Assembly (NCBI GenBank): GCA_947034885.2
Contig: OX344749.2
Location: 39,399,682 to 39,463,681, forward strand
Direction: 5' to 3'
Source of the DNA: Thuidium tamariscinum
Lineage: Eukaryota > Streptophyta > Bryopsida > Hypnales > Thuidiaceae
DNA length: 64,000 bases
Shown: piece after piece, positions 1-64,000 of the stretch
Numbering within the stretch: position 1 is the first letter of the stretch
Layout of the letters: every line of letters starts with the position of its first letter
Position numbers and translations under genes: made by a program
Notes under the pieces: generated by a model
Seen by the model: the letters and a program-made list of their open reading frames with translations, nothing else
What the model was told of the DNA's origin: nothing
The model's database searches: none

Positions 1-1694
1 TGCGCCAGTTACACTTTCAGCTTCGATGACGTTATGTTCCAATATCCGAGGAGAGCTAGATTCGCTTCTGTTTCAACGCTCTAACAGCAAGTGCTTGCAA
101 CGCTTGTGTGTTCCACTGCGAGACATGAAGAGTTTCTTCCAAAAGCCTTCTCAGATTTCATTACTGCCTTGGGCATGTCTTAAATGATTTATCTTTCTCA
201 TGTGCAGACCTCGCTTGCACTTGGGCAAGAACCGCCGGTGATGACTTCAGTATGCTTTAACCACAACGGCAAAATATTGGCAGCTGGAGCAACTGATGGC
301 ATGATTCGCATTTTTGGTACCTTTTCAGACCATCGGAAATACTACGCTGTATATGCAATATAAACTGTTGAGTTGGGCTATTGCTTCATAATTATACCTT
401 CCAAGTGTTGTTAAGTGCACAGTAGTGTGGACAGTTTCGTATGTGTGTTAATGTGCCTCTGGGAACTTCTGTGCCACCATTCTAGTTATGTTGATTCTGA
501 CTTTGGCCCCGTTGGAGGCACCTTTCAGATATGAGAGGCAATCTGCCAATCACAGGATGGCCTGCCCATGATGGCTGTGCTGTTTCGTGTGTTCGATTTG
601 GTCATGACCAGGCCAGTATTCTCAGCTTAGGCGCAGACGGCAAGGTTAGGACATTTGGGATACTCGAACCTCTTTCCAGCGTTTTTATTTTGGGGATTTA
701 AGTGACGAATCCCTTTTAGAATCATGACTTAATGTCTTAGCACATGATGTCTTTTCTCCATATTTTTGCTCCAGAATGACTTGGATCGAACTTGTAATAA
801 ATACTGTGATACATTGAATCAGAGACGTCCTAATAAAAGCGTATCGCAGATCCTGGAATGGAGTTTACACAACCAAGGTCAAATCCTGGGATCAGCGGAT
901 GCAAGCTCGTAAGTCTTCCTTCCTAACCCTCCCAGATCTCTGCATCCTTGTGTCAATAAGTGATGTGTCTGTAAAAACAGGTTGTCTTTTGCACCGGAGT
1001 AGACAAGGGCCATTTCCTTGTCAACCGATCCTTCTCCATTCACCTGGTACTGTGTTGGACCAGATACTGCGCCTTGGGTCGTGGAGTCCTGCCCCGACAT
1101 GAATTTTCCATCGATTCTGGAGGACGTCACGTGCTACTGACTTCGAATACCAATTCAGCACCTCTTTATCAAGTAAGTATCACATTTCTTGTCACATTAG
1201 GCGTTCGTCTTCTGTTAAAGACAGATTTCTGATGTAACCTTGTAATTGGAAGCCACACCAGTAGAAATACGATAGTCTTATATTACATATCATTGAATTT
1301 ATCTTCACCCCGAACCTCCTTCTTTTTCCCATTGCTTTCGAAGTGGTGACATACGACAGGGAATGTTTGCCAATTTTAACTAATTGCATACGTGGCATTC
1401 ATTACATTGTTACATTGTCGCATTTTTCGGCTTCCCCATATCCGTGGCTTAGGTTTCCAAGTTTCAATATTGTTTTAGTAGTTGGTTTTCGAAATAATTA
1501 TCTGATTTTTTCTAGCTAGACTTTCGTGTACTGAAACTTGAGCTGTGTCTCGGCAACTGCAGTGGGGTTCATCGATTTCTGAAACCAGTCTGGAGCACAC
1601 GGCAGCCGTAACCTCAGTAGACTGGCACCCTTCTCTGCCCATGTTTCTGACCGGCGCTGTAGACCACTCCGTTCGAATCACTGCAGTTGGGTGA
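1..1694 (+). CDS. WDR91-like WD40 protein, 3' part (5' end outside window)
   Basis: Spliced C-terminal WD40 repeats. Exons read from phase and homology are 208-316, 529-644, 850-908, 1064-1172 and 1563-1694, with the stop TGA at 1692-1694. Pieces seen include VCFNHNGKILAAGATDGMI, LPITGWPAHDG, ILEWSLHNQGQIL and TSVDWHPSLPMFLTG, joined in frame across introns. They follow the order I recall for plant WDR91-type proteins. In animals WDR91 acts on endosomes with Rab7 and PI3K regulation; the plant role is inferred only. The acceptor at 1063 was chosen because the more obvious CAG at 981 would put a TAG in frame, so the exon starting at 1064 is the least certain. An exon probably begins near 21 after an acceptor, but I could not place its end. 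Another WD40 protein is possible; UTP4 is a separate gene further on. Confidence 0.72.
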
Positions 1695-2310
1695 TTCATG
1701 CGACCCAAGCAATCGCGGTCGAAGACTTCATCTTTCTTTTTTTCGTATTTCTTTTGAATACCGTAAAGCATTCGCTTGTCTATTTAGTGCCCTTAACCCC
1801 CTCCAAGTGCCTAGAGGCCTTCTCGAAGGGAAAACAAGCTAATGTTGAATTTTTAGAAGTTGGTAGACGCAAGCTATACTAACTCACATTTTTTCGTAAG
1901 GCCAGTTCTAATACCGTACTTCTTGGTCAGATTTGGATATTTGTTGATGGGTTGCAAAATCCATTGCTGGCAATCCGAAACTGACCTGGAAGTAAGGTAT
2001 GTCAAAGGTTCTCCCTATCTATCTACGCTTAAGGCCTTATGCCACCATGTAAAGATCTCTTTATCGTCTTGATGTGCTTAAAAAAATTCTGATATCGAAG
2101 GTTTTTATACGAAAGGTTGAGACATGAGTGTATTACTAGTATCCTTTCACTACATGTGTAGTAGCAAGTACATAAGATCATGTATGCGACCCGTGTTTCT
2201 AAAGTAGAACTTCTCTAAGTCTACCCTCTGTAAGCCAATAAACCTCTGTAAGTCAATGTGTCAGACTAGTCTTAGATTGGGCTACATTATAAAGGTTACA
2301 ATTAGAGTAG

Positions 2311-2813
2311 GCAACCCATTCTTGACCACCCATCCCTCATTTCCTTAATATAGGCTTTTCTATTTTCAATTAGTTAAGGTTTACATTATAGCTTACATAG
2401 AGCAAAATCAACTAAAGCAACATAGATGTTCAAGAAGTGTTCATCAAAGGCTTAGAATAATTACAATATGTACATTGAAAGCACAATTATGACATTCATT
2501 GATTTGTAACTAGTCTATGATCAAAAAAAGAATGACCTGTGTAATAATAATAGTTTTCATAGAATCTTAATTAAAAAATTTATACTTCCTCTATCTTAGA
2601 ATAAGACAAGTGTTTGTTTTGTAAGATACAAAGGGAATATTGGTCTTATTTTGAGATAGATGGAGTATGCATTTTTTTTTGATGAAAAAAATTGAAAAAA
2701 AATTGTAAATCTTCTTGAATTCAATTTTCCTATGTAGGGAAATTTTTTCTTTCAACACATCCATCCAATAGATATGCCTAATTTTTTAAGTGGTTAGAAA
2801 TGGGTTGCCATCC
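2311..2813. mobile_element. MITE-like element with GGCAACCCATT inverted ends
   Basis: The left end near 2311 reads TAGGCAACCCATTCTTGACC. The right end near 2800 contains the inverted form (AATGGGTTGCC). Matching runs about 19 bp with few mismatches. No coding capacity is seen, the Stowaway-like element at 2583 lies inside it, and no clean target duplication was found. Confidence 0.45.
2583..2667. mobile_element. Stowaway-like MITE, 85 bp
   Basis: Palindromic element whose two ends read TACTTCCTCTATCTTAGAAT and, inverted, TACTCCATCTATCTCAAAAT, bounded by TA. This is the layout and near-consensus of Stowaway (Tc1/mariner-derived) MITEs. A sibling of almost the same length lies in RPS8 intron 3 at 15963-16045. 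Confidence 0.75.
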
Positions 2814-4640
2814 TATACATCTAACCTTTTCTAGGCCAATAAACCTTTGTAAGTCAATGTATCAAAGTGGTGGGGAACTTTTTGAGTTAGAAAGGTTCTA
2901 TTGTAGTAAAGTTATTTCAAACCAAACTTTCTAATTTGTGGAATTGCCTTCATTGTTGCAATCAAATAAAAGAAATTACTAAGTTGTAATGCACAATAGG
3001 TTTTTCATCTTTGTATTGACTAGTAGACCTAATATATAGTAAAAATAGTTTAATTAAAGGAACTATGCTTTGATATTTATTTGGAAATTTGGGCGAGTTT
3101 CCTTGTGCATATAGAAGGATCATTGTAATTTGGAAAATTTTGGAGTAGTAGAGATTTTCTCTAATTGGAAGTTATCATGTCTTTTAACCCTTCAAGGCCT
3201 CAATTTAATATCGAAATAAATAAATTTTAAATCAACACCAAATTAGAATTTGAAGGTCGATTGGATTGTAGTTCCTAAAGCTCAACAATTTCAGCTGGTC
3301 ATTCCAAATAGATTGATTAGGTGTCTACATTAATAAAGATTTCCACACTGCCTAAGAAGTTTGAAATATCACTTTGAGCTTGAGTTTATCATGTTTTTGA
3401 TGTTGCTTTCCAATCGTCACCTGCAATTTCTCAGAAATATTCAAAACTCATGATGATGAATTCATTTAAAATACATCACAAACTGAGGGAATTAAAAAGT
3501 AAGCTACCTAATGCAAGATTGGCAAAAAAACAAAAGGCTCTACCTCATGATTTATGACAAGGTTATGTTATGTCAATCCCACAAATAGACAGTGGAGTAC
3601 ACGAATAAGGCAAAAAAAAAATTCTTCAAAAGTGAATATTTTATTCAATATAGATGTATATTTTTTATTTTTCATTTGTTTTGAAAAAAAAAATTATTAA
3701 TAAAAAAAATTAAATCTCTACAATGAGTTTCAACTTTCTTCAAAATGTGATTTTGAAGGTGATTCTTTGGGGCCCACACATCAAATTCTAACTTAGAGAA
3801 GTATTGTAATTTCACAATTTTTACAAATTAAAAATTAGAAAGTTACTTTTACTTTTATTTTCATAGTTGCCATAATGTAAGGCACACATAATAGAATAGT
3901 GGATGCCGAAACTACCTTCAAAGTGGGCCTAGCATTGTAAATTTTGGGTTCTCTAGGTAAAGTGAGAAAAGGCCCCATATTTAATACTTTGTTTAGGATA
4001 TGCTATAGACCTCATGTTATTTGGAGTCTCTGATTGCAAATATGAATTCAGAATTTGCAAAAAAAGAATTATTTGCAAAAAATAAAAATCCCTGCATTTT
4101 CCCCCGAGGTAAATCCACCCTGCTGGGCCCACCTTTGAAGGCAGGAGCCACGGTTACAAGTGCATCAGTAACAGAACGAGATTTGTTGGCCAAAGCCGGG
4201 ATCCTACGACCGACATCCGTCTTCAATTCCGGTAGTCAATTCCGGTGTCCTTCGAAGAATTTCTGCACCTTCGCAGACCCTCACGATCGACAATTTGGTC
4301 GCCTTCCGATCTGCAACGCGCTTAATTGAATTTGCCGATGGTTGCAATCAGTCATCTTCCTAATTCAATTCGCGCTCTCTCTTCCACCCTTTACCGTGCT
4401 TCTGCTGGCGCAATTTCGGGGAATTCAGGGTCTTCAGCGCAATCCGGTGCCTCAAATCTGTTTGATTACTGCGATTGGAATTCGAGAACTTCGAGAGATT
4501 CACAGGCGTCGCTGACGATTTTGAGATTTGGTTTGAAGCGTTTTGCGTTTCGATTTTGAGAGTTTCTCTTGCTCGGATTCCCCTTGTTCGGATTTTGAGT
4601 TTTGAGAGTTCCCCTTGCTCGGATTTGAGCGAGTAGTAGC

Positions 4641-4985
4641 ATGGCGAAAGGGTCCCAGAGCCAAGCGTCGACGACGGCGTCGTCTTCAGCTCGCGGGAGT
4701 GGCGCAGGTGGCGGGATTTCGAGAGCAACTTCTGCCGGCGCTCCGCCGAAGGGCACTGGCGGTGCCGGGTTGCGGAGGAGACGAACCGCGTCGACTGGGA
4801 GTGCTAGTGGTGGTGGCAGCGCATCCCGAGGGGTCAACAGCAACATGTTGCGCTTCTACACCGACGACGCGCCTGGATTGAAGATCACCCCGACGGTCGT
4901 GCTCATCATGAGCGTCATGTTTATCGGATTCGTGACCTTGCTTCACGTGGTGGGGAAGTTTTACGGCGCCCGAGCCAAAGCTTAG
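4641..4985 (+). CDS. SEC61B: Sec61 translocon beta subunit
   Basis: Intronless 114-aa protein, the small tail-anchored subunit of the ER Sec61 channel for co-translational import. The Ser/Gly/Ala-rich cytosolic N-terminus (residues 1-65) is followed by the diagnostic block [18 protein letters not shown] and then one membrane segment ([20 protein letters not shown]). A short lumenal tail ends in FYGARAKA. Length fits plant Sec61beta (about 80-115 aa). The ATG at 4641 follows a GC-rich leader with no intron signal. The C-terminal codons and 3' UTR are partly repeated just downstream. Confidence 0.95.
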
Positions 4986-5233
4986 GGCACAGCTCAAGTG
5001 AGATTTACATGAGCCCTCTCAAGTTAGCTTTTTATTAGGGCGGATACGTAGTTTTAGATGGAGGTGGCTGTGGCCTTGTAAACTTTGCAGGATATATAGT
5101 GCCCTGGTGCTTGCTACTGTGCAGAAAAAGTATTGGTAGCGAGTAAACCAAAGTAGACCAGACTAGGAAGCTCGAAGTCTGATTTGATTTGCTCGTTTTG
5201 TTGTACATCATTCGATGTCCTCGTTTTGATGTT

Positions 5234-5490
5234 CTTCACGTGCCGGAGAAGTTTCACGGCGCCAGAGCCTGAGCTGGAGGCACGGGTCAAGTGAGGTATA
5301 CGCATTCCTTAACCTCTCTGAGATTAGCTTCTTATTAGGACACATACGTAGTTTTAGTTGGGAGGTGATTTTGGAATTGTAATTTTTTGTAGGAAAGATC
5401 AATATGCATAGCTTCCTGGTGCTTGCAGGTCTTTGCTCCTGTGCATTAAAGAGTATTAGTGGCAAGTCCACCAAATTAGTCTGAATCTCT
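5234..5490 (+). pseudogene. partial tandem duplicate of the SEC61beta 3' end and 3' UTR
   Basis: Starting at CTTCACGTG the sequence retraces 4941-5165. The last codons are VPEKFHGARA then stop, matching [12 protein letters not shown] of the gene. The UTR landmarks follow in the same order: TACGTAGTTTTAG, CCTGGTGCTTGC, then a GTGCA block and a (A)GTATT block. No start codon or membrane segment is copied, so it encodes nothing useful. It could supply a second polyadenylation site for SEC61beta. Confidence 0.8.
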
Positions 5491-6202
5491 ACGACTTTGT
5501 GCCGCTTGGAGAGCAATTCTCATTCCTGGCTGCAAGTTATTTCCTCTCAGAATATGTAGTTTCTACTTTTTTTCGTTGGAGGTGCTCCTGGAGCTGCTAT
5601 TGCGCGCGCGCTCTCAGTGTTAGGGTGTCAGTATTTTTTGATCAGTTACCTGTTGGTGTTTTTAGGACACCAACAATTTGTACTCGTCACTAAGATGGGC
5701 ACACAATACTCGCTTCGCTTAGAGCTAAACATAGTTCCTTATAACTGCTTTTTCAGCTGAATTTACGCTGAAAAACAAATTTATGAGAGGCGATTCCAGT
5801 AGTTGGCGCTTAGGAGAAGCTTCCCAGCGGTTTAGAGTTTCTGAACAAGGGATTATAGCTTTTTGTCTTGTGGGAGCTAGTCAGCAAATGATTATTGTCT
5901 AAGAATTTAGGGTGGCAATTTTGGGTCATCCAAGATTTTAGGTGCCCATACTTTATGGGACAGATTAGGTTGAGCAAGAGTTTTGGGGTATTCCCAATTA
6001 TCTAGTGGTGACTAACCAAAATCACAACTTGGTGAGCAAATCCCCGTTTCTTCAGAGGTCTGCGATTTCGCCTTTGAGTCTTCCGAGCTGTCTAAGCTCT
6101 TCGGGATTCTTCTTGACAACAACTTATTCTCTTGATGCTCGACCAACTCTCTGTACTGTCACTGAGATATCGCGTCAACTGTTATTCTTGTCTCTCTTCC
6201 TT
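5491..6202. other. spacer between SEC61beta duplicate and PRD1 3' end
   Basis: No supported gene. Short reading frames here show no family features. The part next to 6203 is probably the PRD1 3' UTR. Confidence 0.5.
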
Positions 6203-9200
6203 TCAGACACTCTCATGTAGGAACTCGTCAATCTTGACCAGTAAAAGAGATTCGTTGCTCTGTTCAGAGGCGTGTGGGTCATCACACAGCCCTAAGAAAT
6301 GTTCTCGAGTGTCGTTCAGAGCCAAGTGCATGATGAGATTCGTGCTGTCCATGCTTCGTATATCACCTTCGAGATTTGAGATGGTATCCAAGAACGATTC
6401 GCTGTTCACTCGTGGAGCTAAGGCAACGTTCATGTCCAGAGTGGTAGATCTTCCTCTGTAGCATTTCCTTCGCACAGCCTGGCGCATATGAAAATTCTTT
6501 TAAATAGCGAATTACTTTCAAAAAAGAAGGTTAGGTACATTCTCAGCTGCAAAAACTAAGAAAATCGTGACAATGGATGTAAGACGGAGGTCCTTGCCTG
6601 GTATAAATCACTTAGTATTTCAACTTGCTCACGCCCCAAGAAGCCTCGCCTTTGAAGCTCCAGAAAGAAATCAACTGTACCAGCTGTGACATGTCGGGTG
6701 GTCTTAAAGCTCTCTACAGCTGCTTTGAGAACCTGTAAATTGAAGACCAACGGCAACCAATTGTACGGAGGAGAAAAACACAATATAGCCGAAAGGATGG
6801 AAGCACAATGTTGGATTCCTTCGTTTTCCTTGACCCCTACTTGCACTTGAGCCAGAGATAGCAATAGTTCTTCTGCGACTGTTTTGTACCAAGGACTCCT
6901 TGTGATGGCTTCCTTTTGTTTTAGATCAAGCACGGTCGTTGCAAGCAGCTTCAGCAGGCATATGCAAGCATTCTTCCTCAACAAGCCAGCACTCCCTAAT
7001 GCTGCACCTTGCAGAATTAATGTCATGCTTCTCAGGTCATTTACCGAGCTTTCAGCAAGATTCCCTTCGAGCTTGTCCTTGGTGTCCGTAATATGTGACA
7101 GATGTTCAACTAGGCAAGAGGATGTCAATATCTGTATGGAGTGCGTGCTGAAACAGAGTAGCTGACAGAGATGCTGATACGAAATGGTGGAAGTGATTTT
7201 CGCGGATAAGTCATTTGTAAAACTGCGTTCAATCCTGTTGTTCGTTTCCTCGGGCGTTACGTTGCATATTCCACTGCAATATACAATCGACAGCTGTAAG
7301 TAACCTCAACTGTTCGTAGTGTTACCTGCACTGGTCATTTGCAACAACCAACAAGGTTGAAAGGAATCCAGAATTCGCTAGAGATGCGTGTGGCTTACCA
7401 CCTAACCCATAGGGTGTGAAACAAGAGGGAGGCTCTCAAGCTCATCCCGTCTTCAGAATTGGTATCCATTGTGGTCAACGCGGAACTCTTCTGGGAAGCA
7501 TTCACGATGTTCCGTTCCAAAGTATCTCGGAGCTCGACACCCATACATACCTTTCTTGCTGCTTCCTGTAGTGTAGGGATGCTAAGCGATTTATGCATGA
7601 TCAGTGTAATAAGATTGACCAGTGGAACACCAGAAGCATGTATGCCCCTCCCATTGTTCAGTTGTAACAGCAAGAGTTTCTCCGTCTGCGTCACTCACAC
7701 GCCAACCGCAATGTACATGTTCAAAATCGTATGACAAGCTCTCATGGATTTCGCGTTCCAAACCATCCAGGTTTTCACCTTCAATTAGACATCAGTTTTT
7801 TAGGACAAATAAGTACTCCAGCTACATGGGTTTGAACAAGCACCTGATTTGCGATATCCAACCAGGCGCCCTCATCCATCACAGCCATGTTTTCGTCGAG
7901 GACGACAAGCAGTTGAAAGAGTAACTCTACGCAAGCGCTAACTGTGGCTGTAGGGGCCTCACAACCTTGCAAAAGAATGAACCGCCTCAGGGTTTTCACA
8001 ACCCCATGGCTGTGGAATTTCAGTGCGAAGCTCCAACTGCTCCTGATAATGCTTGAAAGTCCAGTTGCAACGATCCTAATTTCATTAACAAGATGCCTCT
8101 CGACTACATCTAGGAATAGTGACATTAGGAGCCCTGTCGCGTAGTAGTCCTCATCAATCAGCTGTGCTACCTGAACCTCTGCGCCGGCATCCAGATTTTT
8201 CAGGAGTTGTTCTTTGCTGATTGTGAACAGACTTTCTTTCCTCACAATCCACTTGAGTGCAGGTAACGGCAGCTCATAATTCAAAGAGCCACTGTTGTAA
8301 GCTGCTTTTAAAATGTCAATCATAATATTTTCAGCCTTCATACTGGGGAAACGACCCTGCAACATAATGTTTTGTTGTCCCTCAATAAACAAGAGGAAAA
8401 ACTGCTTCAGAACTGGAGAAGCTGGCGACGCTAGAAGCGAAGAAGAGGAGTTCACAAGAACATGCTGTTCTAGGGAACTCAGTAGCTGCTTACTTTCAAC
8501 AAGTCTGCAGACAATCAATACAGGATTCTCGCTTAGATATCGATGCAGCAACGTTCTAAAGCAATATCATAGAATCACATCATTAAGTTAAGCTTTACCA
8601 AATTCTCTTATTTGCACACGCAATCCTCCTCTTTATAAACCTATACATGAGCAGCGGGAAAAACGGGTCATTGATGGCTATTCTGCATAGCAACTGAGCA
8701 GTTCAACAGTTGTCAAATTTATAGTATGAACAAGAGTCTCAATATCAATGAAGGTTGAGACATGTTAGGGTGTCGAGTAAAACCTGTCACCGTGTTCGAT
8801 GGTAGTGAAAAGTAGAGCGACGATTGCTTGATGAGCCGCAATAAGATGCCAGTCCTCATGGCTTCTCTGTTCAAGTAATATGAGTAAGCCTTCCACGTCA
8901 GCTGGTAAGTGATGCAGAATGTCAACTTGAATGAGATCCCCAAGTGAGGAGGTCCTATTTACCATTGTGCCGATTGTGCTGTAGATATTTCGCTTCAGAT
9001 CCGCCGAGGGAAATTTTGACATACTCTCAAAAGCCATGCTGACCAAGCACTTGGAGATTAGAGTTCTCGCAAATTCGCCCGCCTGGATTGCCTCTCCATC
9101 TTGTACGATTTTTCTGACAGTACTGAAAAGAGCATCGATAGTTTCTTCATCTGAAATGCTGTCATAGGCAGCTGTAATAACCGGGAGCATTCGCAAGTGG

Positions 9201-11784
9201 AAATGCGTCATCAAAAATTGTGTCAATTCTCTGAATTGCTCATGGGCAAAATTCTGCTGAGCACAGAAGAAATATGCCGCTTGTAGCAGATGTATGGCAG
9301 AAAATATACCATTGTGTTGGCTTGCGTAAATGGGGTCTGCACTGATGCAATCAGTCATGGACGACACGCAGTCTAGGAGTGTTTGGCAAATTGAAGGGAT
9401 GTTGCAGCACGAAGGGGCTCTCAACAAAGTTATAAGAGTATCGCAAGTGGCATTCAGACCCTCAGGAGAGAGACCAAAGCCAAGAATGTTAGAAATTTCG
9501 TGGTCTCTTACAATGCTGCAGTAACATTTAAAAGATTTCTTCAAGAGGTTCATTAGTTGTTCGGCGCGAGCGCAACTTATCACCCCAGGACGATCACCAA
9601 TTCCAGTTGAAATTATGCTGAGAGTGTCCTTCTGCAATTCTCCATAAGCAGAAGAAAAGGAATGTTCAAGTACACGCAACAGCGGTTCAAGTCCGAGACT
9701 GAAGTGGTCAGAGAACGTAGGGAGCGCCAACGAAAGTGTCATTAGCGTCCGGACGGCGCTGATGCCGACTGCGTCAAGATCGCCTGCAATCCGAGTTGCA
9801 ATAGTTCAGAGTGCCATTTATCCAGGGCATGTGTAGGAACGCTACGGCACTACATCGGTCTGAACTGACTTTAATGCAACGACACCTTGTTCCCATAAAA
9901 TAAAAACTTCAAATCTCGTTTTCCAGGTTTAATCCCGTCTTCAGATGACATGCCCGGTGGTTTACGAAACCTCATTCACAGGTCTGTGATGAAGGACAGA
10001 AAACAAGTGCATCTCAAGTTGCACACCTGATACCCTCAGAACTTCGAATATGTAGTCAGTTAATCCCTCCTGAACAAGAGAATGAAGTTCTTCGCCGATG
10101 TCCAGGCTCGTGGGGCAAACCTGGTCGATCAACACTAAAGATCTAATCTGGACTTGAGTATCAGTAGATAGAAGTGATGACTTCATTGCCTCTGCGAATT
10201 GTCCCACGAAATAAGCACTTATCTGATCTAGCGGCGCAGTCAAATCCTGGTCGTCTGTATCGCGTTGCCCGTCGAAAGCAGTTGTTGATAGGCTGATGTT
10301 GAAGACAGATGCTTGGGCAAGTGCAATTAACAAGTCTGTCATCACAACGCTGATAACAATGAGGAAGTCATTGAGCCCGACATTTCATGAAGAAGCACTT
10401 GCCTACATGCGATGGACATCGGGGACATCACAATCATAAGAGTCATCAGATCAGTCGGCAGGATGCGAGAGTGTACCTAAGCTGTTTGTCCTGAGGACAT
10501 CATTATGTGTTTTCTCCAAGGCACGTAAAGAGAGGTAAACCAGTGAGGGGCAGTATTCAACTAACAATTGAATGCCACCTTCCAAGGAGGATAACTTGAC
10601 GAAAATAAAGAAAATATCCACTCCCATCTCATCACTGCACATATTATTACAGTATATCATATGAGTTCCGTATCATTCTGTACAAATACATATATATGAG
10701 CCCTATGCCCCCATCCACTTCTGTTAGCTTCAAAAGTAACATACCACCAAGAGGTACTGCTCACGCAATCCGTAGTCTTTCATATGCTTGAAGATACTCA
10801 CGTTGGAAGCGAAATAGCTTTGACGAAATTCTTAACGCATCCAGCTTGGGATGTGATTGCAATAGGAATGTGATTGTTATGGTGGCAATGCAGCTCAAGG
10901 AGAAGGCCCAAAGCGTGTACCTGCATAGAGAAAGATAGTTTGTCAATAGACAATTTTGGCTAAATGGCGAACAAAAATGGATGGTCGCTTCTTTTATGAG
11001 GTACTCGGAGCTCTAAAAGTACGAGCAATAAATTATAAAACGTAAGAGACTAAGTATGTGTGTGTGTTTGTGTCTCCATAAAATTTTGGAATCCATGTAT
11101 TCACTATTGTCGTTACCAAATTTGGCCAATGCTTTTTCAAGTCATCCTTTAGTTTTGTACGAAGGTAACATTGAATTATACGGGGCTCTACATTTCTCAG
11201 CGCCCACTGGTCATACAGTCAAAATCGAGCAATTACTTGAACAACAATCTCATGGAAGCACTACAAAGACCCAAATAATTAACCAGAACTGTCTCTCTGC
11301 CTCCACGATTCGACAGCGGTACTGGACAAAAGAAGGAAAAACTCACACTAAAGAGATGCCCATGCTTCCGAGTAGTCTCGGACGTCGACAGGTGCAAACA
11401 AATATGCAGCATGGCATCTTGGAGCAACATGCCAATGGCCAATTTGCAAACAGCAACCGTGACATCAATGAGTACACTAGCAAGTCCTTCATCAGCAGTG
11501 AAAAAAATTGCTTCCGCCAAAGGAGCGGCAAGAAATTCCGGACGCTTCAGTATCATTTCACTACGAAATTGCGAATCTGTCAATGACTCTGTAAATTCAT
11601 TCAGAGCTTTTTCTCTGTGTACTACAAGCGAAGAAGGCGACGTAATCAGATCGGTGAAGCATTCAAGACAGAAAGCTCCACCGTGGCTCGTACGAACCAG
11701 CATATTTGATCCGTGATTCCGCGAACAAGACAAATGAAATGCACTTCGCTCATCATTCTCCAACTCTCCCTCCATTGAGATCAT
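6203..11784 (-). CDS. PRD1: PRD1 homologue, meiotic double-strand-break formation factor
   Basis: Nine exons, with phases that close to 1325 codons (1324 aa; Arabidopsis PRD1 is about 1330 aa): 11347-11784, 10802-10920, 10477-10634, 10027-10335, 8784-9783, 7844-8555, 7399-7685, 6598-7273, 6203-6478. PRD1 is a large helical-repeat scaffold needed with SPO11 and MTOPVIB for meiotic breaks. Collinear landmarks remembered from the plant family include the Cys-rich N-terminus (CSRNHGSNMLVRTSHGG, FCLECFTDLITSP), LLSTDTQVQIRSL, DYIFEVLRVSG, and near the end SPWYKTVAEELLLSLA. The last intron (6479-6597) appears to use a GC donor (CAG/GCAAGG). Expression is expected in meiocytes; nothing in the promoter was read to confirm it. 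Confidence 0.9.
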
Positions 11785-14700
11785 CTACACGATCCGGTGT
11801 TACAGAATGTCGTTCGAATGTTCAAACAATGCAACTACACAATTTAGTCAGTTTCTCAGTTTCCTGTGACAATCCCGCTTAGAAACAAAAAGTTCAAGCC
11901 TCCATCGACATCTGCATCTCCAGTAAGAGCGTTCTTTTCTAACAGCACGCACGATAATTTGGCTATGGCGTAGATTTCCTAACGATTCCAATTTTCTAAG
12001 TCTCAGTATCAATTACTGAGTTCACGGCGATTCTCAACCAAAATGTAGAAAGAATATGTCGAATTGCAACTGAGAAAAAGGACGCCGACGAGGTAGTCCG
12101 CCTGCATCGGAAGCTGAGTGCAACCAAAGAAAGGGCTGTGGACACTGATTTTCCAAACTTCTGAAAATCTCAAGGTTTGCCCGCCCATGCGTCCACTCCA
12201 ATTCAAATGATCCCGCCCCCGCTCTTCTTGTGCTTTTGAACTGAAGTGGGAGGAGGCTATGGAAGCAGCCAAATTTTTTTGGCAAGTTTTCTCCAGAATC
12301 TTACATGATTGGGCTAAACACTAAGAAAAATGCTTGAGAAAAGCGATGAATTCACCCAAACCCTTCTCAGAAAAATACTAGATTTATCAATATTTAGATT
12401 GAAGCTACTATTAATGGATGGTTCTATCCATTTTTCTTTTACTTGCAAACATTTTAGGGCATGAATAGTCATGAAAAAAATTGATGAACTCATCTAAAAC
12501 CTTCTCAGAAAAATACTAGATTTGTCAATATTTGAATTGAAGCTACTATTGATAAATGATTTTGTAGATGATTTTGTCCATTTTCCCTAACTTGCTAGCA
12601 TTTTAGGGTGTGAATTGCTCTACTATATAGTCATGAAAATTTTGATTGAATGGAGTCCAAATAGTGTCATATAGTATATTTATTATTCTATTTAGTGAAA
12701 AATATTCCAAACAAAACAATCATGGATTTATTTTCAAGGTTTCCAAAGTACACTAATTTGTTTAAGTCAAGGGTGAAAAAGAATCACATTGAAAATTAGT
12801 GTCACCAATATTTTTTTGGTTGCTTGGAAATTAATACAATATAGTAATATTTCATGTTTCATTTATTCCTAATAGTATGACTTTTGTAGATTAGTGTCAC
12901 TTGGAATATGAGACAGACAAATCTATATAAAGCAATATGCAATCTTGACTAAAATGAAGTGGTGAATTAGTAAATTATGACAAGTATAATTAATACATGC
13001 AACTTGAATTAAGATATTGAGATACCATCTTCATGGATTTTTGGGGTGATTTCAAGAAGGCTTTCACCATTCAAAAATATGGAGCTATTAATTAAAATAC
13101 AACTTCATTTTAATTTTGTTATATGGGTGGACCATTTTCAAAGTTGAATCACAATTTATGTTTATAGAACTTCTATGAAACTACATTTGAACTCATTAAC
13201 CTATGAGGTTTTTTCTTTTTTTATGTTGGGAGATTCAAATTTGCTTCAAATACTCACTTCCACAATAAGGCTAAAATCTTCATCTACATTTACTTTTAAA
13301 TGAATCCAATTCTAGGAGCCTCTAGTTAACTTGTTCAAGTGTATTGCATGTCCCAAAATTTTATAGTGAATAATTCCATTGATTGCAAATTCAATGTGCT
13401 TTGTCAATCCTATATGCCTAGTGTGCATGGCAACACAATGAATAAGCCCTCGTACTACTTTGATATCTTCTAAAGGTAGAAGTGGTATCTTAGAAGTGAA
13501 AAAGTCCAAATTTGCCAATATTTAGTGAAGAAACTAAACAAACAATACCATATCAAACAAACAAGGCTATTTGCACTAGAAGAAATCTGTGTTTGCCTCA
13601 ACAAAATCCACTTGATGTGTTTGTTGAGGCAAACGCAAAAATTGCGTTGAAGAACGCAGAAAAACGCAAATTTTTTGTTTGCCTCAACAAATACATCAAG
13701 AGGATTTTGTTGAAGCAAACATAGTTTTCTTCAAGTGAATTGAGAAAAAACTTCAATCCATTGACCTCATGAATTGAAAGATAATAGCATTTGAATTGTG
13801 AAAAAAGCTTTTTTTCATTCCTACAAAAGAAAGGTCGGTAGACTTCAAGCCATTTGGGAGTAAAATTTTTGCTCTATACAAAAAGCTAATTTTGAACAGA
13901 AATCTATGATGTTAAGCTCATTTTTTAAAAAATTCATAAGCAAATATGGAGTCTAATTTTCTCTTAATCACCCTACATTGTAAGGAACTTAAATGAATTG
14001 GCAAATACACTAGTCATTTTTTGATGATTTCTTGTACAAGAATTTTTTTCTCTAAAATCTATAAAGACAAAAGTTTTAGACAAAACATTTTGAAATGCAA
14101 AAAAAACTTCAAAAACTTTGACTTCATAGATTGCAAGATAATAGGACTTGAAGTTAGAAGATTTTTTTTTCCTTGAAAACCACCTTAAAATATCTAACAA
14201 AGTTTGAACCATCTTGGAATGTGATTTGAAAACTTCATTTCAAAAGGAGGGGAAAAATTGTAAACCATATTTTATTTGTTACTTAGATGCTAAAATTCAA
14301 AAGTTGATGAAGAATATGGCAACATATATCCCAAAGAAGCTTAAATTGTCTAAACTACCAAAAAAGATTTGGAAGATATAACTTTGAATTTGGGCACTAC
14401 ATGCAAATAATAATTATATTCTCACTAGGGTGGTACATGATTATACCCCATGTCAAAATTTTATGAAAATCCAACCAAAATTCACTTTGCGAGTACTTAT
14501 TTGGATTTCCAATGGTCATTCATCAAACATTAGCAAAGGGTTTAACCACCATCTTTATTCAATGTAATCACCAATATCATTTATATACCTACATGAAAGA
14601 AACTACTTTACAACCAAACTTTCAACCTAACTTTGTTTCATTGAAAACTATTTTCAATTGCCATAGAGAAAATTTGAAAATTTGACCAATCTTATAGTAG

Positions 14701-15743
14701 TAAATGCTGATATGCTGATTGTACTAATCTTGGATACCCACCTTCTAGACTTTGCATTTGCCTATTTCCCATGAAGATGCAAACATTGCTTTTTTGTGGT
14801 TTCCACAACAAGACGTTTTAAAAAATATGTATAGTCAGAGAGGGGGTCCCAATTGCTAACTTACAAACACAGTTAATTCATGTCTGAACTAATTGAAAAA
14901 CCAATGAGTGATTATCTACTAAAAAACAGGAAACATAAGATCAAACTTTCAAGCTTCTGTTTTTTAATATCAGTCTAATGCGATTCAGCATTAAATACTT
15001 CTAAAAATAAATGCAGTACGAACTTTTCTTTGAATATGTTTTCTGATATGGTAGAAAAGGGAAACACAAGAAATCCGGAGATTTCAACTTTAAATGTTCA
15101 CGATTGGACATCGAACACCGCATTTGGCAATCTGAATACGAAGCTCTCCGGAATCCAGAACACATTAAAGACATAGTGCACACAGGCAACAAGACTTCTG
15201 AATTATGCCGCGTTCAGGGTTCAAGTTCAATAAGGGCATTCACACTGAAGAGATTCAATGTGATAAACAGTCTCTGAAAGGCAGTTCAGCAGTGTCAAAA
15301 TCTAAAAATAACGCAGTTAGTATTCCTAATAACAATAACAAACCGTGGAGTAGCCTACATCGAATACTTAACCAAGGGATGCCATCAACGAATGCACACA
15401 ATATATAGTTCGAGGAGACTGAAATAGCCACCACATAAACTCCACTCCACAGCACCAATGTGCGAAGGTTCATTAAACTAATTAACTCGCTGGTAGTGTC
15501 TAGGTTACATGAAACTTTGGACCAGTTGTGCAGGAGCATCAAACAGACTCAGCAAGCGATGCTGTTGAAAAACAGAAAGGACTTCCAGGTCACGATTTAC
15601 AACCAGGTGATCTGAGCTCAAGTTGGTGAGAACTTCATTACAAGATGGCCTGCACCAGTACAAAGAAAACAACCTCGAGGACTGCCAAGCATGTGATCTC
15701 AGCCAAACGAAATCCGATCACCCGATTAGCGAACTTAGAGAAT
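11785..15743. other. spacer upstream of PRD1, AT-rich, one CACTA-type MITE
   Basis: 11785-12300 has gene-like base composition and is probably the PRD1 promoter and leader. From 12300 to about 15000 the DNA is AT-rich with short direct repeats, for example CAGAAAAATACTAGATTT.TCAATATT at 12369 and 12509. A CACTA-derived MITE lies at 13574-13737. 15000-15743 is probably RPS8 3' flank. No gene is supported. Confidence 0.5.
13574..13737. mobile_element. CACTA-derived MITE, 164 bp
   Basis: Begins CACTAGAAGAAATCTG and ends in the inverted form TTTTCTTCAAGTG, the terminal signature of plant CACTA (En/Spm) elements. Just inside, TTTGCCTCAACAAA-type sequence repeats in both orientations, so the whole element can fold. 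No clear 3-bp target duplication is visible (TTG versus AAT). Confidence 0.75.
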
Positions 15744-17292
<1,549 letters not shown>

Positions 17293-17454
17293 GGTGCCGG
17301 AGCTTGATGCAACCACGCAGCAAGCGAAAAGGAAGAGAAACTTGGCAGCCGTCCCGCTATTAGGTTTAGCCAGAGCCTGGCTCGTCGGGTGACCCACCGT
17401 TCCACCGGGTAAAGCGGCTCGACCCGACCTTGGACTTGCCTCGGTAGGGCTCTC

Positions 17455-17463
17455 AAACCCTAA
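17455..17463 (-). promoter_or_regulatory. telo-box upstream of RPS8
   Basis: AAACCCTAA about 165 bp upstream of the RPS8 ATG. Telo-boxes of this kind are common in promoters and leaders of plant ribosomal and translation genes. Two more AAACCCTAA/GAACCCTAA-type motifs lie in the first intron (17038, 17163). Function is inferred from that general association. Confidence 0.5.
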
Positions 17464-17612
17464 AGCAGGAAGCTGTATTGCCTTCGTCCAGGGGTTTGAA
17501 GCTTCAAAGCAAAGGGAAAATGGGCGGCGACCGGTAGTAGAGTGTGAGTCCTTAGTTTAGGAAATTCCATTTTCGGAACCAATCAGTTAGAGTAACCTTG
17601 CCAATCAGCACA

Positions 17613-17928
17613 TAAGGTAGGAGGTCCATAAACCGCTCATCTAAGAGCTGAAGCTGACTTTTGGGGAGGTAGAACTTCTTAAAATATTTTCCAGTAAATT
17701 TTCCTTGAAGGCAAGAGAAATTGGCATCTAACCCAAGTTGTTTCATATTTTTTGAAGCTTTGTAGAATTAGTTATGAATTTCTGAAGCTGCAGAAAAGTG
17801 CATTTTTGTGGGCTCTAAAACCGACCACCTCCTCAAATGCACACCACTTGTACATTGGAAAGTGCAAAATGTACCTCTAGAGCCTGATTGGTTTTAGAAC
17901 CCGCTCCATTTTAGGACCTCCTACCTTA
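17613..17928. mobile_element. MITE with TAAGGTAGGAGGTCC ends, 316 bp
   Basis: Left end TAAGGTAGGAGGTCCATAAA, right end the inverted TTTTAGGACCTCCTACCTTA. An internal block around 17650-17790 (GTTGTTTCAT, TTGTAGAATTAGTTATGAA) recurs inside the element at 61682-62224, so both belong to one family. The superfamily is not clear, and no target duplication was found. Confidence 0.65.
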
Positions 17929-20900
17929 GAGCAAATTCAAATCCTTTTCTATAACTCAATAGGCACTTGTAAGCTCTTAAATTTGGTACAATTGTTCAAT
18001 GCCATGTTAAGCTTGACTCCGAAAAAAAATTACAAGAAAAGGTTTCTTTTTGCAAATTTTGTTGCAACTTGAGAGCAACATGAATGAAATCTTTTAGAGA
18101 AAATAACATAGCCCTTCAGTGCACAGTGTGCAATTTTTGTGCGGTGGTCTAATTTCTTGTGTTGCTTCTGGTGATGTATAGTGGTTGTGTGGTAATTAGC
18201 AGTGTTAGGTGTCTAGTTTTTGGATGTGTCTGGTTAGTGGCAGATTTACCCTACTAATAAGTTAACTTGATCATTGCAAGACACGATAATCAATTTAAGT
18301 TTCATTTTTTCTATTTGAAATTATTTTACTACATAATCTTCCTTTTTTTCTTGAAATATGGACAATTTCCATTGATACTCCATAATCTTTTCGTCTTCCT
18401 TTATAGGGTTGAGGATTTAGCCTTTTGTATGATCAATTGAACTTTTATTTCAAACAAAAAATAGAAAACACAAACCAAATGTAAAAGTCTTGACAAAAGA
18501 TTTTAAATTTAAAAAATAGTGATACTAAATTAGAAGAAACTTGCCATTATAAGGTGTCAAACTGAATTTTTGAGACACTAAAATATAGATCCTATCCAAT
18601 GTTGTATAACTAAAGGACCACTTTACCTATAGTATACATTATAGAATTGGGTCCATCTTAAAATTTGTATCATTTTTAATAATCTTATACAAAGTTGATT
18701 ATATAACTAAATTTTTTTGAAAGTAATCATTAAAGCTTTGTATAAGATAAACACCTTGTTTTTGAAGTAAATGTATTTTGATCTTGCCAAGTAATTGATT
18801 TTGAAAGTCAAACTAAAATGTACATCTTTGATGACCTTTAAGAAGTAATGAAAGCAAGATTTGATTGAGTAAACCCTAAAAATTAAACAGATTTGATTTT
18901 TCCATGTATATACAAATATATATATTTGAAAATAATATCTGATTTTGGGGCATTTATTTTTCAATTTTTTCTATTGACCATGATTGCTAGGCACAATTTT
19001 GTCAATTTAGTTAAGAAGACCCCAAATAGCCCCAAGCCCAAATGCAAACTCCTCATTCTTGAACCTAATTTCACTTTGTATCTATTTGATGATGTGAAAT
19101 TTAAATTCATTTAAGTTTGTATTATGACAATATAGTATACAATCAAGGCACATTAAAATATTGGAATTGGATTAAAAAGACACAAATTTAAGACTTCAAT
19201 GAATGCATCCATACAAATTATGCACTTGACAAAAGATTGTTTATTATTCATTGATTTTGAGAGATACTTTTGGATTATCATGGAAAAATTTGTTGAGGCA
19301 TATTGGCATTCATATGGATGAAAATCATCAATAGATCATCCTACTTAGATGCCCAATGAAAATTGATTTAACAATCACAAGAGATCTTAATGAATAAAGT
19401 TTTATAATTACATTTTTTATATCCGAGCTATTGTAAATATGTTTGAAGTAAAATATGAGGGATTCGCTTGAAAGAGCCTCTTCATGCACCAAAAAAAAAT
19501 TCACAAAGGGACTATATTAATAATGTGAACCATGATCATATTATGAAGAAGCCTTTTAGATAGTATCATCATTCATAAGTTGTAGTCATAGTGGTAGTTG
19601 CCTATAGTTGGCTATCAATACTTTCATACTTGAACAAACAATGGGAAAAGGTTTATACCAAAAAAAACTTGGAAAAAAAATTAATGCTTTAATCTTATAC
19701 ACCAAGTCACATGAAGTTAACCCTTAAACGTTGAGGGAGAGGTTTTGGGTCCCATAGGTGACAAAGAATCTTTGTATGTAAGACAAAAGTACAACTAATT
19801 CATCCTTGAACGTTGTGCACAAAAGGGAGATCTTCTATATTAGTGTGACTTCTAACAAATGTTTTTGTAAAAATTAATGATTCCGATAGTATCATATTGG
19901 ATGATTTCTCTGGTCACTAGTTCGTCTATTAAGGGTTAGTCCTTGAAGGTTGACATGGACATCAAACGTCCAATGAATGCCAAATAAACAATCTATAGTT
20001 TGTGCAAAACCTCTTTTTCATCAATTTTTTTTAGAACAACCATAGAAATGTACACAATCATTCAAGTTTTGAATCAATATTTTTGTTTGTCCTATTAACT
20101 TAAGGCATCCAAAATTGTTTGAAAGTATTAAAAAAATGGATAATAGACCTATGCTACCCATGCTGCAAGTTCCTTCAAGGCAATTTGGAATGAGGGATTC
20201 TATAAGTTTTGACAAACACATTAATACAACTATAAATAGTGTTCCCTTCTCTAGTGAGTATTAAATCCTCGCATTGTTCATAATCCATGGTTATTGACCC
20301 AACATTTAAGGGTCAAATATTTTTACTATTCAAGCCTATTAGTATACAAGGAGTAAGGTCTTCTACACATGCTAGACCAAATCGGAGGTGGAGCTCCAAA
20401 CACCAAGGTATGAGGTTCAGTCCAAACCCACATCATGATTCTAGTTGTGGACTGATCCTCCAAATAAGATATCTACTTTTTTAGAAATATTTGGAATTAT
20501 GTGGCATGTGGCAACCAATGATTGAGATGGGCCACAAGGACAAGTCTTGCAATAGGAGAGACAAGGAGACAAGTGGAGAATACTTTTAGATAGTGTGTTT
20601 TTTTTCTAGCGATTTGGTGCAAAATTGCACAAAAATTTTTGGCCTAGCACCAAGCCTATAGAAAATGAATAGTAAAATTTTCGATGAAATCTCCGATAAA
20701 CTTCAAATTTTTTAAAATGTTGGATGAAATTGCCAAATAATGGATGAAAATAGAATGAAAGATATATATTATGTGCAAGCATGATATTTTCTATCCAATA
20801 TATGGATGAATGTTGAGATTTGGAGCTCCACAATAAAATGAAGTATTGGCACTTTGGCAAAACACTACTTTTAGACAAACAGCAAGTCGAGTTGATGGAA

Positions 20901-21363
20901 AGGATAGCAGGCTTGCAAATCCTAAAATTAAGGATGGAAGAGAAAGGGAGGGACCAGTGCTCCATGTCAGAAATCGAGTCCTCCCCAGGCCCGGTTCAAC
21001 CTCCGGTCGGGTCGTTCATGCGAACAGCCCCTAAAGCCGGCCTGAGTTTGCAAATTCGAAGAGCATTTCCTATCTTAGAGAAGTTGCAGAGATGTGCTGA
21101 AATTGAGATGAGAATGGGAACTTGCTGCACTTGTGTGGAACCAGAGACAACTGGCCCCGACTCCACGAGGATACAAAAGCCAAGACGAACAGCAAAAAGA
21201 CTGCACAGTAAGCTTACAGTTGGTGGCTTGGCGCTGATCATGCCCAAGCTGTTAATATATAATATTACCATGAATTCAGAAGAACCAAGATCATAGTATT
21301 GATTTGTATCATACACTCAAAAATGAGAGAGAACAAGAGACAAATTTATCCCCTTGCTTAATC
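17929..21363. other. AT-rich spacer, no gene seen
   Basis: Long A/T-rich stretch with no family features on either strand, apart from the small element at 19717-19939. From about 20990 to 21363 composition rises and the sequence is probably UTP4 3' UTR or flank; a 158-codon open frame on the plus strand there was rejected. Confidence 0.5.
19717..19939. mobile_element. TTAA-flanked MITE, short copy
   Basis: Starts TTAACCCTTAAACG and ends with an inverted AAGGGTTAG. The interior (GACAAAGAATCTTT, GACAAAAGT, then a CATCCTTG block) matches the copy at 61708-61937. It belongs with the TTAA/CCC-type elements at 27284, 47769 and 55530. The right border is imperfect (TTAG). Confidence 0.5.
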
Positions 21364-24300
21364 TCAACTGCCATAAACATGTCTAGAAACGGGGGCAGGA
21401 AATTGCCGCAGAACTTCTAACCAAGGTTTCTCTACAATCAAAACGGAATTCGGTCCAGTGTGTCCCAAAAACAGGACTGGGTCTTTCATTTTCACCACAA
21501 CCAGACTCTTACTCTCCCCACCACCACTACCGCTACCACTACCCCTACCACTGTTGCTACTCAGAACCAAACTGTTGCTCTCCCTGGCTCCACTACTGCT
21601 ACTCGAACTAACTTTCACAATGGCTCCATTTCCATGCACCTTCCCGTTCCCATTCGAACTAGCGTGCACTTTTCCATTCCCAAGGGCCTTCACACCTGCT
21701 GCTACTGCTGCAATCGAGTCTAGCCCAACGTCATCTCCGACAGGTTGGCTGAAATCGATACGACACATTGCACTGCACTCGAACCAATATTCAGTGAGCA
21801 CATTAAAGAGCACCATTTTATGTCGAATTTCCTTTGATATTCTAGTGTCACTGTCTCACAGAATCAATACCATACATAAAAAAGAGAATGTACTGCCGTA
21901 GGGGCCTTCTACCGTTGGTTGAAAAGCCACCCATTAACAATGATAGTGTCATGTGACTCGTATGAAACCAGATACATCTAGGTAGTACGGAGACCATATT
22001 TGTGCCAGGTGACTATCTGTGTGACGTTATGACCATTGTGTAGCAATAGAATGTACACTAGATAGTGGCACGAATAGGGTCTCCTACCTCGAGGTCAAAG
22101 ATTCTTCCATGTAGGTGCAACAATAGAGGTTCAGAGGCAGTGTAAGTTATTAGAACCCTCTGATTGGAATATTAACAATTTAAACATTAGTGTCGGAATA
22201 ATACGCGCTCTACCCAACGGGGCCAAGACTCAAAAACTTAATCCATTCCAATTATGGAAACCATGCAAAACAGCTGATAGCCACGGGAATGAGTTCGCTA
22301 CCAGAATTAGAAAGCAATCACAAGCAATGGTATAGGAGATCCTGCTATTTTACCTTGAACTGTAGGCGATAATGGAAGTGGATGATGGCGTAGAGGGTAG
22401 TGAAAGCCCGATTACACTACCCGGAAAATCTTGCATTTTCTCTGCAATACGAGCACCGTTGCGTCTTGACCACTCTCCAGGAGCCTTTACTTCCACGTCT
22501 AGAGCATGAATCTGATTGGCAGCACTGCTAACAATAAGGACATTGTTGCTTCCTGGGTGAAATATCATAGCTGTAGCCGGGGTTCCATCCAGCACGGGAA
22601 CCGTCCAGTGGTGCCTGCGTATTCAAGTCCCCCCCAAATGCAATGTCAGTTTAAATCACACCAACTGAGTGATTTTAAGGATAAAAAAACTATAGCCCGA
22701 TAGGATACAAAGCAGAAGAGCACCCAACCTACAACACAATTTTAGCAAAAAGAGAATTTACCTCAAAACTTCCAAGTTGAACACAGCAATATGCCCAGAG
22801 CTTGATGCAGCAGCAAGCCATTGACCGTCGGAACTAGTGCACATTACATTCACAATGCCGTTTGCCCACCCAAGGTCGTTATGAGACGGAACATGAAACG
22901 TATGAACCACTTCGACGCTCTTCAAATCCAAAACCTGTAATTTCATCCAATAAATAAGTACCATCACGCTTCTGAAAAGATACCAAGAAATGTTATGGGC
23001 TCCGTAACCTCTTCTCTCCTAAAAAACTCTCTCAATCTCTGGAAAGAAATCCACTATGACTTCCATCGGTCTCTCCAAGAAAATTCACAGAAACTTATGG
23101 CAGCTAATAAAAATTTCTAGGTAGGAAGAGAGCAGCCCTGCTTGAACCGAAGGTTCACTACGGATGGCGTCACTTCTGCCGTACTCGTTCAATCGAAGAA
23201 TTCTAAAGTAAATACTACCCAGGAGAATCGCAGGATAACAACAACCCACATAAAGGAAAGGGAAATTTGCGATGTGTAAGAAAGGTGAATCTAACAAGGA
23301 TAAGAAGACGCACCCATATAAGACCCTGAGGTCCAGCTACAATCAAAAGACTATAGTCTGCACTGAAAACCATGCAGTGGGCAGCTTGTAGAACTGCTGG
23401 AAGCTTCTTCCTTTTAATACGAATTGATGCTTCACCCATGTTTGTCACTTTCGGTTCAAGCTCATATAAACGAGGCCGTTGACTGTCTGCGAAAGCAACA
23501 AGCTGTCCGTCACCTGATATGGCACTGCATACAATGTGCTCACTTGAACTGATCTTAATCGTTGCCAACAGAGCTGGAGGTGCGCCACGAGATTTTCCAC
23601 GTGTATCCAAAGTGGGTAGCTTCCTCGGTGTCGGTAAATGCCCATTGCTGTGAATTACCAGCTCTTTAGATTCTGTATCACCGCTTGAATGGCCATTACT
23701 AGTTAGCTCCGAAACTGAGACATCATCCTCTGAATCCCCTTCCCACTTTCGCTTCCCCAGTACAGAATGTCCATTTTCACTGACCCTATAATTCCCAGAT
23801 TGCACGTCTTTGCCATGGATCTTCCAGATATCAACTTTGGTGGAATGTTGAGCCATCAGCAAAGTGCCCCCCCCATGAAGGACTGACTGCTTTGCCAGCT
23901 GGATGGAAGGTCTTTCAGGGCAAGGACATACGTCATGAGGATGGAAAGAAAGAAAGCTGTTTGCAGGGTATGTAAAAAGTTTTGCGTCGTTGCCACCAGA
24001 AATAAGCATTGCAGTCCGAGCACGAGCCCATTGTCTGTGATCGTTGGGACCTAAATTTGGATTTCCTTTCGTTCGCTTCCTTTTCGACTTTTTCTTCTTG
24101 TCCGTCTTCGCCCCAGAATTACCTGAAATAAAATATTATATAATTAATACCTCAAATGCACAACCATGCCAGAATTTCCTGTATAATCTGTACTCTAGTC
24201 CATCAGCATAAAATATCTATAAAAAAGCGAAGACGAGGTAACAAGGAGTACCAGCAGAAATTAATGGAGCCACGATTGGAGTAGCGATGGTGAGGGCCCT

Positions 24301-26592
24301 AACATCGTGGGTATGTGTACGCTTGCTGCCTACATAAACCCACTTTTCAGCCGAAGACCCTCTGGCAATGTCAATAGCATCTGCATCCACCCGTTGACTC
24401 TCACGCACTTTGTGGAACAGCACCACCTGATACATACGAGGCGTTGCTACGGTTAAGAATTTACAAAGTTCCTTTCCAGATTGATAAAAATACGTTTGCA
24501 TTACCTACAAAGAATAAACAATAGAAATACGAGCATAATTGTAAAGCTCAAGTGAAACTCCTTCCAGAAACAGATAAAGACCTTTCCATCAGCTCCTGCA
24601 GAAAAAACGTTGTCATGAGAAGCAGCCAAAGCCAACACATCAGCATTGTGCCGAGTCTGAGCTTGCAGCAGCGTGCCCAGTTGCCCATCCCAAAACTGAG
24701 TGCTCCCACTGCTGTCACCACTAACAATATCTCCATTCCTGCACCGACACGGAAGAATTCAAGTGAGCCAAATATAAATTGCACCCAATGACCGAACGGG
24801 ACGAACTTTCCTAAATGCTTTTCATACGATGACTTGAATTTCAATACCGAGAACCCCAAATGGTAAAAGTTCTGTACCACAGCAATTTGAAATTCAAACA
24901 CCGAACATCTACAAACGGTAGGCAGTGTATAATATTCACCTCAAGACCAACAAGGACCAAATACACAAGTCAGAAACCCTCTCTTTGCCTCCGATACCAG
25001 CGGTGATTCGGTAAATTTCTCGAGTGTTGGTGATATCCCAGCATCGTATGCACCTGCAAAGGCATTTTCCGATGATCAACCATGAACGATCCAAAGGAGT
25101 GCTTCAAGAATCCAACTAACGGCCTAACGAAAAGCAAACAAGCAAATCGAATACTCGAGTCCGGACTCAGGCTGAAATTAATTGTGCAGATCGCAGCACA
25201 ACAAATCATGAGTGTAAACTTACCCATCGGAGCCCCCTGCAACAAGTCTCCTACCATCCCAAGTCCATGCGACACTCAGGATACGACCTGGGAAAGGCCA
25301 CAGACAATCCGTGTAAGAAATATAGGTTTAGGGTATATTGAAGAAAGACCACAATTATCTTCGCGAAGGATGATATAAGTTCACGAAATAACTGAATCTC
25401 TTGCACTTGAAATTCAAATCGGACTTACCTTTCACTCGAGGAAAAGAGTTCTGATAGACAAGACCATACTTTGCTGTAGAAACTTCAAATATTCTAACAA
25501 CTCCATCTTCACAAGCAAGCGCCACTCTTTGCGCTCTTCTTTCCGGCTCGTCGTCACTATCACTGCTGCTACTGCTCCCCTCATCGTCACTGTCACTTTC
25601 CTCGCTTTCTTGAATTCTATTGCTCGAGTTTCCATTCAAGCCCTTAGTCACTACTTCATCCACATGTTCTGCAGCCAACTGCCACACGGATCCTCCCATT
25701 GATTCGACCACCGCCTGCCATGAACAGATGAATCCATTTAGAACCTGGAAAGCACTGAACGCTTCATTCACTAAGAGACACCTCATGTTCATTTATGTAA
25801 AATATCTGAATTGGCGGGATTCAAACAAAAAGAGATCATCACCCTTGGTTGAAGAGTACGAAGATTCCACTCGGTGACCAGACCATCGAGCCCTGACGAG
25901 AATAATCTGCCAAGAGGTGACGCATCCTCGCCCGAAGACTGGCACCATGTCAATGACGAAATCGCTGCACCTTGCCTTCCTGGAATTGTCTGCCAAAAAA
26001 AAAGGAAAAGCACCGAGCTCTTTACATCAGGCTTCCTGCATATTAGCTCATTAGTGGTATCCTCTCATGTAAAGACCAAACCCTTAAACCCTAAACAAAA
26101 TCCAAAGGGATATTTCTACAACACATACGGGATCTTTTGTCACGGGGATAGACTATCCACAAAATCCATCCAAAGCAGAACCATCGCTCACAGAGCAGCC
26201 CTTGACAAGCAATCTCTTCGTACTAAACCCTAAAATACGGCCGACCTAAGGTTTTAGAAATGAAATCCGTTACACCTAAGGTTTTAGGTTTCAGAACTAG
26301 CAATAAGATACGGGCTTCTCCTTCGCAAATTGCGTCGAATGTAGTAGAGAAATATCGCAGTTGCGCAATCGCACAATTCTCAAACCCTAGGTGTCAAATT
26401 TAACGGAGATAATGAGTGCAAGGCACGTACCAACTGACAATGCCATCCTAGGGACCCCGCAGCAACACTCCAGATCTCTATAGCGCCATTCTCTCGGGCC
26501 ACAGCCACGGCTGCGCCATTCACACTGGTGGCAAGAGCAACGACGGCGCTCGGTGACCACTCAATCTGTCGGCATCTGTGCACTTCCAGCAT
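21364..26592 (-). CDS. UTP4: UTP4/Cirhin, WD40 protein of the SSU processome
   Basis: Eleven exons whose lengths sum to 945 codons (944 aa): 26431-26592, 25843-25989, 25429-25714, 25224-25287, 24940-25053, 24582-24738, 24252-24504, 23314-24122, 22762-22934, 22354-22614, 21364-21772. UTP4 is a nucleolar t-UTP/UtpA component for pre-18S rRNA transcription and processing. The start [20 protein letters not shown], the blocks [26 protein letters not shown] and [13 protein letters not shown], and the end [16 protein letters not shown] follow the plant Cirhin order. Two low-complexity insertions are visible: an acidic Ser/Asp stretch in exon 3 and a Ser/Gly stretch in the last exon. [10 protein letters not shown] nuclear-signal-like run begins exon 8. 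Confidence 0.95.
26083..26390 (-). promoter_or_regulatory. cluster of telo-box motifs in UTP4 intron 1
   Basis: AAACCCTAA-type motifs at about 26079, 26087, 26225 and 26381 inside the first intron (25990-26430). Clusters of this motif near the 5' end are typical of plant nucleolar and ribosomal genes. A role in transcription is inferred. Confidence 0.4.
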
Positions 26593-29500
26593 CGTGTTGA
26601 GGCCCTAAGAAGGAAGAATCAGGGTTTAGCAACCCAAGGGCAGCAACTCCTGCTGCAAACAAAATGCTTTTCCAGTTCTCAAATCACAACGGACCAAGAC
26701 CTCCGCAGATGCTCCTCTGCACCTTACGAATGAACAACCTCCCAGTAGCATTCCCTCTCGTCAGCTACCCACGACGCGGTGAGTTCGAATTGAAGCTTGG
26801 AATCACAACCTTGCTCCGCTCCTCCTATGTTCTCAGTAGCGCAGAGTTGCAATTCATCCATGCTTGCAAGCCCTTCCGGCACCGCAATTGCATTCTGATG
26901 GGCAAAGCACCTTTCGAAGCCCACACACACTCAAAATGTGCGAGACCAAGCTCGATGGAATCCCCGATGGCTGCTGTACCCTTGAAGCACTCTCGGATGT
27001 CACACGAACGACGAAAACTAGAGTTTCGCCAAACGATTGCAAGCTTGCTGAAGGCCCAGGGCGGCGCTTGTGGAAGGTGTATCACACAACACGTTGGAAC
27101 TAGGAACTTGAGGAGAGGGAGCGGGGATGAACACCTGACGAATGAACATAGGGCGTCCCAAGTTCATTCATCGGTCATGCTGACGAGTGACGATGGATCA
27201 CAGGCACTTATAACGCACGTCCAACGAATGAATGACCTTTCTGTTTTCCCTGAACCCCTGCAATACACCCTAAAACCCTTTTATCAACCCCTAAATGCCC
27301 AAGGCACCAAAATCTGGTGTTGCAAAACTTTGACTTTATATAAAACTAACCAAATTGCTCTTTTTAGTATTTTATATTTTTGGAAAGTATTTTTGAAGTC
27401 TTTTAGCGTCAAAAATTCAATTTGAAAAATGAATGATAGTGATTTTTCTATTCAAGATTTTGTACAAGGGTACCCATTACAATCTTGACTTTCCATTGTG
27501 TTGAGAGCTCTCGAAAATGAGCCTCAAATACACTAGATCTTGGAGAAAATCACATTCAAAATTCATTTACAAAAATTGTTGAATACTAGAATTTGAAAAG
27601 CTATAAATTGATTGGAGTTATGCATGTTAGGCCCTCGAACTTCATTTTGTTTTGGTCACCAACTTTTCAAATTTCACTTGCAAAAATAAGATAGAAAGAT
27701 TTGACATCACTTTTGCATTTTAACAACCTCACAATCAAACATTAGAATCTTTCACTCCATAAGTGATATTGTTGTGTGTTATTTTCCTATGCAATCTCTA
27801 ATATGTCTAGTTTGAATTTGTACGGTTACAATTCAAAAAAAATTGATACAACTTATTAAAATGTTGGCATTTTTTTCAATCTAGATCAAATTCCAAGAAG
27901 CTCAAAACAGGCCTTGAGCATTTAGGAATTATACCCTTCAAAATTGAATTGCCTTTAGTTTGAAGTATCAATTTTTGTAATTACTCTTTGAAAGTGTAGG
28001 AATATTGTATGGCATGGACATGTAATAACTTATTAGATGGATAGTATAGCCACGCACCCTTTCCCCAAAGTAAAAGATAATGAAATCCTTATGCTTTCAA
28101 AGAAAATGACAGTTTCATTCAATTTTTGATTAAAAAAACTAAAATATTCATAACTTTCACTTTGTATGTCCAAATGTCATAAAACAGACATACATGTACC
28201 ACTTCTTGAAGAGAGCTTTCTAACAAGTGCCAAAAATTTAATCAAGAGATTTATAGTTGTAGAGGTCTTATTGTCATTGTAACTCGCAAACAAGAAAAAT
28301 TAAATTAAACAAACATCTTCATTTGAAGTATAGACTAAAATACATTGTATCATTGCCACACCATAATAAATTAAACAAGAGTGAAAGCAATTTTTCATTT
28401 TTAAGGGTCCCTTCAAGAGACCCAATTGCTTCCCTTAAGGAAACTTGATGAATTTGCCAGGGACGGGGAGCATGAAGTATGAGTGGAACATGAGATTTTA
28501 GAGTTTGGTAAGGAGTTTTGAGAAATAGTACTAGATCTTGAATTGTTGTTGTGTTTTGGAGCCGTGTTTGTGGTGATGATGGCTCAACAGAAAGCGTTAA
28601 TTTGAAGATAACACATTAGAAGAGCAACTTTAGAATGTTTCCCTAAGTATTGATACTTGAAATGAATCAGGAGTGTTAGGCCACGCTTTTCGTCTCTATT
28701 GGAAGTGATACGAGAAAATATTGAAATTTTGTGTTCATAGAGATCCTATTCAAAATTTATTGTAGTTTTTGGAGAATATTCAAAAGTTAGAAGACTTCAA
28801 TAGAAACTCGAATCTTTGTGTCAAGAATTTCAAAGGCAGAACAAAATGTTGTTTGTCAACAACCTTCTGTTACTAAATTTGGATTGAATTCAATTTTTGA
28901 ATTTGCGGTGTTAATGATTGGGTTGTATTTCTTTTGTGGGTTGCAAGTACTAGAAAAAATTTAAACTTCTAATTGTTCTACAACACTCATAAGTGCCCTT
29001 GGAACTACAAAATGACAATTGAAGGATCTCCAATGAAGAGCAGATGAAACGTCAAGAACTGTCCACAAAGTTTCATAATACCATCAAGGTTCTTCATAGC
29101 TTCTTGTTGTTAAGTAGCCATCAATTGCTCACGTGTTTGCCTTATGGTTTTCTTGTTTAATGCTCATTTCTTGTTAGAAACTTAGAAATTCATACTTAAG
29201 TTATTCTTGAGTATGAATTGAGTTTCAAATAAATTTCAATTGTTTGAATTGAGTTTGCACGCTACATTGAGCAATAGAATGAAGTTTCAGTTTAATGAAA
29301 TTATAAAGCTCCATTAATTTAGTATGATGTATTCAATTCTTTTTGTGTATAAATTAATGGAGCTTTATTGCATTGATTATCATAGGTTACAAGCAAGTTG
29401 GAAGAGCAAGGAGGCGAGAAGTTGCAATAGATTAAAGAAAATGAAATGTATGCATGATTTTGAACATGATCTTAACTTGGTATTATTGTAACAAGGATTT

Positions 29501-30426
29501 TTAGAAGACATCTTTGTACATTCTTTATAAGTTGTGTCTTTATTCTCTAGGTCATTAAGCTATGCTCCTTCCAGTATATGAATTCAAGAGCTAGTATTAT
29601 TTTCCAAAATTCCTCACCAAACCTTAGAATCTCACGTTTCACTCATACTTCACGTGATGTGCTAGCTCCTCTAGAATTATTGTAGTTTGTAGGCTTGCTA
29701 AAGTATTTAGATCATTCGTTTTAAGACAATGGTGGGTACTTTTTGAAGGTTACAATAGGTATGAAGGTAGGACATAGGAGCACAACTTCAACAAAGTAAG
29801 AAAGTTTTCTAAGTAGAGGTTCACGCATGCGTTTGAATGAATGTCAAAATCGTATGATATACGTCAAAAATATGTCCACCATGAAAAGTAGGGCCTCTAT
29901 AATTATTGAAGTGTATAAGCCTGTTGTAGTGTTCAAATCATTCACAATTTTCAGAGATGGATTTACCTCAATTGCATTCGGAGATAATTGGTTTTGGAGA
30001 TTTTGACTACCCATAACGTATTACTAGTCAATTTAGGGTGGCAATTCCAAAAGAATAGTACGACTATACAGCAAAAAGTCAACGCCTTGTCGAATTTTTT
30101 TTAATTTCCGTGTGATGAATTGAATCTTGTGGGAGCTAGCCGCACTGGTGGAGGTGTCGACATTTGGGTTTAGGTAATTCCTTAGGACTTTAAAGCTTTT
30201 GAAAGTGATTTGGAAGTCTTAGTTTATGATTTTGATTTGTAGCCCTAATATTTAATTTTGATGTACTGGGTCACCCCTTTGACTTTAAAAGAAAAATTCT
30301 TTGTTTTTGTTTCTGATGATGCTTGCATGTGAAGGTCATGCATTTCACGACGCCGACTTGTTTTGATGATTTGGAGTCATTGCATACATGAATGTATAGT
30401 TATAAGTCTCCTACAAGAGGTACTTC
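26593..30426. other. UTP4 upstream region and AT-rich spacer
   Basis: 26593-27250 is GC-balanced, likely UTP4 promoter and leader; a long plus-strand open frame there has no recognisable content. From 27284 a TTAA-type element follows, then AT-rich DNA with no supported gene to 30426. Confidence 0.45.
27284..27931. mobile_element. TTAA/CCC-type MITE, copy without GGGT insertion
   Basis: Left end TCAACCCCTAAATGCCCAAG, right end GCCTTGAGCATTTAGGAATT (inverted). The body matches 55534-57066 closely, including CCAAATTGCT, GTGTTGAGA.CTC and CATGTTAGG. The site that holds an 813-bp insertion in that copy is uninterrupted here (TATATAAAACTAACC around 27340), giving a natural empty site. Confidence 0.7.
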
Positions 30427-30749
30427 CACTAGTAGAAAAAAAGTGATCAAATTAACAAAAAATTAACAAATTTTTGTTGAAGTGGATATTGTATTATCTA
30501 TTTTTACAATTTTTTGTTGATTTTGGCATACATTGACAAAATCAACACTTCATTTTTGTTGATTCAAATACCGTAGCTCTAAAGTAACAAAAAAATCAAC
30601 ACTTTTTTGTTCATTTCAATGACTTATAAAAATCTTAAGTAAGTTTTTGACATTTGCAAAAATGTTTAATTCACCGTGGTTAGTATTCTATGCACAATGG
30701 TTTTTCTTTTTAAGAACTTAATCATGCATAATTCAATATTTAAAAAAAT

Positions 30750-31099
30750 CAGCAAACTTCAAAGGCCATTTAGGCATAGTAAAACAATTTTTTTCAAAAA
30801 ACTTTAAATTGAGAAAAGTTGTAAAATTAAACTAACTTTCATCCTTTCCAAATCTATTTGCAATTAAGAGCCTTCAATCAAAACTTATGAGTAAAATTTA
30901 GAGAGGGGGTGGAATGAACATTTTTTTGACATTTTTAAACACCCTCTCTAAAATTTATTCATAACTTTTGATTGAAGACTTGAAATTGCAAATGGGTTCT
31001 TAGAGATGAAATTTAGTTTAATTTTACAACTTTTTTGAGTTCAAATTTTTTTGAGAAAAGTTGTTTTACTATACCTAAGTGGCCTTTAAAGTTTGCTGA
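30750..31099. repeat. long inverted repeat, about 160-bp arms
   Basis: The left arm 30750-30911 pairs with the right arm 30941-31099 around a 29-base loop. Outer pairs are CAGCAAACTT with AAGTTTGCTG; inner pairs are TAGAGAGGG with CCCTCTCTA. Mismatches are scattered and few. A transcript would fold into a long hairpin of the kind that feeds small-RNA pathways. Confidence 0.85.
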
Positions 31100-31164
31100 A
31101 TTAACAAATCTATCGGGAAACAATGAAAGAAGCAATTAAATTGAACTCTACTCATTGTCAAGAT

Positions 31165-31245
31165 ACATAAGCTCTAGTATGTTGTAATGGTTAGAGTCCT
31201 TGAGGTGGCATCCAAAAGGTCTAGGATTCAAACCTTGGTGGCCGC
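31165..31245 (+). repeat. possible tRNA-related SINE head
   Basis: The segment has an A-box-like AATGGTTAGAG followed some 35 bases later by a B-box-like GGATTCAAACC, the spacing of a pol III tRNA promoter. No full cloverleaf could be drawn and no SINE tail identified. It may be chance. Confidence 0.3.
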
Positions 31246-31608
31246 ATGGTGCATGTGGCCATTGGCTATTGGTTGGACCTCGTGGCAAGGTGATCTATGT
31301 GGTCATTTTGATGATGTGGCACTTGCCAGGTGGCAGATTTTGTATGGTGGTTGAATGTCATTTAAATTTTTTATATTTTATAAATTTTTTTGATCAAATT
31401 AACAAAAAAATTAACAAAAAAATCAACATTTTTTTGTTAATTTTTGTTAATTTTGTCACTGTATTTTCTAGTAGTATTCACGCTCCTTTTCCTAGGTGTC
31501 CACTCAAGCTAGCCTGTTGCAAAAGACTCGTGCGAAGAAGGTACTAGATTGGACTAGTGTGAAGTATGAAAGATTAAGTCAAATTACAAGCTTGAATTTG
31601 TTGGATTT

Positions 31609-31620
31609 TTGGAGTGCGTG
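31609..31620 (+). repeat. target-site duplication, left
   Basis: TTGGAGTGCGTG, identical to 44175-44186 and directly abutting the element's left inverted end. Confidence 0.75.
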
Positions 31621-31926
31621 CGGGGTTGCTATATTGCGAGCTCAAGAGCATGAGCCCAAGAGCCTAGGAGCCTAGGAATTTTTCAATTTTTTTGGACTTT
31701 TTGAAAGTGGGGCCTAAGACCGTGGAGAAAGTTTTAGGGCGGTTAAGAAATAGGAAACAGATGAAGTTAGAACACCAAAGACCAGCAGAGGGCACAGAAA
31801 GCCTTGGAAGTAAGAAAATAGCAGTTTTACATTCAGTACAGTGATGGCTAATAGAAGTAAGTAGATAGCAACACAAAATATCATATATGAGTAAAGTGGG
31901 TTCAAAATCAGAGAGTCTAGGTGGGT

Positions 31927-34900
31927 CTAGGTACTACTAGAAGACCCTGATGTAGAACTCTCACCACTGAACGATAGATCACTGTCTGACTCTATAGCAG
32001 ACTCATCTACAAACAATGATACTCGTGGATCTGTTGTACGAGATCTAAAAGAAGGTTGAGTATCTATGGTTTGAGAATGCGTGGCTACTGCCTCAGCATA
32101 CACGGGTAACATAAAAGGTTTAGGAGGGCTAGGGAAAAACGTCGGTTTAGCAAAGAATGGTCGGGATGTCTGCATCTTCATTTCGGCTGCCTGCCTACAA
32201 AATCATGACACCAAATGTCAGATACTAAACAATGGGAACTCACATTGTCAAAGTATTAAAAAAAAATAACTTACTTACTAAAGCGCGAAGTCTTCTGCAA
32301 TTGACGAATTGGGACCACCTCCTCATCGTCAGCAATCGGGATAGGTGTAGAGCTTTGTGGAGTTGGCTCAGGAGCTGAAATGGGACGTGAGAGTGGAGCT
32401 AAAAGTGCATCAAAAATGCTCTTGTCAGCCTCCAACGCTACAATGTGGCGGCCAGTAGCCCGACAAGCGTAGATGCTGGCTCCTGCAAAATCCCAATCAC
32501 ATTAAAAAAAATAGGATATGAAGTTCAAAGATCAAATGCAAAAGACATGTGCTAGAACACTAAATAAGGTGATATACAGTAAAGAATAGAACCTGTAGAG
32601 GCTGTGCAATCCATGATGATGTCACCAGGCGAGGTAGTTCCCTCAATGATCATTTGCATGAAAGATCGTGCCTTTTCACGAGAACCACGCCATGGAATGG
32701 TACCATTCATTGCCAAATCCTCCTTCTCACAACAATTCAGTACAAGATCATCTCTGCCAATGTCAAGGTCGATAGCCTGGTGCGCTGGAACATGACGAAA
32801 TGTAAAGCGGGACTTCTCAGACTTCACATACAAGTTCATTTTGAAGCGCACAGTCTGCAAATCCACTCCAATACATTAGAATCAATGTAACATTTTCAAA
32901 TGGAAAAAAAATAGTCTATTTGAAAAGGCCAGAAGAACTTACCGTGGAAGAACGGTCCAGTGGATTGGTAAGACGTAGTCTGTTCCACACCATCCACTCC
33001 ATTTTCGATGTGAATCCATACTTCCGAGAGAAATCCAAAACATAAGATCGAATCTCACGACTCAGAGAGTACATGAGAACAAGGCCACCACCATCATGGA
33101 GGTAGTTCTCTGCGAAATCAAAGATCGTCTGTAGCCACTCTTCTGAAAACTTGTTCCAATTTGGAACAGAGGATGGCGGAATAGAGATGTTAGGGACAGG
33201 TAAGCCCTCAGGAACATCCACTATAATGAGATCAACTAAGGCCTGCTTAGTAATCACACCATCGAAGAAACGATCCTTGTCCAAAGCATGCTGCAGATAA
33301 GAGAAAACAAGGGACACTTTTAGCAATAATTTCATACAAGTTCAACACCAAACACAAAGAATTTCTCCACACTCACCCTTATACTATAAAGAAACAACAT
33401 GTTCATAGTTCAAAGCATTGAGTACATAGAGAATTACCTTTTCCAGAAGGGAGAGAACCTTCGTGAATGAAGCGGGGATAGGACCATCATCTGAACCAAG
33501 CAAATTGCTGAGAGACTCATTTAGAATGCATTCATCCACATTGGCATCCACAATCGCAACCGGAGCCAAAGTCAGATGTCCCTGTTGCATCTGAGATTTC
33601 GTGAGCGAGAAACCGGAGGAAGTGGGGTTGGCGGCCAAATCACTTGTTGCATGCTCCACTGGGGCAGCCTCCGCCTTGCGCTTCTTCCCCTTCTTCTTCT
33701 CTTTGCCGTCGTTCTTCGTTGTCTCAGCCAACTTGTCTCTCCTTCTCACCGCGGTGTCCTCAAGCTTCTTCTTGGCTGACTCCAACTTCTCCCCCTTCTT
33801 CTTATTCTCCAACTCCCGCTTCTTGATGGCCTTGTCACGAGCCTCACCTTCCAATCCTGAGAACTCATCCACCTCTGACTGCACAACAATACAGTCCTTG
33901 ACGCTCTGGAATAGGGCCACTTCCTCCGGTGCCGTAAAACCCTTGGTACAATCCAAGTACCAAGCACCCAGTTGAAGATGGCCGATTGGCCAAAACTTCA
34001 GTTGAGCGGGTGAAAACATACAATCCGATGATGTCGAGTCACGCCACGAACGCAAGAATGGCGGTAAATCGGACTTGGAGATAGCTTGCTTTCCATATAA
34101 TTCGAATGTGAAGTACCTAAAGAAGTAACCCAACGCATAAGTCAAGATCATACTCAAATAAAGACCATAGCATCAAACCTCATACTATGCCCATACTAGA
34201 CAGTGAAGAAGAGCAAAAAGAAATAGACATTAATTAGAACTTGTGATGGAATCAATAAACAATGATGCTTTTGTTATCTTCGGTTTAGTGAAAACGTACA
34301 TTAGATTCCAAAGACACTGCCTAAATATCAAATTCCAAATAGAGACTAGGGAAAATAACTGACATTGTAGATGAAAATGATGTAGAAGAAGTACCTGTAT
34401 AAGACCCGTCTCACGGCAAGAAGGGAGCCCTTATAATCCTTAAAGGACTCAGATTTCTTGAATGCCTCAGCTCCTTTAAAAACTCCAGGATATGAGTGTT
34501 CCCACAACTTCATCCTCCAATACTCGATGTAGTCGGAAAGAGACATTGGCTCAGCGGGTACGTCCATGTTCACTTCGATGTTGTCAGACTTCAGTATGCT
34601 GTCATACAACTCAAGAGCTGCATCCTCCAACTGAACACAAATTCGAATCAGATCAGGACCTCTAGGGAAATCAATGTTACTGGGCCAATTATTTAAGAAA
34701 CAAAAGCAATGAATCAGATATGCTTACTTACCCCAGCAAACCAAACCGCCTTGGATAAGAAGGAACCAATCTTGTCATCATTAGCTGGTCTGGGTGGAAC
34801 ACGACGAGCTTCACGAGTAGGGGCGGATGAATTTATCCACTTCAACCACTTCACCTTGTGTTGTGGGCTCGCATTGGCAGTAGCAATAAGTTGAAGTTTG

Positions 34901-37900
34901 TCTAGCGTCAACTCCTGGACACTGTACAAACTCCAGTGCCTCTCAATCTGCAAGCATAAGCCCACACATATGAGAACAAAAATAAATATAGAGAAGCCTA
35001 AAAGGTTGCACGAATTGTAAAACGAAAAGAAACGAACCTCCTTCAGCCAGTCATCTCCCAATGCAGGATTAGCAACGGACACAATTTTTGAAAGCTTCTT
35101 GTAAAGCTTGTCCGTGGCATCCTTGGTTGCATTTCTCATTGCATTTGCAATACCAGTCTTAGTAACATCCTCCGGGGCCGTGTCCTCACGATACTTGCGA
35201 ACTCCAGCATCTGAGGCAATAGATATCTCTTGCTGCCAAACAAAGAAGTCCTGGGTCAAATGAATGCCAAGAAATGATGCAAATTCAAACACCAATGACT
35301 CTACAAACTAGACAGCAAACCGAGAAAACACAGTGTGTTATGTCGAACCTGAAAGATAAATGTGGTGAAAACCTCCAACGGCATCGTATACCAAGTCTTC
35401 TTTTGGGCATGGCCGCCACACAGTTTAACGTCCTCGGAGCTCAAAATCTCGGAAAACTTCTCAATGGACATTGTTCCATACTTGCGAACACGATAGAGTG
35501 TATGGACAAGATTCGTCTTCACGAAGGAATTCTCCGTGTGCCTTCAAAAACAAACACACTGTAAGTATTCCAAATGGATAAAGTATATCTAAATTCAAAG
35601 AAGTGATAAAAATATAAGAAAACTCACTTGTTCACATCATGCATGACTTGCATTGCTGCCCCAAGCCTATCTTTCGTGTCCAAAATGATGGAGTCCACCC
35701 GAACGTGCCACTTAGCTTCTCCACTGTGAAGCCTTTTGATATGCCGCATCCAAGCAGCATATCTGTGATTGCCGTCGCAAATGTAAAACTTGGCATCAAC
35801 CAAGTGCTGCAACTCAATGTGACTACTGAGTTCCTTGTTAAACTCAGCATTCACGTCATTCCAAATCGGTCCCCATCCGATCTTCTCCTCTTCAGAGAAC
35901 ACACCTGCCTCTCCCTCTTCATTTGAGACAGAAACATAGAATACTCTAGCTCCGTCTTCGTACCCGTGAACGAATTTCGTCTCTAACTCGTCCACATCAC
36001 AATCCAGGGTAGGTCTTACCATCGGCATGGGGACCATACGACACAACGGGATCGCCATTCGGGAGAGGCGATTAGGAGAGATTCGCATACTCGCTATTGT
36101 TGAAATTGAATCAACATTCTGGGACCTGCGAATGTGGTCCTCATCTTCAATGGCGGGGGCCGGCACTGGGGGCAATTGACCGCTACACTCTATTGAATCC
36201 TGTGCTCCAGCAACAGTGGAGGAAGGACCCGAGGATGCATTGCAAGTAGTGTCCATCTGACAATTCAAATAAATGGGTGATGCCCAAATCAGCAGAGTGT
36301 AAGAGATGGCAAGGTCCTGCCTCCGAGAAGGGGCTCTCGGTGGCGAGAGGGCCCCTGGTTGCGCGTCGGGAGACAAGGGGTGGGGTGTGACTGCCCACCC
36401 CGGCGAGCACGAGCTGATTCTAAAATAAAAAATTTCGCAACAATCTGTCTGGTCTCGGGGGCTCTCGGTGGCGAGAGGGTCCCCCGTGGTGCTCGGTGCG
36501 AGGCGGGTGGGGTGTGATTGCCCACCCTAGCCGAGCACGAGCTGATTCTAAAAGAAAAAATTTCGCAACAATCTGTCTGGTCTCGGGGGCTCTCGGTGGC
36601 GAGAGGGTCCCCCGTGGTGCTCGGTGCGAGGCGGGTGGGGTGTGATTGCCCACCCTAGCCGAGCACGAGCTGATTCTAAAAGAAAAAATTTCGCAACAAT
36701 CTGTCTGGTCTCGGGGGCTCTCGGTGGCGAGAGGGTCCCCCGTGGTGCTCGGTGCGAGGCGGGTGGGGTGTGATTGCCCACCCTAGCCGAGCACGAGCTG
36801 ATTCTAAAAGAAAAAATTTCGCAACAATCTGTCTGGTCTCGGGGGCTCTCGGTGGCGAGAGGGTCCCCCGTGGTGCTCGGTGCGAGGCGGGTGGGGTGTG
36901 ATTGCCCACCCTAGCCGAGCACGAGCTGATTCTAAAAGAAAAAATTTCGCAACAATCTGTCTGGTCTCGGGGGCTCTCGGTGGCGAGAGGGTCCCCCGTG
37001 GTGCTCGGTGCGAGGCGGGTGGGGAGTGATTGCCCACCCTAGCCAAGCACGAGCTGATTCTAAAAGAAAAAATTTCGCAACAATCTGTCTCGTCTGGGGG
37101 GCTCTCGGTGGCGAGAGGGTCCCCCCAGGGTGCGCGTCGCGAGGCGGGTGGGGTTTGACAGCCCACCCGATCGGAGCACGAGCTGATTCTAAATCAAAAA
37201 TTTCGCAACAATCTGTCTCCGCCTGGGGGCTCTCGGTGGCGAGAGGGCCCCCCAGGGTGCGCTTTTCGATGCGGGTGGGGTGTGACAACCTACCCGAGCA
37301 CGAGCACGAGCTGATTCTAAATAAAAAATTTCGCAACAATCTATCTCCGTCTGGGGGCTCTCGGTGGCGAGAGGGCTCCCCAGGGTGCGCGGTGAGAGGC
37401 GGGTGGGGTTTGACAACCCACCCGAGCACAAGTACGAGCTGATTCTAAAAGAAAAACAAGGGTTTGAGGTTCAAATCTCATACCTCGAGATTGGGAGGCT
37501 CTTTCTCAATGGGCGGAGAAACTGTGGCCTCCGTCCTTGCAATAGCTCCACTCCGTGTCTCCATTGTAGCTACGTCGTCAATCTGCAAGATGTGATTGTC
37601 TCATTAGAAAGACGCACGAAAACATCAATCAGGAAGTGTGCTTTCGGAAATGAGAATTTCGCAATGCCTCAAATAGTTTGAATGGGGGAGTTACAGAACT
37701 ACAGAATGAATATCCACACAAGGAGGAGAGATGGACGACGTGAGGGTGAGATGAAATTCGATTCTCAAAATCGGTAGCTTTCCTGAGGGGAAGCTGGAGG
37801 GACGGGGCTCGGAGGGTCGGAGGCGAGCGGTGGACTGCGAATGGAGGAGTCTGTCCTCCAAACCCTAATCGGGGTCCCGTCTGGCTCGAGCCGGCGGGGT

Positions 37901-38430
37901 CCAATTTTTTTTTAATTTTTTAATTTTAATATTTCAAGAAGAAATAATCATTCCTTCTAAATTATATTATCACGCTAGTTTAGAATACCCTAAACACTGT
38001 GAAGACCGACTTAAATATGAATTTGCAATGTACATAGAAATTAGACCATGTTCAATAGCATGAGGCAGTACATGCATATCTGGAATTCAGTAATGTGGAA
38101 TTGGTGAGAAAGGAAACTTACATTGCATGGTTCAGTGTTGTTGCCGTTGTCATCCTTTCTAGGAGAGAGGAATTCGGGAAGACTACTGAATCGAGGGAGT
38201 AGATCATTGTCAATGTTTCTATCAATTGAAGTATCCTCCGGATTGCCAATGATATCTTGTCCAGAAGTCGGTGTTGTCTGAGCCAGTATGAGGTGTCTGC
38301 GCCTATTTTCACGAGACATTTTCAAGGACTTCAGACTACTGAAGCAGCGGCTCATTCCCCTCTTCCTCTTCTTACCTACACTTTTTCTACTGCATTCGGC
38401 ATTGGATTCAACTATCATTATGCCTCTCAA
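31927..38430 (-). CDS. ParB-like / beta-class DNA methylase-like fusion protein carried by transposon
   Basis: Twelve exons with consistent phases: 38122-38430, 37484-37582, 35628-36256, 35349-35541, 35038-35250, 34732-34947, 34395-34630, 33438-34116, 32943-33290, 32593-32854, 32275-32482, 31927-32194, giving 1220 codons. If exon 38122-38430 is not used, the ATG at 37562-37564 gives about 1110 aa. Domains: a basic N-terminus (GKKRKRG); a ParB/sulfiredoxin-like region with DGNHRYAAW (residues 297-305); a helical middle region; a Lys/Glu-rich coiled linker with KKKGKKRK; then a methylase fold. In that fold a motif-IV-like DLIIVDVPEGLP (about 879-889) precedes LHDGGGLVLMYS and a C-terminal motif-I-like GDIIMDCTASTGASIYACRA (from about 1052) with IVALEADKS. 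That order is the beta class (N4-cytosine/N6-adenine type). DVPEG instead of (D/N/S)PP(Y/W/F) suggests lost or altered catalysis. ParB-methylase fusions are familiar in bacterial and phage mobile DNA. DNA or repeat binding is inferred. Confidence 0.75.
36305..37452. repeat. 128-bp tandem array, about nine copies, in an intron
   Basis: The landmark GCTGATTCTAAA recurs at 36413, 36541, 36669, 36797, 36925, 37053, 37182, 37310 and 37439, so the period is 128-129 bp. Copies from 36541 to 37053 are nearly identical, while edge copies have diverged. Each unit holds two stem-loops: GGGGGCTCTCG with CGAGAGGGTCCCCC, and GGTGGGG with GCCCACC. Read on the minus strand each also carries TTTTTTCTTTTAG, a good 3' splice-site look-alike. 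The array fills nearly all of the intron 36257-37483 of the ParB/methylase-like gene. Confidence 0.95.
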
Positions 38431-39297
38431 TAAAAGCTACACTCACGCAGGTAGTGAATAACTCGTGACGTAGTGTTGGATACATGTCTATTGTAGCCTG
38501 TGTCTAGGATCTTGAAAATGAATCATTCCATAGTTTGTGACTATGATTTATATGTCTGCAGATTAATGTTGCCCGTTAGTGCTCCAAGTACTAATAATTG
38601 AGCGCCGGATTTCATTTGATCTTATAATTACGGTACGAGTCGTTTGGGGTGTAGATTCAAAAATCACCATTGTTATTGCATTAAACAGACATATTTATTG
38701 ATCTTTCTTTTCAAAAGACAATCTTGTTTATAATTTTTGGTTTCTTGATTCCTAAGAATTTCCCAACGGATTAGTTGATCTACTATGATATAACTATATA
38801 TATTTTAGTTAGTTATATGTTGATTTTCTATTGCTCTAGGAGAAGAAATATTATCAGATTCTTTTCTGGATTTGTATGTATTTTGGATCCACTCGATGTG
38901 ATTTTATTCTAGGTAATTCTGACGGTCTATGCAGGTACATGTATTCATTATAGGAAGTTCGGTGACCTACTTGGATATAGAACTCAATAAGCTTAATTGG
39001 CCTATCAGCACATACCTGGCTGACAAGCCCAATATAACAAGATTTTATTGCATGATATTCATTTATTCTTTAATGCTCGTCAATACTACTTTCATGGGAG
39101 TTTGATCTATTTAATGTCAGCTTTCCCAGATTATCTTATGAGAGTTCCATGTTAGAATATTATGGAGACATTCTAGAATATCTTGGAGACATTCTAGAAT
39201 ATCATGAGCTTAAAACCAAACCGTCTCAACTTCAAGTCATGCTGCATCACATAGAAGACTTCATTTAGTTTTTATTTTCCAACACTGTGTTGATGCA
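38431..39297. promoter_or_regulatory. shared divergent promoter region of the two transposon genes
   Basis: The 867-bp gap separates the start codons of the minus-strand ParB/methylase-like gene and the plus-strand transposase. It is AT-rich and contains a short direct-repeat cluster at 39152-39210. No confident TATA box was assigned. A divergent layout would let one region control both genes. Confidence 0.5.
39152..39210 (+). repeat. triplicated 21-bp motif upstream of the transposase
   Basis: Three head-to-tail copies of TTCTAGAATATCTTGGAGACA-like sequence (about TTAGAATATTATGGAGACAT, TCTAGAATATCTTGGAGACAT, TCTAGAATATCATGAG). Each contains the palindrome TCTAGA or a variant. They end about 90 bp before the transposase ATG and could be binding sites for an element protein or a transcription factor. 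Confidence 0.6.
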
Positions 39298-42200
39298 ATG
39301 GCTTCTATCAGAGCAAATGGACACGAGGTCCCACTTCTTCTTTGTCTTGATTCCTCTGGCTTAGCTGATGTTTCAAGCCACTTGCTTCATGTGCGTTATG
39401 GTTTTGTTGAGTCTTCAATCTATGTAGAGAAAGAAGTACAGTCGGAATCCGGGACGCTTCTCCACTCGATTCTTATCCGTAGAATTAGAAATGAGGAAGG
39501 CTCTTTCTGGAGCTTAGGTGCTGGACGTTATAGGGCATATGGATTAGTAACAGAAGTCATGGATGCTTCAACAGAGGTTTTGATGCCAGTGCCTGTGGCC
39601 GACGCAGCTTCTATTCCTAGGTTGCGAGCCGTCAAGCTGGAGCCTGATGGACTCTCCCCCTCTTCTCTTCATTTCGGTCTTCCTTCATCAAAGGATGATG
39701 AAGGAAGCTTCTCTTGTCCTGTTGTTGTGTTGTCTAGTGATTCAGAGGAAGACCCAGTGAAGTACAATTGTCTCCTATCCGAATCAGAAACGGCTGGCAC
39801 TTATGTGCACCTTGGAACACCTGAATCCGTTGGTATGCGAGATAGTAGTGCTGGTAGTTCAGTGTTCTCTCGACCGCCGTTGTATCCACAAGAACAAGGC
39901 AGTTCGAGTGTTATAGACTCTCTGAAGAAGCTACGGACTATTCGAGGATGCAGAAACGAGCTCGCCCAGATTGATTTTGATTCGATTGAGCACAAGACAG
40001 TTCCATTTCTTCCAACATCATTTGACGGTGATATTGTCCTAGAATTGCCACCTTGCCGTTCATTACCTTCGTCAAGCTCTTCGAAGAGTATGGCTGGTAT
40101 GGACAAACGCTACGATGGTCATACGTGGTGTCGCACGATGACCTCAAACATTCACAATAATCTTGGCCTCAAATTCAGGAAGTCTTCATGTGTTGGTCAC
40201 CTTATATGTACCAACACATCTTGCGATTACATATCTAGGTGCTCTAAGAGAAACGAGACTGAGTGGATGGGTAATACTAGTACTCCGTTCCTCGTAGGGT
40301 CAATTCCACCACGAGATTCCACTTTAGCTTGTAGAGTTTGTAAAACTTCACCTACCTGTGTCAGTTTCTGTGATGCTAGGATCTACTATGTTGTAGGATC
40401 ATCTCATATGACCCGGGCTTGCATTCATCTAGGCAATCATAACCACCCAGTTCCAGATGGTCTTTGTCGAGATTCAGTGGACACCGTTTCTAGCCTTCTA
40501 GCAAAAGAGGTTGCAAAAACACCTACCGCTAAAGCCTCCGCCATAGCTTTAGCTGCTAGCAAGGAATTCTTGGATACTTTTTTGGTTCATTCAGGTGATT
40601 CTCCGAAGGAAATGTTGAAAGGCCCTGCCTTGGATGCAGTGATGGACAAGTTCCAAGTCTTAAGTTCTCCAAACGTTCAGAACATCATTGCCTCTTTCCG
40701 AAGCAATGGAAGCGGGGGAGGTGAAATCGACCGCTTACTTGCAATGAAGAGGCAGGCCAAGATCGAGTTCATTCACGACAGTGTATTTCCCGGACAAGGA
40801 CAAGAAAAGGTGTACCTCTTCAAGATGCTTGTGGACGGCCCTGGAAGTGGAGTCGATCTTGTGAAGCGCATGCAACCAGGTGGGGATCTGGAGAATTGTT
40901 GGCTTATGTTTGACCATGTGAAGCGTGTCAAAGGGTGGACTACAATCGCTTGCCATGTTTATGATTCAATTTATTGCAAGGTGATGACTATAGCGGTTTG
41001 CGACATGCAATCCGAGGACACGGAGGGCCAAGCCATCATGTGGAGATGCTTGAATCGAGTTATGGGGAAAAATGGCTTGGACAATCCCAACTTCAAAGGC
41101 TTCATGGCAGATAGTGCTCAAGCAAATTGGAATGCTGTTAGGATCGTTTATGGGTCCGGTGATGCATCCATCAAAATGGTTGATAGAGAACGCACGTGCC
41201 TTTTCCACTGGGCAACTTCTTTGAAGCAGCACACGGAACGACTCATCAAGAGAGATATGCAAGCTCAACACGTGAGGTTGTGTAGAGATTACAAAGATGC
41301 AAGGACTCTAGACGAAGCGGAGAGCAGGTATCTTCAAATCAAGGCATGGTGGTATTCGTCTGGTGCAGCCTCTGAAGAGTCGTTGAGAGAGCTAGAGCTT
41401 TGGTTAGCTTTTTGGCACTTCCGTTATCGCCAATGGGGTGGATTCATGGAGACAGTAAGTAATTTCTTTTATTTATTTATTTTTTTTCAATGTCCATTTT
41501 GTCTTTATCACAACCTTAGTTTCTAGATTTTCAAACATTAACTATTCTTACTTAGTGAAATTGTCCCTCAGTTGTAACTGGGATCTTCATCTGAATCCTG
41601 TCTCGCTACCGAGAGGACGTCGCTATAGGGTTTTGGTTGCCCATTTTGTAGCTAGTATACAACTCTCGTCTTATTAAAAGGGCCCTTAAGCCCTTTGTGA
41701 TTGATTGACGTTGCGGCCCTGGCCCCCCCCCCTCAACCACAGCTCTAAACTAAAATACTTATATGTACTCGGTGGATTTGGTTTTTCCTGTATCTATAGT
41801 CAAAAGTATCTACGATGTCTCGGTACAGTCCTTTCATGGTATTGGCTGAATGATCGTCCCTTCTTTAAATTGGATATTTTGGTTGTATTATATTATTCTC
41901 ATTTTCCACTCTTATTAACATGGCCTATTTCTGTACTTCCAGAGTTTGTCAGCAGACGAAGAAGCAGATATTCCATCCTGCAACCTATCGGAAACGATTC
42001 ACAACAAGTGGCTTCAAGCATCTGGGAAACGTGGTACCGACTTATATGTTGCCACTTGTGACGATTGGATTCGAGCATTTATGCAAATGACTAATTATCG
42101 CGTGTATCTGAATGGTGGACCTTCTGGAACTGGACCGTCCCGACATGATCTAAAGTTAAAGCGAGCAGTAGCATCTATGGACGGGAAGAAGATTGTTGAT

Positions 42201-43316
42201 GCATTGTGCAGTATGCCTGGTGCGGAGGAACTGTGCACACGTGTACCCCATTTAGAAGGGGAGGAAGTCTTCGGCTCCACAAAGCGCAAGCATGATGAGC
42301 CTATTGGATCCGAAGGTGATTCCCACCGCCCAGATAAGGTCAATTTCTCTCACCCTAGAGTACAATTGAAATCTAGCACTGCTCTGAATGCATCTACAGA
42401 TGATGGAGCTCCAGTGTTTCCTCATGCCATGCACGTATTGGAGACGGACTGTGACCCTTCACAGTGGCACATTGCTCGCATTTCCGTCAAATCCAAGAGG
42501 AAGTGCCATGCCATTCAAGCACAGACGGAGGTGAAGTGCAAGATGTCCATAGTTCGAGGTGCTAAAGCCGTTGCAGCACCAATGTATAAAGGTCAGAAAC
42601 GTGAGTACAAAGGTACGAATGTTGAAACAGATGACTTCTGGTTTTGTCCAGACGACATTCAACGTTGCGTTATGGGACCTAGGAGGTCTCATGTCCTTAC
42701 TCGCCCTCAACTCCCTGAAATCTGGCCTGTGATGTTGGGTACAAGTCTTACTTCTCATGAGATTATACTTTTTGAAGAGGCTGGTTTTCGCCTTCAAGAG
42801 AGCCCATCATTGTCTCCACGTCGCTTGTTCACATCTTCGAGACTTTTCGAGGTTTTGGAATGGAACTATTCAAAGGCAGCTCACTCCGACAAGCCTCCTT
42901 GCATTCGAAATGGAAAAAACATTCGGAGGAATGATAAGGCGCCCACTAATGATCACCAAAATCAATGGGAGAGTGCAAGAAATGTCACGGGCAATATCCT
43001 TGGAGTGAACATCCTCCCTTATCCAGGCCTTGGAGCTGTTATCACTTTACAGTCTGGTGTAGAACCTCATCACATGGTATATCGTGTCACTATTTCAAGT
43101 TTCCCAGCTTGCACTTGCTTGTACTTCATTGGTATGTTGTCTGCATCCATTGGCAAGAGAGGGAAATATGTTAACTGCAAACATTTATATTATATTTTTC
43201 GTTATTTGTGCAAGGTTGACCAAAAGAAGGACAAGTTCATTCACGCCCCTAGCTTTAGCATGGATGAGATTATGACACTACTAGAGAAAGCAGGAATGAT
43301 AAAAATTAAGGTCTGA
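39298..43316 (+). CDS. MULE-type transposase with SWIM zinc finger
   Basis: Two exons, 39298-41454 and 41943-43316, joined in phase 0 to 1176 aa. N-terminal third: unknown, with a SUMO-interaction-like VVVLSSDSEED at residues 142-152. Middle: Cys/His-rich region (CVGHLICTN, CRVCKTSPTC, HLGNHNHPVPDG) like the WRKY/GCM1-type DNA-binding fingers of MULE proteins. Then the RNase-H-like core with CWLMFDHVKRVKGWTT, FKGFMADSAQANWNAV and CLFHWATSL. C-terminus: SWIM finger CxC...CxH at Cys1109, Cys1111, Cys1131, His1133. The frame is intact. The neighbour on the other strand and the inverted ends place it as the element's own transposase. A domesticated FAR1-like role is the alternative, less likely given the target duplication. 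Confidence 0.85.
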
Positions 43317-44174
43317 TTTAGCAGTACTAGCATTCAGCACATCTATACCGGATTATTAGAAAACTCTACGCCATCCATGATTGTATGTAGTACCGGTACA
43401 ACTATAGAGGATGAGTATCTGTCCCTCATGAAGTCTTTGTAGGCCTTCATTTGTACTCGGTTTTCAAGAAATATATCTTTTTCTGTATTGAATACCCTTT
43501 TTTTCTAAAACTCTTATGCCCTTTCATTGTAACCTCCTAACCCTAACCCTTGACCTTAGATTGTATGATAGATTTATGATGAATTGTTTTGAACCACTGA
43601 TTACTCTATCAATTGCGTGCTTGCTTTCAAGTTGCTCAAGAACCCTAAGCCAATAAATGTCATTCTCCTATTATCTGTATTTTATGCTACACGGATTCCA
43701 AAAATTTTGATTGGTTATTGAAGCCCTAAACCTGAAATTGAGGGTCATTCTTTCATAGCAGCAAAAACAGTGCTTGGAAAGTTGGGAGCTCTTTTAAATT
43801 TAGTCCAATATTCAATCAACGGATTGTTTGACATTGCAATCATCTCACATTCTTTGCCTTTAATTCTATATCATAGGAAAAAGTCTTAAGTAAAAGGTGT
43901 CCAAGAAGTAGTATATGTTAATAGGTTTTAGACCCTAAACCCATGGTTCCAAGTCCACGGTTTTAGGTCCACGGTTATAGGATCTCTGTCACACCCTAAA
44001 CCAATGAACTGGGGGTAGATATATACTACTCGGATCACCTTAAATCAACAGTCCATTGAATTTTTTTGGGAATATTGAAAAAAATTACAATTTACTTCGA
44101 CTAAATATCTAGGCTCGCATAATGTACGCTCACAGCTCTCAGGCTCACGCTTTTAGGCTCACAATTTAGCGTCG

Positions 44175-44186
44175 TTGGAGTGCGTG
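44175..44186 (+). repeat. target-site duplication, right
   Basis: TTGGAGTGCGTG, identical to 31609-31620 and directly abutting the right inverted end of the 12.55-kb element. Confidence 0.75.
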
Positions 44187-45473
44187 AAGGGTTTGGATTC
44201 TCTCTATTTGGTTGTTGTGTTGTGAGGGAAGATGAATTTGTGATGTTTTGTTTTTTTTGGTGGTGAGAGAGCATTTTATGAGCAGGTTTTGAAATTGAGG
44301 GTGTACAAGGAGATTTTGAATTGTGTAGTGATGAATTGACTTTCTTACAGATTCAACATTTCAAGTCGTCGATTTTGAAGAATTGAGATGATATATGAAG
44401 GAAGAGAGGTACAATGAGAGCTATGGGAGTTTATTGAGTGGGGAATTGGTAGATCAAACAATATATACTTCAGACAGTGCACTCAATATCACTGCACTAG
44501 CAAACAAACCAAGTTATAATGATAGTCATGAATGTGCATATTACTACTCAACAAGTGATAGTAAACTTGATTAGGTTGTTTTGTAGGTCTAGCTTATCCT
44601 ATTTAAATGTCAAGTCAATTTAAAAGCTCTAAATCTAATTGGTTGTGAGGTAAAAACAATGAAGAAGGTAATTTCTCTATCTTTTCAGGTTCACAACATT
44701 TCTGTTTGCCAAGGACCAATTTCAAGTAAATTTTTGTTTGTTAAAATGGTTGATTTTGCAAGCAATTTTGGTCATATATAGAGCATATGTGTGATCTCTA
44801 AGGACCCGTTTTCTATTCTTTTAAGTGAAGTTACTGAGTATTTGAGCACTAGAAGAAAAGAAGGGGTTTTGCAACTACAATCTGCAACCACTTTTGTGGT
44901 TGCATTGAGCATTTGCAACTAGGTGACAATTTGAAGACCGTAGTTGCAATGAACAATTTGCATTAGTTGTAAGCTAGTTGCAAAAGACAGCAAAGTTGTC
45001 TCTCATCCAATAGCCTATATAGAAGTTTGTCGATGAACTTTCCTAATGTGGTTGTTGATGTACAACTTGATTGTTGCGATTGGTTTGCAATTGGATTATT
45101 TATAGATTTCAAAATTTTTAATCTATCTTTTTTTTTAGATTAGCAATCCAAGTATTTATATTGATAAATTTCACTACTTTAGAAAATTTTACCATGGGTA
45201 TAGAGAATCTTAAAAAACCAATTTTGCAAATTTCTAAAATTGGTAGATTTTTGTAGACTATAGAAATCTACAAATTGTAAAAATCTACAAATGATAGAAA
45301 TAGATGCATATAAGTTGTAGAAATGTACAAAATTTAGAAATATTAGATTTTCATTGTTAAAATTCATTATACAAGAATGCCATAACTTATGATTCTTAAA
45401 TGTTTAATCTAATGGTACACTTAACAATTGATATGGGATAATTGATATGAGACTTAATCCTAGTTGTTTCCTA

Positions 45474-46207
45474 GGGTGGTTGCAAGAAACACCGGTCCTA
45501 TTCTCTGTCACAATTGGAGTGACGTTGTTCTTTTTTGCTATAACTTTTGAATTAAAATATTTGAGGATATGAAATAATTATTGGAACTCTCTAACTTGAT
45601 GATTTTTACATCCCTTATTTTTCAGAAATTAAAAAAAATCATTTTATATTTAAAATTATTTATTGTTAATTTGTCACAAACTGAGGTTTAAGGGTTTTTA
45701 CTACGTTGGGAGTACCCAAATTTAATGATCTAAAGTTGAAATTTTCATGGTGCATTTGCATAGTAGGAAAGCATATTCCTATGGAAGGGAATCTAAAAAT
45801 ACATTATTTTATGTCTTCCACATGCGTGCAAATAGCACTCCCATTGCACGTAGTTTCTGACCATTGATAATAGAGTTGAGATTATTTTTTTGGTGGAATA
45901 TCATCACCATCAACTCTTCCCAAATGGCCAATTTTTAGATTCAAGAAAAATAACTTTTCCTATTTTTTACAAATTAAAATGTAAATATGCCCATTGTCAT
46001 GAGATTTTCCACTTTTCTAGTTCTCCTACTTGGAGAATTTTCCTAAGGTTTTCCTTCATAGGATACCTTCTTCTTTAAGTTTTATACATTAGACATATTT
46101 TTCATATTTTTTAAAAATTGATTTTCTAATTAAATAGTACTCCCAAAGAAAACAACGTTCATTTCCAAAACGCTAGGGAAAATGGACGGTGTTTCTTGCA
46201 ACGACCC
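45474..46207. mobile_element. GGGT-family element, copy 1 (734 bp)
   Basis: Ends GGGTGGTTGCAAGAAACACC and inverted GGGTCGTTGCAAGAAACACC. The 4-bp CCTA occurs at 45470-45473 and 46208-46211 as a target duplication. It lies inside the CACTA element 44847-46710. No coding frame of note. Confidence 0.82.
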
Positions 46208-46244
46208 CCTAGTTGTATACTAATTGTTTCTTAGTTGTAATGTA

Positions 46245-46480
46245 GTTGCTTACTAGTTGAATTTTAGTTGTAGGATAGTTGAATGCTAGTTGCACAATAA
46301 TTGACAACTAGTCACATAGTTGCATAGGAATTGCATGATAGTTGTGCAGTTGCATAGTAGTCACATATTAGTTGCACAATTGCATAGGAATTGCATGATA
46401 GTTGTGCAGTTGCATAGTAGTCACATATTAGTTGCACAATTGCATAGTAATTGCACAGTAGTTGCACAGTCGCACAATAG
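46245..46480 (+). repeat. 60-bp minisatellite in CACTA subterminal region
   Basis: A 60-bp unit (GCATAGGAATTGCATGATAG, then TTGTGCAGTTGCATAGTAGT, then CACATATTAGTTGCACAATT) is present twice almost identically from 46322 and continues as degenerate GTAGTTGCA-type repeats on both sides. It looks like expansion of the CACTA element's own subterminal repeat. Confidence 0.8.
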
Positions 46481-46710
46481 TCACACAAGTAGTAGTCAAC
46501 AACTATAATAAACATTGGATGTAGAATACCTTACAATTTTTTTTCTTTTTCATTCTCGTAACCCTAAACTTCATTTTGCAACTACTTTGCAACTACAATA
46601 ATGTAAACATCAATTTGGTGCAAATATAAAAGGTTGTAGTTGCCCGGCAGTTGCATAGGACATGTAGTTGCATTGGAGTCGGTTGTAGTGGATACATTTT
46701 TCTTCTAGTG

Positions 46711-48945
46711 AAGATATGTTGCACAACTTACTTGTCTCACTTGATGGACGCCTCATCAGTGAACAAGTTTTGGGGTGTGCCTAACAGTTGTATTTGGCTG
46801 CTTAAAATAGCTACTAGAAAAGGCTTTTGACTTGATGCAAGCTCCCGTCAATGAGTAGTAGATGTAGAGGTTGAAGTGGAGATTATCATATATTGTGAGT
46901 TTGATTCCAAAGTATATTGTTGTTTTTAAAGAATAAATGTCATCATTTTGCAAGATTCCAATGGATTCAATACTTTAACAAAGATAGATTAAATATAGTT
47001 AGATGATGAAACATACACAAATTTTAATTTTAATTTCGGTTGTATATTTTCAGGTGTAATTTTAGGCATGTGCCGTTTGTTGAATAACTACATTGATTTG
47101 ACTTTATACTTATAGCAACAAATCAACAAATCGCCTCCATGAGTTGTATTAATTCAATAGCTACGATTGTGCTATTGCTATCTGATTGTTTCTATTTTGT
47201 TTTTTTTCATAATTCTAAATGTGGTTTTAGTAAGAAATGAATCAATACTATGTCTATAGAGTGGGTAAGGTGTCTCTAGGTTGGATGCTAAGTCATGCAC
47301 ACTGCAACATAGCACACATGAGACGTTTGTCTGTCTCCCCAAATGGAATTATTTGGTCTTCATTGTTGAGAATGACACAATTTTTAAATTTTGTTAGTTT
47401 AGTTCATTCAATTACTTCAAGATACACTAATTGATTTCCTATTACATTTCTAAAAATTTAACCATTATAGAGCAACAAATACGGGAAAAGAATTCCATAA
47501 TGACTCCAAATTACCTACGCTTTCATCATTTGATGATAAGCAAAATGGTAGAAGGCAAAAAAACGAATCTTTTAATAGTACAAAATGTACAAATTTTATT
47601 GACACATAGAGGATATAAATGATATCAATCACACCCTAATAGCAAAGCAAGAACCATCCATAAAGGTAAGCGAACATAGTATGTAGGCACCAATCTATGC
47701 CAAATACATCACAAAGAACCAACTATATATCTAAACCCATACACTACGATTTGATACTTTAACAATGTTTAACCCCTAAAGGACCAAAGTACTTTTTTTG
47801 GCAACATAGCGATTTTGGGTAGGTACGTGTGATTAGAGATTTTGATATTTTGGAACGAAAATTTAATAGAAGGTGTGGACAAGGAGTATCTTCAAAGCCC
47901 AACAACTTTCGTGATTTTTGACTACATGGTTGAAAAGTTATCGCATAATATGTTGTTTGTTTCTCAACCCGGGCAGTTCGGGTAGATTAGAAAAAATCAC
48001 TTTTGAGGGAAATAAAAATTTGAAATTGGTTTTATAGATTTATATATACATGGAAAGCTTTCAATCACTCCATTTGGATTAATGAGTCAAAAGTTATGAA
48101 GAATTTTAGTTTCTGGGTAGTCATGGATTCTCTACTCTAAAATAAACTTTGAAATCCTTTATTTCACTCAATTTTCAATATTTTTGAAAAAAATTAAAAA
48201 ATTGGGTGAAGATTGTTTATTACAACGTTTGAACCATTGGAATTGGCATTTTTCAATTCAACAAATAAATTGTTAACATTTTAGTATTTTGAATCATTCT
48301 CTACTTTTTTCTACTTACTATTTTTTTTGTACATGTTGTACAATTCCAAATGATTTGAAAATTTTCAAGCATGTAGCCAACTTTAATTGAAGAATGAATC
48401 CAAAGAGTAACAATCATTTAAAAAAAAAATTCATATAAATCATGTGGCCTTCTGAATTGCAGCTGCCCGGATTTTCGTAGTGGTAAAAATAGGACTTTTG
48501 CAACTTCAAATTTTTTCTACATCTTTTTGAACTAGTGCACTAAAAGATACTATGGTTACATTATTCCAAAAATGTTTTTTTTTCTAAAATTTGATAGTTG
48601 TCCTAGAAATGATAGTTTTGGTGAAAACATAGTAAAAAACCTTTAGGGATTAATCAAGTTTTTTTCTTTAAATTATATTGTACAATATACTGCAGTGGAT
48701 TAAAGTTTTCTATAGTAAATTTCCTCAATAACATTGCATTTTTTTTCTATAACCCTAGATAACAAGACATATGTCAATCCAAGTGTAAATGCTTCACAAA
48801 TATTGACTACTACTTTTGTAGTAATAGTACTCTTTGGACTTTATGTCTAGTCATGGCATATGCCAAAACAAGCAGAAAATGTCAATTTGAAGTATTTTCC
48901 TTTACACATGTAGTTAAATTTTGTCTTCTTCCTCTTTAATTTCAT
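46711..48945. other. AT-rich spacer with one TTAA-type MITE
   Basis: No supported gene. A TTAA/CCC-type element is listed at 47769-48653. The rest is A/T-rich sequence with no family features. Confidence 0.5.
47769..48653. mobile_element. TTAA/CCC-type MITE, 0.88 kb
   Basis: Left border TTAACCCCTAAAGG, right border the inverted CCTTTAGGGATTAA. Inside, AACCCGGGCAGTTC and AGCTGCCCGGATTTT give further short inverted matches. It has the same border logic as the elements at 27284 and 55530. Confidence 0.55.
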
Positions 48946-49474
48946 TTAAACACCTAAATTCAACATACTAATTGTAATAGCCTCTACACGTATACCTTCT
49001 TTGAGATGAATCTCTTCAATTTTATCCATTTCCTCATTACTTATTCTTCTTTCAATATTTATATTTTCCAACACCATAACAAGAGTACCTATAGTAACTT
49101 TTTTTAGTTCATTGAAATTAGGTTCATCAATCCAATCACCTAATTCTTCCACATCAAGTGCATTAGAGTCAATGGGAACTTCAAAGGCATTAGTAAGATC
49201 AAATAGCTTGGATATCATAATGTCATTATATTTATCAACATCTCTTTTATGTGTACATAGAACTATTGTTTGATTATCAAGCACTTCAAGGATTCTTTCC
49301 ACATCTATAACGCATTCACCCAAATGAAAATCAATTTCTTCTTTGATTGGCTTTTGATCATGTATGATATTCAAAAATTCTAAATATAAGGATCTTTGCT
49401 ATGTCATACAAATGCTTTCAACATCCAATGATTTCCATTCAACCAATATAAGAAACTCTGCAAAAAATATTGTT

Positions 49475-52393
49475 GGGTGATTGCAAGAAACACTTCACGT
49501 TTTTGGCTCAAACATAGTACTGGTAGTACTATGCGATTCTAACAATCTAGTACATTTGACGTGCACTTACAAATCCCAACTCACTAGTAAAAAAACAAGG
49601 TAATTGTAACCACCGGAACAATGACTTATTGTCCGCAGTAACTAAATAGTGACTACAGTTACTGATTTGACGTAGAAATTGCCCACGTTCGCAAGTTCAA
49701 TCATTCTGTAGTCATTTTTGGATAGCGCAGAGTAGAAATGGATGAGCATCCGACCAAACAGTAGCTCTATGAGCAGGTCATTGTTGGAACTTTGTTAAAA
49801 AAGCCATGTTGGAATGAACGCAGTCATGGGCTAGTCATTTAGAAGCCATAAAAAAATGGTTTGGAGATGGTAATTACTGTCATATGACTTCACTTTCACT
49901 TGATTGTGGATTTGGGGTAATATTTTTAGTTTTCAAATTTTTTTGGGCCTTGGAGTCAAGTTTGAAACATGGTTATGACACCTAGATGGATTAGGGTTCA
50001 ATTAAATGGACGCATCAGATTGCTTCCTTTAGAAGGGGCTTAGATGAACAAATCAAATTTTCAAAAGTGCTTGAGATGGATGGATCAAATTGACAAATGA
50101 AACTTCATCTTCACAACAAAATGATGGTTCAAGATTGCATCTCTAAAGAATTGAATAGCTTAGATTTTAGGGTAGCCACCACATTTTAGGGCAGTTGCCA
50201 TCTAGTTTAAGGGTTTTAGGCTTCTATTTCTATGAAAACTAATTGCAGTCATTGTTTAATCATACAATATTCATTTTTTAGTCATAGAACAATCATTCAA
50301 CAATTATAGAGTATATTGTGACGTGGCAGCAAGAGATTTCAGTTGTATTGTTAGAAATGAATGGTAGAGATTTTGTCTCTTCCCTTTGTAGTTAGGGATT
50401 AGGCTAGCCACCACCATTTTAGGTCATCTTCTTTTCTTCTTTTCTTCTTGATTATGAACATCTTCTTCATTTTTTCCTCTTAGTGTAGAGGTTTTGTTTG
50501 TTGTAGACTGTAGAGGTGTTGTTGGCTTGTTGCTATATAGAGTTGTTGTTGGCTGTAGAAGTATTGTTGCTGTAGATGTGTTGTTGGCTGTAGAAATGTT
50601 GTTGTTGTAGAGGTATTGTGGAGGTGTTTTGTTTAAGGTTTAGGGGTAGTTTTGTTGTTGTAGAGGTGTTGTTTTGTAGTTTTAGGGTTTGTTGTTCACT
50701 TGTTCTACCATTTTGTTGATATGTAGTTTTAGTAGTGGTGGTGGTGGTTTCAATTGGTAGTTTCAATAATTTTAGTCTAGTGTTTTCAGTGGAAAGAGTT
50801 GGTATTTCCAGTGGTTTTAGTCAAGTGTTTTCAGTGTTTTCAGTGTTTTCAATGGTTTCAGTCTAGTGTTTTTAGTATGTTTAGTGTTTTCAGTCTAGTG
50901 GTTTTGTTTTAGTCATTGTTTTCAATGTTTTTATTGTTTTGAGTCTAGGGTTTAGTTCCAATCATTGTTTTCAATCTAGTTGTTTAGTTCAGTCATTGCA
51001 TAGAATGTCGCAGACCACATCGTTTTTGCACCAGTCATTGAATGTAACCATCACAGGCATTCCCCGAAGGCCATTCAATGAGTTTGAAATGACCTTCCTA
51101 GTCATTTATCCTTACGACTGGAGTATAAAGTGCACTCAATGAACACTAAGGAATGACTACAATAGAAAATATAGCCTGCCGTGCACACTCTACAAAATAA
51201 ATGATTACTTAGTGATTAGCTTGGAACTCACTGGGATAGTCACACTTTGCCCACACAAATATGGCACATTCATTTCTTGGTCACAAACCAATAACATGGC
51301 GGTACACGACCCCAAACAAAGTAGTCATTCATAAGTTTTTGGACATGAAAATGACTGCAGATTCACTCAAAAATGACTTCATAATCGCTTAGAAATGACT
51401 AAGCCATTACGCTGCATGCATCATTGTAGTTATTGTTTAGTCATCTAAAAGCCCAGTAATTGCCTCCTAAACCACCTACGTGGCATCTATACTCATGTGG
51501 AAAGTGTCTCAGATCGTCTAGGTCCTAAACCACATCAGCTAAATTGGGGTAATGAACTTTTTTCAAAGGACAGATGAGGAACAAACCCCCAAGTCCAAAA
51601 TGATCCAAATGTCCGCAATGACTTGTCTAGTATGACTCCAACCCCAGAATCACTGCAACAGTCATAGACGCTATTTTTTGTCTGGAATAACTAGAAAAGC
51701 AATCATTTGCGTCAGTCATTAAACGCCTGTTTTCTACTAATGACTACCGATTTTGGGCGCCAACAAATTTGGGCCGTCAGTTCAGTACTATGTAGTACTA
51801 TGCAGTACTGTAAACTTCTACAAAGTACTTCACAGGCTAGTACAGGCCCGGCTACAAGGAGTAGAAAATAGTAGAAAAAGGGTCTTTGGACCTTTTTATT
51901 TTTAATTAGTCAAAAAATCAAAAAATTATTTTAATTTTTCTAATTTTTCTAAACAAAATTGTGCTCACATTGCAACAAAAAATTCCTTTGAATTCTTTTT
52001 TCCCTTTGCATAGCATTTGTGCAAAGGAAGGTCACTTTGACCCCATGTAGACAATAGACATTTTACTATTTTCATAAAAACTCATTGTAAATCCTTGAAA
52101 TGTTAGTAGACCTTCAACTTGTCCAATTTGTGGCTTCAAATTTGGACTTTTGAGTCAAAAATAGGACTACCCCCCCCCCAAATAGCGAAGGTAGACAGCC
52201 AATTGGGGGCAATTTAAAAATATTAAACTAATTTTTAAAAAATTAAAAAAATTACACAACAAATAAAACTTTTTTGTGCACCTTCGATCCAAATTTCAAG
52301 CTGATAGAGCAAAATATTCAAAAGTTATAAGCAAAAAAATACCTAGTAGAAGTCAAGGGGACAAAAAAGGACAAGTATTTCTTGCAATCACCC
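49475..52393. mobile_element. GGGT-family element, copy 2 (interrupted)
   Basis: Left end GGGTGATTGCAAGAAACAC, right end inverted GGGTGATTGCAAGAAATAC. Flanks are TGTT and AGTT, three of four bases shared. Removing the CACTA insertion and its duplicated ACT leaves about 755 bp, in line with the 729-813 bp of the other copies. It sits inside the Pif1-like pseudogene. Confidence 0.8.
49582..51742. mobile_element. CACTA-type element, 2.16 kb, ACT duplication
   Basis: Starts CACTAGTAAAAAAACAAGG and ends CCTGTTTTCTACTAATG (inverted end with small changes). ACT is duplicated at 49579-49581 and 51743-51745. Many AATGACT/AGTCATT subterminal motifs occur in the outer several hundred bases on both sides. 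No transposase frame remains. It is nested in GGGT copy 2. Confidence 0.82.
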
Positions 52394-53794
52394 AGTTCAC
52401 AAATTTTGTTGGAACCCTCAATATAGTGATGGCATATTGGAGGTAAGTGAGCCATGTCTCCCACCAACAACAACAACTTAGATTCAAATGGATAATTGTT
52501 TTTACTTAAACTTATTCAACTCATGAATAAATAGCATTCAATATGTTGCTTGTCATCATATTCATCTCGTCAATGATAAACACATCAACCTCTTTTAACC
52601 TCTAAATAGTGATATTGGATTGGCAAAGAGTATATAACTAATCATGTACATGAATCCTATACTGTGTATAAACTATAGTTGATGTGCTAAACATCGCCTT
52701 GCTATTGGAGCAATTATTCTAGATAAGAGCACCTTCTTGTCCAAGCCTTGTAAGTAATTTGTTAAATATTGATGTAGAAGTTCTTTCCACTACTTGGTGT
52801 GCCTTCCAAAAAATGAATTTCCTTCAATGAATTGCACATTTCATCAAATATCCATTGTTGTTCATCAAATAACAAAGTTGATTGCATCTTTGCTTTAAAA
52901 TTGTGATTAAAACAACTTTGTTTGATTGCCCCATTCATATCAAAAGTCTTGCTCATGTCATTCACTTCAAATGCTCCAACATAATCAAGATCTAAATAGG
53001 AATGATTCTCAAGGAGATTATCCAACAAATTTTCTTGTCTAATTTCATCATATAGATTTCTTTGTGTATATTGAAAAACATAGTCTTTTAGTGATCCTAA
53101 ATTTGAAAGGTATCCCCTAATCCTATACTCTGAAACATATGATTGCTTCACATTAATTGGTGAATAGAAATCACCTTCACTCTTAAAAGCTACATGTTGG
53201 AGAAGTACATTATAGAAAAAGGCTTTTGTATCTCTCATTGGAGAATAGTCAGTAAACCAAACTACTCTATTGTTATAATACAGATAATGTCCAAATTCAT
53301 CTCTTTCTAAGACAATTTTTTGATCATACATGGTCTTCACTATTTTATAAGCCTTGTAATATTCTTTAAAACTACAACTTTCAAACTCAATAGGTCTACC
53401 TATATAGTGGTCAATAGGATGTAACGAGAGCATCCGTGATTTAGAATTAATAGATCTTGAACGCATTTTGGGCAACTTTGAGTCAATATACACAACTTGT
53501 TCACTTTTTCTAACAATTGGTATTTGAAGACAAGTAAGAGAGGCTTCACACAACATTATAGGCTTTGCCAAAATGGTCGCTACAATAAGTTCTAGCTCAA
53601 TTTTTGACACATTCTCTGAATGATTAATATTAACCTAAATGTTTTGAATTATTTTTATGAATTTCACAGATCCTAGAGGTTTTCTTTCAATTGTATACTT
53701 TAACAAGTAGAAAGACAAATATGAAGATGTTATTTGTTGAATGTTTATGTGTGCTCCCCATATCAATAATAGTGTTGCATGATACGGTACAATA

Positions 53795-54523
53795 GGATCA
53801 TTGCAAGAAACAGCTGTCAATTTTGTTGCGTTTTGCAACAATACTCATGACTTTTTTAGGAGTACTATAAAATTAGAAAACTAATTTTTAAAATTTTTTA
53901 AAAATATGAATAATGTATAAACTTCTAAAATGAAGGTTTTCATTGAAGGAAATTGATAGAAAAATTCTTTAAGTATGAAAACTTGAAAAGTGCCAAATCT
54001 CAAGAAAATAGGTACTTTGATTCAAAAATTAGGAAAAAAAGTAAAAAAAAGTATTTAAAAAAAATCAAAAGTGACCATTCACAACAACTTTATGGAGATG
54101 GTCAATTACCAAAAAACCCACCAAAATCATATTTTATATATTTCAAAATATAAGCAGAAAGAAGCTCACTTTGTAGACCTTCACACCACACAAAATTAAC
54201 TATTTTTGAAAATCCTTCCTTGAAAAGCTAGAAGTCTACTAGAAAACCATCTCATCCAAATTTCATCTCAAAATCAGTAAAAAAGAGGTACTCCATAGTA
54301 CTAAAAAACCCTAAATTGCAAAGTGTGACATTCAATTGAGGGCTATTTTTGGATAGTAAAACATTTTAAAAAAATATGAAAAAATTATGGAAGGTGTACG
54401 ATAGTTATGAGTAGCTTCCCTATAAATCTTGAGTCATTTGGAGTCAAAACACAAAAGTTATGGCTAAAAAACAGATCAGCATGCAACATGTGAAAATAGT
54501 ACAAGTGTTTCTTGCAATGACCC
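53795..54523. mobile_element. GGGT-family element, copy 3 (729 bp)
   Basis: Left end GGATCATTGCAAGAAACAG, right end inverted GGGTCATTGCAAGAAACAC. Flanks AATA and AACA are a near match for a 4-bp duplication. Subterminal AAAAGTTAT is shared with copies 2 and 4. No coding content. Confidence 0.75.
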
Positions 54524-55529
54524 AACACTCCAATTACAATGCCTCGATCTATAATGCTTCCATCGTCTAGTATTTACATTTTTCTTTGCCTTAATATTTG
54601 AGTTATTTTCAAATGAAAATCCATATTTGCACTTCTTATTTTCATAGCACTTGTTTGCCTTACATGTGTGTAACTACTTTCGCTTTACTAATTGAAATAA
54701 TCTCGTCTAAGTCTCATCTTTAGATTTCTATTGGATCAATGTTTTTACCATCGCATATCCAAGTACATTTAGAGTGACTACTTACCATTAGAAATGAAAA
54801 CCTCAAATCTTATACTTTTCATTGCATTGAATCTTTTTTCTTTTATTCTCCAAATAAGATAAACATATGGAAATTATTACACAGAAATGAAGAATATGTT
54901 TAAGATTATACTACCGTGAATTTAGAGCGTCATGATTGTCAAATTGGATTTCAATGTAGCTAGTAACTACTCAAATATACATGACTTTCTACATTCCAAA
55001 ATTTCTTTAAAATGTTAATATGTCTCAAACTTGGCACTTTTATATTTTGAAGGACCTTGAATTCTGAGACCTATACCACTCCTAAATTTGAGAGCCATAG
55101 ATGGAAATGAATTGTAAAAAATGGCGAAATGGAATATTGCCATTTTAACAAAAACTAATGTACCTTGTGCCGTTGCCATAGTCAAATCTAATTTGAATGC
55201 ATGAAAACTTTGAAATTCAATAACTCTCACACAGTAGGTCCAAATGCCATGAAACCAAGCCCATGCACCCCTCCTTACTAAGGGCTTTCCAATGGTACCA
55301 ATATTGCAACCAAAATATAAGTAAAAATTATTTTCTAATTTTTGAGAACCAAATATAATTCAAAAATCCATAACTTCCACACCATAGGTTGAATCGCCAC
55401 AAAACAAGCCCATACATCCTTCTTCACCAAGAGCTTTCCAAAGTTACCAACCACACTGCCATAGGAAACACAGGCTGAGAGATCTCAACGTAACAAACAA
55501 AACTAACAAAACAAAATAAACTACTTGTC
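54524..55529. other. AT-rich spacer, no gene seen
   Basis: No family features or supported reading frames on either strand. Confidence 0.5.
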
Positions 55530-55591
55530 TTAACCCCTAACTGCCCAAGGCACCAGAATCTGGTGTTTGCAAAACTTTCAAGTTAAGTAAA

Positions 55592-56404
55592 GGGTGGTTG
55601 CAAGAAATACTTGCCACTTTTTGTAGCGTTTTACTAGGGATTGCATTTTTGCAGCATAGTACTGCCAATACTACAAGTACTATTAGCAAATTGCCAATGT
55701 ATTGTGCTTTTGACACGTGCACTAGAGTCAGGAGTTAATGTGGCAATTGAATGACATTATCTTATATATTGTATCATTTAAAAAGTTTGACAGGTGGATG
55801 AATGTGGGATTAAAGTCAGATGTGGGAATATTATGTCCACGTAACAGTACTTAAGAGTAGAAGACTACAATTTTTTTCCAGAAAATATAGTGATCTAATT
55901 TTAATTCATAAAAAATCAAAAGTAATTTATTTATTTATTTTTAATTATGTCCATTTTTCAAATCTCCTTATCATCACTTTCATTCAAAAAAAATTAGAGT
56001 CACAATATTTTTAGAATTTGTAAATGTGTGCGCCATTGAGCTATATTATGTAGCACATACATCATCCAAAAATAACTAAAAATTGAATTCCAAACCATGT
56101 TCATAAGTTTACTAAGTGGAGGAACATACCACCAAAATATCAATTCAAAAGCATTCATTTTGATTACTACAAATGTAGTGAATCCTTGTTCACTTAATGT
56201 GTGATGAGTGGACAAAGTTAATTTTTAAATAAAAAAATCTTTTTCCAAAATTAAAAAAAATAATGGAACCCTTAAGCATGAAGTTAGTTATATCCAATAA
56301 AAATTCCAAGGTCAAAGCTTTTTGGATCCAAAAGTTATACTACAAGAGAAGAAAGTTGTTTTCATTGTGACAACAAATAGGACTGGTGTTTCTTGCAATG
56401 ACCC
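55592..56404. mobile_element. GGGT-family element, copy 4 (813 bp), with known empty site
   Basis: Ends GGGTGGTTGCAAGAAATAC and inverted GGGTCATTGCAAGAAACACC. TAAA is duplicated at 55588-55591 and 56405-56408. The related element at 27284 has a single TAAA at the same point, which confirms both borders and the 4-bp duplication. Confidence 0.88.
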
Positions 56405-56800
56405 TAAAACCTAACCAAATTGCTATTTTTAGTAGTTTGTATTTTTTGAAAGTTCTTATAGAAGTCTAGTTTTAGTGTCAAAAATCCGATTTGGAAAATG
56501 AACGATAGTGATTATTCTATACAAGTTTTTGTGCAAGGGCACCTATGGCAATCTTGACTTCCCGTAGTGTTGAGAACTCTTGGAAATGAGCCTCAAATAC
56601 ACTAGATCTTGGATCAAAAATCACATTCAAAATTCATTTAAAAAAATTACAAAGTAGTTTTTAAGAAGCCATAAATTGATTGGGGTTATACATGTTAGGT
56701 CCTTTAACCTCATATTTTTTTGGTCACCACTGTTTTAGATTTGACTTGTGAAAAGAGGATTGAAAGATTTTTGCAGTTTTAACACCCTCATGGTCAAACA

Positions 56801-56950
56801 TTATAATCTTTCAATCTATAAGTGATATTGTTGTGTTTTCTTTTCCCATGAGATCTCTAACATGTCTAGTTGACATTATAATCTTTCAATCCGTAAGTGA
56901 TATTGTTGTGTTTTCTTTTCCCATGAGATCTCTAACATGCCTAGTTTGAA
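56801..56950 (+). repeat. 75-bp tandem duplication
   Basis: Two adjacent copies starting TTATAATCTTTCAAT, at 56801 and 56876, differing at a few bases. The homologous element at 27284 has one copy. Confidence 0.85.
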
Positions 56951-57070
56951 TTTGTATGGTTACCATTCAAAAAAATTGGTAAAACTTATCCAAATGTTGG
57001 CATTTTGTTCAATTTAGAGCAAATTCCAAGACACTCCAAAGAGGCCTTGGGCATTGCATTTAGGGGTTAA

Positions 57071-58558
57071 GGTATAGATTTCGCATGTGAGGTGAATTCT
57101 AGTTGGCCACTGCGGTTCAAGTTCCCAAGACTCACTTGGTGACCTGGAAGCATGATAAGAATCATATGATTTGAGGCCCATGACATCTGAATCGAAGAAA
57201 CAAACAAAATACGCTGAGTTGACGACTGCAAGTTCCCACTTTTCCGCCGAAAAGCCATTTATAGTGAAGTCTCCCACTTTCGCATGTGAGGAATTAAAAA
57301 GTGATGAAGTTTCCAATGGAATCAAGTCAACCATGGACTCAGCAGGAAATACTAAAGTGGTCTCCCATGCTGACTTCCGGAAAGGTGAAGTCCGGAGTCC
57401 AGTCCCTCTCCAAGTCCAACAACTTTGACAATCCCGTCAACAGTGTACGCAACTTACCTGGCGTATGTCACCATTCTTTCCTAAACTAACGTCAAAAATC
57501 GGCATCTCTCCCGAGGTCTTGGCCAAGAATGGAGACTAATAACATACCGTAGAGTGGCAGTTAAGAGCTATGCTGTCATTTACCTGGTTTGGGCATGGTG
57601 TTTGCGGCTTGATCGAAGCAGGGCATGTCGACCGAGCATCTCTCGTCACCGTTTGAGAACAGTGTGATGAAAGAACAGTGTTATTAGCAGCAGGGAGTTT
57701 GTTGGGAGTTTGCGGGGACTCGGGGAGCTCCGGCCACATGCAAGCGCTGCTGGCTATAGTTCCACCTGTGCCCGCTTTACCCCCCCAAAATTAGAAAACT
57801 CGTGGTGCAGGGAGCGAGGACACAAGATGCTCGCTTACTTGTTCGTTGCCCATGCCCATCAGTGCGTGAGGGGATAGCGGAATACTCCAGACTGGTAGTG
57901 TAATCATACTCCCTGGCCGAGGATTCGATCTCGTTTGAGAAACTTGCATAATCACTGGGTTAGGGCGCCGGGGATGGCGGATTTTCAACTTAATCATGCG
58001 CTACAATCATAGCATGAGCGTGGAATGAGTCTTCACTGGAGGGCAGCTAGTTTGCAAGTGGTAAAGGCCAAATTCCTGCAGCTGCCTTTGCTAGTGGTCT
58101 TCTCATGATCGAATCTTGCTAGTCATCGAGGCATGCTGCTCCAGAGCCTAACATGCGTACGAGCTACTACTGTTGGTAATGCGTGAGTACTCTTGTGGGT
58201 TGATTATAAATGAGCCTGTTTGTGTCTGGGCATCCCTTTCTGTTTCGTCCCCGTCGTGCAGAGCTTGTGCGAGCTTGGATCACAGTGGTATATAGATTGT
58301 GAAGAACAAAAGCGTTCCGTGAGAATTCTTCTGTGCCTGACTTTTTAATTTACAGGAATTTAAAGTGGGCACACACTGTTGATCAATCTATGGAAGATAT
58401 TACGAGTACGTACCAGTTGAGGTTGCGGCCGGAGTTCGTGCAGATTACGAGCTCGCTTCGTGCACCTTGATGATGTATGCGAGGTTGGGAGGTTGGTTGG
58501 TTGGGTAGATCATTTCCTGGTGTGGCATTGAAGGCGAGAGGGTTGCTAGAATCCAGTC
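57071..58558. other. upstream region of the USP-like gene, no gene resolved
   Basis: Composition is near-genic and several short frames exist on both strands, but none shows a family feature or a consistent exon chain. It probably contains the promoter and 5' UTR of the gene starting at 58559, and perhaps decayed gene pieces near 57080-57480. Confidence 0.4.
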
Positions 58559-61081
58559 GTGGCACCAGCTATGAAGTCGAGGCGAACGTCCTCCATTAGA
58601 TGGAACAGTGATTCCCTGCGGGAGCCCCTGTCACAATGGCCAACAGATCTCGAGAGCTGCTACGAAACCTCTGCGGACGATTTCAGCGACGTCGACGCTG
58701 AGAGGAGGTTTCGAGGCGGGTGTCGTTACGAGAGTGACTTGAGCGACGTCGGCGTGGGCGTGGGCGTGGGCGTCGAGTCGTCCTGCGAGACTCGGAGGAC
58801 GTTTCTTCATAGCCGGACTGGTAGTTGTAGTAGTGTGGTGAGGAAGAACGTGAACTACGACAGCGACAGTTGCTTGACGCCTCGGTCTCGTCGCACTCTG
58901 AGAAGGACGCTGTCGACCTCCACGACGATGGAGCCTGACCTCAACCCCCCATCCAAGGCGCCCGAATTGGACACCATTTTCAGCCCCACGCACGAGATTC
59001 TGCACCCTTTGCAGTCGTTGCGCCTGGAGCGATCCTTGTCGAGCAAGGAAACGCATTTCTCGACCAAAGTCGGGTACCGCTCATTGGAAGCCTTCCCACT
59101 CCCCAAGCCTCCACAGTCGATGGGACTACTGTCCCCGAAGCCCAAACAAACGCCGGGAAAAGTCCACAGCTACAACGCTCGCAAATTCTCGAAGCCAACA
59201 GTGGAAGAAGAGAAGTTAGAGCAGAAACAAAGTCTGATCGATTCCGGAGATTGCGTCTTGAACACCGTCAGCGAGGAGAAACCCGAGCAGGGAAACCCGA
59301 CAGAGGGCAACATCGTCGTCATCATTGTGGATGCTGAGAAGAAACTGACGTTTGTGGCGTTAGACTGGGCTATCAATGTTGCGGCTCGACCCGGTGATGA
59401 GATCATTGTTCTCGGTGTTCTCAAGCGTGTCACGAGTCCAACTTGTACGTGCTAGCTATATTCTCTCTTTAGTTACGTTCTTCCTATATTTGTGCACTGC
59501 CTAGTGTTAAGGACGAGTGTTTGCTAACGTTCGCTCACAATTCACAGTGGGATACAAGATGGTGGCGAACACCGACCCCGTGTACGGCATCAATAGAGAG
59601 TTTCTGCAATCGGAGGTGGACAAGACAACGGAATCCTTTGAAAGCAAGGTGTCAGAGAGCGGCAGAAGAGATGAATGCGAGAAGAAGAAAGTAAATCCCT
59701 ATCCCTGTTCTTCTTGTCAGTGCAGATGATCATCTCACTGAATGTCATGCAATCTCGAGGTCAATTCGCTTGCTCTGCTTGTTGTGGTCGTGACCAACAT
59801 GGTTGTAGGTCAAGATTAGCGTGCGGATCGCTCCCGGGGCCCGCGCCAGAACGGTCGTTGTGAGAGAGCTTCAAGCTCTTGGTGCGACGTATGCGATTTT
59901 TGACAGGTTTGTTTCGCCATTGTTGCACCTGGAACGACACTTGAATCATCGTATTGACCCAAAATCATCCCCCTCAAATCTTAAGGCTATTGATACATAT
60001 TGATTAGGAAGACGACCTAAACACCTTCTTTATCTGAGATGAAAGTCTTGAATCTTGGCATCAGAGTAATGCATTCCTCGCTGCATTGGAACCCCTTTCA
60101 TTCCCTAACAAGAACATACAAAAATTTGACCAATCTAATACCGTCCATATTCTAAGATTTTGAATTAATGTCCCCATGAATGATCAATGCAAAATCCATA
60201 GAAGATAAACCTCTCAACCGTTTCACAACTTCTGCATCCAGTATCCGAAAAATGCATCCTTGGATGCAGTGGAACCCCCTTTCATTCTCTTAGATGTACA
60301 CATATAAACTACGACTGATCTAATAACATCCCTAGTCAAAGATTTTGAATGCCCCACGGAAGATTAATGCAAAATCCATAGAAGTTGAAAGCTCTCAACC
60401 GTTCCACAACTTTGGCATCCGGCATCTGAATATTGTATTCTTCGATGCATTGGAACCTCTTTTCATTTTTTTGAAAAGAACACACAAAAATTTGCCCAAT
60501 CTAATAATATCCATAGTCTAAGATTTGAAAGAATTTGAGTGTCCCCTGGAATGGTCAATGCAAACTCCTTGGAAGTTGAAAGTTCTCGGCAACCGTTTCG
60601 CAGGAAGGTGATGAGGAATCGAAGATACTACGGAAAGCACCTCTCCTGCCACGCCGTGCGCATGCGACGAAATGGGCGCTCCACCAAGACCATCACACAG
60701 CTGGTGCCATCACCGAAATCGAGATCGCCAACCTCTGACATCTCCTCCGTGTCTTCTTCCATGAGCACGAACGAGTCGTCATCCAGGAGTCCAACGTTCT
60801 GGCGAAGAATCGCGAGCTTCAGATCCAGTCGCTGCAGCAGTGGTAGTCGCCGGAGTCCAGGAAGCTCCCCGAGTAGCACTCACAGGTCAGACATCACCTC
60901 GCTCCCATCGCCCCCTGAAATCCCAAAACAAGAGTTTCCAGGATTGGACCAGCTGAAATCACTCCGCCTGCCCGAAGCTCCTCCGGCCGAGGCGCACCCG
61001 TACAATGCCATGGGAGTCTCGCATCGGAAGCAACGCCCTGCAATTTCGGTCACCATTCCTCCCGCAATCTGCGCCAATTAG
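58559..61081 (+). CDS. USP-like (adenine nucleotide alpha hydrolase fold) protein
   Basis: Four exons: 58559-59444, 59548-59690, 59809-59906, 60604-61081, with phases closing to 535 codons (534 aa). Residues 1-245 are Ser/Arg-rich and likely disordered. From about 251 the USP-like fold begins: NIVVIIVDAEKKLTFVALDW, PGDEIIVLGVLKRV, then VKISVRIAPGARARTVVVRE and LGATYAIFDRKVMRNRRYYG, ending LSCHAVRMRRNG. This resembles the N-terminal USP-like region of plant inactive-kinase-type proteins, but no kinase domain follows. The last 130 residues are Ser/Pro-rich instead. Nucleotide binding is not certain, as a clear G-2x-G-9x-G(S/T) motif was not seen. Plant proteins of this kind are linked to stress and signalling; the role here is unknown. 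Confidence 0.78.
60045..60603 (+). repeat. threefold tandem repeat filling intron 3 of the USP-like gene
   Basis: Units of about 175-185 bp share GGCATC/TGCATC (60058, 60233, 60414), then TTCATT, CAATCTAATA, ATGCAAAATCCATAGAAG and CTCAACCGTT. The third copy ends at the functional acceptor (TTTCGCAG before 60604). The earlier copies carry CACAACTT in place of CGCAG, so they lack the AG at that point. Confidence 0.8.
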
Positions 61082-61681
61082 GTTTCAGAGTTGGAGACTC
61101 GTGTTCCAACGATTTGGGCAACGCCACTTGAAGATTCTGAAACCATACTGCGTGATGAGATTATGGGTTTGGAATTGGAATTGCGCAGAGACGAAACCAA
61201 ATTGGAACCCCTCAATTCCCAAACCAACCCTAATTTCGAAACCCTAAATTCGAAACCCTTAAACAACAGGCAAGGTGATTCTCTATCTGAACTGGTAGCC
61301 AGTCCACGGGTGAATTGTATTCATTAATACACAAGGAAGATAGTGCCTCTGTTTGCAAGGTTTTACTGTAGAATGTTTTAGCGTTTGAGTAGATGGACTA
61401 ATTGAATAGGAGACTAGATCAGTAGTTTGAAGAACGTGATGATTTACATTGAAATTTCAATTTGTGTTGTGTACTTTACATTACAGACTGGAAAGCTAGT
61501 TTCTTGGCCAATGTCGAGGAGCTGAAATCGACATGTCTATGGAGTCTGCACTAGCATGTTGAAAGAAATTGGAATTGGGGTTTAAAGTAGGGTTTAAGGA
61601 TCATTTGGCTCTTTGTACGTTTCGGTTGTGATCTGATTTGCATATAATGATGTAATGTGAATGCCTGATGGCTTTGCAGTC
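61082..61681. other. USP-like gene 3' UTR and spacer
   Basis: Sequence after the stop TAG is moderately GC-rich to about 61330 and is likely 3' UTR. A 78-codon open frame inside it shows no family features. Confidence 0.5.
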
Positions 61682-62224
61682 AGGTAGAAGGTCCATGAAG
61701 GACCTATTTAACCCTTAAATGCCCCCAAGGACATTCTATGTCCTGTGAATGACAAAGAATCTTTTCCTACAGGACAAAAGTGCAACTTTTCATCCTTGGT
61801 ATTAGGAGTGGAAAGGAAAGATCTTCAATAGTTCTTTGACTTCCAATGAATATATTAGGCTTTTTCAAAGTAGATGATGTCACACGGAATTAAAATACAT
61901 GATTTCCATAGCTACTAGTTTGTCTTTCAAGGATTAAGAAGTGGGCATTTCTGAAGTGGACTTCTGGCAATATTTTTCAGAAAATTTTCTTTGAAAAATA
62001 AATGGAATTGACATCTAATTTGAGTTGTTTCATTTTTTTGAGCCTTTGTGGAATTAGTTATGAAGTTTAAAGTTTGAATCATATAGGTCTCCAAAAGTGC
62101 CCCCCTTGGAATATTCATTGATGGTACATTGACAAATGCAATTGGTGAGTTGAAGAAAGCATAATGCACTTCTACACTAGATAACACTTTTAGAATCTAA
62201 TCACTTTATGGACCTCCTACCTTA
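61682..62224. mobile_element. MITE with AGGTAGAAGGTCC ends, containing a TTAA-type copy
   Basis: Left AGGTAGAAGGTCCATGAAG, right inverted CTTTATGGACCTCCTACCTT, the same family as 17613-17928. A TTAA-type segment (TTAACCCTTAAATGCCC to GGATTAA, 61708-61937) sits just inside the left end and matches 19717-19939. Confidence 0.65.
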
Positions 62225-64000
62225 AACAAGAAGCATGTATCATGTCCATACTATGCCTATATAAATGCAATTAGTTAATAATGATGTTTTAGTTGAAATG
62301 GTTTGCTTCATTTGAGCCTTGAACCTTCTCATCACTCTCTCGCTAGCAACAGGCCATGTTGATCTGATCAAAAAGTATGACTTGACCGGGAGTATGACAA
62401 ATGCTTGCAAATTAATCTACTAACAACTTAGCCATTCAAAAAATATTCGTTAATCCGCCGCAAGTCACTACCACTTTGTGGATAGATAGTTCCACTCTGC
62501 TAGTGGGTTTAGCATCCTCGCAACATTTAATTGACTCCATGATTGATTGAGGGAGCACAAGAAAAGTCATTGATGGTGAGTACATACACGATATCTGGTA
62601 CCTCTCCATACACTCAATTGCACTTCTTCTTGTCCTAATTGAAGTAGTGAATCTCAAGTCAAGGTGGATTAGATGAATCACATAGAGCAAGCATGCATCC
62701 ACACAAGTACCTCTTCTAGTCTTCACCTCCAATCCTCTCGCAATGCAGAGTTGGGATGATCATTACTAGTAGGAGGTGGGTGGCAGAAAGAGAAGATGTA
62801 CGACTTGTTGTAGATTTAAAAAGAAGTTCTAAGCACTAGAGTGCAGGATCCATGCATCTTCTCCAACTTCTGCCCATTCCACTTGGCTTGTCAACCCTAT
62901 CACCACGTGAATCATTGAAGACGACATGATTGAGCGTGCTATCCTAACTTGTTTCTCAAGCAAGTTTTTCTCATAATGGTTTAGTCTTAAAGTCTTATAC
63001 ACAAACTTCAAATTTTTATTATTATTTGGGACCAATAACTATTACTCAAATTAGAGGATTCTTTGATTTTTGTTAGATTTTCATTTTCATTGTTTTAAGA
63101 AAAAAAATAATTATACATATTTCCATTAAATTTTCAATCCTTCCACTATTTGAACTAACATATTAGTTTAATCTTACACACATTGATAGTTGATACCATT
63201 TTTTATCTACTATCTAAGAGTGTAAGAAAAATCTTGATTTTAAACTTTTGAGGCAATAAGAATTATGTATTATGGCACAATAAGAATCCCCAAAGAAATT
63301 CTTCATTCTAGCAAGATTTATTTAATTTTTTTTCCATCTTGACACACATTGATTGAAACCCTACATAAAACTCAAGAAACAAAGAGTAATATTTTAGTTG
63401 CATCATTTTTGAATGTTGATGTGACAAAAGTTTCTTTTTATTGCATACTAGTGATAAGTCTTCAATGTTCTTCAACCATTTAAAATTACACCCATTGTAA
63501 GCTTTTGATAATTTTGATCAGCATTTATATCTTGGATATTGGCTATATTATGGAATATTTAAATGCATCAACTACTTTTAGTACACAAGTAACCAATATA
63601 AGTTACTAAATAATAGTCAAATACCTCAAATTTGCATATGACCAAATTCTTTGAAAAGATGAACAAAAGTCAAGTACCTAGGTCTCTTTTGATTCAAAAT
63701 ACTTGTACCTCTAATTTAGAATGCTAAGATCTTGAAAGGTTAGAATTTAAATTGCATTAATTTAGAAAAAAAAGTGTCTAGTTGCTTACATATCTATAGT
63801 AGCTTACTAAGTTTGTAGTACCATACTTATATTTGCTTCCACTTTATAAAACCTTTTTCTCTTTCTTTTGGCTCAATGCACTTAGGTATGGTAGTTCTAA
63901 CAATTGGATTAACTTTTGAAAAATCATATTGTCACATTGCCATTTTATTAGAGGTTTATTATATGAATGTCATTAAAATTCAAAGACATAATATTGAAAA
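62225..64000. other. AT-rich spacer to window end, no gene seen
   Basis: No recognisable protein, RNA gene or clear element. Reading frames are short and composition is strongly A/T-rich beyond 63000. Confidence 0.5.

Follow-up and report, generated by a model that had tools for sequence, protein, structure and literature searches.

Transposons that carry ParB-methylase accessory genes have already been reported in algae, among them Sola1-1_Ec32 of Ectocarpus, whose protein is predicted to be an N4C/N6A enzyme; the available text of PMC12477816 also cites green and red algal cases, the works cited being Petroll 2025 and Iyer 2011. In the VANDAL/VANC system of Arabidopsis, degenerate ends go together with a fast-evolving second gene (PMC5735166, PMC10398659, available parts), and the target repeats of VANC are noncoding and intron sequences that are copy-variable (PMC5735166). 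According to the available text of PMC12730594, fungal transposons bearing TET/JBP and oomycete MuDR/Harbinger transposons bearing SET carry genes for chromatin- or DNA-modifying enzymes.

The element described here lies in a window of 64,000 nucleotides (the whole stretch of DNA analyzed) from the moss Thuidium tamariscinum. As in Sola1-1_Ec32, its accessory gene is on the strand opposite the transposase, both in the window and at 81 of 150 transposase loci, and encodes a bacterial-type N4/N6 methylase domain (DpnA, E 3e-6), which in the algal protein is joined to a ParB-like part. Compared by published description, the two differ in carrier, Sola1 there and MULE-like with 9-10 bp duplications here, and in that a predicted N4C/N6A enzyme there contrasts with an altered DPPY motif here; the algal protein is likewise 1104 aa, apparently by coincidence. 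Degenerate ends, a fast-evolving second gene and copy-variable tandem repeats in noncoding or intron sequence recall VANDAL/VANC, our array being a candidate binding target only. However, VANDALs are MULEs whereas this element is only MULE-like, the methylation effect of VANC has been demonstrated whereas our accessory protein is predicted from sequence, and a Pfam search of the 1104-aa protein with a cut-off as permissive as E 1 gave no match to the VANC domains DUF1985 and DUF287. The TET/JBP and SET transposons are similar as DNA transposons with a modifying-enzyme gene, here one by ancestry only, and differ in enzyme families, in hosts and in the active site, altered here. The same combination in a land plant was not found in the literature searched, judged mainly by titles and abstracts; the available text of PMC12695648 mentions neither ParB nor land plants, and a term search of the Physcomitrium paper PMC7466625, as available, gave no match. 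Within the literature covered, three things are new: a carrier that is MULE-like, an altered motif maintained by selection, and the scale. This extends transposon-borne ParB-methylase genes, placed in algae by PMC12477816, to a land plant and a MULE-like carrier.

The element, its ends and its genes lie in the window as follows.

31612..31620, unstranded: left target-site duplication GAGTGCGTG, 9 bp, from full-length copy comparison
31621..44177, unstranded: whole transposon, 12,557 bp, from copy boundaries
31621..31664, plus strand: left terminal inverted repeat, degenerate, with GAGCC-type subterminal repeats; 30 of 44 positions equal the right end
31927..37564, minus strand: methylase-like accessory gene, predicted gene model, 11 exons, 1104 aa
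37564-37484, 36256-35628, 35541-35349, 35232-35038, 34947-34732, 34630-34395, minus strand: its exons 1-6
34116-33438, 33290-32943, 32854-32593, 32482-32275, 32194-31927, minus strand: its exons 7-11
36330..37456, unstranded: 128-bp tandem array, 8.8 units, within intron 1 of the methylase-like gene
39298..43316, plus strand: transposase gene, exons 39298-41454 and 41943-43316, 1176 aa
44134..44177, minus strand: right terminal inverted repeat, terminating in TTG, from copy comparison
44178..44186, unstranded: right target-site duplication GAGTGCGTG, 9 bp, from full-length copy comparison

The 12.6-kb element is a real, recently mobile DNA transposon. Its left end recurs at 40 loci or more (all 40 that were scored, out of 48 candidates, match), and eight left-end loci, including the window's, share a sharp boundary at 31621 with differing flanks. 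Sixteen copies were fetched, with L010, L012, L014 and L016 treated as continuations and not counted as copies. Exact 9-10 bp duplications, different from one another, flank six of the seven full-length copies, and paralogous empty sites with uninterrupted matches were found for three of the seven. Mobility is demonstrated by the many dispersed copies, the differing duplications and these empty sites. A preliminary description of the locus had claimed a transposon and proposed searching the genome with its ends and proteins and looking for relatives with an empty site; the genome search bore the claim out, yielding multiple dispersed copies with both genes paired and different flanking duplications, and the empty sites found are paralogous ones.

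The same description had built on a 12-bp direct repeat, which is indeed present and exact (TTGGAGTGCGTG, at 31609-31620 and 44175-44186). However, all seven full-length copies terminate on the right in ...TTTAGCGTCGTTG, so TTG is element sequence and the target duplication is GAGTGCGTG, 9 bp; a 12-bp duplication is ruled out, the TTG preceding the left duplication is a coincidence, and the right boundary moves by three bases to give 31621..44177. Counted from these corrected termini, 25 of 36 and 30 of 44 positions of the inverted repeats are identical, the 28 of 36 given earlier being the best 36-base stretch, which keeps this register and starts seven bases further inside (31628/44170). Among 200,000 random pairs of 36-mers drawn from the window the maximum was 23, and no pair reached 26. 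Subterminal repeats are found at both ends, and a 14-bp tandem at 44128-44163 overlaps the right terminal inverted repeat.

The element is likely MULE-like, an assignment based on the length of the duplication, the order of the motifs and what may be a SWIM finger. The catalytic core of MULEs has the motif order D, D then N-A, CxxH, then E. Our transposase core shows D, D-x6-NA and CxxH in that order, with an E in exon 2 proposed by eye, and the genome's own MULEs also have the order D, D-NA, CxxH, E. CxCx19CxH is present at residues 1109-1133, with a SWIM profile match of E 0.17, under the cut-off. The duplications, 9-10 bp and exact in six of seven copies, fall within the 8-11 bp of MULEs, the range that Table 1 of PMC6446971, in its available part, gives for each MULE group with a stated duplication length, and MULE-type terminal inverted repeats are present, if degenerate (25/36, 30/44). 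These points bear out the MULE label used previously only in part: a Pfam search of the transposase with the MULE profile PF10551 gave no match, and none of the 33 PF10551 matches listed across the genome lies inside the element. An hhalign comparison placed FMADSAQANWNAV..CLFH onto IIDK..LNAI..CWFH of MULEs with a nonsignificant score of 17.3, the reversed control scoring 16.1 and the shuffled one 13.9, and the predicted structure of the transposase core is poor (pLDDT 49).

The two divergent intact genes noted at the outset are real as predicted gene models, the transposase on the plus and the methylase-like gene on the minus strand, and all introns of both are GT-AG. Since single exons gave almost no Pfam matches, spliced proteins were required; seven other open reading frames of the window had no Pfam match. 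Exons of the methylase-like gene can be aligned in 15 other copies, although in L021 and L022 no exon 1 was found. The spliced protein matches DpnA (E 3e-6) and CcrM (E 2e-5), which we take to belong to the beta class of N6-adenine methylases; the alignment with DpnA covers the two halves of the methylase domain in the same order, and the N6_N4_Mtase profile matches at E 8e-4, under its curated cut-off. Judged by these alignments, the best explanation would be that the gene goes back to a beta-class DNA methylase of bacteria or phages. No relatives of the transposase or the methylase-like protein were found in the viral contigs searched, and phage records gave weak, partial methylase matches only (68 records; best E 4e-3 among the 15 matches listed). 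The protein differs from DpnA and CcrM in being spliced, in its long extra regions and in its motifs.

33207..33218, minus strand: DVPE, residues 768-771, where active beta-class methylases have DPPY, from the alignment with DPPY of DpnA
32593..32611, minus strand: first part of DCTASTG, residues 941-947, altered motif I, aligned to DPFMGSG of DpnA; the final bases are in exon 10 (to 32481)
35753..35779, minus strand: ParB/DndB-like CDGNHRYAA motif, residues 187-195, exon 2, from weak profile matches

Active amino-methyltransferases have (D/N/S)PP(Y/F/W) as motif IV, which is present in none of the five versions read: these have DVPE (the window and L051), DVLE (L052) and DCPE (L053 and L054). 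Four of the five follow D-[V/C]-P-E and retain both the D and the third-position P, the exception being DVLE. Glutamate replaces the aromatic residue in all five, and the alteration persists at ~36-50% identity. This altered catalytic motif argues against ordinary adenine methylation and does not prove that catalysis has been lost. For the ParB component named in the preliminary description, the weak matches obtained (DUF1015, E 0.0024, the best; DndB, 0.026 and 0.0064; a ParB-like PHROG, 0.016) all fall on one GNHR motif, and the predicted structure of exon 2 is poor (pLDDT 41). The product is perhaps a methylase-derived protein with a ParB-like DNA-binding part.

That the second gene belongs to the element, as had been suggested, is apparent from its inheritance with the transposase. 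Of the 150 transposase cores that were scored, 81 are accompanied by a methylase-like gene placed divergently as in the window; rotated controls gave an expectation of 4.2 and a maximum of 15, which points to an old pairing. A further 11 have one nearby in another orientation or on the other side. For this count, 27 of the 150 loci of one listing were dropped by hand as repeats of another. Pairing was seen for 41 of the 42 closest transposases, and a separate listing places a methylase-like gene at C11:9143016 for the 42nd (C11:9135540). Ten transposases at 73-77% core identity have no such gene among the matches listed, so the gene may be nonessential; the loci are the best ~40 (long queries) or the best 150 (short queries) of 576 to 2266 candidates, and a missing partner is therefore not proof of absence. 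The genome holds at least about 270 methylase-like loci.

Both genes are under selection. All seven full-length copies have open frames for both, without stops, and each of nine older copies, in which stops do occur, gives a dN/dS of 0.16-0.31 for the methylase-like gene; together these values and the intact frames indicate purifying selection on it. L019, with only 739 bp alignable, was omitted from the gene analysis, and L025 was omitted from the transposase alignment because of stops. Six young copies compared with the window gave erratic ratios (0.08-0.86 for the methylase-like gene and 0.17-0.72 for the transposase), which carry little weight because dS is very low. As is seen in VANDALs, divergence is more rapid in the accessory gene than in the transposase: at the C2:40.55M/40.57M pair, the transposase core is 90% identical to that of the window and the listed methylase exons 47-64%.

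The reading to which we give about even weight is that of an autonomous, recently active MULE-like cut-and-paste transposon whose methylase-derived partner is mainly a DNA-binding, anti-silencing factor. The transposase would move the element and create the 9-10 bp duplications, a presumed enzymology behind the observed copies and empty sites. On this reading the second gene has a beta-class DNA methylase of bacteria or phages as its ancestor, with a DNA-binding part that is perhaps ParB-like, and its protein has been retained by selection over many rounds of transposition while DPPY became D-[V/C]-P-E. Having presumably lost catalysis, it would now recognize sequences and bind the element's own repeats, either the subterminal GAGCC repeats or the copy-variable 128-bp array of intron 1, and might there counter host CG/CHG methylation as VANC does for VANDAL elements. 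A more specific version, which we put forward tentatively, is that in a plant transposon lineage a bacterial ParB-methylase became a catalytically dead, fast-evolving, sequence-specific anti-silencing factor targeting the element's own 128-bp array, a VANC-like invention made independently and spread over many families of one genome. With its catalytic site apparently altered, the protein may instead serve the element's evasion of silencing or its mobility. Selection has kept a methylase-like gene despite its altered catalytic motif; if the product is an anti-silencing factor, the problem handled by VANC would have been solved a second time by an unrelated protein, and these elements would be a source of DNA-binding proteins with sequence specificity. 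With many families encoding diverged proteins, protein-target coevolution can be tested within one genome.

Other roles for the second protein deserve weighing. It could be a second subunit of transposition, an end-binding or assembly factor with no part in silencing, and the divergent arrangement with the transposase (81 of 150), the selection on both genes and the subterminal repeats at both ends would all suit such a role; since some transposase families seemingly lack the gene, among the matches listed, and it diverges faster than the transposase, we consider this unlikely. Rather improbable, too, is the idea that the protein is catalytically active, if unusual, and methylates N6 of adenine or N4 of cytosine in the element's own DNA, for instance as a permissive mark opposing cytosine methylation. 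Homology across both halves of the methylase domain and retention of the D and third-position P in four of five versions are in its favor, as is the predicted N4C/N6A activity of the brown-algal relative (PMC12477816, available text), but glutamate takes the place of the DPPY aromatic residue in every version read and DCTASTG stands opposite motif I, DPFMGSG, of DpnA.

MULEs are able to capture pieces of genes, and the gene might be a host passenger without function for the element, as in the Pack-MULEs mentioned in the available text of PMC12477816. An 11-exon gene under purifying selection and common to many element families does not look like such a passenger, and dN/dS and the pairing leave this explanation very little room. 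Segmental duplication of a two-gene host region with no transposon involved has the plant-like introns of the genes for it and nothing else; exact boundaries, uninterrupted empty sites and differing 9-10 bp target duplications refute it, and its probability is close to nil.

On the anti-silencing reading, two observations, on the intron array and on mutation in older copies, are relevant. In the seven copies compared, the 128-bp array consists of between 8 and 20 seed units; it could be an ordinary minisatellite. Long repeat frames appear among its open reading frames, and a coding role is ruled out because the array sits within intron 1, flanked by GT-AG splice sites. In older copies, with the window sequence taken as a stand-in for the ancestor, C-to-T changes affect 7.9% of CG and 8.7% of CHG sites against 4.0% of CHH sites, an excess that fits host methylation.

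The element is real, multicopy, and recently mobile. A search of the genome (363 Mb in 19 contigs, the window being C1:39399682-39463681) with 92 bases of the left end gave at least 40 matches, comprising all 40 scored of 48 candidates. Sixteen copies were fetched, six of them full length, with loci L017 and L018 completed by separate retrieval; these six measure 12,822 to 14,075 bp and give long alignments with the window element at ~97-99.7% identity. Copy comparison places the right terminus at ...TTTAGCGTCGTTG and the left at CGGGGTTGCTATATTG in all seven full-length copies, window included, and the sequence outside these termini differs from copy to copy. The direct repeat reported in the preliminary description is exact, but the target duplication within it is 9 bp, not 12: GAGTGCGTG in the window copy, with exact counterparts TTCTTACAA, ACTCCATGGC, CTTCAATAG, AGGCTAAATA, and ATTTGCAAC in five others. 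The seventh copy (C6:15.16M) is flanked by a duplication matching at only 6/9 positions, which may be a decayed one. The imperfect inverted ends described earlier (28/36) were found seven bases inside the termini; counted from the termini, in the same register, 25/36 and 30/44 positions are identical, and among 200,000 random pairs none reached 26/36 (top score, 23).

To look for empty sites, the joined outer flanks of each full-length copy were searched in the same genome. Junction-spanning matches were found for C2:0.80M at 39 places or more (38 at 91-95% identity, one at 86%), for C6:24.69M at C3:14007414 (94%), and for C6:27.99M at C6:27970653 (94%). The matches (with lengths such as 221 for 221, 224 for 223, and 221 for 220) are too short to accommodate a second duplication, and these are therefore paralogous empty sites for three of the seven insertions. 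For the remaining four, no junction-spanning match turned up among the 40 candidates scored of 7415, a result that is uninformative either way. Dispersed multiple copies, common ends, differing duplications, and two genes intact in all seven full-length copies (no stop in either) bear out the transposon first proposed. Both spliced gene models are open and divergent, as had been described, with GT-AG borders in every intron:

39298-41454 joined to 41943-43316, transposase gene, 1176 aa
Stop ending at 31927, strand opposite the transposase, methylase-like gene, 11 exons, 1104 aa
36330-37456, 128-bp tandem array, non-coding, in intron 1 of the methylase-like gene

Seeds of the 128-bp unit number 8, 20, 11, 13, 10, 15, and 12 in the seven copies, and despite this varying array, their methylase-like exons are 95-100% identical to those of the window.

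Assignment of the transposase to MULEs is less secure. Duplication length and inverted ends fit, and the core holds D, D-x6-NA, and CxxH in that order, with an E in exon 2 proposed by eye and CxCx19CxH near the C end. However, the Pfam MULE profile matched neither the whole transposase nor its core. Alignment by hhalign to the MULEs that Pfam recognizes in this genome puts the motifs in register with a score that is not significant. We describe the element as MULE-like, its membership being unproven. At least 33 other places in the genome match the same profile, and these Pfam-recognized MULE transposases (loci L029-L048) are clearly different from this transposase family.

The preliminary description had also called the accessory protein ParB/methylase-like. 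The methylase part held, as residues 743-977 match DpnA (5hfj, E 3e-6) and CcrM (6pbd, E 2e-5), with further matches to Pfam N6_N4_Mtase (E 8e-4, under its curated cutoff) and NCBIfam CcrM (E 2e-6, far under its cutoff). The ParB part rests on weak matches of a single N-terminal motif, CDGNHRYAA, to DUF1015, DndB, and a ParB-like PHROG, and is a lead rather than a result. In the DpnA alignment, DPPY corresponds to DVPE and DPFMGSG to DCTASTG. DVPE is present in 16/16 aligned copies, and diverged relatives have DVPE (L051), DVLE (L052), or DCPE (L053 and L054), with stops in L051 and L052 and none in the L053 and L054 pieces. Across the five versions read, the Tyr of DPPY is always Glu, and the third-position Pro is kept in four. 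As the altered motif is common to relatives at ~36-50% identity, the change is old.

Selection is apparent in older copies. Nine of these carry one to three stops apiece in the methylase-like gene, which nevertheless gives dN/dS of 0.16-0.31 against the window (dS, 0.055-0.35); for the transposase, parts of which could be read in four of these copies, the ratios are 0.22-0.41. These ratios include postinsertion neutral decay, which raises them, and their low values indicate that both genes were kept functional through earlier rounds of transposition. Values for the six young copies are scattered (0.08-0.86 for the methylase-like gene, 0.17-0.72 for the transposase) and uninformative, with dS mostly <0.01. 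At C6:15.16M, exon 2 of the methylase-like gene is 95% identical to the window versus 99-100% for other exons (gene dS, 0.042; dN, 0.0035), a pattern that resembles the outcome of gene conversion or of recombination with a different subfamily.

The older copies also show C-to-T changes, counted on either strand with the window as the reference sequence, at 298/3792 CG, 353/4062 CHG, and 735/18520 CHH sites, with T-to-C at 811/34409; the six young copies lean the same way (C-to-T at 21/4086 CG, 31/4356 CHG, and 27/20651 CHH sites). When silenced elements in plants are methylated at CG and CHG, such a bias is the trace to be expected, and the pattern would fit host methylation of silenced copies. 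Together with genome size and introns of plant type, the bias suggests that the host is a land plant, perhaps a moss.

Pairing with the transposase, together with selection, upholds the methylase-like gene as the element's accessory gene. With long queries, a methylase-like gene is listed no more than 40 kb from 26/31 listed transposases at ≥89% identity, always (26/26) on the opposite strand, and the eight transposases below 89% have no partner among the matches listed. With the transposase core as query, all 150 candidates scored, of 657, were matches. Two methylase queries matched 150/150 each, out of 576 and 614 candidates, and together gave at least 273 loci after repeats were removed by hand. 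Divergent pairs within 40 kb involve at least 81 of the 150 transposases and at least 81 of the 273 methylase-like loci; when the methylase positions were rotated (200 trials), 4.2 such pairs arose on average and at most 15. For 11/150 transposases, the methylase-like gene within 40 kb is differently oriented or lies on a different side. Sorted by identity of the core with that of the window, 41/42 listed transposases are paired at ≥92% (the 42nd, C11:9135540, has a methylase-like gene at C11:9143016 in the long-query matches), at least 6/7 at 81-91%, at least 18/29 at 72-78%, and at least 16/72 at 64-71%, the lower bands being underestimates because both sets are best-scored matches. Ten transposases at 73-77% core identity have no methylase-like gene within 40 kb among the matches listed:

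C2:5.71M
C3:12.0M
C10:5.79M
C1:34.79M
C8:4.95M
C9:2.81M
C5:0.13M
C8:14.36M
C6:9.52M
C10:8.05M

Eight of the ten lack a stop in the core. They look like one group, possibly a sister family that lacks the accessory gene, which counts against our reading. Contig C11 (17.5 Mb of the 363 Mb) holds 47/150 scored loci of one methylase query (expected, ~7; p 2e-25) and could be a sex chromosome or one rich in repeats.

Accessory genes of this kind are already known, as one paper (PMC12477816) reports a ParB-like plus N4C/N6A-methyltransferase protein opposite the transposase in Sola1-1_Ec32 of a brown alga, cites similar proteins for green and red algal transposons, and raises a possible new accessory-protein class. 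Other transposon-borne modifiers include TET/JBP and SET (PMC12730594). As far as literature searches show, the new features are the carrier, an altered catalytic motif kept under selection, the array in the intron, and the scale. PMC5735166 and PMC10398659 describe VANC as binding VANDAL tandem repeats, noncoding and intronic, that vary between copies; VANDAL ends are degenerate, and VANC is less conserved than the transposase. In the present genome, the gene pair at C2:40.55M/40.57M is 90% identical to the window in the transposase core versus 47-64% in the listed methylase exons, and that at C1:30.84M/30.85M 81% versus 42-57%. The likeness to VANC is one of possible mode of action, not of membership, as a Pfam search found no VANC domain in the accessory protein.

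Outside the element, a 290-aa open frame on the minus strand (52762-53634), with no Pfam match, contains LEGTPSSGKN, which we take to be P-loop-like, and short tandem-repeat clusters with periods of 9-60 bp lie downstream of the element at 46210-46485 and 50538-50998.
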